In this document: piece after piece, positions 1-64,000 of the stretch
Layout: every line of letters begins with the position of its first letter
Numbering within the stretch: position 1 is the stretch's first letter
Assembly (NCBI RefSeq): GCF_003426735.1
Contig: NZ_QVON01000002.1
Location: 310,001-374,000, forward strand
Direction: 5' to 3'
DNA length: 64,000 nucleotides
Source of the DNA: Arenibacter sp. P308M17
GTDB taxonomy: Bacteria > Bacteroidota > Bacteroidia > Flavobacteriales > Flavobacteriaceae
The notes under the pieces: generated by a model
Database searches by the model: none
Seen by the model: the letters and a program-made list of their open reading frames with translations, nothing else
Told to the model about the DNA's origin: nothing
Made by a program: the position numbers and the translations under genes

Positions 1-1203
1 AGGATAATCTGGTATAGTGGTTGGCATAAAATCATGGCATTGGTGATTTCAGTAATTTTTGGAATATTATTGATTTCCTATGGTGGCGCGATGATAAAGG
101 TTTTAGCTGAATTACCTTCTGCAGAAAATATAGATAATAGTACCACTGGACTAACACTTGACGTATTTGCCAAATTAATTGTAAGTATTGGGTCTATTTT
201 GGGTCTAGTATATTCTTTGTCAAAATTCCTTTCCACACCATTTTTGATGAAATCTTCTGGTGAAGCAAAATCTTTTTTGCTGCGAGCAGCTGATCCCATG
301 AATAGTATAAAGAAGCATTATAATAAATTGATCGAAGATATAAATGGTGAAGGTTACAATGTAGCCATTTTTATAGATGATATTGATCGTTGCGATAGAA
401 ATTATACCATTAGCCTTTTAGAGGGCATACAAACCTTGTTTAAGGAAAAGAAAGTACTATATGTGGTAGCTGGAGATAAAAATTGGCTTTCGACCTGTTT
501 CGAGAATAATTACAAAGAATTTGTGGACAAAATAAATAGAAGGAAAGAGAAGCTCGGCGACTCATTTTTGGAGAAAGTTTTTCAATTGTCTATTAGAATG
601 CCAAATGTTTCTACAAAAGCAAAAGAAAGATACTGGCATCATATCTTGGGTTTAGGTGAATTGTCATTAGATTCCCAGTCAAAAGTCAAACTCTCCGAGG
701 AGCTGCGTGATGAATTAAAGCAAAAGGTGATAAATAGCTATTCAACAATATATGATTCTAACCCTAAAATGTTTGCCGAATTGGAAACAGAATATCAATT
801 AAGTGAGGAAGATTTTTCAGATATTGCCATTGAAGCTTTAGATGAAAATAAAGCAGACATTCGTCATTTGTTTTCTGGCCATTTTAATTTAATAAACCCA
901 AATCCAAGAGCAGTAAAACGACTTGCAAATAATTATACCATGTACAGGAACACTCTGATTGCGGAACGTAAATATTTTAATCCAAATAAATTATTTAGAT
1001 GGCTAATCATCGATGATTTGTACCCAGCTTTATCGAAAAAAATAAGCAAATTAAATAACATTGAAGACATTAATGCACAGATAGATAAAATGCTTTTAGA
1101 TAGTGAAGAATTATCGAAACTAAATAGATTATTGTTTGATAAAGAGAACTTGCACGGGGGAATATTGGAAGTGGAGGATATTAAAGATATTATGGGGATA
1201 TAA
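1..1203 (+). CDS. KAP-family P-loop NTPase, 5' end outside the window
   Basis: The reading frame is open from base 1, and the first ATG at 34 is internal, so this is the C-terminal part (about 400 residues) of a larger protein. Two hydrophobic stretches (about residues 1-20 and 45-65 counted from the ATG) come before a Walker B-like segment, VAIFIDDIDRCD, near residues 109-120. A membrane insertion between Walker A and Walker B is typical of KAP NTPases; Walker A would lie upstream and is not visible. A helical C-terminal half with no recognisable domain follows. The stop is 2 bp before the hsdS start, so the gene is co-transcribed with the type I restriction genes. By inference it is an accessory defence ATPase of that operon. 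KAP assignment is fairly sure; the function is not known. Confidence 0.8.
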   Translation, partial: RIIWYSGWHKIMALVISVIFGILLISYGGAMIKVLAELPSAENIDNSTTGLTLDVFAKLIVSIGSILGLVYSLSKFLSTPFLMKSSGEAKSFLLRAADPMNSIKKHYNKLIEDINGEGYNVAIFIDDIDRCDRNYTISLLEGIQTLFKEKKVLYVVAGDKNWLSTCFENNYKEFVDKINRRKEKLGDSFLEKVFQLSIRMPNVSTKAKERYWHHILGLGELSLDSQSKVKLSEELRDELKQKVINSYSTIYDSNPKMFAELETEYQLSEEDFSDIAIEALDENKADIRHLFSGHFNLINPNPRAVKRLANNYTMYRNTLIAERKYFNPNKLFRWLIIDDLYPALSKKISKLNNIEDINAQIDKMLLDSEELSKLNRLLFDKENLHGGILEVEDIKDIMGI

Positions 1204-1205
1204 AT

Positions 1206-2393
1206 ATGAACAATAACTGGAAAACATTAAAGCTTGGAGAAGTAGCAACACTACAAAGAGGGTTTGACCTACCTTCTAGGAAAAGAATTAATGGAAACTA
1301 TCCAATAATTGCTGCATCTGGTTATACAGAAATGCATAACGAGTATAAGGTTAAGGGGCCTGGTGTCATTACGGGAAGATCGGGAACATTAGGTAAATTT
1401 TTCTATGAGAAAAAGGATTTCTGGCCTTTGAACACCTCACTATGGGTGAAAAGTTTTAACGGTAATAATCCACTTTTTATTTATTATTTTTTACAGACAT
1501 TAAATTTTCTGGAATTCAATTCTGGAACAAGTGTTCCTACACTTAATCGAAATGATGTTCACTCTTTGGAGGTTGAAATCCCACCAATCCAAGAACAAAA
1601 AGCCATCGCCTCCATCCTCTCTGCTTTAGACGATAAAATAGAGAACAACCTAGCCATGAACAAAACCTTGGAATACATGGCAATGGCACTCTATAAGCAT
1701 TGGTTTGTAGATTTCGGACCTTTTAAGGATGGAGAGTTTGTGGACTCTAAATTAGGAATGATACCTAAGGGGTGGGAGGTAAAGACATATTCAAATATTA
1801 CAACTAAAATCACTGATGGTGCCCACTATAGCCCAAAAACATACAATTACGGATATCCAATGGCATCTGTCAAAGACATGCATGATTGGGGTTTCAATTT
1901 GAATACTTGTAGACAAATTGGGGAAGATGATTTTACCAAATTAATTGCTCAAGGATGTCAACCATTAAAGGATGACATAGTTATAGCAAAAGATGGGAGC
2001 TGGTTAAAGCATGCATTTGTAGTGGAGCAAGATTTACCTTTAGTCCTTCTTTCTTCAATTGCAATTCTTCGCCCAAATGGCGATTTGAATCCTCATTTGA
2101 TTAATCTCAATTTAAAGCTCACCGAAACTAAAGGAAGAATGGCGTCAATTGTAACAGGCGCGGTAATTCAAAGAATTGTTTTAAAAGACTTTAGAAAATT
2201 TGAAGTTATAGTTCCTGATAAAAATAGTCAAGAAAAAGCTTGTTCTAAAATTATTCCTTTAATAGAAAAGTGTTGGGCTAACAATCATGAAAACCAAACC
2301 CTAACCGAAATCCGTAATATGATGTTACCCAAGCTAATTAGCGGAGAAGTGCGCTTAAAGGAATTCGAAGAAACACTAGCCAACGTATTATGA
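1206..2393 (+). CDS. hsdS: Type I restriction-modification specificity subunit HsdS
   Basis: Specificity subunit that recognises the two halves of the bipartite target site for the HsdM methylase and HsdR translocase. At 395 residues it has the usual two-repeat layout: target-recognition domain 1 (about 1-125), a conserved helical spacer starting IPPIQEQKAIASILSALDDK (about 126-175), target-recognition domain 2 (about 190-340), and a shorter C-terminal helical repeat ending in MLPKLISGEVRL. The recognition domains look more AT-rich than the conserved spacer, as expected if they are exchanged between alleles. The start follows the KAP NTPase stop by 2 bp and the end overlaps hsdR by 4 bp (ATGA), so the three genes are translationally linked. 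Family assignment is secure; the target site cannot be predicted from the sequence. Confidence 0.93.
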   Translation: MNNNWKTLKLGEVATLQRGFDLPSRKRINGNYPIIAASGYTEMHNEYKVKGPGVITGRSGTLGKFFYEKKDFWPLNTSLWVKSFNGNNPLFIYYFLQTLNFLEFNSGTSVPTLNRNDVHSLEVEIPPIQEQKAIASILSALDDKIENNLAMNKTLEYMAMALYKHWFVDFGPFKDGEFVDSKLGMIPKGWEVKTYSNITTKITDGAHYSPKTYNYGYPMASVKDMHDWGFNLNTCRQIGEDDFTKLIAQGCQPLKDDIVIAKDGSWLKHAFVVEQDLPLVLLSSIAILRPNGDLNPHLINLNLKLTETKGRMASIVTGAVIQRIVLKDFRKFEVIVPDKNSQEKACSKIIPLIEKCWANNHENQTLTEIRNMMLPKLISGEVRLKEFEETLANVL

Positions 2394-5300
2394 CCAACTT
2401 TACCGAAGCTGCTGTACAAAATGCTGCCTTATCATGGCTACAAGAATTAGGCTATACCTATAAACAGGGCAATAGCCTAGTCCGTGACCTTAAAAAGGTA
2501 GTTTTGGAGGAGGAGCTTCGCAGTTTTTTACACCGCACCTATTCAGATGTTCCTGCAACGGCCATTAACGAGGCCATGGCTAGCTTTACGCAGCATGAGG
2601 GTATGGATACCGATAATCGTAACCGCGATTTTCACCGCAAAAGTACTCAAGGTATTTCGGTAATTTGGAAAGATACCCAAGGCAAAGAAAACGCAAAACA
2701 CATTTACCCCATAGATTTTAAAAATGCTGAAAACAACAGTTTTATATGTGCAGATGAAGTAAAGATTATTGGTAAAAATACCCGCCGTACCGATGTGCTT
2801 ATTTTTATAAACGGCCTGCCTTTGGTGGTGTTTGAGTTTAAAAATCTATTTGATCACAATGTTGGGGTTAACAATGCCTACGGGCAAATACAGCATTACA
2901 AAAAGGACATCCCCCAGTTATTCGACTATAACGCCATTACGGTAGTTTCGGACGGTCTGGAGGCTTTGCACGGCATGTACAGTTCGTCTATTAAGTGGTT
3001 TGCCCCATGGAAGAGCCTGAATGGGGAGGAAACAATGCAAAATAATGATCTACAGTTGGAAACACTAATAAAAGGATTGTTCCCAAAAAAAACATTACTT
3101 AATTACCTAAAGAACTTTATTTTTCATGAAGATCATAACGGTAAGATCATCAAAAAAGGCGCCAAATACCATCAATATTGGGGCATTACAAAAGCTGTAT
3201 CTTCCACTATAGAAAACATTAAGCCACAGGGTGATGGTAGGCTAGGTGTAATCTGGCACACCCAAGGATCGGGCAAAAGTATTTCTATGGCCATTCTTAC
3301 GGGTATATTACGCCAACTACCGGAATTAAAGAATCCTACGATCGTCATACAGGTAGATCGTAGGGATCTGGACCAGCAGCTTTATGAGAATTTTGTACTA
3401 TGCAAGGATTTGGTTGGTGATGTTCAACATGCCAATACTACGGATGAATTAAGAAGTTTACTAAGTACAGATGGTGGGGGTGTTATTTTTACCACCATAG
3501 AGAAGTTCCGCTTAAAAGAGGTAGAAAACGGTAAAGAAAAAAAACACCCTGTACTTTCGGAGCGTTATAACCTGATCGTCATGGCCGATGAAGCTCACCG
3601 TACCCAATACGGTTTTAAGGATGGCGGTTTCGCACAAAACATTCGCAAGGCAGTCCCCAATGCCTCGTTTATAGGTTTTACAGGAACTCCGGTTGATGGT
3701 AAGGATGCGGATACCGAACAAGTTTTTGGAAAAACGATACATACTTACGATATCAAACAGGCCGTAGAAGATGGAGCTACGGTACCCATATATTATGAAC
3801 CCAAAATGGTACCGTTAAATATTAAAGCAAAATTTACCCAGGAATTAGAAGAAGTTGCTGAGGGTGATGAAGAAACCACCAATTCGGTATGGGCAGCCGT
3901 TGAGGATGCCGCTGGTGCCGAGGATAGGGTACAGCGTGTAGCCATAGATATTCTAACGCACTTTAATGCCAGGATAGCAACTTTGGATGGTAAAGCTATG
4001 ATAGTCTGTATGAGTCGCCGCAATTGCGTAAAAATGTATGATGCCCTTATTACCCAGGATAATTGCCCAGAAATAGCGGTGATTATGACCAGTAACATCG
4101 GCAAAGACCCTGAATCATGGAATCCCCATGTGCGTACCAAAGACAATATGGAGGGCATTAAAAAGCGCTTTCGAACCCCAGAAGACCCCTTGAAAATTGT
4201 AATCGTTCGTGATATGTGGCTTACAGGCTTTGATGCTCCTTGTGCGCATACCATGTACGTAGATAAAATAATGAAAGGTCATAACCTTATGCAGGCCATT
4301 GCAAGGGTAAATAGAGTATTTGAAGATAAACCAAATGGCTTGGTTGTAGATTTTATTGGTATTTCGGGCTATTTGGCCGAAGCCACTAAAAAATATACAA
4401 GAAGTGGGGGTGCAGGTAAACCTACATTAGATATGGAAGCAGCTGTAGGGTCATGCCTAGAGCAATTTGTTGTTACAAAAGGACTTGTAGGAGATTTTGA
4501 CCAGGCACAAATTGAAGCGATGCCTGAAACCGAATTGATGCAATGGACCAATAAAACATTAAATAGCTTATTACATTCTGACGCAATCACCGATGCTTTT
4601 CTAAAAGAAGAACGTAAACTGTCTGAACTAATGGCTATGACCAATTCCGACCCCAAAATATGGGAGATCCAAGAGGAAGTAGCCATAATCCAAAAGTTTA
4701 GGGTGTTGATCCGAAAAATAAAATCACCACCGGGTACCCATCGTGAAAAGAACGACCGGATCAAGGATTTAATAAGTAAGAGCCTAGCCTCACAAGATAT
4801 AGTGGACCTGGCCAAAATGTACAATTTGGATAAAATTGATATTTCCATAATAGACGATCGCTTTCAAGCAATTGTTAAGGAAAAAGGAGGGGAGAACATA
4901 AAAATTGAACTGTTAAGGCGTATCATTAATGATGAACTGAAGGTACGCATGTCAAAAAACATACGTAGAATGACAAACCTTAGGGATGAACTGGAAAAGG
5001 TACTAGGCAAATACCACAAGAACAGTATGGATTCAATAGCCGCCATAAAGCACCTATTGGATATAGCCCAAGAATTTCAGCAAGACGATATAAGGACAAA
5101 ACAATTAGGCCTTACAGAGGACGAACTGGCTTTTTATGACCTGCTGTCCGCCAACGAAAAATTATTGAACGTAAAGGGCCCTATTCAAGACCTGGTACAT
5201 TCCGTTGTAGCTTCAGTAAAGAAAAACCTACAATTGGATTGGACCAAGAAAGAAGATGCCAGGGCAGCAATACGCCTGGCGGTAAAAAAAGAATTGCGAG

Positions 5301-5395
5301 GCAAGATACCTTTCTCCGAATTGGATAATCTTTTAAAGGAAGTTATTGAACAGGCTGAAGGTCAATATAAAGATTGGCCGTTGATGGGGTCATAA
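2390..5395 (+). CDS. hsdR: Type I restriction enzyme subunit R (HsdR)
   Basis: Motor and nuclease subunit that translocates DNA and cuts it at a distance from unmethylated sites. It has 1001 residues, normal for the family. Visible parts are the PD-(D/E)XK nuclease (D135, E149, K151 within TDVLIF...VFEFK), Walker A HTQGSGKS with K296, the DEAH box at residues 400-403, the SF2 motif FIGFTGTP, a second RecA-like domain with TGFDAPCAHTMYVDK, and a helical C-terminus. All catalytic motifs look intact, so the enzyme is probably active when HsdM is supplied from upstream. The start is set by the ATGA overlap with hsdS. The last 274 bp before the stop region are repeated about 1.37 kb downstream, so this 3' end may have been replaced by incoming DNA. 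Confidence 0.96.
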   Translation: MTNFTEAAVQNAALSWLQELGYTYKQGNSLVRDLKKVVLEEELRSFLHRTYSDVPATAINEAMASFTQHEGMDTDNRNRDFHRKSTQGISVIWKDTQGKENAKHIYPIDFKNAENNSFICADEVKIIGKNTRRTDVLIFINGLPLVVFEFKNLFDHNVGVNNAYGQIQHYKKDIPQLFDYNAITVVSDGLEALHGMYSSSIKWFAPWKSLNGEETMQNNDLQLETLIKGLFPKKTLLNYLKNFIFHEDHNGKIIKKGAKYHQYWGITKAVSSTIENIKPQGDGRLGVIWHTQGSGKSISMAILTGILRQLPELKNPTIVIQVDRRDLDQQLYENFVLCKDLVGDVQHANTTDELRSLLSTDGGGVIFTTIEKFRLKEVENGKEKKHPVLSERYNLIVMADEAHRTQYGFKDGGFAQNIRKAVPNASFIGFTGTPVDGKDADTEQVFGKTIHTYDIKQAVEDGATVPIYYEPKMVPLNIKAKFTQELEEVAEGDEETTNSVWAAVEDAAGAEDRVQRVAIDILTHFNARIATLDGKAMIVCMSRRNCVKMYDALITQDNCPEIAVIMTSNIGKDPESWNPHVRTKDNMEGIKKRFRTPEDPLKIVIVRDMWLTGFDAPCAHTMYVDKIMKGHNLMQAIARVNRVFEDKPNGLVVDFIGISGYLAEATKKYTRSGGAGKPTLDMEAAVGSCLEQFVVTKGLVGDFDQAQIEAMPETELMQWTNKTLNSLLHSDAITDAFLKEERKLSELMAMTNSDPKIWEIQEEVAIIQKFRVLIRKIKSPPGTHREKNDRIKDLISKSLASQDIVDLAKMYNLDKIDISIIDDRFQAIVKEKGGENIKIELLRRIINDELKVRMSKNIRRMTNLRDELEKVLGKYHKNSMDSIAAIKHLLDIAQEFQQDDIRTKQLGLTEDELAFYDLLSANEKLLNVKGPIQDLVHSVVASVKKNLQLDWTKKEDARAAIRLAVKKELRGKIPFSELDNLLKEVIEQAEGQYKDWPLMGS
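5117..5390 (+). repeat. Direct repeat copy 1 (3' end of hsdR)
   Basis: These 274 bp at the end of intact hsdR recur at 6488-6761 with an exact offset of 1371 bp and no internal gap. By eye there are about 17 mismatches (about 94% identity), several of them synonymous. The two copies bracket the PD-(D/E)XK nuclease gene. Confidence 0.93.
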
Positions 5396-5431
5396 GCTGA
5401 AAAGAATAAAAACAAATTGTGGGTCTCAAAA

Positions 5432-6436
5432 ATGACTGAATCAGTATTTAGTAAAATATATTCTTACAGGCAAAGAGAAAATAAAAACTCTAAAGAGAAT
5501 TTTTTGATTGAAATTTTTGCCCATTGTTTACAAACAGACAAAAAGCTGCTATTTGATTTTCTTCAAAATTTTGATATTATACCCGATAGTGAAACCAACA
5601 TTAAAACGCAATCGATTTATGAATTTGGCAGACCGGACATTGAAATAAATATACCATCAACACAGACCTGCATACTTATAGAATGTAAGATCGAGCATTT
5701 TGAAAGGCCCAATCAACTTGAAGATTACAAAAAAATATTGGAGGGCAAGCCCTTATTAAATCGATACTTGGTATACTTGACTAAGTATTACGACTTCAAA
5801 GAAAACGATAACCCAAATATAAACCTTCGTCTTTTTAAGTGGTTTGACATTTTTCAAATCATCAATATCGAAAACACGGCTATAACACAAGAATTAAAAT
5901 CATACTTAAAAGAGGAAAATATGTCAGAATCAAAAAATTTCACCTATACCGATCTAACTGTTTTGAGAAATATTTCAGGGACAATCCGTAAAATGGATGA
6001 AGTGCTAGATGGCATCAAAGAATACTACGAGTCCAAAATTGGGACTTTATCAAAAGATTCAGCACGAAGTACAAGGATGAAAGACGAATGGTATTCCACA
6101 TACCAGGGTTTTCACCGTCCAACTAGTCATTTTTTCAGTATAAGCTTTGGCTTTATCTGGTGGGACAATGAAATGGTGCTAAGTTCCAGAGTTTATATTT
6201 CAACAGCAAAAAAATACAAAAAAACCGAAGATTACATTAGGCTGTTCAAAAAAGTTCTAAAGAAATGGAAAGTAGATGAATTTGATGACTGCGTTACCAT
6301 TGGACTATATGAACCCATCGCGCAATTTATTATTGACGAAGAAGAACAAATTCCGGCTATGGTAGATTTTTTAAGGCAAGGTGTAAACGAACTTGAAGCA
6401 TTGAAAAAAGTGGATCCTATGATATTAAAAAAATAA
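5432..6436 (+). CDS. PD-(D/E)XK nuclease-family protein (PDDEXK_4-like)
   Basis: A 334-residue protein with a nuclease signature in its N-terminal third: KENFLIEIF, then GRPDIEI, then LIECKIEH and a following QLEDY segment. This is the order of the PD-(D/E)XK fold with the acid (D of RPD), the E-x-K pair (ECK) and the downstream QL-x-x-Y helix seen in PDDEXK_4 proteins. The C-terminal half matches no domain I recognise. An upstream in-frame TTG at 5417 could start translation, but ATG 5432 gives MTESVFSK and is preferred. The gene lies between hsdR and a second copy of the hsdR 3' end, in the same direction, and looks like inserted cargo. A defence or DNA-cleaving role is inferred from fold and location only. 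Confidence 0.8.
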   Translation: MTESVFSKIYSYRQRENKNSKENFLIEIFAHCLQTDKKLLFDFLQNFDIIPDSETNIKTQSIYEFGRPDIEINIPSTQTCILIECKIEHFERPNQLEDYKKILEGKPLLNRYLVYLTKYYDFKENDNPNINLRLFKWFDIFQIINIENTAITQELKSYLKEENMSESKNFTYTDLTVLRNISGTIRKMDEVLDGIKEYYESKIGTLSKDSARSTRMKDEWYSTYQGFHRPTSHFFSISFGFIWWDNEMVLSSRVYISTAKKYKKTEDYIRLFKKVLKKWKVDEFDDCVTIGLYEPIAQFIIDEEEQIPAMVDFLRQGVNELEALKKVDPMILKK

Positions 6437-6487
6437 TAACATAATAGTCAAATCAACATATAAAATACCTGCATATACCCGTTCAGA

Positions 6488-6763
6488 GAGGACGAATTGG
6501 CTTTTTATGACTTGCTGTCCGCCAACGAAAAATTATTGAACGTAAAGGGCCCTATTCAAGACCTGGTACATTCCGTTGTAGCTTCAGTAAAGAAAAATTT
6601 AAAACTGGATTGGACAAAGAAAGAAGATGCCAGGGCTGCCATACGCCTGGCGGTAAAAAAAGAATTGCGAGGCAAGATACCGTTCACCGAATTGGATAAT
6701 CTTTTAAAGGAAGTTGTTGAACAGGCTGAAGATACATACAAAGATTGGCCTTTGATGGGGTAG
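6488..6763 (+). pseudogene. Truncated 3' fragment of hsdR (direct repeat copy 2)
   Basis: This stretch encodes about 90 residues nearly identical to the HsdR C-terminus (ELAFYDLLSANEKLL at the start, YKDWPLMG at the end) and stops at TAG 6761-6763. The bases just before it read cagagag where hsdR has cagag, so homology breaks here and no upstream hsdR sequence is present. An internal ATG at 6497 could give an 88-residue peptide, but nothing suggests a separate function. The simplest reading is that this is the original end of hsdR, displaced when the nuclease gene arrived with its own hsdR 3' end. Confidence 0.88.
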
Positions 6764-6829
6764 TGAAGAGCTAATTCATACAATAAAATGGCTTTTGGAT
6801 TGTTTAATTAATCAGGTAATTTAATAATC

Positions 6830-7096
6830 ATGAGAAAAGAAGAATACAGTTATATTATTGTAGAAAGTTATAAACCGAAAGTTAATAACGGATATCATGG
6901 TGACATTCACATAAAACCTATTCCAGGACAAGAGCCCTACATTGAGGAAATGCATGTAGCTTGTTCTAAAGTTCTAAGTGAAGAATATCCTGTTGGCACA
7001 AAATTTAAGATAAAAGCAAAAATCACAAATAAAGAAGGGGGTAAACCTTTTGCTTATTGTCATTACTCTTGGCCTTTTGAGGTTCTGGGCCAATAA
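6830..7096 (+). CDS. Small protein of unknown function in the defence island
   Basis: An 88-residue protein starting MRKEEYSYIIVESYKPK and ending YSWPFEVLGQ. I do not recognise the family. Composition is that of a soluble mixed alpha/beta protein with no signal peptide or membrane segment. It contains the pattern VGTKFKIKAKIT followed by aromatic residues (YCHYSWPFEV), suggesting a small beta-rich fold. The gene sits 67 bp after the hsdR fragment and 27 bp before the helicase gene in the same direction, so it may be co-expressed with the helicase. It could be a partner, an antitoxin-like protein or unrelated; no function is claimed. Confidence 0.6.
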   Translation: MRKEEYSYIIVESYKPKVNNGYHGDIHIKPIPGQEPYIEEMHVACSKVLSEEYPVGTKFKIKAKITNKEGGKPFAYCHYSWPFEVLGQ

Positions 7097-7123
7097 AGTG
7101 AATATTAATTTTGTTTTAGAAAT

Positions 7124-9694
7124 ATGAATATTAAGTACATCTATAAAAAAGAATTATTAAAAGAGCAAATCAAAGCTTTACACCGCCGCGGAGGTCATTA
7201 TCAAAAGGCCGCAATTAAGATAAATTCCATTATCGGAAGTATTAACATGGGAGAGGCTCAACCATTCAAAGGTGTGCCTTTAACCAACCATGGCGAAAGC
7301 AGAATAAAGCACTGTATAAAATATGACCTTAATGGTGCTTGTAGATTGATAACAATTCAAGATAATAATGTTTGTGCTTTGGTATTTGCCGGTGATCACG
7401 ATGCCTGTGATAAGTGGTTGAATATCAATAGAAATTACACCCTAACTATAAGTGCGGATTATGAAATTACAGGGATTAGGATAACCGAAGATTTGTCCAA
7501 ACTGGAACAACCACGAATTGTAGAAGAAATCATAACAGATGGCAGTTTAATATCAAAACTAAAAGATAAATACTTAGAAGTTATAGAAGACAATGTAAAA
7601 TTTTCCAATTTCAAAAAGATATCTGCGCTAGATAGCTTTTCAGATGAAGAAGAAATCCTAGATGCATTAGTGGGCATTGCAGATTCCAAAGTACAGGATA
7701 TGATCTTCGATGTGCTTCTTTACATTAAGGGAGACGATGTAGATAATGCTAAAGACAGGATTTTAATATTTTCCGAGGAAATTAAGAAGGTATCGGATGC
7801 TCTTCCTAGAGATCTTGAAAAGGTTACCAGCGGCGAAGAATTTTTGTCCATGGATGATTTCATAGGAAGAGATTTCAAAAAAATAATTGAAGGAAATAAT
7901 TGGCTTGATTGGATGCTTTTTATGCATCCTCAGCAAAAAAAAGTTGTAGATGAAGACTTTAGCGGGCCGGCGAGATTATTAGGGGTAAGTGGATCGGGGA
8001 AAACCTGCGTGGTCGTAAACAGGGCCATTAGGTTATCCAGGAAATACAAAAATGAGAAAATATTGATAACTACGATCAATAGGTCTTTAGCAGATTTAAT
8101 AGAAGATCTTATCGAAAAGGCTTTGGAATCGGAAAATGACAAAGAGGAACTAGCAAAACAAATTGAGGTGAAGTCTTTTTGGCAAATTTGTAGGGACCTA
8201 ATTTTAGAAAACTCCAAGGAAGCTCAAAATGACAAATTACTCTCGGATGTTACCTTTAAAACTGACGAGGATGTTGATCAGATATGGCGAGAATTTTATC
8301 AGTGTCGTGAAAACAATGATGACGCGAAAATACTATTGGATGTTCATGGCTCACTGTTGTCGCGTAATATTTTCCCAAGTCAATATCTCAAACAAGAATT
8401 TGATTATGTTCGAAGTTCACTAAGAAAAGATGAAAGAAACGACTATCTTAAAATGGAAAGGGAAGGAAGAAGTGAAGCTTTCCCAGAAAACTTTAGAAGT
8501 TTCATCTTGCAAGGTCTAGAGAAATGGGAGGAAAAAATGCGATTTGTAGGGGTTAGTGATTATTTAGGACTATTGGAACCGTTACATCAATATGTAACAA
8601 ATATACACCCGAAATACAGATGTATATTGGTTGATGAATTACAAGATTTCGGGACAACCGAATTAGAAGTTCTGCGTAAATTGGTGGAACCAGCAGATAA
8701 TGATTTATTTCTATGTGGGGACATTGCGCAACAAGTATTGACCAAACAACATAAAATAGTAAAGGCCGGAATAAAGCCTGTTAAGTATTTATCTATTACT
8801 AAAAACTATAGAAATAGTAGACAGATTTTAGAAGCCGCAAGTGACGTCTTTAAAAAAAATACGGACGAAATACAGTATAATCAAAATGGATTTCAATTGT
8901 TAAATCCGGAATATGCCAATTTTTCTACTCCAAAACCATTTATCAGGAAAAGTACAGATCTAAACGCGGAGATTCAAAACAGTTACTCGTATCTCAATGA
9001 AAATTTAGAAAGTCAACAAAAGGCATGCTTGGTGGTGGCAGGTTTGACTTATTTTCAAGTAAAATATTTAGGTAAAAAAATGAAATTACCAGTCTTAGAT
9101 GGTGACCACGACCTATCATCAAGTAATATATTTTTATCAGATCTAGAACAAACCAAAGGATTTGAATTTGATATAGTAATTATCGTTAACTGTTCTAAAA
9201 ATGAATTCCCCAATTCCAAATTACCACAAAGTGAAAAGTTTAGGGAAATATCCAAACTTTACGTTTCCATGACAAGAGCAAAAAAAGAGCTCATTATTAG
9301 TTACAATGATCATTTAAGTGAAGTATTTGAAACAAGTTTGGAGTTTTTTAATAGTGATACTAATTGGCAAGAATATATTGACGAATCCAAAGCCAAAGAA
9401 ATCGAAATTCCGGAAACTGAAACAGTTTTCGATAACAATCCAAGCTACAAACTGTTGAATGGGCGAGAATTGCTATACCAACCTATTGCTGTAGGGCTTA
9501 GTCTATCTGCCCAACAGAAAATTGTAGATTCTATTCAGGGTAAATCCTCGTCAGCGACCAACGGTAGTCCTGACGGTTGGAAAACAGTTGGAGAATTTAA
9601 AGAATCGTTATTCTCCACCAGGCTATTTCCTCATATGAGCAGACTACTTGGGCCAAAAGTAGTAGAAGAAATTAGAGAAAAATTACCTAGATAA
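7124..9694 (+). CDS. SF1 (UvrD-like) helicase with N-terminal RelE/ParE-like domain
   Basis: An 856-residue protein. The central and C-terminal parts are a superfamily 1 helicase: Walker A GVSGSGKT with K293, motif II DELQDF at 504-509, a motif IV-like KNYRNSRQI region, motif V-like QTKGFEFDIVII, and motif VI YVSMTRAKKEL. The first ~110 residues (KALHRRGGHYQKAAIKIN... then RIKHCIKYDL... CRLITIQ... FAGDHDACDKWL) resemble a RelE/ParE toxin fold: two N-terminal helices, a beta sheet with an Arg-containing RLI strand, and a late GxHD motif. A linker of about 140 residues joins the two parts. The helicase call is strong; the toxin-like domain is my inference from pattern. It is the last gene before the tRNA border of the island and ends 76 bp before a terminator. 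Confidence 0.85.
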   Translation: MNIKYIYKKELLKEQIKALHRRGGHYQKAAIKINSIIGSINMGEAQPFKGVPLTNHGESRIKHCIKYDLNGACRLITIQDNNVCALVFAGDHDACDKWLNINRNYTLTISADYEITGIRITEDLSKLEQPRIVEEIITDGSLISKLKDKYLEVIEDNVKFSNFKKISALDSFSDEEEILDALVGIADSKVQDMIFDVLLYIKGDDVDNAKDRILIFSEEIKKVSDALPRDLEKVTSGEEFLSMDDFIGRDFKKIIEGNNWLDWMLFMHPQQKKVVDEDFSGPARLLGVSGSGKTCVVVNRAIRLSRKYKNEKILITTINRSLADLIEDLIEKALESENDKEELAKQIEVKSFWQICRDLILENSKEAQNDKLLSDVTFKTDEDVDQIWREFYQCRENNDDAKILLDVHGSLLSRNIFPSQYLKQEFDYVRSSLRKDERNDYLKMEREGRSEAFPENFRSFILQGLEKWEEKMRFVGVSDYLGLLEPLHQYVTNIHPKYRCILVDELQDFGTTELEVLRKLVEPADNDLFLCGDIAQQVLTKQHKIVKAGIKPVKYLSITKNYRNSRQILEAASDVFKKNTDEIQYNQNGFQLLNPEYANFSTPKPFIRKSTDLNAEIQNSYSYLNENLESQQKACLVVAGLTYFQVKYLGKKMKLPVLDGDHDLSSSNIFLSDLEQTKGFEFDIVIIVNCSKNEFPNSKLPQSEKFREISKLYVSMTRAKKELIISYNDHLSEVFETSLEFFNSDTNWQEYIDESKAKEIEIPETETVFDNNPSYKLLNGRELLYQPIAVGLSLSAQQKIVDSIQGKSSSATNGSPDGWKTVGEFKESLFSTRLFPHMSRLLGPKVVEEIREKLPR

Positions 9695-9738
9695 AGAGAC
9701 TGCAAAGTACTTTGAAGGTGCTGTAAATAAATAATGAA

Positions 9739-9758
9739 CTGTCACCTAATCTGTCACC
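9739..9758. repeat. Short direct repeat (ctgtcacc x2) at the island edge
   Basis: The octamer CTGTCACC occurs twice with a 12-bp period (9739-9746 and 9751-9758), between the helicase gene and the tRNA terminator. Short direct repeats like this can be integrase arm sites or leftovers of insertion, but no integrase gene is present, so the role is open. Confidence 0.4.
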
Positions 9759-9770
9759 CATAAAAACAAA

Positions 9771-9801
9771 GCCCCGTAAACATTGGTCTACGGGGCTTTT
9801 T
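9771..9801. terminator. Bidirectional intrinsic terminator between helicase gene and tRNA-Ser
   Basis: Perfect 8-bp stem GCCCCGTA / TACGGGGC with a 10-nt loop, followed by TTTTT on the plus strand and preceded by A-rich sequence that gives a U-rich tail on the minus strand. It can end both the helicase transcript and the tRNA transcript that reads toward it. Confidence 0.88.
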
Positions 9802-9803
9802 AG

Positions 9804-9888
9804 CGGAGAAAGAGGGATTCGAACCCCCGGAGGTGTGACCCTCAACAGTTTTCAAGACTGCCGCATTCGACCACTCTGCCATTTCTCC
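9804..9888 (-). tRNA. tRNA-Ser (UGA)
   Basis: An 85-nt class II tRNA on the minus strand. The acceptor stem GGAGAAA pairs with TTTCTCC, followed by discriminator G. The D-arm holds GGTCGAATGCGGC, the anticodon loop is CTTGAAA with anticodon TGA, there is a long variable arm with a GAGG/CCTC stem as expected for serine tRNA, and the T-arm is GGGGGTTCGAATCCCTC. The 3' CCA is not encoded (the next bases are CTA). The 3' end faces the restriction/helicase island, the usual arrangement for an integration site. Confidence 0.97.
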
Positions 9889-9912
9889 AGTCAATGTGCT
9901 TTGGAGGCGTTT

Positions 9913-9957
9913 CTGCCGCTTCGACCTCCCGATAGCTATCGGGACAGCCATTTCTCC
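9913..9957 (-). pseudogene. Broken 5' half of a second tRNA-Ser
   Basis: Read on the minus strand, GGAGAAATGGC (9957-9947) is identical to the first 11 nt of the tRNA-Ser next door. GGTCGAAGCGGCAG (9926-9913) matches its D-arm with one base missing. The two pieces are separated by an insertion centred on the 18-bp palindrome TCCCGATAGCTATCGGGA. No anticodon arm or 3' half follows. This is a decayed tRNA copy, not a functional gene. Confidence 0.75.
9927..9944. repeat. 18-bp perfect palindrome
   Basis: TCCCGATAGCTATCGGGA is its own reverse complement. It sits inside the tRNA-Ser remnant. Sequences of this shape are common intergenic repeats in flavobacterial genomes, to my knowledge; in this window I see only this full copy. 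Confidence 0.8.
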
Positions 9958-9967
9958 TTAGCGGCTG

Positions 9968-9975
9968 CAAATATA
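9968..9975 (-). promoter_or_regulatory. Possible -7 promoter element for tRNA-Ser
   Basis: On the minus strand this reads TATATTTG, an exact match to the Bacteroidetes -7 consensus TAnnTTTG. Transcription would start near 9962 and run through the tRNA remnant into tRNA-Ser. I see no clear TTG at the expected -33 distance, so confidence is moderate. Confidence 0.45.
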
Positions 9976-10390
9976 GAAACCTTTTTGTTCTTTTTAAAAG
10001 AATTAAAGATATTTTATTTAAATAATTCCCTGAAGCCCTCCAGAACGGCACTGGCAGGCCTACCTTTGTATGACACTGCTTCCAATGCAGGGTATAGATA
10101 GTCGCGATGCACAACATTGGATTATTTTGTCCTGTATCTTGGTTCTTGTTGCGTAGCGGTAAAGAAAGCAGCTTACACCCGGGCAACTTTATACTTTTTA
10201 AGTGGAACAACAAGTTGGATTGGAAAATAGCCTTAACTTTAACCTCTATAGAAACCCTTGAAGGATTGGACGCCCAATGGTAATGATCCGTGAACAAAGG
10301 GGAGGGAATTGTGCAAATGATATAGCTTGCGGTATTATTTTCATATAGAGGCGATTTAAACTATGGTTATTTATTAAAAGTGTTTGTATT
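9976..10390. other. Gene-free stretch between tRNA-Ser and the nitroreductase
   Basis: About 415 bp with no convincing gene. Open frames on both strands here lack family features and run into the tRNA region. It carries a 31-bp sequence (10117-10147) that recurs exactly, in reverse complement, at 25091-25121. The last 50 bp before 10391 should hold the promoter of the nitroreductase gene, but no clear TAnnTTTG is seen. Confidence 0.6.
10117..10147 (+). repeat. 31-bp dispersed repeat, copy 1
   Basis: Exactly the reverse complement of 25091-25121. It contains ATTATTTTGTCCTGTATCTT. Both copies are intergenic. Confidence 0.85.
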
Positions 10391-11023
10391 TTGGATATTA
10401 TCAAAAAATTGGAATGGCGCTATGCCGTAAAGAAATTCAACGCCGATAAGATGTTAACGGAGGAAAAACTGGGTAAGTTAAAGCAGGCCTTTAATTTAAC
10501 GGCAACTTCCTATGGATTGCAACCCATCAAATTATTGGTAGTTGAAAACAAGGAACTGCAAAAGGAACTGGTAAAGTTTACCTATGGACAAAAACAGGTG
10601 GAACAGGCATCCCACGTTTTTGTTATTTGTATAGAAAAACAAATTGGCCGGAAATTTATCCATGACTACTTTGAAAGGGTACAGCAAATAAGAAATACGT
10701 CCAATGAAATTCTTGATCCGTTCAAGGGTGCCCTGATCGAAAGCTTTTCCAAAAAAGAAATGGAAGAGGTCAGGGTTTGGGCCACCAATCAGGCCTACCT
10801 GGCATTGGGTACCTTGCTTACCGTTTGTGCTATGGAAGAAATAGATGCCTGTCCTATGGAAGGCTTTCAGCCCAACTCCTACGATGAGTTGTTAGGGCTG
10901 GACAAGCTGGAACTAACCTCGGTATTGGTACTTCCTGTTGGCTATAGGGCAACGGACGATATGTTCGCTTCCCTTAAAAAAGTGCGTAGGGATTTGGATG
11001 AAAGCATCATCCACCTTCCCTAG
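10391..11023 (+). CDS. NAD(P)H-dependent nitroreductase-family oxidoreductase
   Basis: A 210-residue FMN-binding oxidoreductase of the NfsB/nitroreductase fold, expected to transfer electrons from NAD(P)H to nitro or quinone compounds. Visible features are the N-terminal L-x-WRYAVKKFN segment (phosphate-binding region of FMN), ATSYGLQPIKLLVV, a central AYLALGTLLTVCAMEEIDACPMEGF, and the late LVLPVGYRATDD. Length is typical. It starts at TTG: the homologous N-terminus of the family begins right at this point (MDIIKKLEWRYA), and no ATG lies nearby. The stop codon TAG is shared with the first bases of the MITE-like repeat that follows, so the repeat may have supplied or trimmed the 3' end. Confidence 0.9.
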   Translation: MDIIKKLEWRYAVKKFNADKMLTEEKLGKLKQAFNLTATSYGLQPIKLLVVENKELQKELVKFTYGQKQVEQASHVFVICIEKQIGRKFIHDYFERVQQIRNTSNEILDPFKGALIESFSKKEMEEVRVWATNQAYLALGTLLTVCAMEEIDACPMEGFQPNSYDELLGLDKLELTSVLVLPVGYRATDDMFASLKKVRRDLDESIIHLP

Positions 11024-11186
11024 TGTCAAGTCAACGTTTAAATGACGGGTAAGGAATGATGGATATTGAGTTGGGCCAAGGCGCAAAAAACGAGCATAGC
11101 CGTAGCTACGTAAGGATTTTTGCAACGCAGGAGCGGCTCAAGAGACACATTAGATTACCCGTAGGTTTAGGCTTGACTGGACACTA
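11021..11186. mobile_element. MITE-like repeat, copy A (~166 bp)
   Basis: Begins TAGTGTCAAGTCAA and ends TTGACTGGACACTA, an imperfect terminal inverted repeat. The centre holds the palindrome-like CATAGCCGTAGCTACG flanked by A-rich and T-rich runs that can fold together. No coding capacity. Directly followed by copy B, with the TA at the junction shared. The first three bases are the stop codon of the nitroreductase gene. Confidence 0.72.
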
Positions 11187-11348
11187 GTGTCGTGTCAATG
11201 CTACTGTGTCGTTTAAGTCGCCGTTATTTTTTATCTGGGCAAGGCAAAAAAATGTTGCATAGCCGTAGCTACGGAACTGTTTTTTAACGCAGGCCGGGTG
11301 AAAAAGAACAAGACTTGGGATGGCCAAAGTAGGGTTGACAGGACACTA
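11185..11348. mobile_element. MITE-like repeat, copy B (~164 bp)
   Basis: Same plan as copy A: TAGTGTCGTGTCAA at the left, TTGACAGGACACTA at the right, and the same central CATAGCCGTAGCTACGG between a gcaaaaaa run and a ttttttaacgcagg run. The two copies are clearly related but diverged, so this is not a recent tandem duplication. Confidence 0.72.
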
Positions 11349-11673
11349 GTTACACTTTAAACTATCCACAATGGAATACAGGGCTCTGGAAAGGAATGGT
11401 ATTCCCTGTCAAGGACTGGGTAATATGTTGGTCGTAAGCTGCATAAGCTATTAGCAATTGGCAATGGACAATAAACTTAGGCCACAAGGTTGGTAAATAA
11501 ATGTTTACTGAACACTATCTACTGCCCATTACCTTTTGTCAAGGGTGAACTACCCAGGCTTATAGAAGCAAAAAAGTAACTGTAATGAAGTTAGAGGACA
11601 GTAGGCAGGGTTTTAACATTTAAAGGGATAATTAAATTAAATCAATTAAAAATCATAAATAAATATTTAAAGT
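11349..11673. other. Intergenic stretch before the aminotransferase gene
   Basis: About 325 bp with no gene, hairpin terminator or clear promoter that I can see. The last 60 bp are very AT-rich, as usual upstream of flavobacterial genes. Confidence 0.5.
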
Positions 11674-12882
11674 ATGCCAGGATTTGAACTTTTTGGGGAT
11701 TTGGAACGAAAACAGATCAAGGATGTTATGGATTCAGGAGTGTTGATGCGGTATGGGTTTGATGCCATGAGGAATGGCCATTGGAAAGCAAAAGAATTGG
11801 AACTGGCCTTGGAAAAACGAATGCAAGTAAACCACGCACAGTTAGTGAGCAGCGGTACCGCAGCCCTGACAGTGGCACTGGCCTGTGCCAAGGTAGGTGC
11901 AGGGGATGAAGTTATATTGCCCACATTTACCTTTGTAGCCAGCTTTGAAGCAGTACTTTCTCTGGGGGCCATTCCCATCCTGGTGGATGTGGACGATACC
12001 CTTACCCTGGATCCCCTGGCCGTTGGGAAGGCAATAACCGATAAGACCAAAGTAGTGATGCCCGTACATATGTGCGGATCCATGGCAGATCTGTCGCCTT
12101 TAAAAACGATATGCCAAAAACACGGCCTAATTCTTTTGGAAGATGCCTGCCAGGCCATTGGCGGTAGCTATGAAGGCAAGCCCCTGGGTAGTTATGGGGA
12201 TTTAGGCTGTTTTTCGTTCGATTATGTGAAGACGATTACCTGTGGGGAAGGGGGGGCCGTAATCACCAACAACAGTGAGTTTTATAACACTGCCGATCAA
12301 TATTCCGACCACGGCCATGATCATATCGGTAAGGATAGGGGAGCGGAAAACCACCCCATTTTGGGCTATAACTATCGCATATCCGAACTCCACGCCGCCG
12401 TAGGCCTTGCCCAAATTGAACGTTTGGACGATTTTATTGCGATCCAGAAAAGAAATTATTCCATCATTCGTTCCGCCCTAAAAAAAATTCCCGGAATTAG
12501 CTTCAGAAGGGTTCCAAAACACGGAATAGAGAACTATTCCTTTCTAAGCTTTTTTCTTCCCACGGAAGATTTGGCTAAAAAAACCATAAAAGCATTTGCT
12601 GAAAATGGTGTGGATGCCTGTTTTTATTGGTTCGATAATAATTGGCATTATTACAGGAAATGGGAGCATTTAAAAAATCTTAATGGCCTGGGCAATTTTT
12701 CCGAAGAGTTAAAAAATGGCTTGCCAAATTATAATTCGTCCAACTTTTCAAAATCCGATCATTGGGTAGGACGCAATATATCCTGTCTTATCAAATTGGG
12801 ATGGAGTGAAGAGGAGGTCGAAGCAAGGGCCAAAAAAATGACAAATGTTCTACAAAATAGTGTTGATATCTCCAATTATTGA
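11674..12882 (+). CDS. DegT/DnrJ/EryC1-family PLP aminotransferase
   Basis: A 402-residue PLP-dependent enzyme of the sugar aminotransferase family, which normally transaminates keto-sugars attached to nucleotides. The fold-type I core is visible: SSGTAALTVALACAKVGAGDEV (cofactor-phosphate region), PTFTFVASFEAV, PVHMCGSMADL, LLEDACQAIGG (Asp that holds the PLP ring nitrogen), and GCFSFDYVKTITCGEGG with K186 as Schiff-base lysine. It ends with a family-typical C-terminal domain. No nucleotide-sugar biosynthesis gene is adjacent; instead a GH92 mannosidase follows 51 bp downstream on the same strand, so it may act on a free or oxidised sugar. The substrate cannot be given. Confidence 0.9.
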   Translation: MPGFELFGDLERKQIKDVMDSGVLMRYGFDAMRNGHWKAKELELALEKRMQVNHAQLVSSGTAALTVALACAKVGAGDEVILPTFTFVASFEAVLSLGAIPILVDVDDTLTLDPLAVGKAITDKTKVVMPVHMCGSMADLSPLKTICQKHGLILLEDACQAIGGSYEGKPLGSYGDLGCFSFDYVKTITCGEGGAVITNNSEFYNTADQYSDHGHDHIGKDRGAENHPILGYNYRISELHAAVGLAQIERLDDFIAIQKRNYSIIRSALKKIPGISFRRVPKHGIENYSFLSFFLPTEDLAKKTIKAFAENGVDACFYWFDNNWHYYRKWEHLKNLNGLGNFSEELKNGLPNYNSSNFSKSDHWVGRNISCLIKLGWSEEEVEARAKKMTNVLQNSVDISNY

Positions 12883-12933
12883 GTTATTATTGAGTTCTAT
12901 ATATAAACTATTGTTAAGCATAAAACCAACCAA

Positions 12934-15231
12934 ATGAAATTAGATCAAGTCTCCCTTTATTTGCTTCTTTTACTTACCATTTCATCTTTTTATTCGTGCC
13001 AGGAAACATCCCCGCCACAGAACCCAAGATCCACAAATGTTGTTGACCTGGTATATCCACATCTCGATTCCGAAAACTCCAGATGGTTCTTCTTTTCCTC
13101 GGCATCAAGACCCTTTGGCATGGTAAATTTAAGTCCGGACACAGCAATTGAAGGTGCCTGGGGCAGTGGCTATAGATACAAAACGGATACCATTAAGGGA
13201 TTTAGCCATGTTCATGGTTGGCAGATTTCCGGGCTTTCCGTAATGCCCGTAAGTGTTGGCCCCGAAAACGAGACTACTATATACAAGGATTTCTATTCAA
13301 AATTTAATCACGAACAGGAGAAGGTGTCGCCCGGTTATCACCATATAGAGCTGTTACGACAGGGAATATCTGTGGAACTCAGCAGTACAAAAAGAGTGGG
13401 CTTCCACAAATATTCTTTTCCAAAAAAAGGAAGTCCGGCCATACTTTTCAACCTGAACACCCTCTTAGGACCCAATGAAAATATAAACGGTATCTTGGAA
13501 AAAACAGGAAACACTACCCTTTCCGGAGAACTGGAAATGACCCCAACAATGAGACGGCCCAAACCCTTCAAGCTATTTTTTAAAATAGAATTGAACTCGG
13601 ATATCCGTGCTATTTCCCATGATCCCGAAACCGGCAATTATTTGGTTTATACGGATGAAAAAAACCGCAATGTATTGATGAAAGCCAGTATATCCTATAC
13701 TTCTGCCGAAAATGCCCGAATCAATATGGATTCGGAATTGAACCATTGGGATTTTCAGAAGGTGGTGGACGAATCCAAAGAGGAATGGAATGGTTTCCTT
13801 GGCAGAATTAAAATTGAAGGGGGCTCTGAAACACAGCAGCGTAGATTTTATACAGATCTCTGGCACGCCCTGCAGGGCAGAAGGGTGATAAGCGATTTTA
13901 ACGGGGCCTATCCCGATAATACGGGAGATAACTTTAGAATAGGGCAAATACCTTTGGATGCTACCGGACAACCAAAATTCAATCATTATAATTCGGACTC
14001 CTTCTGGGGGGCGCAATGGACCATCAATACCCTTTGGGGTTTGGTTTATCCGGATATTATGGAAGATTTTACCCATTCCCTAATGCAATATTATAAGGAT
14101 GGCGGTTTGGTCCCGCGCGGACCTTCGGGAGGCAATTACACCTATGTTATGACCGGTGCCTCGTCCACTCCCTTTATAGTCAGTGCTATACAAAAAGGAA
14201 TTATTAAGCAGGATCTGGAATCCATCTACGGGGCATTGAAGAAAAACCATATGCCAGGCGGTATCATGGAAAAAGCAGGTTATGAACATAAGACCGCACT
14301 TGGTGGGGGATTTAAATATTACTTGAATGATGGCTATGTCCCTTATCCCGTACCCGAGGGTAAATTTGGCGGACACCAGGATGGGGCCAGCCTAACCATG
14401 GAATACGCCTACCAGGATTGGACCTTGGCTCAATTGGCCAAAAAACTTGGGCACAAGGAAGACTATGAGCTGTTTTTACAGCGTTCCTATAATTACAAAA
14501 ATGTGTTCGACAAAAGCTTGGGTTGGATGAGACCGAAGGATGTGGCCGGAACCTGGCAGGAAGATTTTGACCCATACGTACATCAACATGGATTTATAGA
14601 ATCCAACGGAGCCCAATCCACATGGTTCGTACCCCATGACATTAACGGTCTGGCAGACCTAATGGGTGGCAGGCCAAAGGCTGTGGAAAAACTGAATGCC
14701 CAGTTTGAAGCGGCAGAAAAATTAGGATTCACGGCAGGCAGTTCCCACTCACAGGAACTCCACCCGGAATACAGGCGTATTCCCATAAATTACGGGAACC
14801 AACCGTCCATACAAACGGCATTCGTATTCAATCTGTTGGACAGGCCAGATCTAACACAATATTGGTCCCGAAAGATTGTGGACAAGGTATTTGGCGGACT
14901 TTCCCCTTCCACCGGTTATAATGGCGATGAAGACCAGGGACTAATGGGAAGTTTGGCCGTATTAATGAAAATAGGGCTTTTTCAAATGAACGGGGGAACC
15001 GAAAATGATCCGGTCTATGAATTGGGAAGTCCGGTTTTTGACAAAATTGAAATAAGTCTCCACCCCGATTATTATACCGGGAAAAAGTTTACGATAAAGG
15101 CTAATAGGAAAGGTATGGACCAATGGGCCGTTAAAGAGGCCCGTTTGAACAATAAGGCTATAAATGATTATACCCTTAGACACTCACAATTGGTAAAAGG
15201 CGGGGAACTGGAACTGGATATGGGGGAGTAG
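12934..15231 (+). CDS. GH92 alpha-mannosidase, lipoprotein
   Basis: A 765-residue glycoside hydrolase of family 92, a calcium-dependent inverting exo-alpha-mannosidase family. The N-terminus has a lipoprotein signal (hydrophobic stretch then SFYSC, Cys near residue 22), placing it on the membrane, probably facing the periplasm or cell surface. Family hallmarks are FGMVNLSPDT, GFSHVHGW, SDSFWGAQWT, GGFKYYLNDGYVP, GGHQDGASLTMEYAYQDW, and GFIESNGAQSTWFVPHDI, which covers catalytic-region residues, followed by YGNQPS. Length is in the usual 700-780 range and nothing looks truncated. It lies between the aminotransferase and a DUF1080 gene in one direction, suggesting a small mannoside or glycoconjugate cluster. 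The exact linkage specificity is unknown. Confidence 0.94.
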   Translation: MKLDQVSLYLLLLLTISSFYSCQETSPPQNPRSTNVVDLVYPHLDSENSRWFFFSSASRPFGMVNLSPDTAIEGAWGSGYRYKTDTIKGFSHVHGWQISGLSVMPVSVGPENETTIYKDFYSKFNHEQEKVSPGYHHIELLRQGISVELSSTKRVGFHKYSFPKKGSPAILFNLNTLLGPNENINGILEKTGNTTLSGELEMTPTMRRPKPFKLFFKIELNSDIRAISHDPETGNYLVYTDEKNRNVLMKASISYTSAENARINMDSELNHWDFQKVVDESKEEWNGFLGRIKIEGGSETQQRRFYTDLWHALQGRRVISDFNGAYPDNTGDNFRIGQIPLDATGQPKFNHYNSDSFWGAQWTINTLWGLVYPDIMEDFTHSLMQYYKDGGLVPRGPSGGNYTYVMTGASSTPFIVSAIQKGIIKQDLESIYGALKKNHMPGGIMEKAGYEHKTALGGGFKYYLNDGYVPYPVPEGKFGGHQDGASLTMEYAYQDWTLAQLAKKLGHKEDYELFLQRSYNYKNVFDKSLGWMRPKDVAGTWQEDFDPYVHQHGFIESNGAQSTWFVPHDINGLADLMGGRPKAVEKLNAQFEAAEKLGFTAGSSHSQELHPEYRRIPINYGNQPSIQTAFVFNLLDRPDLTQYWSRKIVDKVFGGLSPSTGYNGDEDQGLMGSLAVLMKIGLFQMNGGTENDPVYELGSPVFDKIEISLHPDYYTGKKFTIKANRKGMDQWAVKEARLNNKAINDYTLRHSQLVKGGELELDMGE

Positions 15232-15267
15232 CCATATTGATATGTAAATTTAAGTATTATAGCTTTT

Positions 15268-15466
15268 AGTACATGACAAAATTCAATTTCGCAAGATTTT
15301 CCTTGATTTTTTACCACAACCCTAAAGCCCGCCTGAACGAAGTAGTCGGACAGGGGAGAAATCAAGGAAAATCAGGCTCCCCTGCCTACCGGACAGGCAG
15401 GCTTTAGGGTTTGGGGTAAAACGGATTTTCCGAGAAACCTAGTTAAAATGATTTTTGTCATGTACT
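15268..15466. mobile_element. Palindromic MITE-like element (~199 bp)
   Basis: Starts AGTACATGACAAAA and ends with TTGTCATGTACT, with arms of roughly 70 nt that are imperfect inverted repeats of each other; both arms contain ACCCTAAAGCC or its complement. No coding capacity. Its right two-thirds (15335-15468) recur at 34749-34881. It fills the gap between the GH92 and DUF1080 genes and could fold as a long hairpin in the transcript. Confidence 0.7.
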
Positions 15467-15522
15467 TAGATTATAACTATATTTAATAATCTAAAAAAAA
15501 CACCTTAAAATCCATAGTTCAT

Positions 15523-16311
15523 ATGAATTCCAAGACTTTCCTTAGCTGTATTTTTACCATTGCGCTTTCAATACAAATCGGGGCCCAGAACAAGCACAGC
15601 GGTATTCCCCCGGAAGTATCCCCCATGCCCATGAAGCCTGAAATGACCGAAATCTGGGAGCCGGAGGTAGGTGTGGTGACCCCTGCAAAAACTTTGGGAG
15701 ATGCCCCTTCGGATGCCATTATTTTATTTGATGGCAGCAACTTGGACCAATGGGTGAGCCAAAAGGACAATACCTTGGCCGCTCCATGGAAAATAGTGGA
15801 TAAGGACCATTTTGAAGTGGTTCCGGGGACGGGGGGAATAAGTACAAAAATGAAGTTTGGGGATTGCCAGATACACATCGAGTTCAGCGCTCCGGATGTG
15901 GTGGAAGGCCATAGCCAGGGTAGGGGCAATAGCGGATTGTTTTTACAGAACAGATACGAACTGCAAATATTGGATTCCTACAACAACCGTACCTATAGGA
16001 ACGGGCAGGCAGGCAGTATATATAAAGACCACGCGCCCCTGGTCAACGCTATGCGCGGCCCCTTGGAGTGGAACACCTACGACATCATCTATACGGCACC
16101 AAGGTTTAAGGAAGACGGTCGTTTGGATGCCAGGGCAAAAATTACAGTGCTGCACAACGGGGTACTGGTACAAAATAATGTGGAGATCAATGGCAACACC
16201 TATTATACCGGCCTGCACAACTATCCATCGGCCCATGGGGATGATGTACTTTCCCTACAGGACCACGGCAACAAAACACAGTTCAGGAACATCTGGGTAA
16301 GACCCTTGTAA
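15523..16311 (+). CDS. Secreted DUF1080 (3-keto-disaccharide hydrolase-like) protein
   Basis: A 262-residue protein with an N-terminal signal peptide (hydrophobic to about residue 21, GAQNK cleavage region). The DUF1080 domain covers about residues 60-262: IILFDGSNLDQWV at its start, GDCQIHIEFSAP, GRGNSGLFLQNRYELQILDSY in the middle, GPLEWNTYDIIYTAPRF, and RNIWVRPL at the end, as in this concanavalin-like fold. Some members hydrolyse 3-keto-glycosides made by periplasmic sugar oxidoreductases. Here the partner could be the Gfo/Idh-type oxidoreductase at 53.7 kb, but that is distant and speculative. It follows the GH92 gene in the same direction, after the palindromic element. Family assignment is strong; the substrate is unknown. 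Confidence 0.9.
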   Translation: MNSKTFLSCIFTIALSIQIGAQNKHSGIPPEVSPMPMKPEMTEIWEPEVGVVTPAKTLGDAPSDAIILFDGSNLDQWVSQKDNTLAAPWKIVDKDHFEVVPGTGGISTKMKFGDCQIHIEFSAPDVVEGHSQGRGNSGLFLQNRYELQILDSYNNRTYRNGQAGSIYKDHAPLVNAMRGPLEWNTYDIIYTAPRFKEDGRLDARAKITVLHNGVLVQNNVEINGNTYYTGLHNYPSAHGDDVLSLQDHGNKTQFRNIWVRPL

Positions 16312-16336
16312 ATCCCTACGATTTCTACCAGAATAA

Positions 16337-16365
16337 AATGCCGAAGACTCATTTTCTTCGGCATT
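16337..16365. terminator. Bidirectional intrinsic terminator
   Basis: 11-bp perfect stem AATGCCGAAGA / TCTTCGGCATT with a 7-nt loop between the convergent DUF1080 gene and ribBA. T-rich sequence follows on the plus strand and A-rich sequence precedes it. Confidence 0.88.
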
Positions 16366-16480
16366 TATTATTTGAACTCATCTTGACCTTTTGTTTTCAA
16401 TCGAAAAGTTATGCTTTTATGCCCTAATAAAGGCTTTATGGAGCAGCATAGCGGCGCTACGGTGAGAGAAAAAGACAAAA

Positions 16481-17623
16481 TTAGTAGGTTACGTATTCCA
16501 CTATTTCGAGTCCGTAACCTACAATACCCACTCTTTTGGTATGGCTGGAATTGCTCAACAACCTAATTTTGGCAATATCCAAATCGTGCAGAATTTGGGC
16601 CCCAACGCCAAAATCCTTGGCATCCATATCCACCTTGGGCGCCTTGTATATACCTTGTTGTTGCAATTCTTTAAGTTCTCCCAAACGGCCCAAAAGGTTC
16701 AAGGACTCGGATTCCTGATTTATAAAGACTATGGCCCCTTTGCCTTCCTTGTTAATGGCATTGAACATGTCCTCCAATTTTTTATCCGGATTGTTGGTAA
16801 GGGTGCCCAAAATATCATTGTTGATCAAGGTAGAATTTATTCTGGCAAGGACCTTTTCGTTTTTATCCCAAGTTCCCTTGGTCAGCGCCAAATGTACCTC
16901 ATTATTGGTCGTCTGCTGATAGGCCCTCAATCTAAATTCGCCAAATCTGGTGACAATATCAAAATCTTCCTTTTTACGGATCAGGCTGTCATGTTCCATA
17001 CGATAAGCGATCAGGGCTTCAATGGACACAATTTTCAAGTTGAATGTCCTGGCTACTTTTACCAATTGTGGCAATCGGGCCATAGATCCGTCCTCGTTCA
17101 TGATCTCTACGATTACCCCGGCAGGCTTTAGACCTGCCAAACGGGCAAAATCAATGGCTGCTTCTGTATGTCCCGTTCTTCTCAATACCCCACCTTCCTT
17201 GGCAACCAATGGAAAGATATGTCCCGGCCTTCCCAGATCGTGGGCCTTGATATTGGTGTCCGTCAACGCCTTAACGGTACTTGCACGATCTGCCGCAGAA
17301 ATGCCCGTACTAACCCCATGGCCCCTTAAATCTACGGAAACGGTGAAGGCCGTTTCCATAGGATCGGTATTGTTGTGGACCATCATGTGAAGTCCCAATT
17401 CCTTACACCTACCTTCGGTAAGGGGGGCGCATATCAGCCCCCTGCCATGGGTAGCCATAAAGTTGATCAGTTCCGGTGTTGCCAATTCCGCAGCGGCCAA
17501 GAAATCCCCTTCGTTCTCCCTATTTTCATCATCCACAACAATAATGACCTTGCCCTGCCTTATATCCTCAATGGCCTCTTCTATGGTATTTAGCGTAATG
17601 GCCTTTTCAACTTTTGTTGTCAT
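16481..17623 (-). CDS. ribB: DHBP synthase with degenerate GTP cyclohydrolase II domain (RibBA-type)
   Basis: A 380-residue protein for riboflavin synthesis. The N-terminal half (about 10-210) is 3,4-dihydroxy-2-butanone 4-phosphate synthase with its active-site signature intact: DDENRENEGD at 31-40, HGRGLICAP, TGISAADRA, and GHIFPLVA...RRTGHTEAA. The C-terminal half (about 215-378) still resembles GTP cyclohydrolase II in outline (GVGAQILHDL, RLLSNSS, GYGLEIVE). It lacks the zinc site (no Cys-x10-CDC; the region reads NNDILGTLTNNPDKK) and the REGRGI catalytic stretch (reads NQESESLNL). It should therefore supply only the RibB reaction, and a separate ribA is expected elsewhere. It is the last gene of the ftsK-lolA-lptF/G operon and overlaps its upstream neighbour by 4 bp (ATGA). 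Confidence 0.92.
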   Translation of the reverse strand: MTTKVEKAITLNTIEEAIEDIRQGKVIIVVDDENRENEGDFLAAAELATPELINFMATHGRGLICAPLTEGRCKELGLHMMVHNNTDPMETAFTVSVDLRGHGVSTGISAADRASTVKALTDTNIKAHDLGRPGHIFPLVAKEGGVLRRTGHTEAAIDFARLAGLKPAGVIVEIMNEDGSMARLPQLVKVARTFNLKIVSIEALIAYRMEHDSLIRKKEDFDIVTRFGEFRLRAYQQTTNNEVHLALTKGTWDKNEKVLARINSTLINNDILGTLTNNPDKKLEDMFNAINKEGKGAIVFINQESESLNLLGRLGELKELQQQGIYKAPKVDMDAKDFGVGAQILHDLDIAKIRLLSNSSHTKRVGIVGYGLEIVEYVTY

Positions 17624-19104
17624 GTTACTGCAATTTTATCTTTCTTCTTAAATACGCCCTTAAAATAATCAAATATGCTCCCAAAGGACATCAGTCCTTT
17701 GTCCGCAGTGGCCCTCCTGGTAAGGAATACCCCTAAAGGTAACATTATTAATGTAGAGAGCCATGCCCCTATAATAGGATGAATATTCCCTTCCTTGGCA
17801 TAATTTCCTGCAAATACCCCAATAAAATAATAGGTTAGGAAGAGGATAATTGCTATAACCATGGGGAGGCCCAAACCACCCTTTCTGATAATGGCACCCA
17901 AGGGGGCCCCAACAAAGAACAAAATAATACAGGACAATGCCAAGGCGTACTTTTTATGGAGCGATAAAATATGGAGCCGATATATCTTGTACTTTATTTG
18001 AAGCTCATTTTTCTTGCCCTGAATACTTGTAATAATATTTGAAACGGAACTCTTTGCCGAACTTAAAATCTGGGTCTGGTGCCATGAGGGAAAGATTGAC
18101 AAAATACTATCCGTATTCTTATTGGTGCCCAAAGAATCCATCTCCCTCTTTTTTTTATCGATGGTAATTTGGGTAAGGGAATCGGGTTTTTTCAAAGGTA
18201 CGAAAGCGCCCATTCTTCCTGTAATATTCTTGGAAAAAGCGGTGACCAGTTTAACATTGTCCTTCTTCAAGGAATCTATATCCTTGGTAAGGCGGGAAAT
18301 GTTTTTCATCTTGTCCGTACTTACATCCCGCTCCTCATCCAAATCTACATCGTTCAGGTCCGATAGGTCCTTGTTAATGGTATAGGTCTTAAAATTTGCC
18401 TTGGTAAACGGATTTTTCTTCCTGTCCTTGTTATTTTTAGTAGTCACGTCCAAATAATAGTGTCCGTCTTTTAATACCAGCTGTAAAATATCGGAGTCCT
18501 CACTGCTGATAAGTTCTCCGGATTTGGCCTTGATTACCGTGGTGTTTACCTTTGTTTTGGACTTTTCATGAATGATGACATTTTCCAAAAATCGATCGTT
18601 TTCCCCGTATTTACGGTCTACCTTCATGTTCATATCGGTACCTTCCAAATCACTGAATACCCCTTCTGAAATAATGGCCGCCGGTTTTACCTTGGCAATA
18701 TTCCTTCTTAAATTGTATATTTTTTGTTCGGAAATAGGAATAATATTATTGGCAAAATAAAAAGTGACCCCACCTAAAAATGTAACAAAAATAATAAGTG
18801 GCAACATGGCCCGCTGTAAGGAAATACCAGAGGCCTTCATGGCCGCGAATTCATAATTCTCCGCAAAGGTGCCAAAGGTGAGAATGGAAGAAAGCAATAC
18901 CGTTAAGGGAATTACACGTTCCATTAGGTTGGGCATAAGGTAAAAAAGGAATTTTCCAATTATGAAAATATCCAAGCCCTTACCTGCAAAGTCATCAATA
19001 AACAACCAGATCGTTTGAAATACGAAGATAAACATCAGTATTACGAACGAACTGATAAAATTAAAGAGGAACCTCGATAATATATATCGGTCTAGAATTC
19101 TCAA
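17620..19104 (-). CDS. LptF/LptG-family permease (YjgP/YjgQ)
   Basis: A 494-residue inner-membrane permease of the lipopolysaccharide export machine (LptB2FG). The N-terminal MRILDRYILSRFLFNFISSF and the following helices (about 10-130) match the family. A large periplasmic domain fills the middle, and three C-terminal helices lie around 375-475 (YALALSCIILFFVGAPLGAIIRKGG is the conserved cytoplasmic turn). The periplasmic part contains an extra Lys/Asp-rich stretch near 230-330, common in Bacteroidetes members. With a single gene it is not possible to say whether it is LptF or LptG. It follows the lolA gene by 3 bp and overlaps ribBA, so all are translated from one message. Confidence 0.92.
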   Translation of the reverse strand: MRILDRYILSRFLFNFISSFVILMFIFVFQTIWLFIDDFAGKGLDIFIIGKFLFYLMPNLMERVIPLTVLLSSILTFGTFAENYEFAAMKASGISLQRAMLPLIIFVTFLGGVTFYFANNIIPISEQKIYNLRRNIAKVKPAAIISEGVFSDLEGTDMNMKVDRKYGENDRFLENVIIHEKSKTKVNTTVIKAKSGELISSEDSDILQLVLKDGHYYLDVTTKNNKDRKKNPFTKANFKTYTINKDLSDLNDVDLDEERDVSTDKMKNISRLTKDIDSLKKDNVKLVTAFSKNITGRMGAFVPLKKPDSLTQITIDKKKREMDSLGTNKNTDSILSIFPSWHQTQILSSAKSSVSNIITSIQGKKNELQIKYKIYRLHILSLHKKYALALSCIILFFVGAPLGAIIRKGGLGLPMVIAIILFLTYYFIGVFAGNYAKEGNIHPIIGAWLSTLIMLPLGVFLTRRATADKGLMSFGSIFDYFKGVFKKKDKIAVT

Positions 19105-19107
19105 TGT

Positions 19108-19752
19108 CTAATTTCTTATGATGTAGTACCCATCATTCTTATACTTGCTCTCGTCAAAAGTAAATAAGGTTTTGGATAAAGGCTGGTCAATTTTAAAAGA
19201 ATTAACAGTAATGGTCGTTTTTGTTCCGTTCCTCCCTGTTTCTATAAGCTTATAGATATGTTTGGTCTCCACATCTATGCCCAACAAAATAGATTTGATT
19301 TCAGAATTGGTATCGATCGGTGTCAACTTCACAAATTGTATTTTTCTTCCCTGGATATTTTGTAAAATATCCCAGGCATAATTGTGCCCCTGCTTGTAAA
19401 AAGTAAGCATCTTGGACGGAGTAATGGTGTTTTCATCATCCAATTTATCCTCAATGGTCACCTCCTCATTTTCAGGAACAACGGTATACACCTTTTTTCC
19501 ATCATACAATTGTTTGGACCCCAGATAATTGAATAAATATTTATCGCCCTGCATGGTTACATCACCACGTGTTTCCGTATTTATGTTGGCCTCCTCATTG
19601 TGAAGGCTGTATTTAAAGTCTACAAAAATATTGTCATAACTTGTTACCTTATTATACACTTCATCCAACAACGTTTTGGCCTTTGCAGCGTTTTGTGCCA
19701 TTGCTATTGAAGTAGATAATACCAATAAGATTATGGATAGTTTAATTTTCAT
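19108..19752 (-). CDS. lolA: LolA-family outer-membrane lipoprotein carrier protein
   Basis: A 214-residue periplasmic protein with a cleavable signal peptide (MKIKLSIILLVLSTSIAMAQ). The rest matches the LolA/LolB-like open beta-barrel that shields a lipid: AKTLLDEVYNKVTSYDNIFVDFKY, RGDVTMQGDKYLFNYLGSKQLYDGKKVYTVVPENEEV, and a late TTITVNSFKIDQPLSKTLFTFDESK. Its role is to carry outer-membrane lipoproteins across the periplasm. It lies 31 bp after ftsK and 3 bp before the lptF/G gene, so envelope-transport genes share a transcript. Confidence is high for the family and good for the LolA function. Confidence 0.88.
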   Translation of the reverse strand: MKIKLSIILLVLSTSIAMAQNAAKAKTLLDEVYNKVTSYDNIFVDFKYSLHNEEANINTETRGDVTMQGDKYLFNYLGSKQLYDGKKVYTVVPENEEVTIEDKLDDENTITPSKMLTFYKQGHNYAWDILQNIQGRKIQFVKLTPIDTNSEIKSILLGIDVETKHIYKLIETGRNGTKTTITVNSFKIDQPLSKTLFTFDESKYKNDGYYIIRN

Positions 19753-19783
19753 TCTTTTCTATTTAAATTTTTAACGGTACCTC

Positions 19784-22168
19784 CTAAGCACTTTCATTGT
19801 TCAATAGTTGATCCAAGGCATAAATATCGGGAACAAGGACCTGACGGGCCTTACTACCTTCAAAGGGGCCAACTATGCCTGCGGCCTCCAACTGATCTAT
19901 AATTCTCCCGGCCCTATTGTACCCCAATTTCAACTTTCGTTGTATCAAGGAGGCCGAACCCTGTTGCGCAATTACGATTACTTCCGCCGCTTCCCTGAAC
20001 ATGGCATCCCGTTCGGAAATATTGTAATCAATACTTGTGCCAGAATCGTCATTTCCCATATATTCCGGAAGTAAATGTGCATCCGGATAGGCCCTTTGCG
20101 AGCCAATAAATTCAGTAATTTTGGCGACCTCCGGTGTATCCACGAAGGCGCATTGAATACGGGTAACGTCATTGCCCTGGGTAAATAACATATCCCCACG
20201 ACCAATCAATTGATCGGCGCCTTGTGTATCCAGAATGGTCCTTGAATCTATTTTAGAGGTCACCCTAAATGCAATCCTGGCCGGAAAGTTGGCTTTTATT
20301 ATCCCTGTAATTACGTTAACGGAAGGTCTTTGGGTGGCAATGATCAAGTGTATCCCGATAGCCCTGGCCAATTGTGCCAGCCTGGCAATAGGGGTTTCCA
20401 CTTCCTTCCCGGCGGTCATGATCAAATCGGCAAACTCGTCTATGACCAATACGATATAGGGCAGGTACATATGGCCATCATTCGGATTCAGTTTCCGCGC
20501 TTTAAACTTGGCGTTATATTCCTTTATATTACGGACCATGGCCACCTTTAACAACTCGTAACGGTTGTCCATTTCTATACAAAGCGAATTCAACGTATTG
20601 ATTACCTTATTGTTATCGGTAATAATAGCTTCTTCGGAATCCGGTAATTTGGCGAGGTAATGTCTTTCAATCTTGTTGAATAGTGTAAGTTCCACCTTCT
20701 TGGGATCTATAAGCACAAACTTTACCTCTGCAGGATGCTTTTTATAGAGCAAAGAGGTCAATACTGCATTTAGGCCCACGGATTTCCCCTGGCCGGTAGC
20801 TCCTGCCATCAACAAATGGGGCATTTTGGCCAAATCTACCACAAAGGTTTCGTTACTGATGGTTTTTCCAAAGGCAATGGGCAATTGCATCTCTGCCTTC
20901 TGAAATTTACTGGAAGCAATAACGGATCTCATGGATACGATAGTGGCATTCTTATTGGGCACTTCAATACCAATGGTTCCCTTTCCTGGAATGGGAGCTA
21001 TAATTCTAATACCGAGTGCCGCCAAAGAAAGGGCAATATCATCCTCAAGGTTTTTTATTTTTGAAATTCGTACTCCGGCGTCGGGCACAATTTCATATAA
21101 GGTAACCGTAGGGCCTATGGTCGCTTTAATCTGTGCGATACCAATTTTATAGTTCTTTAAGGTCTCGACAATTTTATTCTTATTTTCCTCCAGTTCCTCC
21201 TGATTGATGGTAATACCTCCACTTGCCCCGTGCTGATCCAAAAGATCCAATGGGGGAAACTTAAAATTGCCCAATTCCAAGGTAGGGTCGAACTCACCGA
21301 AATCTTCCACCAGCTTGTCGGAAATATTATCCAATTCCTCTTTCTCCTCCTTAATTTTCTCCACTTCCATGGCAATGGTATCCTCTTCGGCACCCACCTT
21401 AACTTCAAATTCCCCTTCATCGTCCTCTTTTGCCAAAACGGGAATATCCTTCTTATGGGTGTAGGTATCGATTACCACAGGGGTCTCTTCCTTTTTCGGA
21501 GTAAAGGAAATATCGTTTTCCCGGTCACTATCGGAATCGGACTTGACAGTTCTATCTTTCTTAAATTCGGTGGCCAAGGATTTCCCCTTGTCGTTTATAT
21601 ATGCAACCGCTTTATCCGGGGAAAATTGGAACAAGCGAACCAAAATAACGATCAAACCAAAAAGCAATAAAAGAAATACCCCGATTTTCCCTCCATAATC
21701 CTGAAGGAAATCGTTCATCTCGTACCCGACCATTCCGCCCAACAACGGTTTTCCAGCTGCAAAGAAACCCAGGGCAACGGAGAACCAGATGATAAATACC
21801 AATCCCCATATCCATTTTCGGAGCAGCCCTTGTTTTTGCATACTCAAAAATAGATAGAGACCGGTTATAAAAAGAAGAAAAGTAAAGATAATGGACGATA
21901 CTCCAAATCCTTTGTAAAGTACAAAATGGCTTACGTTGGCACCAAATTTATTCAACAAATTCCTGGCCTGTTCATTCCTGTCCGCAAATTCTGTTAAAAG
22001 GCTCTGATCATCCTGCCAGGTAAAATAAAAGGAGACAAAAGAAAAGAACAGCGCAATACTCAAAAGCATTAACAACCCTCCAAAAATAATTTTGTTCTGT
22101 TGTGATAACTTTAAGGAAAAGCCTTTTTTAGTGGGCGTAGACTTTGGTTTTTTTACCTTTTTTGCCAT
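19784..22168 (-). CDS. ftsK: DNA translocase FtsK/SpoIIIE family
   Basis: A 794-residue septum-associated DNA motor that clears the chromosome at division. The N-terminus has a basic cytoplasmic tail and four membrane helices (about 30-50, 90-110, 120-140, 160-185). An acidic linker (about 200-300) follows, then the motor: alpha domain, Walker A GATGQGKSVGLN, LIDPKKVELTLF, Walker B IVLVIDEFADLIM, and LIIATQRPSVNVITG. A C-terminal winged-helix gamma domain (MFREAAEVIVIAQQGS...RAGRIIDQLEAAGIVGP) reads orienting DNA sequences. Length is normal for Bacteroidetes. It is the first gene of the ftsK-lolA-lptF/G-ribBA operon, and a -7-like element lies about 30 bp upstream. Confidence 0.96.
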   Translation of the reverse strand: MAKKVKKPKSTPTKKGFSLKLSQQNKIIFGGLLMLLSIALFFSFVSFYFTWQDDQSLLTEFADRNEQARNLLNKFGANVSHFVLYKGFGVSSIIFTFLLFITGLYLFLSMQKQGLLRKWIWGLVFIIWFSVALGFFAAGKPLLGGMVGYEMNDFLQDYGGKIGVFLLLLFGLIVILVRLFQFSPDKAVAYINDKGKSLATEFKKDRTVKSDSDSDRENDISFTPKKEETPVVIDTYTHKKDIPVLAKEDDEGEFEVKVGAEEDTIAMEVEKIKEEKEELDNISDKLVEDFGEFDPTLELGNFKFPPLDLLDQHGASGGITINQEELEENKNKIVETLKNYKIGIAQIKATIGPTVTLYEIVPDAGVRISKIKNLEDDIALSLAALGIRIIAPIPGKGTIGIEVPNKNATIVSMRSVIASSKFQKAEMQLPIAFGKTISNETFVVDLAKMPHLLMAGATGQGKSVGLNAVLTSLLYKKHPAEVKFVLIDPKKVELTLFNKIERHYLAKLPDSEEAIITDNNKVINTLNSLCIEMDNRYELLKVAMVRNIKEYNAKFKARKLNPNDGHMYLPYIVLVIDEFADLIMTAGKEVETPIARLAQLARAIGIHLIIATQRPSVNVITGIIKANFPARIAFRVTSKIDSRTILDTQGADQLIGRGDMLFTQGNDVTRIQCAFVDTPEVAKITEFIGSQRAYPDAHLLPEYMGNDDSGTSIDYNISERDAMFREAAEVIVIAQQGSASLIQRKLKLGYNRAGRIIDQLEAAGIVGPFEGSKARQVLVPDIYALDQLLNNESA

Positions 22169-22196
22169 TAAATCTTCTATTCTGGTGGCTAAATTA

Positions 22197-22204
22197 CAAA
22201 TTTA
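22197..22204 (-). promoter_or_regulatory. Possible -7 promoter element for the ftsK operon
   Basis: On the minus strand it reads TAAATTTG, matching TAnnTTTG, 28 bp before the ftsK start. The nearest upstream TTG is about 25 bp away, longer than the usual 19-21, so the -33 part is weak. Confidence 0.45.
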
Positions 22205-22399
22205 CTAGATAATCGGGATTTAAATGTTTCAACGCTTGCCCGTTTCCGTTCAGGCAGGCGTCAATATCTAAAAATAAAGTTCATTTCAATGTCCCGAGGT
22301 AGTTTACTTATGAACGCATCTAAACTTTTCCTATAGATATAGCATTAAACGGATTCCTTTTTTTAGCTGGATAGCAAAATAAGATATATGAAATTGATC

Positions 22400-22765
22400 T
22401 TAAAAGAGTTTGGGAATATAAATGATAAGGCCTATAATGGATGCGGCAATGGAAACCAGCATAACGGCACCGGCGGAGATGTCCTTGATAAACCCAATTT
22501 TTTCATCATATTCGGGATGGACAAAATCCGCAATTTTTTCCACTGCCGTGTTTAAGCCCTCAATTCCCAGTACCAATCCAATAGCCAAAATCTGAAGAAT
22601 CCATTCCGTATTGGAAATTTCGAAATAGAATCCGGCCGCGGTCATCACCAAAGTGATAAAGACCTGGATTTTGATACTGGATTCCGTTCCAATCAAGAGG
22701 ATCGCTCCCCTTAAGGCATAACCAACGCTCTTTATGCGATTCACCAAAAAGCTTTCCTTATGCAT
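22400..22765 (-). CDS. dgkA: Diacylglycerol/undecaprenol kinase family protein (DgkA)
   Basis: A 121-residue integral membrane kinase with three membrane helices (about 15-30, 34-48 plus 55-70, 95-117), the standard size. The family signature E-G-LNTAVEKIADFV (here IEGLNTAVEKIADFV) holds the catalytic and metal-binding residues, followed by the conserved DISAGAVML. It phosphorylates diacylglycerol or undecaprenol to recycle lipids. The start overlaps the end of tpx by 8 bp, so it is translated from the tpx message. Bacteroidetes members are closer to the undecaprenol kinase type, so the lipid substrate is left open. Confidence 0.93.
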   Translation of the reverse strand: MHKESFLVNRIKSVGYALRGAILLIGTESSIKIQVFITLVMTAAGFYFEISNTEWILQILAIGLVLGIEGLNTAVEKIADFVHPEYDEKIGFIKDISAGAVMLVSIAASIIGLIIYIPKLF

Positions 22766-23264
22766 CCATCAGGGCTTCCAAGGCCGCTTTATAATTGGGC
22801 TCATCAACGGTTTCCGCAACCTGTTCCGTATAAATAACCTTAGCGTCCCCATCCAAAACTACCACTGCCCTGGAGTGCAGGGATTTTAGTGGTCCGTCCA
22901 CAAACTCCAGGCCATAGGCCTTTCCAAAGCTGCCGTCGCGAAAATCGGACAACATTTCAACATTTTCTATTCCTTCAGCACCACAGAATCTGGCTTGGGC
23001 AAAGGGAAGGTCTTTTGAAACACATAAGACCTTGGTGTTTTCTAATTTGGCAGCTTCTTTATTAAATTGCCTTACAGATTGGGCACAGGTGCCCGTATCC
23101 ACACTGGGGAATATATTCAATACCACTTTTCTACCTTTATAATCTTCCAAATTTGAATTGGATAAATCTCCCTTGGTCAAAGAAAACCCGGGCGCTTTAC
23201 TCCCAGATTTAGGTAGTGTTCCTATAGTGTTCAACGGGTTTCCTTTTAGTGTTACTGTAGCCAT
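22758..23264 (-). CDS. tpx: Thiol peroxidase (Tpx), atypical 2-Cys peroxiredoxin
   Basis: A 168-residue thiol peroxidase that reduces hydrogen and alkyl peroxides using thioredoxin. The family opening MATVTLKGNPLNTIG is present. The peroxidatic cysteine C60 lies in PSVDTGTC, the resolving C94 in ARFCGAEG, and a further C81 in VLCVSKDLPFAQ. Length is standard. It is the first gene of a two-gene unit with dgkA (8-bp overlap) and sits near a thioredoxin and a second peroxiredoxin gene, giving a local peroxide-defence group on one strand. The strict promoter consensus is not seen upstream. Confidence 0.96.
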   Translation of the reverse strand: MATVTLKGNPLNTIGTLPKSGSKAPGFSLTKGDLSNSNLEDYKGRKVVLNIFPSVDTGTCAQSVRQFNKEAAKLENTKVLCVSKDLPFAQARFCGAEGIENVEMLSDFRDGSFGKAYGLEFVDGPLKSLHSRAVVVLDGDAKVIYTEQVAETVDEPNYKAALEALMDA

Positions 23265-23352
23265 GATTGTGTATTTAAATTTTGGGTGAAAATAAAAAAT
23301 ATATGCTTGATAAATAAGGAATAATGGATAAAAAATAAGAAGGGGCCAAACC

Positions 23353-23405
23353 AGTGTCCGGTCAACGTTTAAATTACCCGTAGGTTTAAGCTTGGCTGGA
23401 CACTA
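23353..23405. mobile_element. Minimal derivative of the 11-kb MITE-like repeat
   Basis: Fifty-three bp that join the left end (AGTGTCCGGTCAACGTTTAAA) and right end (TACCCGTAGGTTTAAGC...GGACACTA) of repeat copy A at 11021-11186 with the whole centre missing. Same terminal inverted repeats. It lies between tpx and the small protein gene. Confidence 0.7.
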
Positions 23406-23498
23406 ACCCAAAACTACGCTTAAATACAGATTCCTTTATCCTACTCTATTTACAGCATAAGATAAAGGTATCTGTTATTATTAGAGGATAAATGGCTT

Positions 23499-23756
23499 TT
23501 ACCTGTCTATGGAACCGGTTACCCGTTGCATAAATTCGTTTAAGGCCTCTTTTTGGGGCTTCCCTTCCTTAATGGATTTTTGTACCTCCAAGGCGCCGTA
23601 TAGATTGGAAATCAATTCACCAATAACGTCCAATTCCTCATCCTTTAACGAGGCTACTTCGGTGATGGATTCCAATGTCTCTATGGTTTCCAATACATAA
23701 TCCTCGTCATTTTCGGCTATAAAGCCTGTTAGGTGCTTAATTACTGGTAATTTCAC
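23499..23756 (-). CDS. Small conserved flavobacterial protein (DUF6952-like)
   Basis: An 85-residue acidic, helix-rich soluble protein (MKLPVIKHLTGFIAEND...). The sequence and its position beside thioredoxin resemble a small family known only from Bacteroidetes (I believe DUF6952); no biochemical role is known. It starts 20 bp before the end of the thioredoxin gene, in another frame, so translation is probably coupled and the product likely serves the same redox pathway. There is no cysteine, so it cannot be a thiol carrier itself. Alternatives cannot be separated from the sequence. Confidence 0.75.
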   Translation of the reverse strand: MKLPVIKHLTGFIAENDEDYVLETIETLESITEVASLKDEELDVIGELISNLYGALEVQKSIKEGKPQKEALNEFMQRVTGSIDR

Positions 23757-24051
23757 TGATCAATTCTTTTAAAACTTCATATTTATTGGTCTGGACCTGA
23801 TTCTTGAATTCGCCATCACTGAAAACGGCAAAAGTGGGAAGATTGTCCACATTGGCCAACTTTCTGGATTCTGGAAATTTCTCAGCATCTGCCAGAACAA
23901 AGGTGATGCCTTCATTTATGGATGCCTCTTTTTTAAACTTGGGTTTCATTATCCTACAATTACCGCACCAGGTAGCGGAATATTGAACAACCACATTTTT
24001 ATTCTGATCAACAATCTCTTTCAGATTATCATTTTCCAATTCAACTATCAT
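23737..24051 (-). CDS. Thioredoxin-family protein
   Basis: A 104-residue single-domain thioredoxin without a signal peptide. The active site is TWCGNC with C29 and C32; NC replaces the usual PC of classical thioredoxin (CGPC), which alters redox potential in known variants. A conserved Asp (ADAEKFPES) and cis-Pro region (NLPTF) are present. It probably reduces the neighbouring peroxiredoxin or Tpx in the cytoplasm. It follows the peroxiredoxin gene but is separated from it by a terminator hairpin, and it overlaps the following small gene by 20 bp. Confidence 0.93.
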   Translation of the reverse strand: MIVELENDNLKEIVDQNKNVVVQYSATWCGNCRIMKPKFKKEASINEGITFVLADAEKFPESRKLANVDNLPTFAVFSDGEFKNQVQTNKYEVLKELISEITSN

Positions 24052-24085
24052 AAATTCTATATTTAATTTTGAACGAGTCCTTTAT

Positions 24086-24122
24086 AAAAAAGGAGCCAAT
24101 GCTACATCGCCATTGACTCCTT
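24086..24122 (-). terminator. Intrinsic terminator after the peroxiredoxin gene
   Basis: Minus-strand stem AAGGAGTCAATG / CATTGGCTCCTT (one mismatch) with an 8-nt loop, followed by TTTTTT. It lies 20 bp after the peroxiredoxin stop and before the thioredoxin gene, so it can limit read-through into the latter. Confidence 0.82.
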
Positions 24123-24141
24123 AGATATGTATTTATTGAAC

Positions 24142-24786
24142 TTAGTTTGCGTGTGCCGACAAATAACTGGCCACACCATTTCTATCCGCTTTCATGGCAT
24201 CTTTACCTTCTTCCCAATTGGCAGGACAAACTTCTCCTTTTTCCTGAACATGGGCGTAGGCGTCGATCAAACGAAGATACTCGTTTACATTCCTGCCCAA
24301 GGGCATATGGTTAATTCCTTCATGGAATACGGTACCATCCTCATCCAATAAATAAGTGGCCCTATAGGTTACATTGTCGCCATCTACCATGACCACACCA
24401 GTTTCCTCATTATACTGTTCATTGGTAATGTCCAATATCCCCAAGGTTGAGGCGAGGTTTCTATTGCTATCTGCAAGAATAGGGTAGGTAACCCCTTCAA
24501 TTCCTCCATTATCCTTTGCTGTATTCAACCAGGCAAAATGAACTTCGGCAGTATCACAGGACGCACCGATCACCAAGGTGTTTCTTTTTTCAAATTCACC
24601 CAAAGCCGCTTGGAAGGCATGTAATTCCGTTGGGCAAACAAAAGTAAAATCCTTTGGGTACCAAAATAAGATCACTTTCTTATTATTGTTCTTAGCTTCT
24701 TCCAAAACGTTCAATTTGAAAGTATCCCCTAAATCGTTCATTGCATTAACACTGAGATTTGGAAATTTTTTACCTACTAAAGTCAT
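24142..24786 (-). CDS. Typical 2-Cys peroxiredoxin (AhpC/TSA family)
   Basis: A 214-residue peroxiredoxin. The peroxidatic cysteine C51 is in DFTFVCPTEL and the resolving cysteine is near the C-terminus in KGEVCPANWEEGKDAM, the layout of typical 2-Cys enzymes. Between them, SCDTAEVHFAW, YPILADSNRNLA and GRNVNEYLRLIDA are family landmarks. It detoxifies hydrogen peroxide in the cytoplasm, probably with the thioredoxin encoded next door. A palindromic 16-bp site lies 29 bp upstream of the start and a terminator follows the gene, so it is probably a single-gene unit with its own control. Confidence 0.95.
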   Translation of the reverse strand: MTLVGKKFPNLSVNAMNDLGDTFKLNVLEEAKNNNKKVILFWYPKDFTFVCPTELHAFQAALGEFEKRNTLVIGASCDTAEVHFAWLNTAKDNGGIEGVTYPILADSNRNLASTLGILDITNEQYNEETGVVMVDGDNVTYRATYLLDEDGTVFHEGINHMPLGRNVNEYLRLIDAYAHVQEKGEVCPANWEEGKDAMKADRNGVASYLSAHAN

Positions 24787-24814
24787 ATTTATAAAATTTA
24801 AACAATTAATTTCT

Positions 24815-24830
24815 GATGTAAAATTACATC
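24815..24830. promoter_or_regulatory. Palindromic operator candidate upstream of the peroxiredoxin gene
   Basis: GATGTAA-AA-TTACATC, perfect 7-bp arms with a 2-bp spacer, 29 bp upstream of the peroxiredoxin start. Size and place fit a dimeric repressor or activator site (for example OxyR or a Fur/PerR-type protein), but no binding protein can be named. Confidence 0.45.
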
Positions 24831-25378
24831 TAAATAAAGGGGTTTGGGCTATTCTGGATTAAAAAATCTTATTCCAATATAGCTATTGTATATACCTATG
24901 GCGATTACCCTAATTACTTGTGAAATCGGAAAAATATAGGCATGAAATTTTCCGATTTCCCAATATGGAATGCTCAAAAATATCAAGTTCATTTTTGAAT
25001 AAAATGGGTGACCGATAAAATAATTTTGATTTGATTAAATTACCTCTACGCAGAGCGTACGAGATATAGGATTTAAGACCGCTGCGCTAAAAGAACCAAG
25101 ATACAGGACAAAATAATCCAATAGGCAATAAAATGCCTACCTGCCGGTTTTTGATGGACTGCGATACCGTTCATATATTTAAGTTATAGAGATGGGTAGG
25201 GGTATCTGCACTTCCGAGATCAGGTTGGGCTTATATCGGCAATACCGTTTCAACTTATTCGACACATTGGGGAGAGATGCCCTTTGCTGTTGCATTCCGC
25301 GAAAAGAGAAGGTAGGGAGATATCCTTGGGCAGGAGACACCATCAAACACAACGGTGTATATTGTACTTACTGTACTC
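24831..25378. other. Gene-free stretch between peroxiredoxin and ECF sigma genes
   Basis: About 550 bp. It contains the second copy of a 31-bp dispersed repeat (25091-25121) and a short open frame at 25192-25389 that overlaps the end of the sigma factor gene and matches nothing. It may be decayed sequence. No terminator or tRNA seen. Confidence 0.55.
25091..25121 (-). repeat. 31-bp dispersed repeat, copy 2
   Basis: Exact reverse complement of 10117-10147. Homology falls off sharply on both sides. Confidence 0.85.
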
Positions 25379-25990
25379 TTAAGATTTAGGCCCTGTTTTA
25401 AAAGAGCTGGGGACTGAAAATAGTAGAAATAAAAGTGATTTTGGAATATTCTGTCTTATTCGCTTTAAGGCTCGACTTATATGACTCTCCACAGTGTTTT
25501 CGGAAATATCCAAAATTTTTGAAATTTCCTTGTAAGTTAATCCCCTTCTTTTATTCATTATAAATATCTCCTTGGATTTAGGGGGCAATGAATCAATTTC
25601 CTTGTTGACCCAATCTAACTTAATTTTAATTGATTGTTCCTCTTCCTCAAGTGATTGCAGCAATACCTCATAATGTATTTTGTCGAGAACATTGTTATTT
25701 CGCAACTCCTTCCTATAATCGTTGATAAATAAATTATAGACGGATTTATAGAGATAGCTTTTAACGGAGGTCCGAATTTCCAGAGTGTCTCTTTTTGTCC
25801 AAAGGTTTATAAAAGCATTTTGTGCCAAATCTTCCGCTTTTGTTTCATTTTTGGTCAGACTGGAGGCATACAAAATTAGAACTTTGTAGTAATTCTCAAA
25901 AAGTAAGCGATATGTTTGTTTATCGCCTACCCGAATCCTATCCAGCATCACATCTTCATCATAAATTATCCGATCGAACTCTTCATGCAT
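25379..25990 (-). CDS. ECF-type RNA polymerase sigma factor (Bacteroidetes family)
   Basis: An ECF sigma factor of about 203 residues. Region 2 is around YRLLFENYYKVLILYASSLT...AEDLAQNAFINLWTKR, which binds core polymerase and the -10 element. Region 4 is SKEIFIMNKRRGLTYKEISKILDISENTVESHISRALKRIR, the helix-turn-helix for the -35. I place the start at the ATG ending at 25990 (MHEEFDRII); an upstream ATG at 26029 would add 13 hydrophobic residues not seen in the family. It is divergent from the FecR gene, the usual pairing in which FecR holds the sigma factor inactive until the SusC transporter senses substrate. Confidence 0.93.
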   Translation of the reverse strand: MHEEFDRIIYDEDVMLDRIRVGDKQTYRLLFENYYKVLILYASSLTKNETKAEDLAQNAFINLWTKRDTLEIRTSVKSYLYKSVYNLFINDYRKELRNNNVLDKIHYEVLLQSLEEEEQSIKIKLDWVNKEIDSLPPKSKEIFIMNKRRGLTYKEISKILDISENTVESHISRALKRIRQNIPKSLLFLLFSVPSSFKTGPKS

Positions 25991-26070
25991 AATCGAAATT
26001 AAAAAAAAGATTAAAAAAATGCATGGCAATACCTTTCTTGATTGTCATAATGTAAACTAGATAAGCTAAA

Positions 26071-27213
26071 GTGAAAAAAAGCATAAAGATAATAATAAGA
26101 CAATATCTTCAAAATACAATTTCGGAAGAGGATTTAGACCATCTTAAAGATTGGATTTCCAAAGAAAATAATCAAAAGTATTTTAGGGAATTTATACACT
26201 CTTACTATAAGAATAAAGTTTATGATATAAAGAAGGCTTTTAAATTATTCGAAGATGCAACATTTGACAAAGAAGTTGCAATTGCAATGAAATATAAAAG
26301 TTTGCGAGCTACTATTTTAAAGTATGCAGCAGTGTTTATTGGCTTAATTGCATTGGGTTATTCTGTGTTTTATTTTAACCAAAATACGGCACTTGAACTT
26401 CCCGAAAATCAAGTAACATTGGAAGTGGAAGGTAGTGGAGTAAAAGTCCTGGATACTTCTGTCATAAAAAATCTTACTGGTAAGCACGGAGAGGTTCTGG
26501 CGAAGCAAAATAAAAACACTTTGGACTATCAAGGGTTAGGTACTGAAGACGGTGAAATTGTGTTCAATGTTCTTCGCGTTCCTTATGGAAAAACTTTTCA
26601 AGTATTGCTGCCAGATCAAACCCACGTATTCTTAAATGCCGGATCCAGTTTAAGATATCCCAATAAATTTCAGAAAGGAGGGAAAAGAGAGGTTTTTTTA
26701 CAAGGAGAAGGCTATTTTAAGGTTAGTAAGAACAAAAATTCCCCTTTTATCGTAAGGGCCAATGAAATGACCATAGAAGTTTATGGAACCGAATTTAATA
26801 TATCCTCGTATACGGATGATTTATTTACTGAAGTAGTGCTAATTGAAGGTAGTGTAGGAGTAAAAGATAATTCAGGGCAGCCCAATTTTAAGCCTAATGT
26901 AATGCTAAGGCCCCATGAAATGGCATCTAAAACCAATGGTGCAGAAATTTCTATAGAACAAGTTAATATATCTGAGCATATTTCATGGATAGATGGTACC
27001 CTCTTTTTCAAGAATGAAAGCTTTGGTTCAGTTGTTAAGAAATTGCAGCGCCACTATAATGTTGTAGTCACTAACAATTATAAAGCTTTAGAAGAGAAAA
27101 AATTTACTGGCCGTTTTGATATAGAAACGGTAGAACAAATCTTAAGAACCTTTCAAAAGACAAATAATTTTAACTATATCATCACTAAGAACAATATTAT
27201 TATTAACCCTTAA
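26071..27213 (+). CDS. FecR-family anti-sigma factor
   Basis: A 380-residue membrane regulator. The cytoplasmic N-terminus (about 1-82) binds the sigma factor. One membrane helix lies at about 83-103 (LKYAAVFIGLIALGYSVFYF). The periplasmic FecR domain (about 155-255) contains VPYGKTFQVLLPDQTHVFLNAGS, FLQGEGYFKV and YGTEFNISSY. A C-terminal secretin-like DUF4974 domain (about 310-380, SFGSVVKKLQRHYNV...GRFDIETVEQIL) follows and is thought to contact the N-terminal signalling domain of SusC. The start is GTG; no ATG lies in a better place. It sits between the divergent sigma gene and SusC, completing a trans-envelope sensing chain. Confidence 0.93.
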   Translation: MKKSIKIIIRQYLQNTISEEDLDHLKDWISKENNQKYFREFIHSYYKNKVYDIKKAFKLFEDATFDKEVAIAMKYKSLRATILKYAAVFIGLIALGYSVFYFNQNTALELPENQVTLEVEGSGVKVLDTSVIKNLTGKHGEVLAKQNKNTLDYQGLGTEDGEIVFNVLRVPYGKTFQVLLPDQTHVFLNAGSSLRYPNKFQKGGKREVFLQGEGYFKVSKNKNSPFIVRANEMTIEVYGTEFNISSYTDDLFTEVVLIEGSVGVKDNSGQPNFKPNVMLRPHEMASKTNGAEISIEQVNISEHISWIDGTLFFKNESFGSVVKKLQRHYNVVVTNNYKALEEKKFTGRFDIETVEQILRTFQKTNNFNYIITKNNIIINP

Positions 27214-27254
27214 ACCTATAATAAAACATGAAGTGAACCACCATCAATAATAAA

Positions 27255-27285
27255 AATCGGGAAATGGTACCAGCATCTCCCGATT
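27255..27285. other. Hairpin between fecR and susC
   Basis: Perfect 8-bp stem AATCGGGA / TCCCGATT with a 15-nt loop, without a T-run. It could stabilise or process the mRNA between the regulator and the strongly expressed transporter gene rather than terminate it. Confidence 0.45.
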
Positions 27286-27337
27286 CGCAATTCAATTAAA
27301 AAAAGCTATTAAATAACCATTTAATCAAAACAAAAAT

Positions 27338-30300
27338 ATGAAAAATGCAGGAAAGCATTACATCTTTGGTGTATTAAATATTGATTTAAAAATGAAACTA
27401 ACGACTCTACTGCTGTTTGCATGTTTGTTTCAGATCAATGCCAGTACTTATTCCCAGAAAACCAGAATTACATTAGATATTAAAAATGAAAGTATTGAGT
27501 CGATACTATTTGAAAAGATAGAACACGTTACCGATTTCAAATTCTTTTATGAAAATTCCGCTTTGGACTTGGGTAAAAAAGTTACGTTCAAATTTAAAAA
27601 GAAACGCATTGATGAGGTCTTAAAAATAGTGTTTAAAAACACGAACATCGACTTCGATATTATAGACAAGCAAATCATTCTTACAAAAAGGAAAATTCTT
27701 CCAATTAAAATATTGGAGCCATCTACTCCTACCCAATCAGGTACGTTAAAATGGCAGAACACCATCAATGGTACTGTTAAGGATGCAAATGGTGAAAACT
27801 TACCTGGTGCAAATATTCTAGAAAAAGGCACCACAAATGGTTCCCAAGCAGATTTTGACGGAAATTTTTCAATAAATGTGTCAAATATAAACGCAACTTT
27901 AGTGGTTTCATATATTGGTTATGTAACCAAAGAGGTGCCACTTAATGGACAATCCAATGTCAACATTGTTTTGGAGGAATCTACATTCGGATTGGAGGAA
28001 GTAGTCGCTATAGGATTTGGTAGACAGAAAAAGGAATCGGTTGTTGGCGCAATAGAATCTATAAAGCCCGCAGAACTTGATGTTCCTATACGTTCATTAT
28101 CCAATTCATTGGCAGGGCGAGTGTCCGGGGTGTTGGCCGTTCAACGCTCCGGAGAGCCGGGTAAGGATGATGCTCAATTTTGGATTAGAGGTATCAGTAC
28201 TTTTACGGGTAATCAAAACCCTTTGGTTTTAGTAGATGGTATAGAAAGACCACTAAGTGATGTAGATCCTATTGAGATAGAATCTTTTAGTGTTTTAAAA
28301 GATGCGAGTGCTACGGCTGTTTACGGTGTAAGGGGAGCTAATGGTGTTATCTTGGTCAACACCCGTAAAGGGGTTAAAGGAGAAGCAAAAATTGATGCAA
28401 GGTTGGAACAGGGTTGGGCATGGGCGACAAAGCGACCGAGCTATTTGAACGCCTTCGAGCAAGCCACCTTATTCAATGAAGGGATTGATGCAACACCGGG
28501 TTCTTCCCAGTCTCTTAAGTTTAGCCAAGAGGCATTAGATGCATTTCGAGATCATACCGATTTGGAATTGTATCCAGATGTTGACTGGCAGGAGGCATTA
28601 ATGCAAGATATCACTGCTACGCAAAAGTTGAGTGTCAATATATCAGGTGGGGGTGAAAAGGCCCGATATTTTGTAGCTACATCTGTATATAATCAAGAAG
28701 GCCAATATAATATCAACCCAGGAGAGTATTCTTGGGTTTCTAGTTCAATTGGAGATTTTGGAAGTAATGTAAAGTACTTACGTTATAATTTTAGATCTAA
28801 TGTAGACATGGATCTGTCCGAATCTACCACAGTTTCATTGGGCCTTCAAGGAAATATATCTGAAAATAAAGAACCTGCAGGTGATGTAAACGAAGGATCT
28901 GATTCAGTTTATAATTGGATCGTAAACTCATCACCTTATGCATATCCCTTACAATATAAGGACGGACAATTGGCTCAAAGGGAAGTAATGCAAAACCCAT
29001 ATAATTTGTTGACGCAAAGAGGACATATGGAAACTATTGGTAATGTTCTTAGAAGTAACCTATCTATTCAGCAAAATTTAAATAGTATTACAGAAGGATT
29101 AAGTGCCAATATGAAGTACGCTTTTGATGCGGTGAATTGGAACCGTACCGAAAGATTGCGAAATATTGAGTACATAACGGCTATTGGTCGTAATGAGGAT
29201 GGAGAATTGAATTACAATACCTACGGTACTGCAGATAATACAGATTACCTTAATTATAGTTCAACGGCCTGGGGTGATAGGACACAGTATTTTGAGACCT
29301 CTTTAAATTACGATAACGCGTTTGACAAACATAGTTTTGGAGGGCTGATACTTTTTAACATGAGAAGTTTTAGCACCAATACCTCTGATTCTTATATAAA
29401 TAGCTTGCCCAATAGGTCTTTAGGACTTTCGGGTAGGGTAACCTATGCCTATGATTCTAAATATTTTATTGAAACAAATTTGGGGTATAATGGTTCTGAG
29501 AACTTTCCAAAAGGCCAAAGAATGGGCTTTTTCCCATCCCTTGCCGTGGGTTGGTTGGCCTCAAAGGAAGAATTTCTTGAAGATAATGAAGTGGTTACTT
29601 GGTTAAAGCTTCGTGGTTCTTTAGGACAAGTGGGGTCGGATCAAATTGGATCTACACGTTTTGCTTATTTATCTACTATAGTTGGGGCACCTGGATATTC
29701 TGGTTTTGGTCAAAATTATGACCAGGGAATTGAGGGACTTCAAGAAGACCAAATCGGCTCCACCGATATTACATGGGAGGTTGCAACAAAATATAATTTG
29801 GGTATAGAACTTGGGTTATATCGTGACCTGCGTATAAATACAGATATCTTTTATGAAAAAAGAGAAAATATTTTTCTGCAGCCACAGACCTCTGAAGTTG
29901 AGGGAATTCGCAATTCCATTTGGTCCAATGATGGGGTAATGGAGAATAAGGGTTTTGATATGTCCATAGAGTATAGTAGGGTGTTGGGCGATTTAACGCT
30001 TACTGCAAGGGGTAACTTTACTTATGCTAGGAATAAAATCCTTGAAGATGGCCGTTATTATGCAAATTCTTGGCAGGATGCCCGTGGAACCCGTTATGGA
30101 GAACGACTTTTGTATGATGCAGAACATTTATTTTCGGAAGAAGAGATTCAGGCCTTACCAGATTATTACGATCAATTTAGCTTGGATAAAACTCAGCTTA
30201 GGCCAGGTGATATAAAGTATAGGGATGTAAATGACGATGGTAAAATTAATGAGGATGACCGTATTTTTGCAGCTAACCCTTCTACTCCAGATGTCGTTTT

Positions 30301-30778
30301 TGGTTTTGGAGCTTCAATGGAATATAAGAATTTTGATTTTTCTTTTCTTTTTCAAGGAAGTGCCGGGGCTTCATCCTATATAAATGCTGCATGGTATTTT
30401 TATCCATTCCAGGCGGATAGGGATCCAAAATATTTAGGTTCCTTGATTGATAATTTTCAAGATAGATGGACGCCGGAAAATCCAGATCCCAATGCTTTTG
30501 CGCCACGTCTCTATGTTGGCCAGGATCAAAATAATTACAAAGCCTCTACTTGGTGGGTAAGGGATGCCAATTACCTTCGATTACGAAATCTAGAGCTTGG
30601 TTATACCTTTTCTGTTCCTGAAAATTTTATAAAAATTGATAAATCCCGTATTTATTTAACAGGAGTTAACTTGGTGACTTTTAGCAAGTTCGCAAAAGAT
30701 TTCTGGGATCCTGAAACAGGGGCTGCCGCTTACCCTATCCAAGCATCATTGTTCTTAGGATTTAATGTATCATTTTAA
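27338..30778 (+). CDS. SusC/RagA-family TonB-linked outer-membrane transporter
   Basis: A 1146-residue outer-membrane importer that takes up oligosaccharides or similar ligands delivered by SusD. Domain order: extended signal peptide (the second Met in LKMKLTTLLLFACLFQINA is a common pattern in flavobacterial SusC), STN signalling domain (about 47-115), carboxypeptidase-like beta domain (about 145-215, NGTVKDANGENLPGANIL), plug (about 220-340, with LSNSLAGRVSGV, DGIERPLSDVDP and RGANGVILVNTRKG), and a beta-barrel to the C-terminal FLGFNVSF. The STN domain links it to the FecR/sigma pair upstream, so the system should be induced by its own substrate. It is followed 12 bp later by the SusD gene. 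Which ligand it imports is not evident. Confidence 0.96.
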   Translation: MKNAGKHYIFGVLNIDLKMKLTTLLLFACLFQINASTYSQKTRITLDIKNESIESILFEKIEHVTDFKFFYENSALDLGKKVTFKFKKKRIDEVLKIVFKNTNIDFDIIDKQIILTKRKILPIKILEPSTPTQSGTLKWQNTINGTVKDANGENLPGANILEKGTTNGSQADFDGNFSINVSNINATLVVSYIGYVTKEVPLNGQSNVNIVLEESTFGLEEVVAIGFGRQKKESVVGAIESIKPAELDVPIRSLSNSLAGRVSGVLAVQRSGEPGKDDAQFWIRGISTFTGNQNPLVLVDGIERPLSDVDPIEIESFSVLKDASATAVYGVRGANGVILVNTRKGVKGEAKIDARLEQGWAWATKRPSYLNAFEQATLFNEGIDATPGSSQSLKFSQEALDAFRDHTDLELYPDVDWQEALMQDITATQKLSVNISGGGEKARYFVATSVYNQEGQYNINPGEYSWVSSSIGDFGSNVKYLRYNFRSNVDMDLSESTTVSLGLQGNISENKEPAGDVNEGSDSVYNWIVNSSPYAYPLQYKDGQLAQREVMQNPYNLLTQRGHMETIGNVLRSNLSIQQNLNSITEGLSANMKYAFDAVNWNRTERLRNIEYITAIGRNEDGELNYNTYGTADNTDYLNYSSTAWGDRTQYFETSLNYDNAFDKHSFGGLILFNMRSFSTNTSDSYINSLPNRSLGLSGRVTYAYDSKYFIETNLGYNGSENFPKGQRMGFFPSLAVGWLASKEEFLEDNEVVTWLKLRGSLGQVGSDQIGSTRFAYLSTIVGAPGYSGFGQNYDQGIEGLQEDQIGSTDITWEVATKYNLGIELGLYRDLRINTDIFYEKRENIFLQPQTSEVEGIRNSIWSNDGVMENKGFDMSIEYSRVLGDLTLTARGNFTYARNKILEDGRYYANSWQDARGTRYGERLLYDAEHLFSEEEIQALPDYYDQFSLDKTQLRPGDIKYRDVNDDGKINEDDRIFAANPSTPDVVFGFGASMEYKNFDFSFLFQGSAGASSYINAAWYFYPFQADRDPKYLGSLIDNFQDRWTPENPDPNAFAPRLYVGQDQNNYKASTWWVRDANYLRLRNLELGYTFSVPENFIKIDKSRIYLTGVNLVTFSKFAKDFWDPETGAAAYPIQASLFLGFNVSF

Positions 30779-30790
30779 AAAATATAACAG

Positions 30791-32599
30791 ATGAAACGAA
30801 TATTATTAATATCAATATTATCGCTTTTTATATTTAGTTGCTCAGATTATTTAGATCAAGATCCAGAACAATTGAATACCCTGGAAAAAGTTTTTGCAAG
30901 TAGATCAGAAGTAGAAAAATGGCATGCACAATTATTTAGCAGTGATTATTATATAGATATGCTAGCAAGTTCTTCTTTTTATCAGCCTTTTTTGGCAGCT
31001 ACCGATGATGCGGCAAACTTGGTCGATTGGCATGTTCAAACCATGTATTTGGGACAAATTAATCCATCTCAGCCCTCCGCCTCCTATGGTATCTATTTTT
31101 TCTCTAGATATTATCAGGGTATTCGCCATGCCAATATATTCTTGGAGAATATAGAGGAAGTTAAGGATATGGGAGAATTGGAACGAACACGCCTTGTGTC
31201 CGAAACTCGTTTTATGCGTGCAATGTATCATTTTTGGCTTTTACGGGCTTATGGCCCTATACCAATAGTAGCATCTACCGGGGTGCAAAATGAAGATGGA
31301 AGTGCTTTGTTGGGAAGAAATACTATGGAAGAATGTGTAGACTGGTTAGTGAGCGAATTGGATGCATCAATTCCTGGTTTAAGTGATGTAAGCCTTCCGT
31401 CAGAATATGGTTTTCCAACAAAAGGAGCGGCATTGGCAATGAAATCCCGTATCCTATTATATGCGGCAAGTCCCATGTATAATGGCAATAGTGTGTATGC
31501 CAATTGGAGAAATAATGATGGTACGCAACTAATTTCGCAGACCTATGACAATGAGAAATGGAAACTGGCAGCGGATGCGGCAAAGGCTGTAATAAATACA
31601 GGAAACTACTCGCTATTAGAGGCACAAGAGGATTCATTTGATGGGTATGTTGAAAATTATCGGAAAATTACCACTACATGGAACAATGAACTCATATGGG
31701 CTAGACCATCCGATACAAATTGGTGGGTAAGTGGATGTCTCCCTGGAGTATTTTCAGGGTGGAGTGGTAGAAACTCCCTTACTTTGGAACTTGCGAATGC
31801 TTATTTTATGGCAGATGGAACAACGGCGCCTCCAATTGACGATTGGTTCGATAACCTATCATTTTCCAATACAGTGAGCAATGGTACGGTTGAAAATACA
31901 TTTTCAATGTTTGTAAATCGTGAACCACGATTTTACGCCTCGGTACATTTTCCAAATATGGAAGTAGGATATCCTCCAGCTAGCCACCCGGATGCTCTAT
32001 ATCGCTTAGGCTTTTATTATACAGGGAACTCTGGATTAATCTCTTCAGGGGGGGATCGAAACTATACAGGATTAACACCAAGAAAACATATACCTCTTGA
32101 AACTACTACCTATAAGGGGAGTGATGGTGTGGAGCCTGTTTATTCTCCCAACGTTCCCTATCCAGAGATTCGTTTAGGTGAAATTTATCTTAATTATGCC
32201 GAAGCAATGAATGAATATGCCGGTGCTTCTGCCCAGGGGGAAGTGCTACAATATTTAAATGCCATAAGAAATAGATCTGGTATAACAGGCTATTCAGGAA
32301 CTTATACGAAAGAGGAAATGAGAGAAATGATAAGACAAGAGAGAAGGGTTGAATTATCTTGGGAAGGCCATCGTTTCTTTGACGTTAGACGCTGGTTTAT
32401 TGGTCATGGGGTAGAAGGGGTATTCAATCGGCCCGTTCATGGCTTTGATTTAACTACGGGGACCTATGATATGGATCCTGATTTTTTCACGAATACCGTT
32501 ATACAAAATAGGTTGTTTAGAACTGAACATTATATGTTTCCAATTAGAGCGTCAGAGGTTGCTTTTAACAAGGAACTTGTTCAAGCTCCTTTTTATTAA
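30791..32599 (+). CDS. SusD/RagB-family nutrient-binding lipoprotein
   Basis: A 602-residue surface lipoprotein that caps the SusC barrel and binds its ligand. The lipobox is LFIFSC with the lipidated Cys near residue 17. The N-terminal helical region holds TPR-like repeats (YYQGIRHANIFLENIEEV..., TRFMRAMYHFWLLRAYGPIPIV). The C-terminal SusD region contains YPEIRLGEIYLNYAEAMNEYAG, LQYLNAIRNRSGI and RQERRVELSWEGHRFFDVRRW, all hallmarks. Length is slightly above the family mean, as in members for larger glycans. It lies 12 bp after SusC and 36 bp before the DUF1735-type gene, one transcript. Confidence 0.95.
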   Translation: MKRILLISILSLFIFSCSDYLDQDPEQLNTLEKVFASRSEVEKWHAQLFSSDYYIDMLASSSFYQPFLAATDDAANLVDWHVQTMYLGQINPSQPSASYGIYFFSRYYQGIRHANIFLENIEEVKDMGELERTRLVSETRFMRAMYHFWLLRAYGPIPIVASTGVQNEDGSALLGRNTMEECVDWLVSELDASIPGLSDVSLPSEYGFPTKGAALAMKSRILLYAASPMYNGNSVYANWRNNDGTQLISQTYDNEKWKLAADAAKAVINTGNYSLLEAQEDSFDGYVENYRKITTTWNNELIWARPSDTNWWVSGCLPGVFSGWSGRNSLTLELANAYFMADGTTAPPIDDWFDNLSFSNTVSNGTVENTFSMFVNREPRFYASVHFPNMEVGYPPASHPDALYRLGFYYTGNSGLISSGGDRNYTGLTPRKHIPLETTTYKGSDGVEPVYSPNVPYPEIRLGEIYLNYAEAMNEYAGASAQGEVLQYLNAIRNRSGITGYSGTYTKEEMREMIRQERRVELSWEGHRFFDVRRWFIGHGVEGVFNRPVHGFDLTTGTYDMDPDFFTNTVIQNRLFRTEHYMFPIRASEVAFNKELVQAPFY

Positions 32600-32635
32600 T
32601 AATTGTTCCTTAGTTTAATCTAAACCTTAAAAATT

Positions 32636-34240
32636 ATGAAAATATATAAACATATAGTCCTAATAAGTGCTATACTCCTATTTCTAGGATGTAGTTTTGA
32701 ATATGAGAATGAACTGGATACTGCTTCAGTTATCTCCGATGTATTTGTATCGGAAAGAAATTTTCAAATTGTGGATGTAATTACAACGTATCCAGAGTTT
32801 GAAAAGGAAATTATTGTTGAGCGTACCAAAGGTCTATCTAAGGAAGTAGCATTAACAATAGATGTTGCCCCAGAATTACTGGAAACCTACAATAGTAATG
32901 AAGGTACGGATTACCAATTATTGCCGGATTCCTATTATACCATGCCTGAAAGTTTAACATTTCCAATGGAATCCATGGCTGTGGAGTTTTCCATCAATTT
33001 CAGGCCCAATGATTTATTTGAATCTCAGCCAGAAGCCGCTTCCAATTATATATTGCCCATTAGAATTTCCGGTACCCAAAATGTAACCGCTATTGACAGT
33101 GATTATTCAAACATATTGCTACAACTAAATTTTGATCAACCAACGGTAACTGTTTTGGATTTGGACACTGTAACAGAGCTGTCGTTTATTTCAGGGGTAG
33201 ATATAGCGCAAGAAATTGTGTTGGAGGCCACTACAAATTTTACAACTTTAGAGGTGTCTAAAATTGATTATAGTATTTCACTACAGGATGTTCTTGATTA
33301 CAATTTAGAGAATGGCACTTTTTATGAGTTACTTCCAGAAACTGCTTACACTATTGGTGATATTTCATTTAACGAGCAATTGGTAACCTCAAATATTAGC
33401 GTACATGCGGCACTAATAGATGCTTCTAATTCTTATTTATTACCGTTACGAATGGAAAATACCGCAAGCTATGTTATTGACCAGGATAAACCAATATTTG
33501 TAAAGGTAATCCTGGAAGAGATTAGATTGTCTTTTGATGGGGCAGATAATCCCCTGGAGCTACTTACAAATACAGCATCGGCCAGTGGTACTTTTACAGC
33601 AAGATTAAATTCGTCCTTGCTAGAAGATATGCCTATAAATTTAGTGCCAAATAACGCATTGGTTGCGGAATATAATACAGCTAATGGGACAGATTTTATG
33701 CCCGTTGGGATAGATAAAATAAGTATTAATAATGGAGTTATAACAGCTGGATCCAATACCGTAAATGTGGATTATTCCGTAGATACTTCGGGTATTGAAT
33801 TAGACGGTGAGGACCGTTACCTAATGGCCTTTGAAGTAGATCAATCCGGTTTATTGGAAGGAACCTTGGTAAATCAGGAAGTTATTTATGTAGAAGTGAA
33901 AAAATCCCTAGAAGGAAAGTATACTTGGTCCAATTCTTCCGGATATTTTAGAACAGAATCGGATATCGTTGAGTTACATCCAGATCAAGGTGATTACAAA
34001 TACAGAGTTAAGGCTTTTGGTACAGCGGCCGGTTGGTTTGTAGGTTTCAATCTGACAACCGATATGCACAACGGAAACCCGGACCAATTAAAAATACAAC
34101 TAGAACCTGCATTTGGAGCAACCATTACAGAAGCCTCCTATTTTGATACCATTACAGGGACACTTTATTTTGATGTAGTTTTTGGCGACCCTGTAGAAAC
34201 GGCCACAAATACATTGTCCGAAATAAGGCCTATCGAGTAA
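32636..34240 (+). CDS. DUF1735/DUF4361-type surface lipoprotein of the Sus-like locus
   Basis: A 534-residue lipoprotein (lipobox LLFLGC) in the position usually held by a surface glycan-binding protein. Three similar beta-sandwich units of about 120-130 residues follow one another; each carries variants of the pattern YN-x-x-x-GT(D/F)YxLLP...Y and a late NYILPIRI-like strand (DUF1735). The C-terminal ~110 residues (YTWSNSSGYFRTESDI...GYFDVVFGD-like end) resemble DUF4361. Such proteins bind polysaccharide next to SusCD, but some bind proteins or peptides. No enzyme gene follows; a strong terminator closes the operon 22 bp after the stop. Assignment to the domain families is good; the ligand is unknown. 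Confidence 0.88.
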   Translation: MKIYKHIVLISAILLFLGCSFEYENELDTASVISDVFVSERNFQIVDVITTYPEFEKEIIVERTKGLSKEVALTIDVAPELLETYNSNEGTDYQLLPDSYYTMPESLTFPMESMAVEFSINFRPNDLFESQPEAASNYILPIRISGTQNVTAIDSDYSNILLQLNFDQPTVTVLDLDTVTELSFISGVDIAQEIVLEATTNFTTLEVSKIDYSISLQDVLDYNLENGTFYELLPETAYTIGDISFNEQLVTSNISVHAALIDASNSYLLPLRMENTASYVIDQDKPIFVKVILEEIRLSFDGADNPLELLTNTASASGTFTARLNSSLLEDMPINLVPNNALVAEYNTANGTDFMPVGIDKISINNGVITAGSNTVNVDYSVDTSGIELDGEDRYLMAFEVDQSGLLEGTLVNQEVIYVEVKKSLEGKYTWSNSSGYFRTESDIVELHPDQGDYKYRVKAFGTAAGWFVGFNLTTDMHNGNPDQLKIQLEPAFGATITEASYFDTITGTLYFDVVFGDPVETATNTLSEIRPIE

Positions 34241-34261
34241 TGAATTAGTTATGTTGAAAGC

Positions 34262-34295
34262 AAGCACGGGTACAATTCTACCCGTGCTTTTTTTT
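34262..34295 (+). terminator. Intrinsic terminator of the fecR-susCD operon
   Basis: 11-bp perfect stem AAGCACGGGTA / TACCCGTGCTT, 6-nt loop, followed by a run of eight T. It lies 22 bp after the DUF1735-type gene. Confidence 0.95.
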
Positions 34296-34393
34296 ACCGA
34301 ATATGAGACTTCCCCTGGCCATTTGTTTTTGCATATATTAAAGCGGGATCAATCCCAAAAGTTGTGTGTGAATAGTAATAAGATAGAAATTTT

Positions 34394-34635
34394 TCCATAG
34401 ATAGTCCATAGATACTCCATAGTTAGTCCATAGATAGTCCATAGATACTCCATAGTTAGTCCATAGTTAATCCATAGTTAGTCCATAGTTAGTCCATAGA
34501 TACTCCATAGTTAATCAATAGTTAGTCCATAGATACTCCATAGATACTCCATAGTTAGTCCATAGATACTCCATAGTTAGTCCATAGATACTCCATAGTT
34601 AGTCCATAGTTAGTCCATAGTTAGTCCGTATATGA
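34394..34635. repeat. 11-bp tandem repeat array, 22 units
   Basis: Twenty-one units of TCCATAG-(A/T)-TA-(G/C/A), all exactly 11 bp, plus one degenerate last unit (TCCGTATATGA). Unit 12 reads TCAATAG. Three main unit types (TCCATAGATAC, TCCATAGTTAG, TCCATAGATAG) alternate irregularly. A period of 11 is not a multiple of 3, so this is not coding; it is close to one helical turn. It lies after the Sus operon terminator and before a convergent antiporter gene. Confidence 0.97.
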
Positions 34636-34748
34636 AATGGGCACCGCCAAAATTTGGTCGCCAGCCCAAAAAATTCATTCTGGCGGGCAAACTCAAATGA
34701 AGATATGCGAATTACACCCGCCTGTCCGCCAGGTTCCGGTACGGACGG

Positions 34749-34881
34749 GAACGATGTAGTCGGGTAGGGGAGAAATCAAGGAAAATCAGGTTCCCCTGCC
34801 TACCGGAAAGGCAGGCTTTAGGGTTTGGGATAAAACGGATTTTCCGAGAAACCTGGTTAAGACAATTTTATCATGTACCTA
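34749..34881. repeat. Partial copy of the 15.3-kb palindromic element
   Basis: About 133 bp closely matching 15335-15468, including GGGGAGAAATCAAGGAAAAT and the right end TCATGTACCTA. Only the right part is present; the left arm is replaced by unrelated sequence containing its own GC-rich hairpin (34720-34750). Confidence 0.8.
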
Positions 34882-34928
34882 AATCCATTGGATATAATGA
34901 AATCCTGTTTCCAAGAATCAATTTTGAA

Positions 34929-36404
34929 TTAAGCCACTGCAGTAGATGTTTTTAGCTGCCTGATCTTTATGTGCAGGGCAGCAAAGAACAGGGTCATAAA
35001 AGGACTTAACCAATTGAATATGGCATATATGAAATATTCGGCCACACCAACTCCAAGTACCCCGGACTGATAGGCCCCACAGGTATTCCAGGGTATCAAA
35101 ACAGAAGTTACGGTTCCCGAATCCTCCAAAGTCCTGCTTAAATTTTCCGGGGCCAATCCCTTATCATGAAAGGCTTTCTTAAACATTTTGCCAGGGATAA
35201 CGATCGCCAGGTATTGATCACTGGCAATAGCGTTAAGACCTATACAGCTCATTACGGTACTTGCAAACAATCCAAATATGGAACTGGCAATGGACAATAA
35301 GGATTTTGTAATTCGGGCCAAGGCCCCAATGCCGTCCATAATGCCACCAAATATCATGGCACAGCATATAAGTAATATGGTCCATATCATACCTTCCATG
35401 CCTCCAGCGCTAAAAAGATCGTTCAACTTTTCGTTTTCCGTAACTATGGCGGTATCGGTAAAAATAGCATTGAAAATGGCCGTTAGATTGGAATCCGAAA
35501 GGGTTTTTAATACTTCTGTTTGAAAAAATAGGGCAAATACCCCGGCCAAGGCCACCCCCGAACCGAGTGCCACCAATGGCTTGGTTTTAAGTAGAATAAG
35601 CGCAATGACCACAATGGGCACAATAAATAAATATGGACTTATATTAAAGGTATTATTGATAGTGGCCAAGAGGGCACTAACATCCGCGCTCCCAGTAGTC
35701 TCTATATTAAAACTGATAATGGTAAAAAAAACCAAGGTTATCAAAATGGTGGGTATCGTTGTAATGGCCATGTATTTTATATGGGTAAACAGATCGGTCC
35801 CCGCCATGGCGGGCGCCAGATTGGTGGTATCGCTCAGGGGGGACATCTTATCCCCAAAATAAGCTCCGGAAATTACGGCGCCTGCAATCATACCAGGGTA
35901 AATGCCCAAAGCGGTCCCAATGCCCACAAGTGCAATGCCTACTGTGGCAGAGGTTGTCCATGAACTACCGGTAGCTACAGAAATAATAGCGGCTATAATC
36001 ACTGAAGCCGGTAAAAAAATGGAGGGGTTCAAAACTTGCAGCCCATAATATACCATGGCAGGGATAACACCGCTCACCAACCAAGTACCAGCCAATGCCC
36101 CTACCAAAAATAAAATCATTATGGGAACAAGAACGCTTTTTAGATTTTCCAAGACTTCTAGTCCCATTGTTTTAAAGGAAGTCCTATTAAAAAACCCAAC
36201 TATGGCACTAATAGCACCTCCCAATAATAATATGATCTGATTGGAATATTCCCCAAACCATGCTCCGTCCGCATAGAAGATATTATAGGCCAACATCAAC
36301 ATCAAAAGCATTACCGGGAGAAGGGCTTGCCACAGACTTAATTCCGTGTTTTCTACAATATGTTCATTTTCAGGGCCAGCGGGATTGGTGCTCAGGTTCT
36401 GCAT
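34929..36404 (-). CDS. nhaC: Na+/H+ antiporter, NhaC family
   Basis: A 491-residue inner-membrane antiporter with about 11-12 hydrophobic helices. The family motif GDKMSPLSDTTNLAPAMAG lies near the middle (about 185-203), preceded by the conserved SVATGSSWTTSATVG helix. Further family marks are GGIMDGIGALARI and the C-terminal LEDSGTVTSVLIPWNTCGAYQ. It exports sodium in exchange for protons, or in some relatives swaps malate/lactate, and suits a marine lifestyle. It is a single gene, convergent with the Sus locus and divergent from lpdA. The exact ion pair is inferred from the family. Confidence 0.92.
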   Translation of the reverse strand: MQNLSTNPAGPENEHIVENTELSLWQALLPVMLLMLMLAYNIFYADGAWFGEYSNQIILLLGGAISAIVGFFNRTSFKTMGLEVLENLKSVLVPIMILFLVGALAGTWLVSGVIPAMVYYGLQVLNPSIFLPASVIIAAIISVATGSSWTTSATVGIALVGIGTALGIYPGMIAGAVISGAYFGDKMSPLSDTTNLAPAMAGTDLFTHIKYMAITTIPTILITLVFFTIISFNIETTGSADVSALLATINNTFNISPYLFIVPIVVIALILLKTKPLVALGSGVALAGVFALFFQTEVLKTLSDSNLTAIFNAIFTDTAIVTENEKLNDLFSAGGMEGMIWTILLICCAMIFGGIMDGIGALARITKSLLSIASSIFGLFASTVMSCIGLNAIASDQYLAIVIPGKMFKKAFHDKGLAPENLSRTLEDSGTVTSVLIPWNTCGAYQSGVLGVGVAEYFIYAIFNWLSPFMTLFFAALHIKIRQLKTSTAVA

Positions 36405-36733
36405 TTAGAGGCTATTTGTTTCTTCGTAATATTACGATTTTGATATCGCTTCTGCAAACCCTATAGTACACATTGGCCCTTACGAGTTTTAAAGTATCCG
36501 ACTATTTACAGTGAGTTCAACTTATATTTAGTTGCTAATGTGTTATTTATGATAATTTTATCCGGTAACTTATCCCATTGGTTATCGGGAGAGACCTTAA
36601 TTTAAAGATATAACTTTCAAAAAAAACTCCTAATGCGTTAATATCCCTTAAAATATGAATGTTGTCCAACAATAAAACATTCGTATTTTTGTAAACACAA
36701 TAATGAAACTAATTTTATCAATACCTAAATAAT
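36405..36733. other. Divergent promoter region between nhaC and lpdA
   Basis: 329 bp without a gene. The lpdA side has a good consensus promoter (listed separately). On the nhaC side I see no exact TAnnTTTG. No operator palindrome or terminator is evident. Confidence 0.55.
36662..36691 (+). promoter_or_regulatory. Promoter of lpdA (Bacteroidetes consensus)
   Basis: TTG at 36662-36664 and TATTTTTG (TAnnTTTG) at 36684-36691, 19 bp apart. Transcription is expected to start near 36696, about 38 nt before the lpdA ATG. Confidence 0.75.
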
Positions 36734-38140
36734 ATGACCCAATACGATGTAGCCATTATAGGTTCCGGCCCTGGTGGATATGTTGCAGCTATCCGTTGTG
36801 CCCAGTTAGGAATGAAGACTGCAATAATAGAAAAATATGCAACTTTGGGCGGTACATGCCTTAATGTAGGATGTATTCCCTCCAAAGCCTTATTGGACTC
36901 TTCCCACCATTACGAAGATGCCGTAAAACATTTTGAAGATCATGGAATTGAAATTCCAGGAGAAATCAAAATCAACCTTGAGAAAATGATCGGAAGGAAA
37001 CAGGCCGTGGTAGATCAGACCTGTGCCGGGGTAAAGTTTTTAATGGACAAAAATAAAATTGAGGTGTATGAAGGTCTGGGAAGCTTCAAGGATGCCACCC
37101 ACATCAACATCAAAAAGAACGATGGCAAAACAGAGACCATTGAGGCCAAAAACATAATTATAGCCACGGGATCCAAGCCATCCAGTCTGCCCTTTATCAA
37201 ATTGGACAAGGAGCGCGTTATTACATCTACAGAGGCCCTAAAACTAAAAGAAATCCCCAAACATCTTATCGTTATTGGAGGTGGCGTAATTGGGTTGGAA
37301 TTGGGACAGGTCTACAAAAGATTAGGGGCCGAGGTAACGGTGATCGAATACATGGATCGGATTATTCCCGGAATGGACGCGGCACTTTCAAAAGAATTGT
37401 TGAAAGTAATGAAGAAACAAAAGGTAAATTTTAATTTATCCCATAAAGTGAAATCGGTAGAGGCCAAAGGTAAGGAAGTAACTGTTGTAGCGGAGGATAA
37501 AAAAGGGGAGGAGATAAGCTTTAAAGGAGATTATTGCCTGGTTTCCGTGGGACGAAGACCTTTTACCGATGGATTGAACATCGAAGCTTCCGGTGTTGAA
37601 TTGGAAAAGAACGGCACCATTGCCGTAAATGGGCATTTACAGACCAATGTTTCCAATATTTATGCTATTGGCGATGTGGTAAGGGGTGCCATGTTGGCGC
37701 ATAAGGCCGAAGAGGAGGGAACCTTTGTAGCCGAAATATTGGCGGGACAAAAACCACATATCGATTATAACCTTATTCCAGGAGTAGTTTACACTTGGCC
37801 GGAAGTGGCCGCAGTAGGTAAAACGGAAGAACAATTAAAAGAAGCCGGAGTAGCCTATAAAGTAGGTCAGTTTCCTATGCGTGCACTTGGACGGGCCAGG
37901 GCCAGTATGGACCTGGATGGGTTTGTAAAAATTTTGGCGGACAAGGAGACCGATGAAGTTTTGGGAGTACATATGATCGGAGCCAGAATGGCCGATTTAA
38001 TTGCCGAGGCGGTTACGGCAATGGAATTTAGGGCATCCGCCGAAGATATCTCCAGAATGAGCCACGCACATCCAACCTTTGCGGAGGCGGTGAAAGAAGC
38101 TGCTTTGGCGGCCACCGATAACAGGGCCCTTCACGTTTAA
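36734..38140 (+). CDS. lpdA: Dihydrolipoyl dehydrogenase (E3)
   Basis: A 468-residue FAD-dependent enzyme that reoxidises lipoyl groups of the pyruvate and 2-oxoglutarate dehydrogenase complexes and the glycine cleavage system, passing electrons to NAD. The FAD-binding GSGPGGYVAAIRC at the N-terminus, the redox disulphide C42/C47 in GGTCLNVGCIPSKAL, the NAD-binding GGGVIGLELGQVYKRLG, the second FAD motif YAIGDVVRGAMLAHKA and the C-terminal HAHPTFAEAVKEAAL with the catalytic His all look intact. It stands alone with its own promoter and terminator, so it probably serves several complexes. Confidence 0.97.
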   Translation: MTQYDVAIIGSGPGGYVAAIRCAQLGMKTAIIEKYATLGGTCLNVGCIPSKALLDSSHHYEDAVKHFEDHGIEIPGEIKINLEKMIGRKQAVVDQTCAGVKFLMDKNKIEVYEGLGSFKDATHINIKKNDGKTETIEAKNIIIATGSKPSSLPFIKLDKERVITSTEALKLKEIPKHLIVIGGGVIGLELGQVYKRLGAEVTVIEYMDRIIPGMDAALSKELLKVMKKQKVNFNLSHKVKSVEAKGKEVTVVAEDKKGEEISFKGDYCLVSVGRRPFTDGLNIEASGVELEKNGTIAVNGHLQTNVSNIYAIGDVVRGAMLAHKAEEEGTFVAEILAGQKPHIDYNLIPGVVYTWPEVAAVGKTEEQLKEAGVAYKVGQFPMRALGRARASMDLDGFVKILADKETDEVLGVHMIGARMADLIAEAVTAMEFRASAEDISRMSHAHPTFAEAVKEAALAATDNRALHV

Positions 38141-38158
38141 ATTAAACAAATTGATTAT

Positions 38159-38197
38159 AAAAGCCCCGTTGGACAGTATCTAACGGGGCTTTTGTTT
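38159..38197 (+). terminator. Intrinsic terminator after lpdA
   Basis: 12-bp perfect stem AAAAGCCCCGTT / AACGGGGCTTTT with an 11-nt loop, 18 bp after the lpdA stop, followed by TGTTTT. The A-rich left side would also give a U-tail on the minus strand, where the CDGSH gene reads toward it. Confidence 0.93.
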
Positions 38198-38307
38198 TAT
38201 ATAGTTTTAAAAGTTACTTGGCTGGCCTATCTTCCTCCGTAGTGGAGATGGCATGGCCTTAAAGGATTATTGAAGCCTTGGAAATAATTTAGGCAATGGC
38301 ATTGTAT

Positions 38308-38544
38308 TTACAACTTGTGGGTACCATCACAAAATGGCGGATTTTTGGTTAATTTACAAGTACATAAATGGGCCCTTTTATCCTCTTCAACAACAAAGAA
38401 CATAGGGGGCGAAGCGTTTTCCGCCTTATGGGAACCATCACAAAATGGTTGAACGTTACTATGGCTACAGGTACACCACTTGTATTTTTTATCCTTCTCC
38501 AATTCCACCGCAATTGGTGAGAATTTATTTTTCATCTCGCTCAT
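38308..38544 (-). CDS. CDGSH-type iron-sulfur protein with two clusters
   Basis: A 78-residue protein with two CDGSH motifs: CTCSHSNVQPFCDGSHK and CTCKLTKNPPFCDGTHK. Each gives three Cys and one His for a [2Fe-2S] cluster, so one polypeptide should carry two clusters, as in the tandem (miner2-like) class. The second motif has Thr in place of Ser, a common variant. There is no signal peptide; it acts in the cytoplasm, probably in redox or iron-sulfur handling. It is a single gene with no informative neighbours. Confidence 0.93.
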   Translation of the reverse strand: MSEMKNKFSPIAVELEKDKKYKWCTCSHSNVQPFCDGSHKAENASPPMFFVVEEDKRAHLCTCKLTKNPPFCDGTHKL

Positions 38545-38599
38545 CTATATATTTTTGTGCGAAAATAAGTCAATCACAAGTAGTAGAAAGATAGAACTC

Positions 38600-39799
38600 C
38601 TAATTTTTTACCATTCTAAATAAGCGTATCAATATTAGCTTGGTTTTTAGGACAAAAGCTTTTAATAGGGGTAGACCCTCATCGTTCAACCAGGACTCTC
38701 CCTTTAATTGGACGGTCTTGACAGCGGTGGACACTTGCAATTTTAAATACGCTTTGTTCCTTTCGTATTGTAGCGCCAACAAAGTTGTTGCCAATATAAA
38801 GACAAGGGCTCCTGGAATTACAAAGGTAGGGGAGAGACTATGGTTTAAAAAATAGTACAGCCCAATACCGGTGAAACTTCCGTACAATATAATGTAATGG
38901 ATCACATAAACGGATAGGGTGCTTTGCCCGATCTTCAGCACGGTAATATTTTCCATAAATTTTCTGAACAGCATAAATACGGCAAATACCAAGGAAACGT
39001 CCCCCAAACGTATGAACAGATAGTTATTAAAATAAACTTTGGAAAACAGTAGCATTCCTGTCCAGTCATACAACGCTAAAAAAAAGCCAGAGGAAAAAAA
39101 CAATAGACCAATACCTACTATGGTAAAACTGATAATGGCGGCTGGATATAAATATTTAAAATTCTTGAACCTATGGAACAGCACGGACATAAATGCCCCG
39201 ATAGTGGCATAACCGAACCACGGTATAATGGTAAACACGGACCCATTGGCCTTGGTCAGGTAGTTGGCCAGCAATTCCGGCATATAAACATGGGCGTATT
39301 GCTTATAGTTGGGTTCCAGTACAAATAAAACTAGGGTAGTGGCCAATAACACCCCTGGGAACAAATATTTATTTCTAGAAATGGTCAGAAGATAAATACA
39401 GATGATCCCCAAAATGGACAGACCGATACAGTGCAGCACATCTACCAAATAAAAGGAACCATAGATCTGCCCCTTTAAGAGTCCGAAAAAGTTCAATCTA
39501 AGCAAGTAGCCTATGGCCAATAATTGCAAGCCCCTTTTAACCCCCTTTTTAACCCTTGGGTTATTAAATCCTATCTTGTCCCCTTTAATTAGGAGATAAG
39601 TAAATATGAATCCTGAAACCGTAAAAAAGACGGGTGCCGTAACCCCCCTAAAATATTTCCACACAGAAAAAACCGTATTGGAGCTATCCCTAAATGCATT
39701 ATCCAGCAACCCATCCACGAAATGCCCCTGTAGCATCATAAGGATGGCCCATGCCCTAATAGCATCAATAAAATACAATCTCAGGTTGTTGTTACCCAT
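38600..39799 (-). CDS. Multi-pass membrane acyltransferase-like protein (DUF1624/acyltransferase-3 type)
   Basis: About 400 residues with roughly ten membrane helices. The N-terminal RLYFIDAIRAWAILMMLQGHFVDGL holds the Asp-Arg and the GH pair typical of DUF1624 and acyltransferase-3 proteins, which move acyl groups from cytoplasmic donors to sugars outside. A later IGQSTLSVYVIHYIILYGS helix is also family-like. I start at the ATG ending 39799 (MGNNNLRLYF). An in-frame ATG at 39883 would add 28 residues without family resemblance. The C-terminal ~50 residues are basic and lie in the cytoplasm. It is a single gene; the substrate is unknown. Confidence 0.83.
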   Translation of the reverse strand: MGNNNLRLYFIDAIRAWAILMMLQGHFVDGLLDNAFRDSSNTVFSVWKYFRGVTAPVFFTVSGFIFTYLLIKGDKIGFNNPRVKKGVKRGLQLLAIGYLLRLNFFGLLKGQIYGSFYLVDVLHCIGLSILGIICIYLLTISRNKYLFPGVLLATTLVLFVLEPNYKQYAHVYMPELLANYLTKANGSVFTIIPWFGYATIGAFMSVLFHRFKNFKYLYPAAIISFTIVGIGLLFFSSGFFLALYDWTGMLLFSKVYFNNYLFIRLGDVSLVFAVFMLFRKFMENITVLKIGQSTLSVYVIHYIILYGSFTGIGLYYFLNHSLSPTFVIPGALVFILATTLLALQYERNKAYLKLQVSTAVKTVQLKGESWLNDEGLPLLKAFVLKTKLILIRLFRMVKN

Positions 39800-39933
39800 A
39801 TCAACTTTTATGTACACCCTATATACTTGTAAAACAGTGGGTTTGGATGTTTGCGTGTGCAAAATTATACAATTTCCTCGCAATTCAATCTATTTTACGG
39901 TATTTTCGTTGTGCAAATATTTAAATAATCAAA

Positions 39934-40467
39934 ATGGCCCGTATATTGGCATTTGCCGGGAGTAATTCCAGCACCTCCATTAATTATAAACTAGTAAAAT
40001 ACTCTACCTCCCTTATTATAGGGCATGAGGTTGAGCTTATAAATATGGTCGACTATAACTTTCCTATCTTTAGTGAGGACTTGGAAAGGGAAGAAGGGTA
40101 TTCCGATGTATTGCATGGCCTAAAGGATAGGATGGTCCATGCCAATGCCCTGATCCTTTCCGTAAATGAACACAACGGTAATCCTTCCGCTTTTTTTAAG
40201 AACGTATTGGATTGGCTGTCCCGGGTGGACAGAAATTTCTTGGCCGACACAAAGATTTTTTTAATGTCCTGTTCTGGAGGTAGAAGGGGAGGCGCCGGCT
40301 CCTTAGAAGTGGTCAAAGGAATTTTGCCCCGGTTTGGTGGCGAAATTATAGCCACTTTTTCTTTACCATCCTTTAATCATACCTTTGACACGGCAAAGGG
40401 GATAACCGACCCCGAGCTTGCCAAAGCCCACAAAAATGCTTTGGAAACATTCTTATCCCAAATTTAA
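39934..40467 (+). CDS. NADPH-dependent FMN reductase-family protein
   Basis: A 177-residue flavodoxin-like reductase. FAGSNSSTSINYKLVKY at the N-terminus is the FMN-phosphate loop (GS-x-R/N-x-x-S pattern), SVNEHNGNPSAFFKNVLDWLSR is the flavin-ring region (the family motif is EYNGSxPxxLKNAIDWxS), and FLMSCSGGRRGGAGSLE is the third loop. It transfers electrons from NAD(P)H through FMN to small acceptors such as quinones. It lies 6 bp before pabB in the same direction, suggesting one transcript with pabB, although no shared pathway is obvious. Confidence 0.9.
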   Translation: MARILAFAGSNSSTSINYKLVKYSTSLIIGHEVELINMVDYNFPIFSEDLEREEGYSDVLHGLKDRMVHANALILSVNEHNGNPSAFFKNVLDWLSRVDRNFLADTKIFLMSCSGGRRGGAGSLEVVKGILPRFGGEIIATFSLPSFNHTFDTAKGITDPELAKAHKNALETFLSQI

Positions 40468-40473
40468 AAGTCT

Positions 40474-41772
40474 TTGCGAAAAAAGGTTTCATTTACAGTT
40501 CCGGACATTGTAAGATTTAAGCAATCGCTGTTACATTGGTCACAACAATATTATGAGGTTGTTTGGCTGGACAGTAATGGGCATAGAAACAGGTACAGCT
40601 CCTTTGATGGTATACTTGCCGTAGATGCACTTACTTCCATAATTACGGATACCCATAACGCATTTGAGGATTTAAGCAACTACCAATCCAATACCAAGGA
40701 TTGGATTTTCGGCTATTTGTCCTATGATTTAAAAAATGATACAGAAAATCTCTCGTCCTCCAATACCGATTTTTTAAACTTTCCTGCCCTTTATTTCTTT
40801 CAGCCCAAAAAATTAATAGAAATACAAGCTAAGGAGGTTATCTTTCATTACCTCAATATGGTGGCGGATGAAATTGAAGAAGACTATTTTAGTATCCTTA
40901 ATGTTCTTCTACCGATTGTCCATGGTCCTGAATATAAAAGCGATATCAAAATCAAGCTTAGAATATTTAAGGATGAATATTTTATTCGTGTAAATAAATT
41001 GTTGGACCATATCCACAGAGGGGATATCTATGAAGCCAACTTCTGTCAGGAGTTTTACGCGGAGAACACTGAAATAGACGCATTAAAAACCTATCTAAAA
41101 CTAAACTCCATCACCAGGGCACCTTTTTCGGCCTTTTTAAAAGTTAACGATAAATACCTATTGTCCTCTTCCCCGGAACGCTACATAAAGAAACTGGGCA
41201 ATCTGGTGATATCCCAGCCCATTAAGGGCACCGCAAAACGCTCCTTGAATACCATGGAGGACCAGCTATTGCGAAGCGCTCTGGAAAAGGATGAAAAAGA
41301 AAGGGCCGAAAATATTATGATCGTGGATTTGGTAAGGAACGATCTGTCCAAAAGTGCCTTGAAAGGTTCCGTTAAGGTGGAAGAACTTTGTAAGGTATAT
41401 TCCTTTGATCAGGTACACCAAATGATCTCCACAGTAACCGCTGAGGTTTCCAATACCAAAAATCCAGTGGATATTATCAAGGAAACTTTTCCCATGGGTA
41501 GCATGACCGGGGCCCCAAAAGTGTCCGCAATGAGGATAATAGAGAACTTGGAAGCTTCAAAAAGGGGACTCTATTCGGGAACCGTGGGTTATTTTTCCCC
41601 GGAAAATGATTTCGACTTCAACGTGGTTATTCGAAGCATACTATATAATAAAACGGCCAAATATGCCTCCTTTTCCGTGGGTAGCGCCATCACGGCCAAG
41701 GCAATTCCAGAAAAGGAATATGAAGAATGCCTCCTTAAGGCCAAAGCGATGAGACAGGTGCTTGAAAATTAA
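40474..41772 (+). CDS. pabB: Aminodeoxychorismate synthase component I (PabB)
   Basis: A 432-residue chorismate-utilising enzyme that aminates chorismate to 4-amino-4-deoxychorismate for folate synthesis. Conserved blocks are HRGDIYEANFCQEF, SSSPERYIKK, QPIKGTAKR, ENIMIVDLVRNDLSK, TFPMGSMTGAPKVSAM and YSGTVGYFSPENDFDFNVVIR. The PIKGT Lys, rather than the Ala of TrpE, marks aminodeoxychorismate synthase over anthranilate synthase. The start is TTG, 6 bp after the reductase stop; the first ATG would be far inside. It is followed by tilS after 82 bp. The amidotransferase partner PabA is not in this window. Confidence 0.9.
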   Translation: MRKKVSFTVPDIVRFKQSLLHWSQQYYEVVWLDSNGHRNRYSSFDGILAVDALTSIITDTHNAFEDLSNYQSNTKDWIFGYLSYDLKNDTENLSSSNTDFLNFPALYFFQPKKLIEIQAKEVIFHYLNMVADEIEEDYFSILNVLLPIVHGPEYKSDIKIKLRIFKDEYFIRVNKLLDHIHRGDIYEANFCQEFYAENTEIDALKTYLKLNSITRAPFSAFLKVNDKYLLSSSPERYIKKLGNLVISQPIKGTAKRSLNTMEDQLLRSALEKDEKERAENIMIVDLVRNDLSKSALKGSVKVEELCKVYSFDQVHQMISTVTAEVSNTKNPVDIIKETFPMGSMTGAPKVSAMRIIENLEASKRGLYSGTVGYFSPENDFDFNVVIRSILYNKTAKYASFSVGSAITAKAIPEKEYEECLLKAKAMRQVLEN

Positions 41773-41854
41773 GAGGGAACTTGGTCAAGAAATGGCTCGG
41801 ACCACTTTACTACCGAATGTAGCTGCTGTCGTTTTTCTTATGTAAATTAGCGGT

Positions 41855-43159
41855 GTGTTAGAAAAATTTAGGAACCACATAGACCTACACTTTCCCCATC
41901 TAAAAGAAGGTAAATTTATTTTGGCCTGTAGTGGGGGGGTGGACAGTGTTGTCCTGGCACATTTGTTTACTTCCTGCCATTTGGATTTCTCCCTAACACA
42001 TTGCAATTTCAAATTGCGGGCATCGGAAAGTGATAAGGATGAAGATCTGGTCCGGGAATTGGCCAAAGAACTGGGTAAAGAACTCTTTGTGACCAGTTTT
42101 GATACCCATGGGTATATGGCCGAACATAAGATCAACTTGCAAATAGCCGCAAGGCAACTCCGGTATAATTGGTTTTCCCAAATAATGGCAGCGCATAAAA
42201 TTAAAACCCTGGTTACGGCCCACCACGCCGATGATAACTTGGAAACCTTTCTAATTAACCTTTCAAGGGGAACGGGTATTGAAGGTCTTACGGGAATTCC
42301 AGTCCTAACAAATACCATCTCCAGACCCTTATTAATCTTTTCCCGAACCGAAATCAAAAAATATGCGGAAGAAAATACCATTCATTGGAGAGAGGATGCC
42401 AGTAATGAAAATACCAAATATGTAAGGAATAATATCCGGCATAATATTGTTCCAAAACTCAAGGAACTCCATCCTAATTTTTTGGAAAATTTTATACTGA
42501 CCCAAGAATATCTGGGACAGACCCGTGAAATAGTAAATCGCCATATCGGCCAATTAAGAACACAGCTTTTTGAAAAAGAGGACAATGTGGAAAAGGTAAA
42601 GGTAGCCTCACTATTGGCCCTTAACCCTACCAAGGCCTATCTTTTTCATTTCCTTAGGGAATACGGGTTTACACAGTGGGAGGACATCTACGGACTGTTG
42701 AGTGCCAGTAGCGGAAAAGAAGTGCGTTCAAATACCCATAGATTATTGAAGGACAGGGATTTTTTGTTATTGAAGCCCATAGCAAAAAAAAATACAAAGT
42801 TTTTTGAAATCGAAGAGGGACAAAAAGAACTATCCTTCCCAATTTCCTTAAAAATAAGTACTGTTGAAGCCATCGAAGAAACCTCGCCAAAGATAATTTA
42901 TATAGATAAAGAAACGTTAAAGTACCCATTAACGATCCGCAAATGCCAAAAAGGAGATTATTTTTACCCACTTGGAATGTCTGGCAGAAAAAAAATATCC
43001 AAATATTTCAAAGATAAAAAGATGGATATTTTTGCCAAGGAAAACCAATGGTTGTTGTGTTCCGGTGGCAATATTGTCTGGATTATAGGAAAACGTGCCG
43101 ACGACCGTTATAAAATTACGGATAGGACCAAAGAAATTTTAAAGCTCATTTTGGAATAA
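41855..43159 (+). CDS. tilS: tRNA(Ile)-lysidine synthase (TilS)
   Basis: A 434-residue enzyme that converts the anticodon C34 of tRNA-Ile2 to lysidine so it reads AUA. The PP-loop SGGVDS lies at 26-31, followed by THCNFKLR, AARQLRYNWF, THAHHADDNLET-type sequence (VTAHHADDNLETFLINLSRGTG) and GIPVL...RPLL. C-terminal TilS domains follow (TIRKCQKGDYFYPLGMSGRKKISKYFKD... resembles the lysidine-tRNA synthetase C-domain). The start is GTG (the ATG option is absent near the family N-terminus). The stop overlaps the next gene's start by one base (TAATG), so dsbD is translated from the same message. Confidence 0.95.
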   Translation: MLEKFRNHIDLHFPHLKEGKFILACSGGVDSVVLAHLFTSCHLDFSLTHCNFKLRASESDKDEDLVRELAKELGKELFVTSFDTHGYMAEHKINLQIAARQLRYNWFSQIMAAHKIKTLVTAHHADDNLETFLINLSRGTGIEGLTGIPVLTNTISRPLLIFSRTEIKKYAEENTIHWREDASNENTKYVRNNIRHNIVPKLKELHPNFLENFILTQEYLGQTREIVNRHIGQLRTQLFEKEDNVEKVKVASLLALNPTKAYLFHFLREYGFTQWEDIYGLLSASSGKEVRSNTHRLLKDRDFLLLKPIAKKNTKFFEIEEGQKELSFPISLKISTVEAIEETSPKIIYIDKETLKYPLTIRKCQKGDYFYPLGMSGRKKISKYFKDKKMDIFAKENQWLLCSGGNIVWIIGKRADDRYKITDRTKEILKLILE

Positions 43160-45141
43160 TGAAACAGATATTGGGATTGATTTTATTGGTATTCAATTTT
43201 TTCTTGGGATTTTCCCAGTCGGATAATAATCCGGCCGTATGGACCTATGAAGTAGAAAAAATATCGGATACCGAGTACACGCTTGTCTTTAAGGCCAATA
43301 TTTACGAAGGTTGGCATATCTACTCCCAATTTACGGATGAAAATGGCTCCCTGCCCAGCGAATTTACATTTGAAAAAGCAGGGGAGGACTATGAATTGGT
43401 GGGGAGCACAACAGAAAGTGAAACCTTGACCGAGTATTCCGATATTTTTGAGGTAGACGAAACTTTCTTCAAAGAGAAGGCCGTCTTTACCCAGAGAATA
43501 AAATTACTGAATCCGGAAGTCGACCAAATTAGCGTTGAGTTGTTCTATCAAATCTGTAAGGAAGTCTGTATTCCAAAGGATGAAACATTCCATATTTCCC
43601 TTACCGGAGAGGAAATAGTTGTTGCAGAGCAACATGTGGACCAGCGTAGCCTGGATATGAGTGCTGCGCTAATGTTGGACCTAAAGAACAGGGAATTGTT
43701 GGTCAGCGGGGGCGATAAGGCGGTGAATGAAAAATCGGGCCTGTGGACCATTTTCGTTTTAGGCTTTTTGGGCGGACTAATTGCACTGCTGACACCATGT
43801 GTTTTTCCAATGATCCCTTTAACGGTTTCCTTCTTTACCAAACAGGGATCCAACAGGTCCAAAGGAATTGCCAATGCACTGCTTTATGGCTTTTTTATCG
43901 TATTGATTTATTTTCTTTTGAGTCTGCCCTTTCATTTGTTCGATTCCGTGGATTCCCAGATTTTGAATACCATTGCCACCAACGTATGGCTAAACCTATT
44001 TTTCTTCCTAATTTTTATATTCTTTGCCTTCTCCTTTTTCGGATATTATGAATTGACACTGCCCAGTTCTTGGGCCAATAAAATGGACTCGGCCTCTTCC
44101 AAAGTGGGAGGCGCATTTGGCATCTTTTTTATGGCGGTTACCCTGGCCATAGTATCCTTTTCATGTACCGGTCCCATTTTAGGGGGATTGTTGGGTAGTA
44201 CTGCTTTGGCGGAGGGGGATGTGGCCACCAACCTGACGATGGGGATGATCGGTTTCGGAGTGGCCCTGGCATTGCCCTTTGGTCTTTTTGCCCTGTTCCC
44301 TACCTGGCTCAATTCCCTGCCCAAATCTGGGGGATGGATGACAACGGTAAAGGTTGCCCTTGGTTTCTTGGAGTTGGTACTGGCGTTTAAATTTCTATCC
44401 AATGCCGATCTGGTAGGTAATTGGGGAATCTTTAAAAGGGAAATCTTCTTGGGGATTTGGATCTTGTTATTTGTTTTACTTTCCCTTTATTTATTTGGAA
44501 TATTAAGATTTCCACACGACGGACCAAAACAACGCCTGTCAACAGGAAGGAAGTTTGCGGCCGTCCTCAGTACCGCATTTTCCATTTACCTAATACTGGG
44601 GCTTTCAAAAATTACCGATTTAAAACTATTGAGCGGTTTCCCGCCACCCCAGTTTTATAGTATTTTTGAAACGGAAAGCGATTGTCCTTTGGGAATAGAA
44701 TGTTTTAAGGATTTTGATAAGGGACTGGCCCATGCCAAAAAGTTGAATAAACCGATATTGTTGGATTTTACGGGCTGGGCCTGTGTTAACTGTAGGAAAA
44801 TGGAGGAAACGGTTTGGAGCGAACCGGATATCTATCCCATCCTTAAGGACGAATATGTTTTGATATCGCTCTACATTGATGACAGAAAGGAATTGCCTGC
44901 CGAGGAACAATTCGATTTTAAATACGAATCCGGACGCGTAAAGACAATCAGCACCGTGGGCGAAAAATGGGGCACTTTCCAAACTTTGAATTTTAAGGCC
45001 GCCTCCCAACCCTATTATGTACTAATGTCCCCTGAACTGGAAATTTTGAATACGGCGGTTCAGTATACGGATAGGGACACTTATAAAGAGTGGCTAAAAA
45101 AAGGGGTGACCAATTTTAAGGAGCTGGGACAATTAAAATAA
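43159..45141 (+). CDS. dsbD: Thiol:disulfide interchange protein, DsbD family
   Basis: A 660-residue membrane protein that carries electrons from cytoplasmic thioredoxin to the periplasm. It has a signal peptide and an N-terminal periplasmic beta domain (about 20-170). The membrane part has eight helices, with the redox-active TPCVFPMIP in the first and SFSCTGPILG in the fourth, followed by further helices to about 485. The C-terminal thioredoxin domain carries ACVNC with C542 and C545. All cysteines needed for the electron relay are present. The start overlaps the tilS stop (TAATG). It supports cytochrome maturation and disulfide isomerisation in related bacteria. Confidence 0.94.
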   Translation: MKQILGLILLVFNFFLGFSQSDNNPAVWTYEVEKISDTEYTLVFKANIYEGWHIYSQFTDENGSLPSEFTFEKAGEDYELVGSTTESETLTEYSDIFEVDETFFKEKAVFTQRIKLLNPEVDQISVELFYQICKEVCIPKDETFHISLTGEEIVVAEQHVDQRSLDMSAALMLDLKNRELLVSGGDKAVNEKSGLWTIFVLGFLGGLIALLTPCVFPMIPLTVSFFTKQGSNRSKGIANALLYGFFIVLIYFLLSLPFHLFDSVDSQILNTIATNVWLNLFFFLIFIFFAFSFFGYYELTLPSSWANKMDSASSKVGGAFGIFFMAVTLAIVSFSCTGPILGGLLGSTALAEGDVATNLTMGMIGFGVALALPFGLFALFPTWLNSLPKSGGWMTTVKVALGFLELVLAFKFLSNADLVGNWGIFKREIFLGIWILLFVLLSLYLFGILRFPHDGPKQRLSTGRKFAAVLSTAFSIYLILGLSKITDLKLLSGFPPPQFYSIFETESDCPLGIECFKDFDKGLAHAKKLNKPILLDFTGWACVNCRKMEETVWSEPDIYPILKDEYVLISLYIDDRKELPAEEQFDFKYESGRVKTISTVGEKWGTFQTLNFKAASQPYYVLMSPELEILNTAVQYTDRDTYKEWLKKGVTNFKELGQLK

Positions 45142-45270
45142 GTAGGTCTGTTGAAGACATGAAGCAATTCGTCATTCAATACCTAATTTAATTACTGGAC
45201 TTTTATTGAACTGGGAATAAATACTACCATGAGGGGAAATGCAAAACTAGTGTTAAGTTAACCCTGAAAT

Positions 45271-45355
45271 GACTTCTCGACTGCCCGCCCGAATGGGCCA
45301 TTCGGTACGGGCGGGCGCTCGAAGTGACGATAGATTGTCTGGTCGAGCGGAGTCG
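45271..45355. repeat. GC-rich hairpin repeat between dsbD and the CocE-type gene
   Basis: Nested inverted repeats: ACTTCTCGA / TCGAAGT outside, GCCCGCCCG / CGGGCGGGC inside (45283-45291 with 45308-45316), and GAATGGGCCATTC at the loop. A second inverted pair, GGTCGAG...GTCGAGACC-like, follows to 45355. There is no T-run, so it is not a standard terminator. Much more GC-rich than its surroundings; likely a dispersed repetitive palindrome. Confidence 0.65.
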
Positions 45356-45401
45356 AGACCTGAATTTAATGACATAACATCCTTAACATAACACTAGTGC
45401 T

Positions 45402-47282
45402 ATGAACAAAATTTTAATCCTTTTATCGGCCATCATTCTATTATCGTGTGGAAGGACCGGAATCAAGACTTCCTCCAATACAAGCAATACCGAGATTGTT
45501 GATACTTATAATCCCAAGGATTTTTACAACAAAAAAGAGGTTGTTATTCCCATGCGTGACGGGAAAAAATTACATACCACCATTTATTCCCCCAAGGATA
45601 CTTCCAAAAAGTATCCCATTCTCATATCCAGAACGCCTTATAGTTGTAGGCCCTATGGCTCCAACGAATACAAGGCCCTGTTATCCCCCAATAGAAAAAT
45701 GATGAAGGAGGGAAATATTGTGGTGTACCAAGATGTTAGGGGCAGATGGAACAGTGAAGGGGTATATGACAATATGAGGGCGTATATCCCAAATAAAAAA
45801 GAAGGGGAAGTAGATGAGGCATCGGACACTTATGACACTATAGAATGGCTCATAAAGAATGTTGAAAACCACAACGGCAATGTAGGTATTTGGGGAATTT
45901 CCTATCCGGGTTTTTATGCCACCTATTCTTTATTGGATGCCCATCCCGCACTAAAGGCCGTGTCTCCCCAGGCTCCTATAGGGGACTTCTTTTTTGACGA
46001 TTTTCATCATAACGGAGCCTATTTGTTAAGCTATTGGAGAGCTACTGCCGTATTTGGATACATGAAAGAACGGCCTACTACAGAAGAATGGTATTCTTTT
46101 CCAGAATTGGGTACGGAAGACCAATATCAGTTTTTTTTGGATGCGGGTCCCTTGTCCAATTTGGATAGATATTATAAGGAGGACAATATCTTTTGGCAGC
46201 AGCTAAAAGAACACCCCAATTATGATGATTTCTGGCAGAAACGCGGAATAATTCAACATTTGAAAAATATTAAGCCTGCAGTTATGACCGTTGGCGGGTG
46301 GTTTGATGCTGAAGATCTTTATGGCCCCCTCAATACTTATGGGCATATAGAAAAAAACAGCTCCAATTACAACACTATTGTAATGGGGCCCTGGAGCCAT
46401 GGGGATTGGTCCAAGGAAACAAAACGCCAAGCCATTGGCAATGTCTATTTTGGGGATGACATTTCAAAATTCTATCAGGAAAATATAGAAACCCAATTTT
46501 TCAATCACTTCCTAAAAGGGGAGGGGGCCACCAATAATTTGCCAGAGGCCTATGTTTTTGATACGGGCGCAAAGGAATGGAAAACTTTTGATTCTTGGCC
46601 TCCCAAAAACACGGCCAAGCAAACCTATTCCCTGCAACGCAACCAACGTTTGGGACAAATGGCGACCAGGGAATACTCCTTTCAGGAATATATCAGCGAT
46701 CCCAAGAAACCTGTTCCTTATTCCGAGGATATAAAAATGGTATTTACCCCCCGTAAATTCATGACCGATGATCAGCGTTTTGCTGCCCGAAGACCGGATG
46801 TTTTAATATTTGAAACCGAACCCTTGGAAGAGCCACTTACCCTTGCCGGTGATATATTGGCCAAACTAAACGTTTCCACCACCGGTACGGATGCGGATTG
46901 GATCGTTAAGGTCATTGACGTATATCCGGCAGACCATAAGGATTATGAGGAGACCCAGGCCTATCTCAAGATGGGGAACTATCATCAAATGCTGCGCAGT
47001 GAGGTAATGCGCGGTAGATTTAGAAATGATTTTTCACAACCGGAACCCTTTGTACCTGGGGAGGTAACCCAAGTAAATATAGACCTTCAGGATGTTTTCC
47101 ACACCTTTAAAAAGGGCCATAAAATACAGGTGCAGATCCAAAGTACTATGTTTCCCTATATAGACATAAACCCTCAAACCTATGTAGATAATATTTTTTA
47201 TGCGAAACCTGAAGACTTTCAAAAACGGACACATCGTGTATACAATACCTCTTTAATAGAGTTTACCGTCCTAAAACCCTAA
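45402..47282 (+). CDS. CocE/NonD-family hydrolase (X-Pro dipeptidyl-peptidase-like), lipoprotein
   Basis: A 626-residue alpha/beta hydrolase with a lipoprotein signal (IILLSCGRT). Ser nucleophile is in GIWGISYPGFYATY, the acid in GGWFDAEDLYGPL and the His in GPWSHGDW, giving a complete catalytic triad. The C-terminal ~200 residues form a jelly-roll domain (LTLAGDILAKLNVSTTGTDADW, the X-Pro peptidase C-domain). Relatives hydrolyse cocaine, alpha-amino acid esters, glutaryl-cephalosporins or N-terminal dipeptides, so the substrate class is an ester or amide with an acyl or amino-acyl group. It sits 92 bp before a penicillin acylase gene in the same direction. Confidence 0.9.
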   Translation: MNKILILLSAIILLSCGRTGIKTSSNTSNTEIVDTYNPKDFYNKKEVVIPMRDGKKLHTTIYSPKDTSKKYPILISRTPYSCRPYGSNEYKALLSPNRKMMKEGNIVVYQDVRGRWNSEGVYDNMRAYIPNKKEGEVDEASDTYDTIEWLIKNVENHNGNVGIWGISYPGFYATYSLLDAHPALKAVSPQAPIGDFFFDDFHHNGAYLLSYWRATAVFGYMKERPTTEEWYSFPELGTEDQYQFFLDAGPLSNLDRYYKEDNIFWQQLKEHPNYDDFWQKRGIIQHLKNIKPAVMTVGGWFDAEDLYGPLNTYGHIEKNSSNYNTIVMGPWSHGDWSKETKRQAIGNVYFGDDISKFYQENIETQFFNHFLKGEGATNNLPEAYVFDTGAKEWKTFDSWPPKNTAKQTYSLQRNQRLGQMATREYSFQEYISDPKKPVPYSEDIKMVFTPRKFMTDDQRFAARRPDVLIFETEPLEEPLTLAGDILAKLNVSTTGTDADWIVKVIDVYPADHKDYEETQAYLKMGNYHQMLRSEVMRGRFRNDFSQPEPFVPGEVTQVNIDLQDVFHTFKKGHKIQVQIQSTMFPYIDINPQTYVDNIFYAKPEDFQKRTHRVYNTSLIEFTVLKP

Positions 47283-47374
47283 AAATATTTCAGTATTAAC
47301 ACGATTATGGTACTCCCAGGAGGTACTTTTTTTATATCCTAAATTGCTATATCTTTAAGCTAAAACCAATACGG

Positions 47375-49771
47375 GTGAAAGTAATTAAAAGGCTGCTCTG
47401 GATAGTTTTGGGTGTTATCGCAATATTGGGGTCGAGTAGTGCCGTTTACATTTATACCCATACCCCTGAGTATGTGGGTACCATTAAAACAAAAAAATTA
47501 AATAATAAGGTAGACGTTTATTTTGACACTTATGGAATACCCCATATCTATGCCAAAGAGGAAGAAGATGCCCTAAGGGTATTGGGTTACGTCCATGCCC
47601 AGGACAGGTTGTGGCAGATGGAGCTGCTCCGTAGAATAGCAAAAGGCGGGCTTTCGGAGGTGTTTGGTGAAGAGATGCTGAAAACGGACAAATTCTTTCT
47701 GTCCTTGGGTATAGATGATGCTTCAGAACAAACAATTGGGAAAGTTTCAAAAAACAGTCCCATGGTGAAACTTTCCCAGGCATATTTGGATGGAATAAAT
47801 CAATTTATTACTGAAGGGCCTACCCCCATAGAATTCCATCTTACCGGTTTAAAAAAAACACCATTTACCCTTAAGGATGTATATAATACTGTAGGTTATA
47901 TGGCCTTTAGTTTTGCCATGGCCCATAAAACCGATCCCTTGCTCACCAACATCAAGGACAAACTGGGGCCGGCCTATTTAATGGATTTGGAAATAGGTAC
48001 CAACCCTAAAAGCACATTGATAAAAAACTACAGGCCCATTATTCGCGATTCCCTTAAAAATGGGATAGCCGGCCTAGTTTCAGAAGTATTGAAAGATCTT
48101 CCCGTTCCTCAGTTCGAAGGGAGCAATAGTTGGGTAATAGCTCCCAATAAGACCAAGAACGGTAAAGTTATCTTGGCCAACGACCCCCATATTGGTTTTG
48201 CCCAACCCTCGGTATGGTATGAAGCCCATGTAAATGCCCCAAACTACGAAAAATATGGATATCATTTAGCGGGGGTGCCATTCCCCTTATTGGGGCATGA
48301 TAGAAAATTGGCATACGGACTAACCATGTTCGAGAACGATGATATCGATTTTTACTATGAAGAGGAAAATCCAAAGGATCCCAGTGTCTACAGAACTTCT
48401 ACGGGGTGGAAAAAATATGAACTGATAACCAAAACTATAAAAGTAAAAGGGGAGGATGACCATAGTTTTACCTTTAAGAGGACCCATCATGGTCCCATTC
48501 TCAACGGAATTGCCGATCAAGTAGCGGACAAGCGCCCCATAGCCATGTCCTGGATCTATACACAATTGGAAAATAAGGTCATGGATGCCCTATACAACAT
48601 GTCGCACGCCCAAAACTTGTCGGAATTCAAAGAAGCCCTTCTAGATATACATGCCCCGGGTTTAAACATCATGTATGGGGATGCCATGGGTAATGTAGCA
48701 TGGTTTGCAACGGCCAAACTATACCAAATGCCGGATAGTCTCAATACCAAATTTATTTTGGACGGAAGCAGGGGCAAGGATGAACGCGTTCGTTTTTTGG
48801 ATTTTACAGAAAATCCCATGGCGATCAATCCCCCTTGGAACTATGTGTATTCTGCCAACAATCAGCCCGATTCCATCAATGGGAAATTTTACCCTGGCTA
48901 TTATTTGCCCGAGAATAGGGCGAAAAGGATAGTAGCACTTTTAGCACCTAAAAATGACTGGGATAGGGCTGCGGTAGAGGCAATGATATTGGATGTTACT
49001 TCGGGTGTAAATGCCAAAGTGGTAACCAATTTGGCCAAAAGTATGGAAGTAAAGGATATGACGCAGGCACAGATCAACGTCCTGGACCAAATGAATGTAT
49101 GGGACGGTAACAACCAATTGCTACAAATAGAACCTACCGTTTATCACCGCTGGATCTATTTCTTGCTTAAGAATACGTTTGAGGATGAATTGGGAACCCA
49201 AATGTTCCAGCAATTTTTGGACACCCATTTCCACAAAAGGTTAATAGCCCCAATGGTGGCAAAAGATAAATCGGTTTGGTGGGACGATGTTGGCACCAAG
49301 GATAGCGTAGAGACAAAATCCGAAAGGATAAACCTCTCCTTCAGACAAGCCTTTCGGTCGTTGGAAGAAGATTTTGGCACCGACCCAAGCCAATGGACCT
49401 GGAACAAGGTACACACCTTGGAACATGGGCACCCACTAGGGCAGGTAAAGCTACTTAGACCGTTTTTTAATGTGGGGCCATTCCCTGTTTCGGGAACTAG
49501 GGAAGTTATCAACAATATGTACTTTAAATATGATGATACGGGCTTATACCCAACTACTTCCGGCCCCTCTACAAGACGGGTAATCGACTTTTCCGACATC
49601 GAAAATAGCAGCAGTATCCTTCCAACAGGCCAGTCCGGAAATCCTTTCAGCGAACATTATGAAGATCAGGCCGAAATGTACATCCAGGGCAAATTTCGAA
49701 AAATGATGATGAACAAGGAGGAAATCGTTAAAACCCACGAATCCTTATTGATCTTTGAACCTAGTAAGTAG
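47375..49771 (+). CDS. Penicillin acylase-family protein (N-terminal nucleophile hydrolase)
   Basis: A 798-residue Ntn-hydrolase precursor. The N-terminus has a signal or anchor helix (about 5-28). The alpha chain follows, then the processing site before S250 in FEGSNSW; S250 becomes the N-terminal catalytic Ser of the beta chain after self-cleavage. ANDPHIGF and the later MYGDAMGNVAWFATAK and YVYSANNQP segments are typical. Family members split N-acyl amides such as penicillins or acyl-homoserine lactones. The start is GTG, the family N-terminus beginning there. It follows the CocE-type gene, so both may process the same kind of acylated substrate in the periplasm. Confidence 0.92.
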   Translation: MKVIKRLLWIVLGVIAILGSSSAVYIYTHTPEYVGTIKTKKLNNKVDVYFDTYGIPHIYAKEEEDALRVLGYVHAQDRLWQMELLRRIAKGGLSEVFGEEMLKTDKFFLSLGIDDASEQTIGKVSKNSPMVKLSQAYLDGINQFITEGPTPIEFHLTGLKKTPFTLKDVYNTVGYMAFSFAMAHKTDPLLTNIKDKLGPAYLMDLEIGTNPKSTLIKNYRPIIRDSLKNGIAGLVSEVLKDLPVPQFEGSNSWVIAPNKTKNGKVILANDPHIGFAQPSVWYEAHVNAPNYEKYGYHLAGVPFPLLGHDRKLAYGLTMFENDDIDFYYEEENPKDPSVYRTSTGWKKYELITKTIKVKGEDDHSFTFKRTHHGPILNGIADQVADKRPIAMSWIYTQLENKVMDALYNMSHAQNLSEFKEALLDIHAPGLNIMYGDAMGNVAWFATAKLYQMPDSLNTKFILDGSRGKDERVRFLDFTENPMAINPPWNYVYSANNQPDSINGKFYPGYYLPENRAKRIVALLAPKNDWDRAAVEAMILDVTSGVNAKVVTNLAKSMEVKDMTQAQINVLDQMNVWDGNNQLLQIEPTVYHRWIYFLLKNTFEDELGTQMFQQFLDTHFHKRLIAPMVAKDKSVWWDDVGTKDSVETKSERINLSFRQAFRSLEEDFGTDPSQWTWNKVHTLEHGHPLGQVKLLRPFFNVGPFPVSGTREVINNMYFKYDDTGLYPTTSGPSTRRVIDFSDIENSSSILPTGQSGNPFSEHYEDQAEMYIQGKFRKMMMNKEEIVKTHESLLIFEPSK

Positions 49772-49784
49772 ATTATTATCCTAT

Positions 49785-50087
49785 AGTTGGAAGGTTCAAG
49801 GTTCAAAGTTTAAGGTTTAAGGTTTGAAGTTTGTGGTTCCTAGTTTCTGGTTTCAGTCCGAACATCTAAAATCTCATTTCTAGAATCTAGCATCTAGTCT
49901 AACTGTGTGGCTTCGACTTCGCTCAGCCACCAAATAGGTGGCAGATTCACAATTAACGGTTTTAACCTAATAAAAGCTCCTTCCACTGGAAAGGGGAAGG
50001 TGGCTTCGACGGAGGAGAAGACGGAAGGGGTGGAAGGTTCAAGGTTTGAAAGTTTAAAGTTACAAGGTTCAAAGTTTGTGGAAAGGT
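49785..50087. repeat. Low-complexity region of GGTTCAA/AGTTTAA-type repeats
   Basis: Two blocks (about 49790-49850 and 50030-50087) are built from 7-8 bp variants of AAGGTTCAA and AAAGTTTAA. Between them lies sequence with GTGGCTTCGAC repeated twice. No gene is supported; open frames here only follow the repeats. It separates convergent penicillin acylase and comM genes and shows no clear terminator. Confidence 0.65.
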
Positions 50088-51623
50088 TTACCCTAACCAA
50101 CCTTCACGGTCAAGGCTTCTGTACTGTATGGCTTCGCCGATGTGATTTCCATTAATATTTGCTGCATTTTCCAAATCGGCGATCGTTCTTGCCACTTTCA
50201 GGATCCTGTCGTAAGCCCTGGCGGAGAGGTTTAAACGCTCCATGGCATTTTTTAACAGTGTTTTGGAAGCATCATCCAATTGGCAATACTTTCTTATGTG
50301 TTTGGTATTCATTTGGGCATTGTAATGTATATTTTCCATTTCCATAAAGCGTTGAGTCTGAATTTCCCTAGCGGCGGTAACCCGCTTCCTTATTTCCACA
50401 CTGCTTTCCCCTTTGCGTTCCTCGGATAATTTTTCAAATGGTACCGGGGTTACTTCAATGTGGATATCTATTCTGTCCAGCAATGGCCCCGAAATTTTAC
50501 TCAAATAACGCTGCATCTCTGCAGGAGAAGAGGTTACCGGGGCATCCGGATCGTTAAAATAACCTCCGGGACTGGGATTCATACTGGCTACCAACATAAA
50601 ACTACTGGGGTAGGTTACCGTAAACCGTGCCCTGGAAATGGTTACTTCCCGGTCTTCCAAGGGTTGGCGCATTACTTCCAGTACGCCCCGCTTAAATTCC
50701 GGTAGTTCGTCCAAAAACAAGACTCCGTTATGGGATAGGGAAATCTCCCCTGGTTGGGGATAGGCACCCCCGCCTACAAGGGCGACATCCGATATGGTAT
50801 GATGTGGACTTCGGAACGGTCTTTGGTTCATAAGTCCCATATTTTTGATCTTTCCTACTACAGAGTGAATTTTGGTGGTCTCCAAGGCTTCGTGCAAGGT
50901 CATAGGGGGTAAAATAGAAGGTAGGCGTTTGGCCAACATGGTCTTTCCTGCACCGGGGGGACCTATCAGGATTATATTGTGACCCCCGGCAGCGGCGATT
51001 TCCATGCAGCGCTTTATGCTTTCCTGTCCTTTTACATCCGAAAAATCGAACTCGGGAAAATCCAGGCTTTTGTAAAATTCCTCTTTTGTGTCTATGATAG
51101 TCTGCTGTAAAGGGATGCCTTTATCAAAGAAGTCCATCACCTCTTTTATATTATCTATACCATATACTTCCAAGTCATCCACTATAGCGGCCTCCCTAGC
51201 ATTTTCATTCGGTAAAATAAACCCTTTGAATCCCTCCTCCATAGCTTTGATGGCTATGGGCAAGGCTCCTTTTATAGACTGTAAACTTCCATCCAGGGAA
51301 AGCTCGCCCATAACAATATATTTTTCTATGGATTCCGATTTAATTTGACCTGAGGCGGCTAGGATACCCAGAGCCAAGGTTAGGTCGTAGGCCGAACCCT
51401 CTTTGCGAAGATCGGCAGGTGCCATATTAATGGTGATTTTTTTTCCAGGTATTTTGTAGCCGTTGTTCTGGAGTGCTGCCGCTATACGATAATTGCTTTC
51501 CTTTATGGCATTATCTGGCAAACCTACTAAATGGTATCCGATGCCTTTGTCTATATTCACTTCTACGGTAATGGTGGTAGCTTCTACCCCAAAAACCGCA
51601 CTACCATAAACTTTTGTAAGCAT
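50088..51623 (-). CDS. comM: ComM/YifB-family Mg-chelatase-like AAA+ ATPase
   Basis: A 511-residue protein. The N-terminal domain (about 1-170, MLTKVYGSAVFGVEATTITVEVNI...) is the Lon-substrate-like fold of the family. The AAA+ Mg-chelatase domain has Walker A IGPPGAGKTMLAKRLP, the IHSVVG loop, RPFRSPHHTISDVALVGGG, Walker B GVLFLDELPEF, and MNPSPGGY. The C-terminal helix bundle (RAYDRILKVARTIADLEN) is conserved. ComM is a helicase that promotes branch migration during natural transformation. All motifs are complete. It is a single gene. Confidence 0.95.
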   Translation of the reverse strand: MLTKVYGSAVFGVEATTITVEVNIDKGIGYHLVGLPDNAIKESNYRIAAALQNNGYKIPGKKITINMAPADLRKEGSAYDLTLALGILAASGQIKSESIEKYIVMGELSLDGSLQSIKGALPIAIKAMEEGFKGFILPNENAREAAIVDDLEVYGIDNIKEVMDFFDKGIPLQQTIIDTKEEFYKSLDFPEFDFSDVKGQESIKRCMEIAAAGGHNIILIGPPGAGKTMLAKRLPSILPPMTLHEALETTKIHSVVGKIKNMGLMNQRPFRSPHHTISDVALVGGGAYPQPGEISLSHNGVLFLDELPEFKRGVLEVMRQPLEDREVTISRARFTVTYPSSFMLVASMNPSPGGYFNDPDAPVTSSPAEMQRYLSKISGPLLDRIDIHIEVTPVPFEKLSEERKGESSVEIRKRVTAAREIQTQRFMEMENIHYNAQMNTKHIRKYCQLDDASKTLLKNAMERLNLSARAYDRILKVARTIADLENAANINGNHIGEAIQYRSLDREGWLG

Positions 51624-51798
51624 TTACTTGTTATTTTTCTAAAAATAAACAAATAAATTAAATTTTCGGGGGTTGATTGGGTTTAGATGTTGGATGTTGG
51701 ATGTTAGAATTGGGATATTAGACAATTAGATGCTAGATACATATTTCAACTTTACAACTTTATAACATTATAACTTTCAACATTAAACTATGAACCAC

Positions 51799-53109
51799 TT
51801 ATTCCAAATCTAGCTGTACAAGGTGAGTAGCAGTATTCAGTTGGTTATAAGGTGAGGGTTGTCCATAAATTTCCTTTACTATGGCATACAGGTCCGGAAT
51901 TACAGTTTTGGCAATGTTACTGTTATTGCTCAATAGTACACAGATCCCCAGATCGGCTTCCGGATAAATAGCAATTTCATTCCTATAATCATTGACACTT
52001 CCCCCATGATGCCAAATGGTTCTTTCTTGGTCGGAGTCCTTCTCCATAAATTTATGTATTCTCCAACCATAGCCATAAAAAGACGATTTGTGTCCTGGCC
52101 AATGTTGGTAATACTTGCTTTCCCCTTTAATTTCTATAAAGGGGGAAAAAGTTTCTGCAAGGGCGGAATTGCTCATTAATTCGGGATTGTGTCCTAGTAA
52201 AAACCGCATCCATTTGGCCATATCATCAGGGCTGGCACTAATCCCCCCAGCTGCAATGGCGTTGTAATAATTGTTTGTAAGAGGCAATGTTCTCCAGCCG
52301 TTTCCTCTTTTGGAGTGTGGCATGGCCACATTTTCCATATGTGCCAAGGTTTCAAAATCCATGGTGGTGGAACACATGCCCAATGGATTAAAAAAGGTGT
52401 TGGTCAATACCTCACTTATCTCCTGCCCGGTTGCTTTGAGTATCATTTCACCACAAAGGGCAAACATGGCATTTTGGTAGCTGTACATGGCTCCTGGTTC
52501 ACTTATAGGGGTAATTTCCTTAAAACGTTGGGCAATATCCTTTAGTGGAAGTCCAGCTTCAACAAGATTGGTATAACTATGGTAAGGTGTTCCCGCAGTG
52601 TGCGATAATATATTGGCCAGAGTAATTCTATTCGTATTGTCCCTATCACCAAATTTAAATTCCGGTATAAAATCGCTTACCTTATCTTCCCAATGTAATT
52701 TGCCCTCATCCTTTAATTCTGCAACCAATACCCCCGCAAATCCTTTGGAAAGGGATCCCAACCTGAAAATAGTCCCCCCATCCACAAGCGCATTGTGATT
52801 GGCACTTCTTTTTCCATAACCATCCGAAATTATAATGGAATCATCCTTTACAATACTCACTCCGGCACCTACAATATCCCCTGCTATTATAGCTTTATCA
52901 AAATAGGCATTAATGGCTACTTTTAATTCATCTTGATGCCTTTTGTAAAGAAGTTTCTCTTTAGTGATCAGAACGTTCTTTAAATGATCCATATTTGTAA
53001 CTGCCACTTGTGATTCTGGATCGGTGGCCGACTTAAAAGCATTTAAAACAAGGGTTACCAGGGTAAGGATTAAAAGCGAAATTCCGATTAAGATTTTGCT
53101 TCTCTTCAT
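51799..53109 (-). CDS. Serine hydrolase, class C beta-lactamase fold
   Basis: A 436-residue protein anchored or exported by an N-terminal hydrophobic segment (about 7-27). The beta-lactamase/DD-peptidase motifs are all present: S-x-x-K in GSLSKGF, Y-x-N in YSYQNAMFALCGEM, and H-x-G in WHHGGSVNDY. Members of this family include esterases, D-amino-acid peptidases and penicillin-binding proteins as well as beta-lactamases, so activity toward antibiotics cannot be assumed. It is a single gene with no regulator such as AmpR beside it. Confidence 0.9.
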   Translation of the reverse strand: MKRSKILIGISLLILTLVTLVLNAFKSATDPESQVAVTNMDHLKNVLITKEKLLYKRHQDELKVAINAYFDKAIIAGDIVGAGVSIVKDDSIIISDGYGKRSANHNALVDGGTIFRLGSLSKGFAGVLVAELKDEGKLHWEDKVSDFIPEFKFGDRDNTNRITLANILSHTAGTPYHSYTNLVEAGLPLKDIAQRFKEITPISEPGAMYSYQNAMFALCGEMILKATGQEISEVLTNTFFNPLGMCSTTMDFETLAHMENVAMPHSKRGNGWRTLPLTNNYYNAIAAGGISASPDDMAKWMRFLLGHNPELMSNSALAETFSPFIEIKGESKYYQHWPGHKSSFYGYGWRIHKFMEKDSDQERTIWHHGGSVNDYRNEIAIYPEADLGICVLLSNNSNIAKTVIPDLYAIVKEIYGQPSPYNQLNTATHLVQLDLE

Positions 53110-53380
53110 AAGGGGAGTACTTTTTTAATTTAAAACTTGCTAAATATAGGATGATATACTTAAATAACGGCCGAAATACACCGTTTCTTATTTACATCCT
53201 TGTTTTTTAACACTTAAATTAAACTAGTATCCAGCTAATGGCGCTTACTAAGAACAAAAGACATTTCGATTTCATTTTTGGCACGAGCGTGACGATCGCT
53301 CCAACTAGGAATTGGGTATGCGATATGGGGGCTTAACCTTGGCTTGCCAACGCTTTCACCTCTATTATGTGCAAACTAAA

Positions 53381-53569
53381 TCAGGACGTTAGCACATAAA
53401 TGGCCCACGCCAAGCAAAAGGCGCAATAGAGATAAAATAAAAATTCGTTCAATGTAGTATTTTCCTTCATAATATTGGGTTTACAAATAAAACCCAAAAA
53501 TCCAAGGAAAAGGATTATAGTTCCTATGTATGGAACAAAATTTCGATGACCCGACCCCAATTCGGACAA
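53381..53569 (-). CDS. Possible small membrane protein
   Basis: A 62-residue frame with two predicted membrane helices (VPYIGTIILFLGFLGFICK and FLFYLYCAFCLAWAIYVL). No family is recognised, and there is no supporting neighbour. The hydrophobic pattern argues for a real two-helix protein, but the frame is short and could be chance. The stop lies close to the transcript direction of nothing else, so it would need its own promoter, which I cannot see. Confidence 0.3.
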   Translation of the reverse strand: MSELGSGHRNFVPYIGTIILFLGFLGFICKPNIMKENTTLNEFLFYLYCAFCLAWAIYVLTS

Positions 53570-53668
53570 AGGGTCAAAATCATCTATTAAAGTAAAATCC
53601 TACAAAACCATAAAACCAAGAAATACAACGGTTTAACGATGGTTTTTTGATATAAAACCATATCGATA

Positions 53669-54757
53669 CTACAATTTGACCACACAATTCTGCGCAGCTG
53701 ATTTGTAGATGGCCTCCACTACGCGAATATCCCTCAGGCCTTCTTCGCCTGGAACAATTAAGTCGGTTTTCTCCATAATGGCCATGGCATCCTCATCCAT
53801 TTGCTTGGCCTGCTGGTTGGGGATAGGAAATTTAATGATCGTCCCATCGGACATACTTCCATTATTGCCGTTATAGGAGCTGTGGGGTTCCATTTTTAAC
53901 CAACCTTTTTCATAGTTTACCTGAAGATGGTTCATATTTATGCCAAAACTTGTCTGGCACGATGCCCTGGCTCCACTGGGAAATTCCAATTGAAACATCA
54001 TGGTCTCCTCTACCTCGTGATAAATTTCAGGTCGGGTAGTGGATGCCTGTGCCAGTACGGAAATAGGTTCTTCGCCAGTGGCCAATCGGGCACCTTGTAG
54101 CGCATACACCCCCATATCGCCCATTGCACCGCCACCTAATTCTTTGTTTTGCTTCCAATGATCGGTCCGCCCATCAAAATATCCTGCAGCCGAAGTCACC
54201 ATCCGTACCTTTCCAAATGGTCTTTCCTTGCCCACTTTCATATAGGCCTGAATATTGGGATCGTGTTGACAGCGGTAACCAATAGCGAGTTTTACTTTAT
54301 TGTCCTTACAGGCCTTGATCATTGCCTCACAATCGGCCACAGAGGGGGCCATTGGCTTTTCGCACCATACATGCTTGCCAGCGTTTGCCGCCCTTATGGT
54401 ATATTCCGCATGCATGGAAGGGGGTAAGACCACATAGACTACATCTATATCCGGGTTGTTGGCTATTGTATCAAAATTCTTGTAATTGTAAATGTTCTTA
54501 TCCGCAATACCATACTTTTCTTTCCATACAGGAATTTTTTCAGGACTTCCGGTGACAATTCCCCTTAACTCGCAATGGTTGGTCAATTGTAGGGCAGGGG
54601 CAAGAAGATCGGTACTATAGTATCCCAATCCTACAAGGGCCACCCCTAATTTTCTCTTTTGCGTCCTGGTCGAGGAGAGCAATGCATTTGGTGTAAATGC
54701 AGTTGTTGCAACAATTATTCCCGCTTTTTTAATAAATATTCGTCTTTCCTTTTCCAT
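53669..54757 (-). CDS. Gfo/Idh/MocA-family oxidoreductase with Tat-like signal
   Basis: About 362 residues. The N-terminus RRIFIKKAGIIVATTAF resembles a twin-arginine signal, so the enzyme is probably exported folded with its cofactor. The Rossmann domain has VALVGLGYYSTDLLAPALQ, then the family EKPMAPSVADCEAMI motif (Lys of the EKP is catalytic) and a C-terminal alpha/beta domain. Exported relatives act as NAD-linked glucose-fructose oxidoreductases or sugar 3-dehydrogenases. I start at ATG 54757 (MEKERRIF); the in-frame ATG at 54805 would precede the signal by 16 residues. The substrate is unknown. Confidence 0.9.
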   Translation of the reverse strand: MEKERRIFIKKAGIIVATTAFTPNALLSSTRTQKRKLGVALVGLGYYSTDLLAPALQLTNHCELRGIVTGSPEKIPVWKEKYGIADKNIYNYKNFDTIANNPDIDVVYVVLPPSMHAEYTIRAANAGKHVWCEKPMAPSVADCEAMIKACKDNKVKLAIGYRCQHDPNIQAYMKVGKERPFGKVRMVTSAAGYFDGRTDHWKQNKELGGGAMGDMGVYALQGARLATGEEPISVLAQASTTRPEIYHEVEETMMFQLEFPSGARASCQTSFGINMNHLQVNYEKGWLKMEPHSSYNGNNGSMSDGTIIKFPIPNQQAKQMDEDAMAIMEKTDLIVPGEEGLRDIRVVEAIYKSAAQNCVVKL

Positions 54758-54978
54758 GGTTTTGTTTTGAAGGTATAAAATACCACAAAAATTTGATATT
54801 TCCATGAAAATAAGATAAGGCTCTAGGGTGTAAAGGGTATTCCAAGATTAAGGGAATTGCATTCCCTATTTCCAAAATACCTCAATTCCTTATTGAATGG
54901 CCATATACTACTCCGTACGATCCCTAGAATTTCATAGTAATCGTAAAATAAACGAAAGATTAAAAAATTGAAAAACCG

Positions 54979-55518
54979 TTATTCCTTTTTCTGAAGGTTT
55001 TGGACCAGAAGGTCTTTTAAAACGTATGCCGCCACAAGAATTGATCCTGTAACCAGGGTAGGGGTGGCATATTCCCATTCCAGTATTTTTGTCAGGCTTC
55101 CAATAATTATGGCCAATATACCAATGATCATCATTGTGTTCCATATAAAATATGCAATATCACTTCTATTGTCGTCCTTATCATCTATGAGATATGTAGT
55201 GCCTTCCATAATGACCCAAATAATAAAGGCCAAGCCTCCTATTACCTGAAAAAAATCAGTATGGGAGATATCCAAAATTTGGAAAATTCCATTTAAGGAC
55301 CAGGACGTTACCAAAATTAATTTGTTGTATTGCAGAAATCCTTTCTTGGTTTTTCTCCAAAATCGCCATGCATACAATACTACAATAGCAAGAAGGGAAG
55401 TTAATATTAAGGGATTTGCGACCGTAGTAAAATGTGCAATTTTACAAAGAAAGCCTACCACAAGTAAGGAAATGGCAATTATTAAAGGTGTTCTCAAAAT
55501 CTTCTTTTCTGTTTCCAT
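54979..55518 (-). CDS. Six-helix membrane protein of unknown function
   Basis: A 179-residue protein with about six hydrophobic helices: TPLIIAISLLVVGFLCKIAHF, PLILTSLLAIVVLYAW, KLILVTSWSLNGIFQIL, FQVIGGLAFIIWVIM, IAYFIWNTMMIIGILAIII and TPTLVTGSILVAAYVL. The first two recall the N-terminal pair of GldL, the gliding-motility/type IX secretion motor protein, and of a wider flavobacterial family without known function, but the rest differs. It is a single gene. No catalytic or binding motif is visible, so no function is claimed. Confidence 0.7.
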   Translation of the reverse strand: METEKKILRTPLIIAISLLVVGFLCKIAHFTTVANPLILTSLLAIVVLYAWRFWRKTKKGFLQYNKLILVTSWSLNGIFQILDISHTDFFQVIGGLAFIIWVIMEGTTYLIDDKDDNRSDIAYFIWNTMMIIGILAIIIGSLTKILEWEYATPTLVTGSILVAAYVLKDLLVQNLQKKE

Positions 55519-55607
55519 AAAATGGTTTTTAAGATTCTTAGCATTCAGTTTTGGTATTACTGAATTGCCCTTGTCCTTATTTTAAAAGACATTTCATGTA
55601 TCCCTAA

Positions 55608-56051
55608 CTAAAGCACTTTAATATTGGCCTTCAGCCCTTGCACTATTCCCAATATATTATCTACGGTTTCTTTTAAATAATATTTAATGAGTACGTGTGG
55701 GATACGAATAGTGGTAAATCCGTTTCTAAAAGAATGCATGGCTTCTTCCAAATCGTTAATAGCCTGTTCATGGGTTATGGAATGGAATTCCGTGTCGATT
55801 TCTATATTAAGTTTTACCCTGGATATAGCAATATCCACCGACTTTTTTCCGTCCCACCATTCCAACATTGGATTTAAACCTGCATTTTTTAAACCATAAT
55901 ATAGTTGTATGGCTTCCTTGGGGGTTCTTTTAAGTTTGATCAGCTTTTCCATTCTGCCCTTATGCTTCGAACAAAGTGCTATTCCTAAGAAGTCCATCGC
56001 ACTTTTATGGTCAAGATGATCAAGCTCCTTATTACAATCTAAACATGTCAT
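55608..56051 (-). CDS. Zinc-ribbon/DUF559-like putative nuclease
   Basis: A 147-residue protein. The N-terminus has CLDC and CSKH pairs spaced like a zinc ribbon (residues 3-6 and about 27-30). The C-terminal ~90 residues look like a very short PD-(D/E)XK endonuclease of the DUF559/Vsr type: SVDIAISRVKLNIEID then H and a helix, and a late FTTIRIPHVLIKYYL strand. The candidate catalytic residues are the D of VDIA and the E of NIEID; the Lys of the classic E-x-K is not in place, so activity is uncertain. It is a single gene without informative neighbours. Confidence 0.6.
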   Translation of the reverse strand: MTCLDCNKELDHLDHKSAMDFLGIALCSKHKGRMEKLIKLKRTPKEAIQLYYGLKNAGLNPMLEWWDGKKSVDIAISRVKLNIEIDTEFHSITHEQAINDLEEAMHSFRNGFTTIRIPHVLIKYYLKETVDNILGIVQGLKANIKVL

Positions 56052-56283
56052 TCAAGTAGGTTAAAAATTTAATTTGGGATTATTATAACCGTAATATTTT
56101 TGGAATATTATGTAAAGGTTATCCAAAGGGGCCATCTTTTAGACGAACTGCAACTTTTTAGATGAACTACCTATTTTTTAAACCACTTGGCCTTTAAAAA
56201 TCAAATATTCTTCGGCATTTTGATATAACCATATATATTTACATATTGTAGTGATTTAATTCATAAAAAAGGATTGTAGAACT

Positions 56284-57384
56284 ATGCTTAAAACTTTAGC
56301 TGCGATTTTTGTGCTATGTATCTTTCCCTTGGGTTGCAGGGACCAACAAGGTTCCATTCCAAAAGATACCCATGCCAGTATATTACCGGAACTGACTTTT
56401 AATGAAGCCAATCGGCTGGTCCGTCTACCCTTGGAATGCCTCCAAACCGAATATCCCAACAAATTAAATCAGTCCCTCCAGGATTCGACCCATTTGGGTA
56501 GTCCCAAGCAATTACACCCGGCCTTTTATGGTTGTTACGACTGGCATTCCTCTGTTCATGGCCACTGGTCATTGGTTTCCCTATTAAAACAGTACCCCTC
56601 CTTAAATCAGGCTGCCACAATTCGCAATAAATTGGTGGAAAATATCTCCGAGGAAAATATTTTGGCGGAAGTGGCCTATTTTAATAGGATAGGAAATAAA
56701 TCATACGAACGCACTTATGGGTGGGCCTGGATCCTTAAATTGGCCGAAGAGATTCATACTTGGCAAGATCCCTTGGCCCGCGACCTAGAGGTAAATTTAC
56801 AGCCATTGACCAATTATATTGTGGCGGCCTATCTGGAATTTTTACCGAAATTAAATTATCCCATTAGGGTTGGGGAACATACCAATACAGCCTTCGGACT
56901 TTCCTTGGCGTGGGATTATGCGGTCGTCCTTGAGGACGACGCCTTAAAAAATGCCATAACCACTAGCGTTGCACGCTTTTATGAAAAGGATGCCGCTTGT
57001 CCTATGAGTTGGGAACCCAGCGGATTCGATTTTTTGTCGCCCTGCCTTGAAGAGGCCAATCTGGTTAGAAAAATTTACGGCCCTGACAAGTTTAAAAAAT
57101 GGCTGGATACCTTTTTGCCCCAATTGGCAGATCCCCAATTTGGTCTTGAACCCGGAAAAGTATCGGACAGAACGGATGGAAAATTGGTGCACTTGGACGG
57201 CCTCAATTTTAGTAGGGCCTGGTGTCTCTATGGAATTGCCAAAACATTACCGCAATACTCCCATTTAAAACAAATTGCCACGGAGCATATTAATTATTCC
57301 CTCCCCAGTATTGTTGACGATAATTACAGTGGTACCCACTGGTTGGGAAGTTTTGCCTTATATGCCTTAAATAGGGCCCAATAG
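56284..57384 (+). CDS. DUF2891-family lipoprotein
   Basis: A 366-residue protein with a lipoprotein signal (CIFPLGC). DUF2891 marks are HPAFYGCYDWHSSVHGHWSLVSLL near the N-terminus, TYGWAWILKLAEE in the middle, EHTNTAFGLSLAWDYA, WEPSGFDFLSPCLEEANLVRKI, HLDGLNFSRAWCLYGIA, and GTHWLGSFALYAL at the end. The many conserved His, Trp and Tyr residues suggest an alpha/alpha toroid that binds a small ligand, but no activity is established for the family. It is 89 bp before the pxpABC operon on the same strand. Confidence 0.9.
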   Translation: MLKTLAAIFVLCIFPLGCRDQQGSIPKDTHASILPELTFNEANRLVRLPLECLQTEYPNKLNQSLQDSTHLGSPKQLHPAFYGCYDWHSSVHGHWSLVSLLKQYPSLNQAATIRNKLVENISEENILAEVAYFNRIGNKSYERTYGWAWILKLAEEIHTWQDPLARDLEVNLQPLTNYIVAAYLEFLPKLNYPIRVGEHTNTAFGLSLAWDYAVVLEDDALKNAITTSVARFYEKDAACPMSWEPSGFDFLSPCLEEANLVRKIYGPDKFKKWLDTFLPQLADPQFGLEPGKVSDRTDGKLVHLDGLNFSRAWCLYGIAKTLPQYSHLKQIATEHINYSLPSIVDDNYSGTHWLGSFALYALNRAQ

Positions 57385-57473
57385 GATGCTATGTAAGGGA
57401 GTGAGGAGTTTTGATAGCGGCAATCTTTAAGGGACCGTGATAGGTAGTATTAGGAACAAAAAGGATATTATTT

Positions 57474-58229
57474 ATGGGCGATATTAAAGACATGATCAAT
57501 ATCGATATTAACTCGGACATAGGGGAGGGTGTAGGCAATGAAGCACAGCTTTTGCCCTTAATTTCTTCCTGTAATATTGCCTGTGGCGGCCATGCCGGTG
57601 ATATCGGTACCATGTTGAAGGTCGCCTCCTTGGCTAAAGAACACAAGGTACTGATAGGGGCACATCCATCCTATCCGGATAGGGCAAATTTTGGAAGGAC
57701 CAGTATCATAATGGCCAAGGGTGAATTACAAAAAAGTATCCTGTCCCAAATAGGGAATTTAAACACTGTGCTAACGCCTTTGGGTGTTGCGCTGAACCAT
57801 ATAAAACCACATGGTGCCCTATATAATGACCTGGCCAAAGACAGTGAATTGGCCCGGATATTTTTGGATAGTATTGAAAAATATAAAAAAAAGGTTTTTT
57901 TGTATGCTCCTTATGGTTCAAAAATTGCGGAAGAAGCACTGTACTTGGGGTTTCAAATAAAATACGAAGCCTTTGCCGATCGCACTTATAATGATGACCT
58001 CTCCCTAGTTTCACGGGAAGACCCTTTGGCCATGATACAGGATCCCAAAGCCGTTAAAGATCATTTACTGACCATGATTACAAAAGGCAGGGTTATGACA
58101 ATTTCGGGGAAGGCCGTAAAAATAAAGGCAGACACCTATTGTATTCACGGGGATTCTCCCTTGGCATTACAAATATTAGCGTATCTTTCCAAACATTTAC
58201 CAAAGAACCAAATCTTAATTAAAAAGTGA
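57474..58229 (+). CDS. pxpA: 5-oxoprolinase subunit A (PxpA, LamB/YcsF family)
   Basis: A 251-residue subunit of the ATP-dependent 5-oxoprolinase that opens pyroglutamate to glutamate. The family N-terminus MINIDINSDIGEG and CNIACGGHAGDIGTML, GAHPSYPDRANFGR, HIKPHGALYNDLAKD and ADRTYNDDLSLVSR are all clear. Start at ATG 57474 adds six residues; the ATG at 57492 fits the family better and either may be used. The stop overlaps pxpB by 4 bp (GTGA), so the three subunits are coupled. Pyroglutamate forms spontaneously from glutamine, so this is a repair enzyme. Confidence 0.95.
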   Translation: MGDIKDMINIDINSDIGEGVGNEAQLLPLISSCNIACGGHAGDIGTMLKVASLAKEHKVLIGAHPSYPDRANFGRTSIIMAKGELQKSILSQIGNLNTVLTPLGVALNHIKPHGALYNDLAKDSELARIFLDSIEKYKKKVFLYAPYGSKIAEEALYLGFQIKYEAFADRTYNDDLSLVSREDPLAMIQDPKAVKDHLLTMITKGRVMTISGKAVKIKADTYCIHGDSPLALQILAYLSKHLPKNQILIKK

Positions 58230-58963
58230 ATAGTTTCAACATATCCGTAAGACAATTTGGTGTCCATGCCATATTGGTGGAGTGGCCCAATGAGGTAGAA
58301 GAAACCATTTTGCTTGAAATTCTTCAATTCATAGAATACTTAAGGAAGAACCACTTGGATGAAAAGGAATGGGAGTATGTCCCCGCCTATAATTCCCTTA
58401 CGTTGATATGCAAGGACACCGTCCTCGATTTTGATTATTTTAAACCCAAGATCAAGGAATGGTATACCAAAAAAGGAAAGGTAGAACCTGTTACCAGGTA
58501 CCTATGGAGACTACCTGTTTGTTATGACCCGAAATTTGGGTTGGATCTAGAGGAAATATCTGAAAAATTGGGCATGTCCATAGATATAGTTACAGATTTG
58601 CACGCACAAAGTATGTATACCGTCTATGGCATAGGCTTTTTACCAGGATTTATGTACTTGGGAGGCGTACCGGAGGCTTTGGAAATTCCCCGTAAATCCA
58701 CACCTAGGTCCAAAGTACCCATGGGTTCTGTTGGTCTGGCAGGAAAACAAACAGGAATATATCCCCAGGATTCCCCTGGAGGATGGAACATAATCGGAAA
58801 ATGTCCGGTTCCCATGTTCGATCTAAAAAAAGAAAAACCGTGTTTCGTTAAAGTGGGCGATAAAATACAGTTTTATCCTATTTCCATGGCAGAATACCAA
58901 TTACATAAAATTGAAAGCGAGGTAGGGATTTATAAGCTTGAAAAAAAAGTGTTGGATGCTTAA
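58226..58963 (+). CDS. pxpB: 5-oxoprolinase subunit B (PxpB, KipI-like)
   Basis: A 245-residue subunit with the cyclophilin-like fold of the allophanate hydrolase C-terminal part 1 family. Typical segments are FGVHAILVEWP near the start, VPAYNSLTLI, RLPVCYDPKFGLDLEEI, YTVYGIGFLPGFMYLGGVPEAL, and PRSKVPMGSVGLAGKQTGIYPQDSPGGWNIIGKCP. The start is GTG in a 4-bp overlap with pxpA. It works with PxpA and PxpC; the old name KipI refers to a kinase-inhibitor role of the Bacillus homologue. The end overlaps pxpC by 8 bp. Confidence 0.95.
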   Translation: MNSFNISVRQFGVHAILVEWPNEVEETILLEILQFIEYLRKNHLDEKEWEYVPAYNSLTLICKDTVLDFDYFKPKIKEWYTKKGKVEPVTRYLWRLPVCYDPKFGLDLEEISEKLGMSIDIVTDLHAQSMYTVYGIGFLPGFMYLGGVPEALEIPRKSTPRSKVPMGSVGLAGKQTGIYPQDSPGGWNIIGKCPVPMFDLKKEKPCFVKVGDKIQFYPISMAEYQLHKIESEVGIYKLEKKVLDA

Positions 58964-59795
58964 TATTATAAAATCGGGCTTTTTCACAACCGTTCAGGAT
59001 ACAGGTAGATTTGGATTCAGGGATAAGGGCGTTCCGGTGGCAGGGGCCATGGATTCGTACACTGTTTCAAAGTTAAACTCATTGTTGGAAAATGTTGAAG
59101 ACTGTGCCGTTCTGGAAATTACCATGACGGGACCTAAATTGGAATTTGAACTGGACACCTATATTGTTACGGGAGGCGCGGAAATGTCGGTTACCCTTAA
59201 CGATTTGGCCATTGAGAACTACAAAGTATATAAGGTAAAAAGCGGTGACGTCCTATCCTATGGCAAGTTAATAAAGGGATTTAGGGCATATTTAGGAATT
59301 AAGGACGGTTTCAGGACCGCATCGGTATTGGGAAGCAGATCTTTTTATAAACCCATTACCGAGCAGGATTGCATTAAAAAAATGTCCGGCCTACCCTACA
59401 CCGAGTGTAAAATGTTCGGTCCCAAAATTTCAAAACTTAAGGTGGACTCCATTTTGAACAAAGGCCAATTGGAGGTGTACAAAGGTCCTGAATACGAACT
59501 GTTGACGGACAAACAATTGGCCCAAATATTCTACAAGGAATTTTCAGTGGCCAACGAGAATAACCGAATGGCATATCAATTCAATGAAACCATAGAAGGC
59601 AATACGTTTTCCATGTTGACCTCGGCCACTCTACCTGGCACAATACAACTAACCCCGGCGGGAAAATTGATCATATTGATGAAAGATGGTCAGACCACAG
59701 GTGGATATCCGAGGATATTGCAGTTATCGGACATGGCCATATCCATTTTGTCACAAAATAAATCTGGTGACCTTATCCATTTTAAACTAAAATAG
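58956..59795 (+). CDS. pxpC: 5-oxoprolinase subunit C (PxpC, KipA/biotin-dependent carboxylase-like)
   Basis: A 279-residue subunit with the duplicated cyclophilin-like fold. The family opening is SGFFTTVQDTGRFGFRDKGVPVAGAMD, then VLEITMTGPKLEFE, GFRAYLGIKDGF...SVLGSRSFY, NRMAYQF, and a C-terminal GTIQLTPAGKLIILMKDGQTTGGYPRI. I start at ATG 58956, which overlaps pxpB by 8 bp; an upstream TTG at 58938 would add six residues. It completes a coupled pxpABC operon. No regulator is adjacent, and no terminator is seen immediately after the stop, so read-through toward the ilv leader is possible. Confidence 0.95.
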   Translation: MLNIIKSGFFTTVQDTGRFGFRDKGVPVAGAMDSYTVSKLNSLLENVEDCAVLEITMTGPKLEFELDTYIVTGGAEMSVTLNDLAIENYKVYKVKSGDVLSYGKLIKGFRAYLGIKDGFRTASVLGSRSFYKPITEQDCIKKMSGLPYTECKMFGPKISKLKVDSILNKGQLEVYKGPEYELLTDKQLAQIFYKEFSVANENNRMAYQFNETIEGNTFSMLTSATLPGTIQLTPAGKLIILMKDGQTTGGYPRILQLSDMAISILSQNKSGDLIHFKLK

Positions 59796-59813
59796 GCGAT
59801 AAAAATTTATTCC

Positions 59814-59845
59814 TTTGTCAATTAAATTATAATACCTAATTTTGT
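59814..59845 (+). promoter_or_regulatory. Promoter of the ilv operon leader
   Basis: TTTG at 59814-59817 and TAATTTTG (TAnnTTTG) at 59838-59845 with a 20-bp spacer, an excellent Bacteroidetes promoter. Transcription should start about 59849-59852, at or just before the leader ATG at 59851. Confidence 0.82.
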
Positions 59846-59850
59846 ACCTA

Positions 59851-59898
59851 TGAAAATAAATAGAAACATAATCCAATTGGTCATTATCGTCCCATAAC
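59851..59898 (+). CDS. ilv operon leader peptide (15 aa)
   Basis: A 15-codon reading frame, MKINRNIIQLVIIVP, in which five Ile, two Val and one Leu codons make up 8 of 15; six of these fall in the run of residues 7-14 near the end. It sits 5 bp after the -7 promoter element and just before a pause hairpin and a terminator in front of ilvD. This is the standard layout of a transcription attenuator: when charged tRNA-Ile, -Val or -Leu is scarce the ribosome stalls here and the operon is read. The ATG is so near the expected start of transcription that it may be leaderless. Function is inferred from sequence only. Confidence 0.82.
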
Positions 59899-59912
59899 TG
59901 GGATGATACGGA
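59886..59912 (+). promoter_or_regulatory. Pause hairpin and antiterminator segment of the ilv attenuator
   Basis: A 10-bp stem pairs 59886-59895 with 59900-59909 (TATCGTCCCA / TGGGATGATA, one G-U pair) and has a 4-nt loop holding the leader stop. Its 3' side continues as GATACGG (59906-59912), which can pair with CCTGTATC (59933-59940, one bulge). Pairing would block the terminator, giving the alternative antiterminator fold. The leader Ile/Val codons lie inside the 5' arm, so a stalled ribosome would prevent the pause hairpin. Confidence 0.75.
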
Positions 59913-59926
59913 TTTCTTTTTATTTA

Positions 59927-59967
59927 AAAAGCCTGTATCAACTACATTTGATACAGGCTTTTTTTTA
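59927..59967 (+). terminator. Attenuator terminator upstream of ilvD
   Basis: 14-bp perfect stem AAAAAGCCTGTATC / GATACAGGCTTTTT with a 10-nt loop, followed by a T-run to 59967. It lies 29 bp after the leader stop and 254 bp before ilvD. Confidence 0.93.
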
Positions 59968-60220
59968 GGTTTTGCCGAACCATAATAGGAAATAATGTTC
60001 TTTTTTAAGTAGTAACAAAAGGTTTGTCAAAGAATAAAAACCTACTGAATATGATATGGTTTATACATTTAAATATCTGATTTTTAGATATTTAAAATTA
60101 AAATATTAAAATTGAATTTAAATCAAATTTTTATGTTAAAAATCTAAGGGTTTTTAAACTTTTATCTTTGGTCGTCGTAATTTATATAGGATAGTATTAA
60201 AATACAAAGTATACAAATTA
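59968..60220. other. AT-rich leader between attenuator and ilvD
   Basis: 253 bp, very AT-rich, no gene. It contains TATCTTTG (60163-60170), an exact TAnnTTTG, which might give a second, attenuator-independent promoter; no TTG stands at the right distance, so this is weak. No other element is seen. Confidence 0.5.
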
Positions 60221-61903
60221 ATGGAATTAAATAAATTTAGTAAACAGGTTACACAAGATCCAACATTGCCGGCCGCACAAGCTATGTTGCACGCTATAGG
60301 TTTAACGGACGAGGATCTGCAAAAGCCTTTAATAGGTATTGCCAGTACCGGTTACGAGGGCAATCCCTGTAATATGCATTTGAACAGTTTGGCCACCTAT
60401 ATAAAAAAGGGTACCGAAAATGCCGGTTTAATAGGGTTGATCTTCAATACTATAGGTGTTAGTGACGGGATAGCAAACGGTACACCCGGAATGCGCTATT
60501 CCTTGCCTTCCAGGGATATTATAGCGGATTCCATGGAAACCGTAGTAGAAGGAATGAGTTATGACGGTCTAATTACAGTTGTTGGTTGTGATAAAAATAT
60601 GCCGGGAGCCCTAATGGCCATGTTGCGCTTAAATAGGCCTTCGATCTTGGTGTACGGGGGAACTATTGCTTCAGGTTGTCATAACGGAAAAAAATTGGAT
60701 ATTATTTCTGCCTTCGAAGCTTATGGGCAAAAGGTAGCAGGAACCATAAATGAGTCCGAATTTAAAGAAGTTATCCATAAGGCCTGTCCAGGTGCCGGTG
60801 CCTGTGGCGGTATGTACACGGCCAACACCATGGCTTCGGCTATTGAGGCTTTGGGGATGTCCTTACCATTTAATTCTTCAAATCCGGCCGTAAGCAACAA
60901 TAAATTGAAGGAAGAGGAGTCCATTAGGGCAGGTGAAGCGCTACGCCTGTTATTGGAGCGGGATATTAAGCCTTCGGACATAGTTACCAAAAAATCTTTG
61001 GAAAATGCTTTTAGATTGGTTATCGTTCTTGGTGGTTCCACCAATGCGGTACTTCATTTTTTGGCCATAGCAAAAGCAGCACAGATAGAGTTTACATTGG
61101 ACGATTGTAAACGATTAAGTGAAAGCACCCCTTTATTGGCAGATCTTAAACCAAGTGGGAAATATTCAATGGAGGAATTGCATGGTGTTGGAGGAATCCC
61201 AGGTGTCCTCAAATACATGTTGGACAACAACCTGCTCCATGGCGATTGTTTAACGGTTACGGGTAAGACTCTGGCGGAAAACCTAAAAAATGTCCCCAAC
61301 CTGATAGAGGGCCAGGATATCATAAGCACCTTGGATAAGCCCATAAAAGAAACTGGTCACATCCGTATTCTTTTTGGAAACTTGGCTACAGAGGGTGCCG
61401 TTGCAAAAATTACTGGAAAGGAAGGTTTGTTCTTTAAGGGAACTGCCAATGTGTTCGATGGAGAGGATGCCGTAAATGCAGGAATAAAAAATGGTAAGGT
61501 TAAAAAAGGGGACGTGGTGGTGATCAGATACGAAGGTCCAAAAGGAGGACCGGGCATGCCAGAAATGCTAAAGCCAACATCCTCTATTATGGGGGCGGGA
61601 CTAGGTAAGGATGTTGCCCTGATTACCGATGGTCGTTTTTCGGGAGGTTCCCATGGTTTCGTAGTAGGCCATGTAGCACCCGAAGCCCAAGATGGCGGTA
61701 ATATAGCGTTGGTCGAAAACGGAGATATTATTGCAATAGACGCTGTAAACAATACCATAAATATTGAAATTTCAGACGAGGAATTACAGAAAAGAAAGGC
61801 CAAATGGACCGCACCAAAGTTAAAATTTCAGCGTGGAATCCTCTATAAATATGCAAAAACAGTTTCGTCTGCATCCAAAGGATGTGTTACGGATGAATTT
61901 TAA
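60221..61903 (+). CDS. ilvD: Dihydroxy-acid dehydratase
   Basis: A 560-residue iron-sulfur dehydratase of the IlvD/Edd family that makes 2-keto-isovalerate and 2-keto-3-methylvalerate, the precursors of valine and isoleucine. The three cluster-region cysteines are visible in [16 protein letters not shown] and [36 protein letters not shown] and [11 protein letters not shown] are further family marks. Length is standard. It is the first gene after the attenuator and is followed 77 bp later by ilvB, so it is co-regulated with acetolactate synthase. Confidence 0.97.
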
Positions 61904-61980
61904 TATATAAAGTATCCCAAAAGGGAATTATAATGGTAGAAATACCAAATATGTTAACCGATTAGATTAGGTCTACAATT

Positions 61981-63714
61981 ATGGAAACATTGAAAAAAGA
62001 AAAAACAGCACCATCTAAACAGATCAGAAAGAGAATAAGTGGTGCAGAGGCTATAATCCACTGCCTATTGGCGGAGGGTGTAGACTTGATTTATGGATAT
62101 CCCGGAGGGGCCATTATGCCGCTCTATGATGAGCTATATAAATTCCAGGATAAACTAACCCATATCCTAACAAGACATGAACAAGGTGCCACCCATGCAG
62201 CACAAGGCTATGCCAGGGTAACCGGGAAAGTAGGTGTGGCCGTGGCTACATCAGGTCCTGGGGCCACCAATTTAATTACCGGTATTGCAGACGCCCAGAT
62301 AGATTCTACGCCCATGGTCTGTATTACTGGCCAGGTAGCCAGACATTTGTTGGGTTCCGATGCTTTTCAGGAAACCGATATTATTGGAATTTCCACCCCG
62401 GTAACCAAATGGAACTGCCAAGTAACCAAGGCTTCTGAAATTCCCGAAGTCCTGGCCAAGGCATTCTACATTGCCAAATCCGGCAGACCGGGACCCGTAT
62501 TGGTAGATATTACCAAAAATGCACAGGTTGAAGAGTTCGATTTTTCATACGAGCATTGTACCGGGGTCCGCAGTTATAACCCTTATCCCAAACCGGATAT
62601 AAAGGCCATTGAGGAAGCGGCCCATTTAATCAATTCCGCCAAAAAACCCTTTATCGTTTTTGGACAGGGAGTAATTTTGGGAAAGGCCGAGGAACAATTA
62701 AAAAACTTGGTAGAGAAAGCGGGTATTCCTGCTGCTTGGACCATACTTGGGCTTTCCGCCATGGATACGGAGCATCCCCTAAATGTGGGTATGGTAGGCA
62801 TGCACGGTAATTACGGACCCAATCTATTGACCAATGAATGCGATTTGCTCATTGCGATCGGTATGCGTTTTGACGATAGGGTAACCGGTAATTTGGATAC
62901 CTACGCCAAACAGGCAAAAATTATACATTTCGATATAGATCCAGCAGAAATAAACAAAAATGTAAAGGCAGATGTAGCGGTATTGGGCGATTCCAAGGTT
63001 ACCTTGGACATGTTGATACCACTAATCAAAGCCAACTCCCATGAATCCTGGCACAATGAATTTAAGGAAAAATACAAGATAGAGTTTGAACAGATCATTA
63101 AAAATGATGTTTACCCTACCAAGGAAAAACTTACCATGGCAGAAGTTATTGAGGAGATCAATATAGCCAGTGGACATAGGGCCATAATTGTTTCGGACGT
63201 TGGGCAGCATCAAATGATCGCCTGCAGATATGCCAAATTTAAGCAGACCAAAAGCAATGTTACCTCCGGTGGCTTGGGAACGATGGGCTTCGCACTGCCC
63301 GCTGCCATCGGTGCCAAAATGGGGGCCATGGATAGGGAGGTAGTTGCCATTATTGGGGATGGGGGATACCAAATGACCATTCAAGAATTGGGGACCATCT
63401 TTCAGAACAAGACCCCTGTTAAGATCGTGGTACTGAATAATGATCATTTGGGAATGGTACGCCAATGGCAAGAACTCTTCTTCCAAAGTAGATATGCCTC
63501 CACCGTAATGGTAAATCCCGACTTTGTAAAAATTGCCGAGGGTTATCATATAGAATCCAAGAGAATCAGTGAGAGAAAGGATTTAAAGGCTACTATTAAA
63601 GAGATGTTGGCATCCAAAGAGGCTTACTTTTTGGAAGTAAAAGTAGAAAAAGAGGACAACGTATTCCCTATGATCCCATCCGGGGCATCCGTATCGGATA
63701 TACGTTTAAAATAA
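61981..63714 (+). CDS. ilvB: Acetolactate synthase large (catalytic) subunit
   Basis: A 577-residue thiamine-diphosphate enzyme that starts valine, leucine and isoleucine synthesis. The N-terminal domain has EGVDLIYGYPGGAIMPLYD and RHEQGATHAAQGYAR (the Glu activates the cofactor). The central domain has FGQGVILG, and FDDRVTGN. The C-terminal ThDP domain has GGLGTMGFALPAAIGAK and GDGGYQMTIQELGT...NNDHLGMVRQWQ. The sequence is complete. The gene lies between ilvD and ilvN and should respond to the same leader. The small subunit follows after 62 bp. Confidence 0.97.
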   Translation: METLKKEKTAPSKQIRKRISGAEAIIHCLLAEGVDLIYGYPGGAIMPLYDELYKFQDKLTHILTRHEQGATHAAQGYARVTGKVGVAVATSGPGATNLITGIADAQIDSTPMVCITGQVARHLLGSDAFQETDIIGISTPVTKWNCQVTKASEIPEVLAKAFYIAKSGRPGPVLVDITKNAQVEEFDFSYEHCTGVRSYNPYPKPDIKAIEEAAHLINSAKKPFIVFGQGVILGKAEEQLKNLVEKAGIPAAWTILGLSAMDTEHPLNVGMVGMHGNYGPNLLTNECDLLIAIGMRFDDRVTGNLDTYAKQAKIIHFDIDPAEINKNVKADVAVLGDSKVTLDMLIPLIKANSHESWHNEFKEKYKIEFEQIIKNDVYPTKEKLTMAEVIEEINIASGHRAIIVSDVGQHQMIACRYAKFKQTKSNVTSGGLGTMGFALPAAIGAKMGAMDREVVAIIGDGGYQMTIQELGTIFQNKTPVKIVVLNNDHLGMVRQWQELFFQSRYASTVMVNPDFVKIAEGYHIESKRISERKDLKATIKEMLASKEAYFLEVKVEKEDNVFPMIPSGASVSDIRLK

Positions 63715-63776
63715 AATCAATATTAATTTAAAAAGCCTATAGCCTCTTATTTTGGATAGAGGATCGGTATGAGGAG

Positions 63777-64000
63777 ATGGAAAATAAATGGTTTACAATT
63801 TCAGTATACTCCGAAAATAGTGTAGGATTACTGAACAGAATATCAGGAATATTTTTAAAACGTCATATTAACATTGAGAGTCTAAATGTTTCCAAATCGG
63901 AAATAGACAACGTGTCAAAATTCACTATTGTGGTGTACACTACAGAAGATTGGGTGCGCAATATTGTAGGGCAGGTTGAAAAGCAAATAGAGGTCATCAA
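63777..64000 (+). CDS. ilvN: Acetolactate synthase small (regulatory) subunit, cut by window edge
   Basis: The first 74 residues (MENKWFTISVYSENSVGLLNRI...) run open to the right edge. They form an ACT domain: a first strand, then the VGLLNRISGIFLKRHINIESL helix-strand that binds valine in feedback control. Start at ATG 63777; an ATG at 63769 lies in another frame. It is the third gene of the ilv operon, and ilvC or leuA would be expected next in related species, outside this window. Confidence 0.93.
   Translation, partial: MENKWFTISVYSENSVGLLNRISGIFLKRHINIESLNVSKSEIDNVSKFTIVVYTTEDWVRNIVGQVEKQIEVI

Follow-up and report, generated by a model that had tools for sequence, protein, structure and literature searches.

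A putative translation-dependent attenuator and a second promoter-like region upstream of the ilvDBNCA operon of Arenibacter

Introduction

That amino-acid operons can be controlled by leader-peptide attenuation is textbook knowledge. The attenuators of the E. coli ilvGMEDA and ilvBN operons and of the Salmonella his operon contain a multi-amino-acid or His leader, a pause hairpin, an antiterminator and a terminator, and their Shine-Dalgarno leaders, sigma-70 promoters and gene order are unlike those of the locus described here. Ribosome-stalling attenuation requires that translation keeps up with transcription on the nascent leader. Lopatovskaya 2010 may list Bacteroidetes cases. For Bacteroides thetaiotaomicron, leader-like sORFs in long 5' UTRs were described in 2020.

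The closest described system is ilvBNC of C. glutamicum (PMC11857589, PMC10272879). As far as these sources describe it, it likewise has a branched-chain leader of 15 codons (MTIIRLVVVTARRLP), a transcription start 1 nt from the ATG, and a terminator that competes with an antiterminator, and it serves the same pathway. It belongs to another phylum and differs in sequence, whereas the locus described here has a Bacteroidetes promoter, starts with ilvD and carries a second promoter-like array (P2) behind the terminator. The ilvB1NC operon of M. tuberculosis also has a short uORF with LVVI codons, a terminated transcript of about 120 nt and masking by the ribosome (PMC13236596). It is an actinobacterial case with a different sequence, and the available part of that paper does not mention an array like P2.

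Within the same bacterial family, a 2021 study of F. psychrophilum reported "strong clues" for attenuation by leader peptides ahead of amino-acid operons, found the pheA and hisG 5' elements also in other genera, and placed the sigmaA box at -12 to -5 (PMC9723704). The term "ilv" is absent from the main text of that paper, and its available part contains no analysis of leader codons, antiterminators or a P2 region. In open-licence PubMed Central neither an ilv attenuator nor a branched-chain operator of flavobacteria was found, and no precedent was found there for the P2 array or for its sharing with leu genes. Because attenuation is textbook knowledge, and in view of the F. psychrophilum clues and the actinobacterial ilv cases, the attenuator described here belongs to a known kind, of which it is a well-supported case.

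Results

The ilv locus and the parts of the leader region

The window, i.e., the whole analyzed stretch of 64,000 nucleotides, is part of a genome of 5.04 Mb, the IlvD of which shares 92% identity with the Arenibacter latericius protein. The initial annotation had proposed a complete branched-chain amino-acid attenuator in front of three jointly controlled genes, ilvD-ilvB-ilvN. These three genes are present, but the operon really comprises five, ilvD-ilvB-ilvN-ilvC-ilvA. All of them are colinear on a single strand, so up to five genes are possibly under common control. The promoter P1 starts 18 bp past the stop codon of a pxpC-like gene. The features are compiled in Table 1. The proposed parts, promoter, leader, hairpin, antiterminator and terminator, were recovered in the order needed for ribosome-stalling control: a leader ORF rich in the regulatory codons, a terminator before ilvD, and an antiterminator that, by computed folding, excludes it.

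The 5-oxoprolinase genes pxpA, pxpB and pxpC-like lie immediately upstream (57474-59795; PxpC models were below cut-off). A second IlvD-family dehydratase with 37% identity is encoded elsewhere in the same genome (G000:C1:390291-391862).

Table 1. Features of the ilv upstream region and operon (positions in the window)
Feature	Position	Strand	Remarks
P1 -33 element TTTG	59814..59817	+	TTTG in all 16 of the 18 genus rows that cover the site
P1 -7 box TAATTTTG	59837..59844	+	Bacteroidetes sigmaA type; most genus members have A in place of the final G
Leader ORF MKINRNIIQLVIIVP + stop	59850..59897	+	ATG 59850, stop 59895-59897; conserved in 18/18 genus members
Hairpin 1 (pause / anti-antiterminator)	59885..59908	+	10 pairs; overlaps the end of the leader ORF
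Antiterminator 5' strand TGATACGG	59904..59911	+	folding, cross-genus pairing
Antiterminator 3' strand CTGTATCA	59933..59940	+	common to the terminator 5' arm
Intrinsic terminator	59926..59967	+	16-pair stem 59926-59963, loop 6, then T run
Element A1 CTGAATATGATA	60045..60056	+	P2 array
Palindromic element B TAAATATCTGATTTTTAGATATTTAA	60070..60095	.	P2 array; probably a DNA site
Element A2 TTGAATTTAAA	60112..60122	+	51 bp upstream of the P2 -7 box
P2 -7 box TATCTTTG	60163..60170	+	18/18 genus members; inferred TSS about 60175
ilvD	60221..61903	+	first gene of ilvDBNCA; TIGR00110 above cut-off
ilvB	61981..63714	+	TIGR00118 above cut-off
ilvN	63777..64000	+	TIGR00119 above cut-off; exceeds the window end, followed by ilvC and ilvA

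P1 and a putative near-leaderless start

A spacer of 19 bp separates the -33 TTTG from the -7 box, and the promoter noticed ahead of the leader is of the Bacteroidetes TAnnTTTG type. A sigma-70 promoter scan listed no site for P1. The last base of the -7 box is 5 nt ahead of the leader ATG. If the box sits at -12 to -5 as in F. psychrophilum (PMC9723704), transcription would start at 59849, one base before the ATG.

The arrangement recurs in the relatives described below. Of 61 loci, 53 have a box with at least five of the six fixed bases no more than 22 nt from the leader ATG, and this box ends 4-6 nt short of the ATG in 37 of them. The box is perfect in only four of the 61 loci, including the window; the other 57 have at most five of the six fixed bases. 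Leaderless mRNAs were put at 5.5% in F. psychrophilum (PMC9723704), so near-leaderless ilv leaders would be unusual.

Conservation of the leader peptide

Eight of the 15 leader codons encode Ile, Leu or Val, as had been read in the sequence at the outset. Conservation was analyzed first in the genus, with all 18 genomes, each of which has an IlvD orthologue (a duplicate A. latericius copy was counted once). Leader, hairpin 1 and terminator are kept upstream of ilvD in all 18. Codons 11-14 are Ile or Val in every member, codon 8 is always Ile, using three different codons, and 17 of the 18 have Leu or Val at codon 10. Changes at codons 8 and 11-14 are either synonymous or replace one of Ile, Val and Leu by another, and at the level of sequence comparison this codon table shows selection on the leader peptide. 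Codon 15 (59892-59894) abuts the stop codon here. All 18 members encode Pro at this position, using four synonymous codons, which may reflect a slowing of termination or a constraint of hairpin 1 on the first two bases of the codon.

A larger sample comprised 97 ilvD upstream regions, 80 from named contigs and 17 from further genus members. As the 80 were the best of at least 539, the sample consists of close relatives. A leader was called when an ATG ORF of 9-32 codons with at least six and at least 30% Ile, Leu or Val codons was found shortly before a terminator; GTG and TTG starts produced false calls. A fixed length of 600 nt upstream of ilvD was used, because spurious opposite-strand ORFs distorted the intergenic lengths in some loci. 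Such a leader with terminator was found in 62 of the 97 regions, i.e., in 18/18 within the genus and 44/79 outside. The same scan yielded 5/970 dinucleotide shuffles, 2/97 reverse complements and 2/97 stretches behind ilvD. One of the 62 loci, L034, is regarded as false, because its gap is 55 and its antiterminator does not depend on the codons; it was dropped from the duplex-energy, codon-table and P2-array counts and kept in the 62-locus counts. L086 was excluded from all counts, its sequence being identical to L001. Over the 61 loci, the Ile/Leu/Val share is 0.49 in frame 0, 0.27 in frame +1 and 0.07 in frame +2, and the off-frame leader readings contain a stop in 60/61 and 44/61 cases.

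No leader was detected in 35 of the 97 regions; in 17 of these ilvD lies at most 13 nt from the upstream ORF, and in the other 18 it does not. A wider sample drew on 119 genomes from the class and 79 from the order, in which 49 IlvD places with E up to 1e-150 gave 40 further regions. Seven of the 40 were flagged and six are credible by eye: L141 and L144 (two genomes of one genus in the same family), L160 (same family), L171 (a different family within the order), and L175 and L176 (one remoter family of the class). The seventh, L150, was discounted by eye, as it lies more than 700 nt from ilvD. By these sequence criteria the attenuator is common in close Flavobacteriaceae relatives and patchy beyond, and loci in which ilvD is not the first gene escape the scan.

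Hairpin 1, antiterminator and terminator

Hairpin 1 was found just as it had been annotated, as a 10-bp stem over the leader end. For the antiterminator, the proposed 3' strand was correct, but its 5' strand is 59904-59911 rather than 59906-59912, giving 8 pairs. The terminator is present as well, with a stem of 16 instead of 14 pairs. A terminator scan of 59700-60300 listed three sites, hairpin 1, the terminator and a minus-strand site at 60260-60272, compared with a mean of 0.2 in shuffles. The 118-nt leader folds with -41.3 kcal/mol versus -15.7 kcal/mol in shuffles (z -8.5), and the stretch 59922-59967 alone has a fold z of -8.4.

In the 18 genus members pairing is kept in 173/180 cells of hairpin 1, 143/144 of the antiterminator and 280/286 of the terminator. 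The respective numbers of invariant pairs are 3/10, 6/8 and 12/16, and two-sided changes affect only one pair each in hairpin 1 and the terminator, both loop-closing, and none in the antiterminator. Because the stems are nearly invariant, the genus alone is weak evidence for them.

Modeling of the switch and compensatory pairing between genera

The switch was modeled with the 3' edge of the ribosome 12 nt past the first base of the A site and with transcription halted at the terminator loop. In the window, the antiterminator probability is 0.01 without a ribosome, 0.18-0.25 with codons 2-6 in the A site and 0.40-0.73 with codons 7-9. It reaches 0.81-0.82 at codons 10-14 (Leu-Val-Ile-Ile-Val) and is still 0.74 at codon 15. 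The stop codon lowers it to 0.38, and one codon further on it is 0.26. The early rise at codons 7-9 and the value left at the stop codon count against the attenuator reading. Averaged over the 62 loci, the probability amounts to 0.81 for the best codon and falls to 0.15 with the stop codon in the A site and to 0.12 beyond. Without a ribosome, the mean over these loci is 0.38, with values below 0.2 in only 23 of 62; hairpin 1 is thus not a good guard everywhere, and while by this model it guards the terminator in the window, it does so poorly in many relatives.

The strongest evidence for the switch, again from sequence comparison, comes from compensation between genera. The 61 loci yielded 55 distinct pairs of antiterminator and terminator arm. 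The native pairs have a mean duplex energy of -9.8 kcal/mol versus -4.7 kcal/mol after shuffling, and 42 of the 55 lie beyond 95% of their shuffles. The terminator arms fall into the classes CCTGTAT (33), CCTTCC (18) and other (4). Antiterminators of the CCTGTAT class pair with -10.4 kcal/mol with arms of their own class and with -3.1 kcal/mol with CCTTCC arms; for the CCTTCC class the values are -7.6 kcal/mol with its own and -5.0 kcal/mol with CCTGTAT arms. Changes in the terminator arm between genera are thus matched by changes in the antiterminator. The four loci of the third class discriminate little (-8.2 within the class, -7.0 and -7.1 with the arms of the two large classes). A shuffle test with pairing probabilities was weaker (native 0.78, shuffles 0.49, swapped arms 0.57; 40/62 above 95% of shuffles); this test has a high background, and the duplex-energy test is cleaner. 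The alignment of relatives, which had been suggested as a check, thus revealed that leader codons and terminator are kept and that compensating changes exist between genera, while covariation within the genus is thin.

A second promoter-like region behind the terminator

The stretch 59968-60220 lies within the initially annotated interval and was not described there. It holds a second conserved promoter-like region, P2, in which conserved blocks precede the -7 box in the genus. An alignment of 63 loci (55 by the intergenic rule and 8 added by hand) gave the consensus TTGAAYATSATA for A1, TAAA-N4-TGA-NN-ATCAG-N4-TTAA for B and TTGRATTTAAA for A2. The array is rigid, with A1, the palindrome, A2 and the box at +0/+25/+67/+118.

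A joint scan with loose offsets found the array with at most 9 mismatches in 51 of the 61 leader loci and in 0 of 610 shuffles; ten leader loci score worse than 9, and at most 6 mismatches were found in 33 leader loci versus 0 shuffles. In the 38 loci with at most 7 mismatches, B is at +24 or +25 and A2 at +66 or +67, and in 36 of them the P2 box is at +117 to +119 (+118 in 30). The array is also borne, with at most 8 mismatches, by 14 loci without a detected leader, all of them among the 18 leaderless loci in which ilvD is not directly behind an ORF. A second short ORF within the array was considered and rejected, as none is conserved among the relatives. The spacer arms of palindrome B are complementary in 49 of 144 cells at 36 sites (0.34, expected 0.36). 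As the spacers do not covary and no short ORF is conserved, the array was read as a DNA operator.

The occurrence of element A before other genes was also analyzed. A scan with CCTACTGAATATGATATG found 3 places versus 2 in the control, and the box-anchored pattern TTGAAYATNRTA-N(36-44)-TAnnTTTG was used in its place. Across the 18 genomes of the genus, this pattern matched 17 places versus 3 for the reversed pattern, and 13 of the 17 are before leuC. At the genus leuC sites the promoter box is at +52 or +53 from element A, which lies upstream of the predicted transcription start. A family-wide sample of 60 genomes, among them this one, yielded 27 places versus 9 for the reversed pattern. The next gene is leuC in 9, ilvD in 3, leuA in 1 and a ketoacyl-ACP synthase III-like gene in 3 cases; one further site, doubtful at a distance of 291 nt, precedes a 2-oxoacid dehydrogenase E2 gene, and 10 have nothing fitting. 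The leuC model scored above cut-off for the genes of this genome, L197 and L206 and for a cut fragment in L204, and the remaining leuC genes were recognized solely from the N-terminal sequence. A cut-off was also exceeded by leuA and the three ilvD genes, and ketoacyl-ACP synthase III was assigned by Pfam domains. Before leuC, leuA and ilvD of the relatives, element A lies 52-54 bp ahead of the promoter box. The ilvD site of this genome is missed by the box-anchored pattern, as its A1 begins with C. Taken from these sequences, the presence of element A before leu and ilv genes suggests an undescribed branched-chain regulator.

Several further sites were observed. In the leuC operon of this genome, element A is 52 bp before the -7 box (L186, G000:C12:390946-391005, minus strand); an attenuator was sought there and discarded, because no fitting leader with a terminator is present behind this -7 box. 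In L201, L203 and L211, element A and the box lie 34-37 nt before the ketoacyl-ACP synthase III-like gene. In three related genomes of another family, a box upstream of ilvD has an A-like site 52-53 bp ahead of it, and a leader was not found there. Element B alone gave 36 strand-wise matches in this genome versus 13 in the control, a contrast that is overstated because palindromic sites are counted twice. One of these sites precedes a second leuA with a leuB-like ORF behind it, and others precede genes that by eye resemble those of mobile elements. Similar sites near mobilisation- and single-strand-binding-like genes (by eye) were seen in L116, L117 and L118, so the palindrome alone is not specific.

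Alternative readings of the region

The conservation of P2 could mean that its operator array, through a DNA-binding protein, mainly sets ilv expression and that P1 with the terminator is a minor or relic unit, e.g., an insulator or a small RNA. The P2 -7 box in 18/18 genus members, the array in leader and leaderless loci alike, and the sharing of element A with leuC promoters fit this. However, leader codons and antiterminator-terminator pairing that are kept by compensation between genera are not expected of a relic. Furthermore, a distance of only 46-63 nt separates the terminator start from ilvD in L141, L144, L171, L175 and L176, too short for a P2 array to fit between them in these five regions. 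A dominant P2 with a relic P1 is therefore improbable.

The array itself could act as an RNA structure instead of a promoter array, since it sits on the P1 read-through transcript and contains a palindrome. Against this stand the lack of covariation in the spacer arms of the 36 palindromes, the fixed spacing to a TAnnTTTR box and the recurrence of the same distance of 52-53 bp before the genus leuC box, upstream of the predicted start. An RNA role of A1-B-A2 has little probability, and a DNA operator is the preferred reading.

That a known riboswitch or a T-box-like element governs the terminator is highly improbable: a structured RNA does precede it, but the codon-level conservation favours translation, and no Rfam family reached its gathering score over the leader. 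The Rfam search of 59000-61000 gave five matches at E up to 1, all below the gathering scores (e.g., sau-19 with 28.9 versus 80 bits and Thr_leader with 26.7 versus 55). At six ilv loci and the hisG locus, nothing reached the gathering score except SAM-II in two, on the opposite strand. These SAM-II riboswitches lie about 500 nt upstream of ilvD on the minus strand (L064:958-1017, L079:941-1023).

A similar layout was seen at hisG of the same genome (L194:1186-1350). A His leader, MKNNRTHHHHFFTCNQAS, lies before hisG, 7 nt behind a TAATTTTG box, and downstream of it come an inverted repeat of 11 pairs and TTTTG. Judged by its sequence, it is probably a His attenuator with an ilv-like layout, and it fits the hisG 5' element reported, in the available text, as conserved in other Flavobacteriaceae (PMC9723704).

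Discussion

The region upstream of ilvDBNCA very probably is a translation-dependent transcription attenuator of the trp/his/ilv type, presumably with a near-leaderless start. Codon conservation, compensation between genera and folding with a placed ribosome support the reading as a ribosome-stalling device, the last as a model. The polymerase would start at P1 nearly on the leader ATG, and ribosomes would load on this near-leaderless start. With ample charged Ile, Val and Leu tRNA, the ribosome would proceed to the stop codon and cover much of 59904-59911, the terminator would form, and a transcript of about 118 nt would result. Upon tRNA shortage, the ribosome would wait at codons 10-14 and hairpin 1 would remain incomplete, so that 59904-59911 could pair with 59933-59940 and transcription would read through into ilvDBNCA. 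If no ribosome were loaded, hairpin 1 would form and the terminator would win. P2, if active, would supply a transcript free of attenuation and would probably be controlled by a DNA-binding protein bound at A1-B-A2. Because P2 lies between the terminator and ilvD, attenuation would set only the share derived from P1.

For this second layer we lean towards a branched-chain regulon of the Flavobacteriaceae, in which a protein would bind TTGAAYATNRTA at about -64 from the inferred transcription start before leuC, leuA and ilvD, and perhaps before ketoacyl-ACP synthase III. The palindrome at ilvD would be flanked by two such sites at a fixed spacing of 67 bp, the second of them degenerate, and this arrangement would add a protein-controlled layer to the near-leaderless attenuator. 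The ketoacyl-ACP synthase sites perhaps tie branched-chain amino acids to branched fatty-acid primers.

According to the F. psychrophilum study, flavobacterial translation initiation depends on features other than the Shine-Dalgarno sequence (PMC9723704). Given initiation of this kind, a conserved near-leaderless attenuator would offer a direct test of both transcription-translation coupling and leaderless initiation. Two separate controls, the attenuator and the P2 sites, seem to act on one pathway, and the P2 array, with its element common to the leucine genes, could serve as bait DNA for finding the branched-chain regulator of the family.
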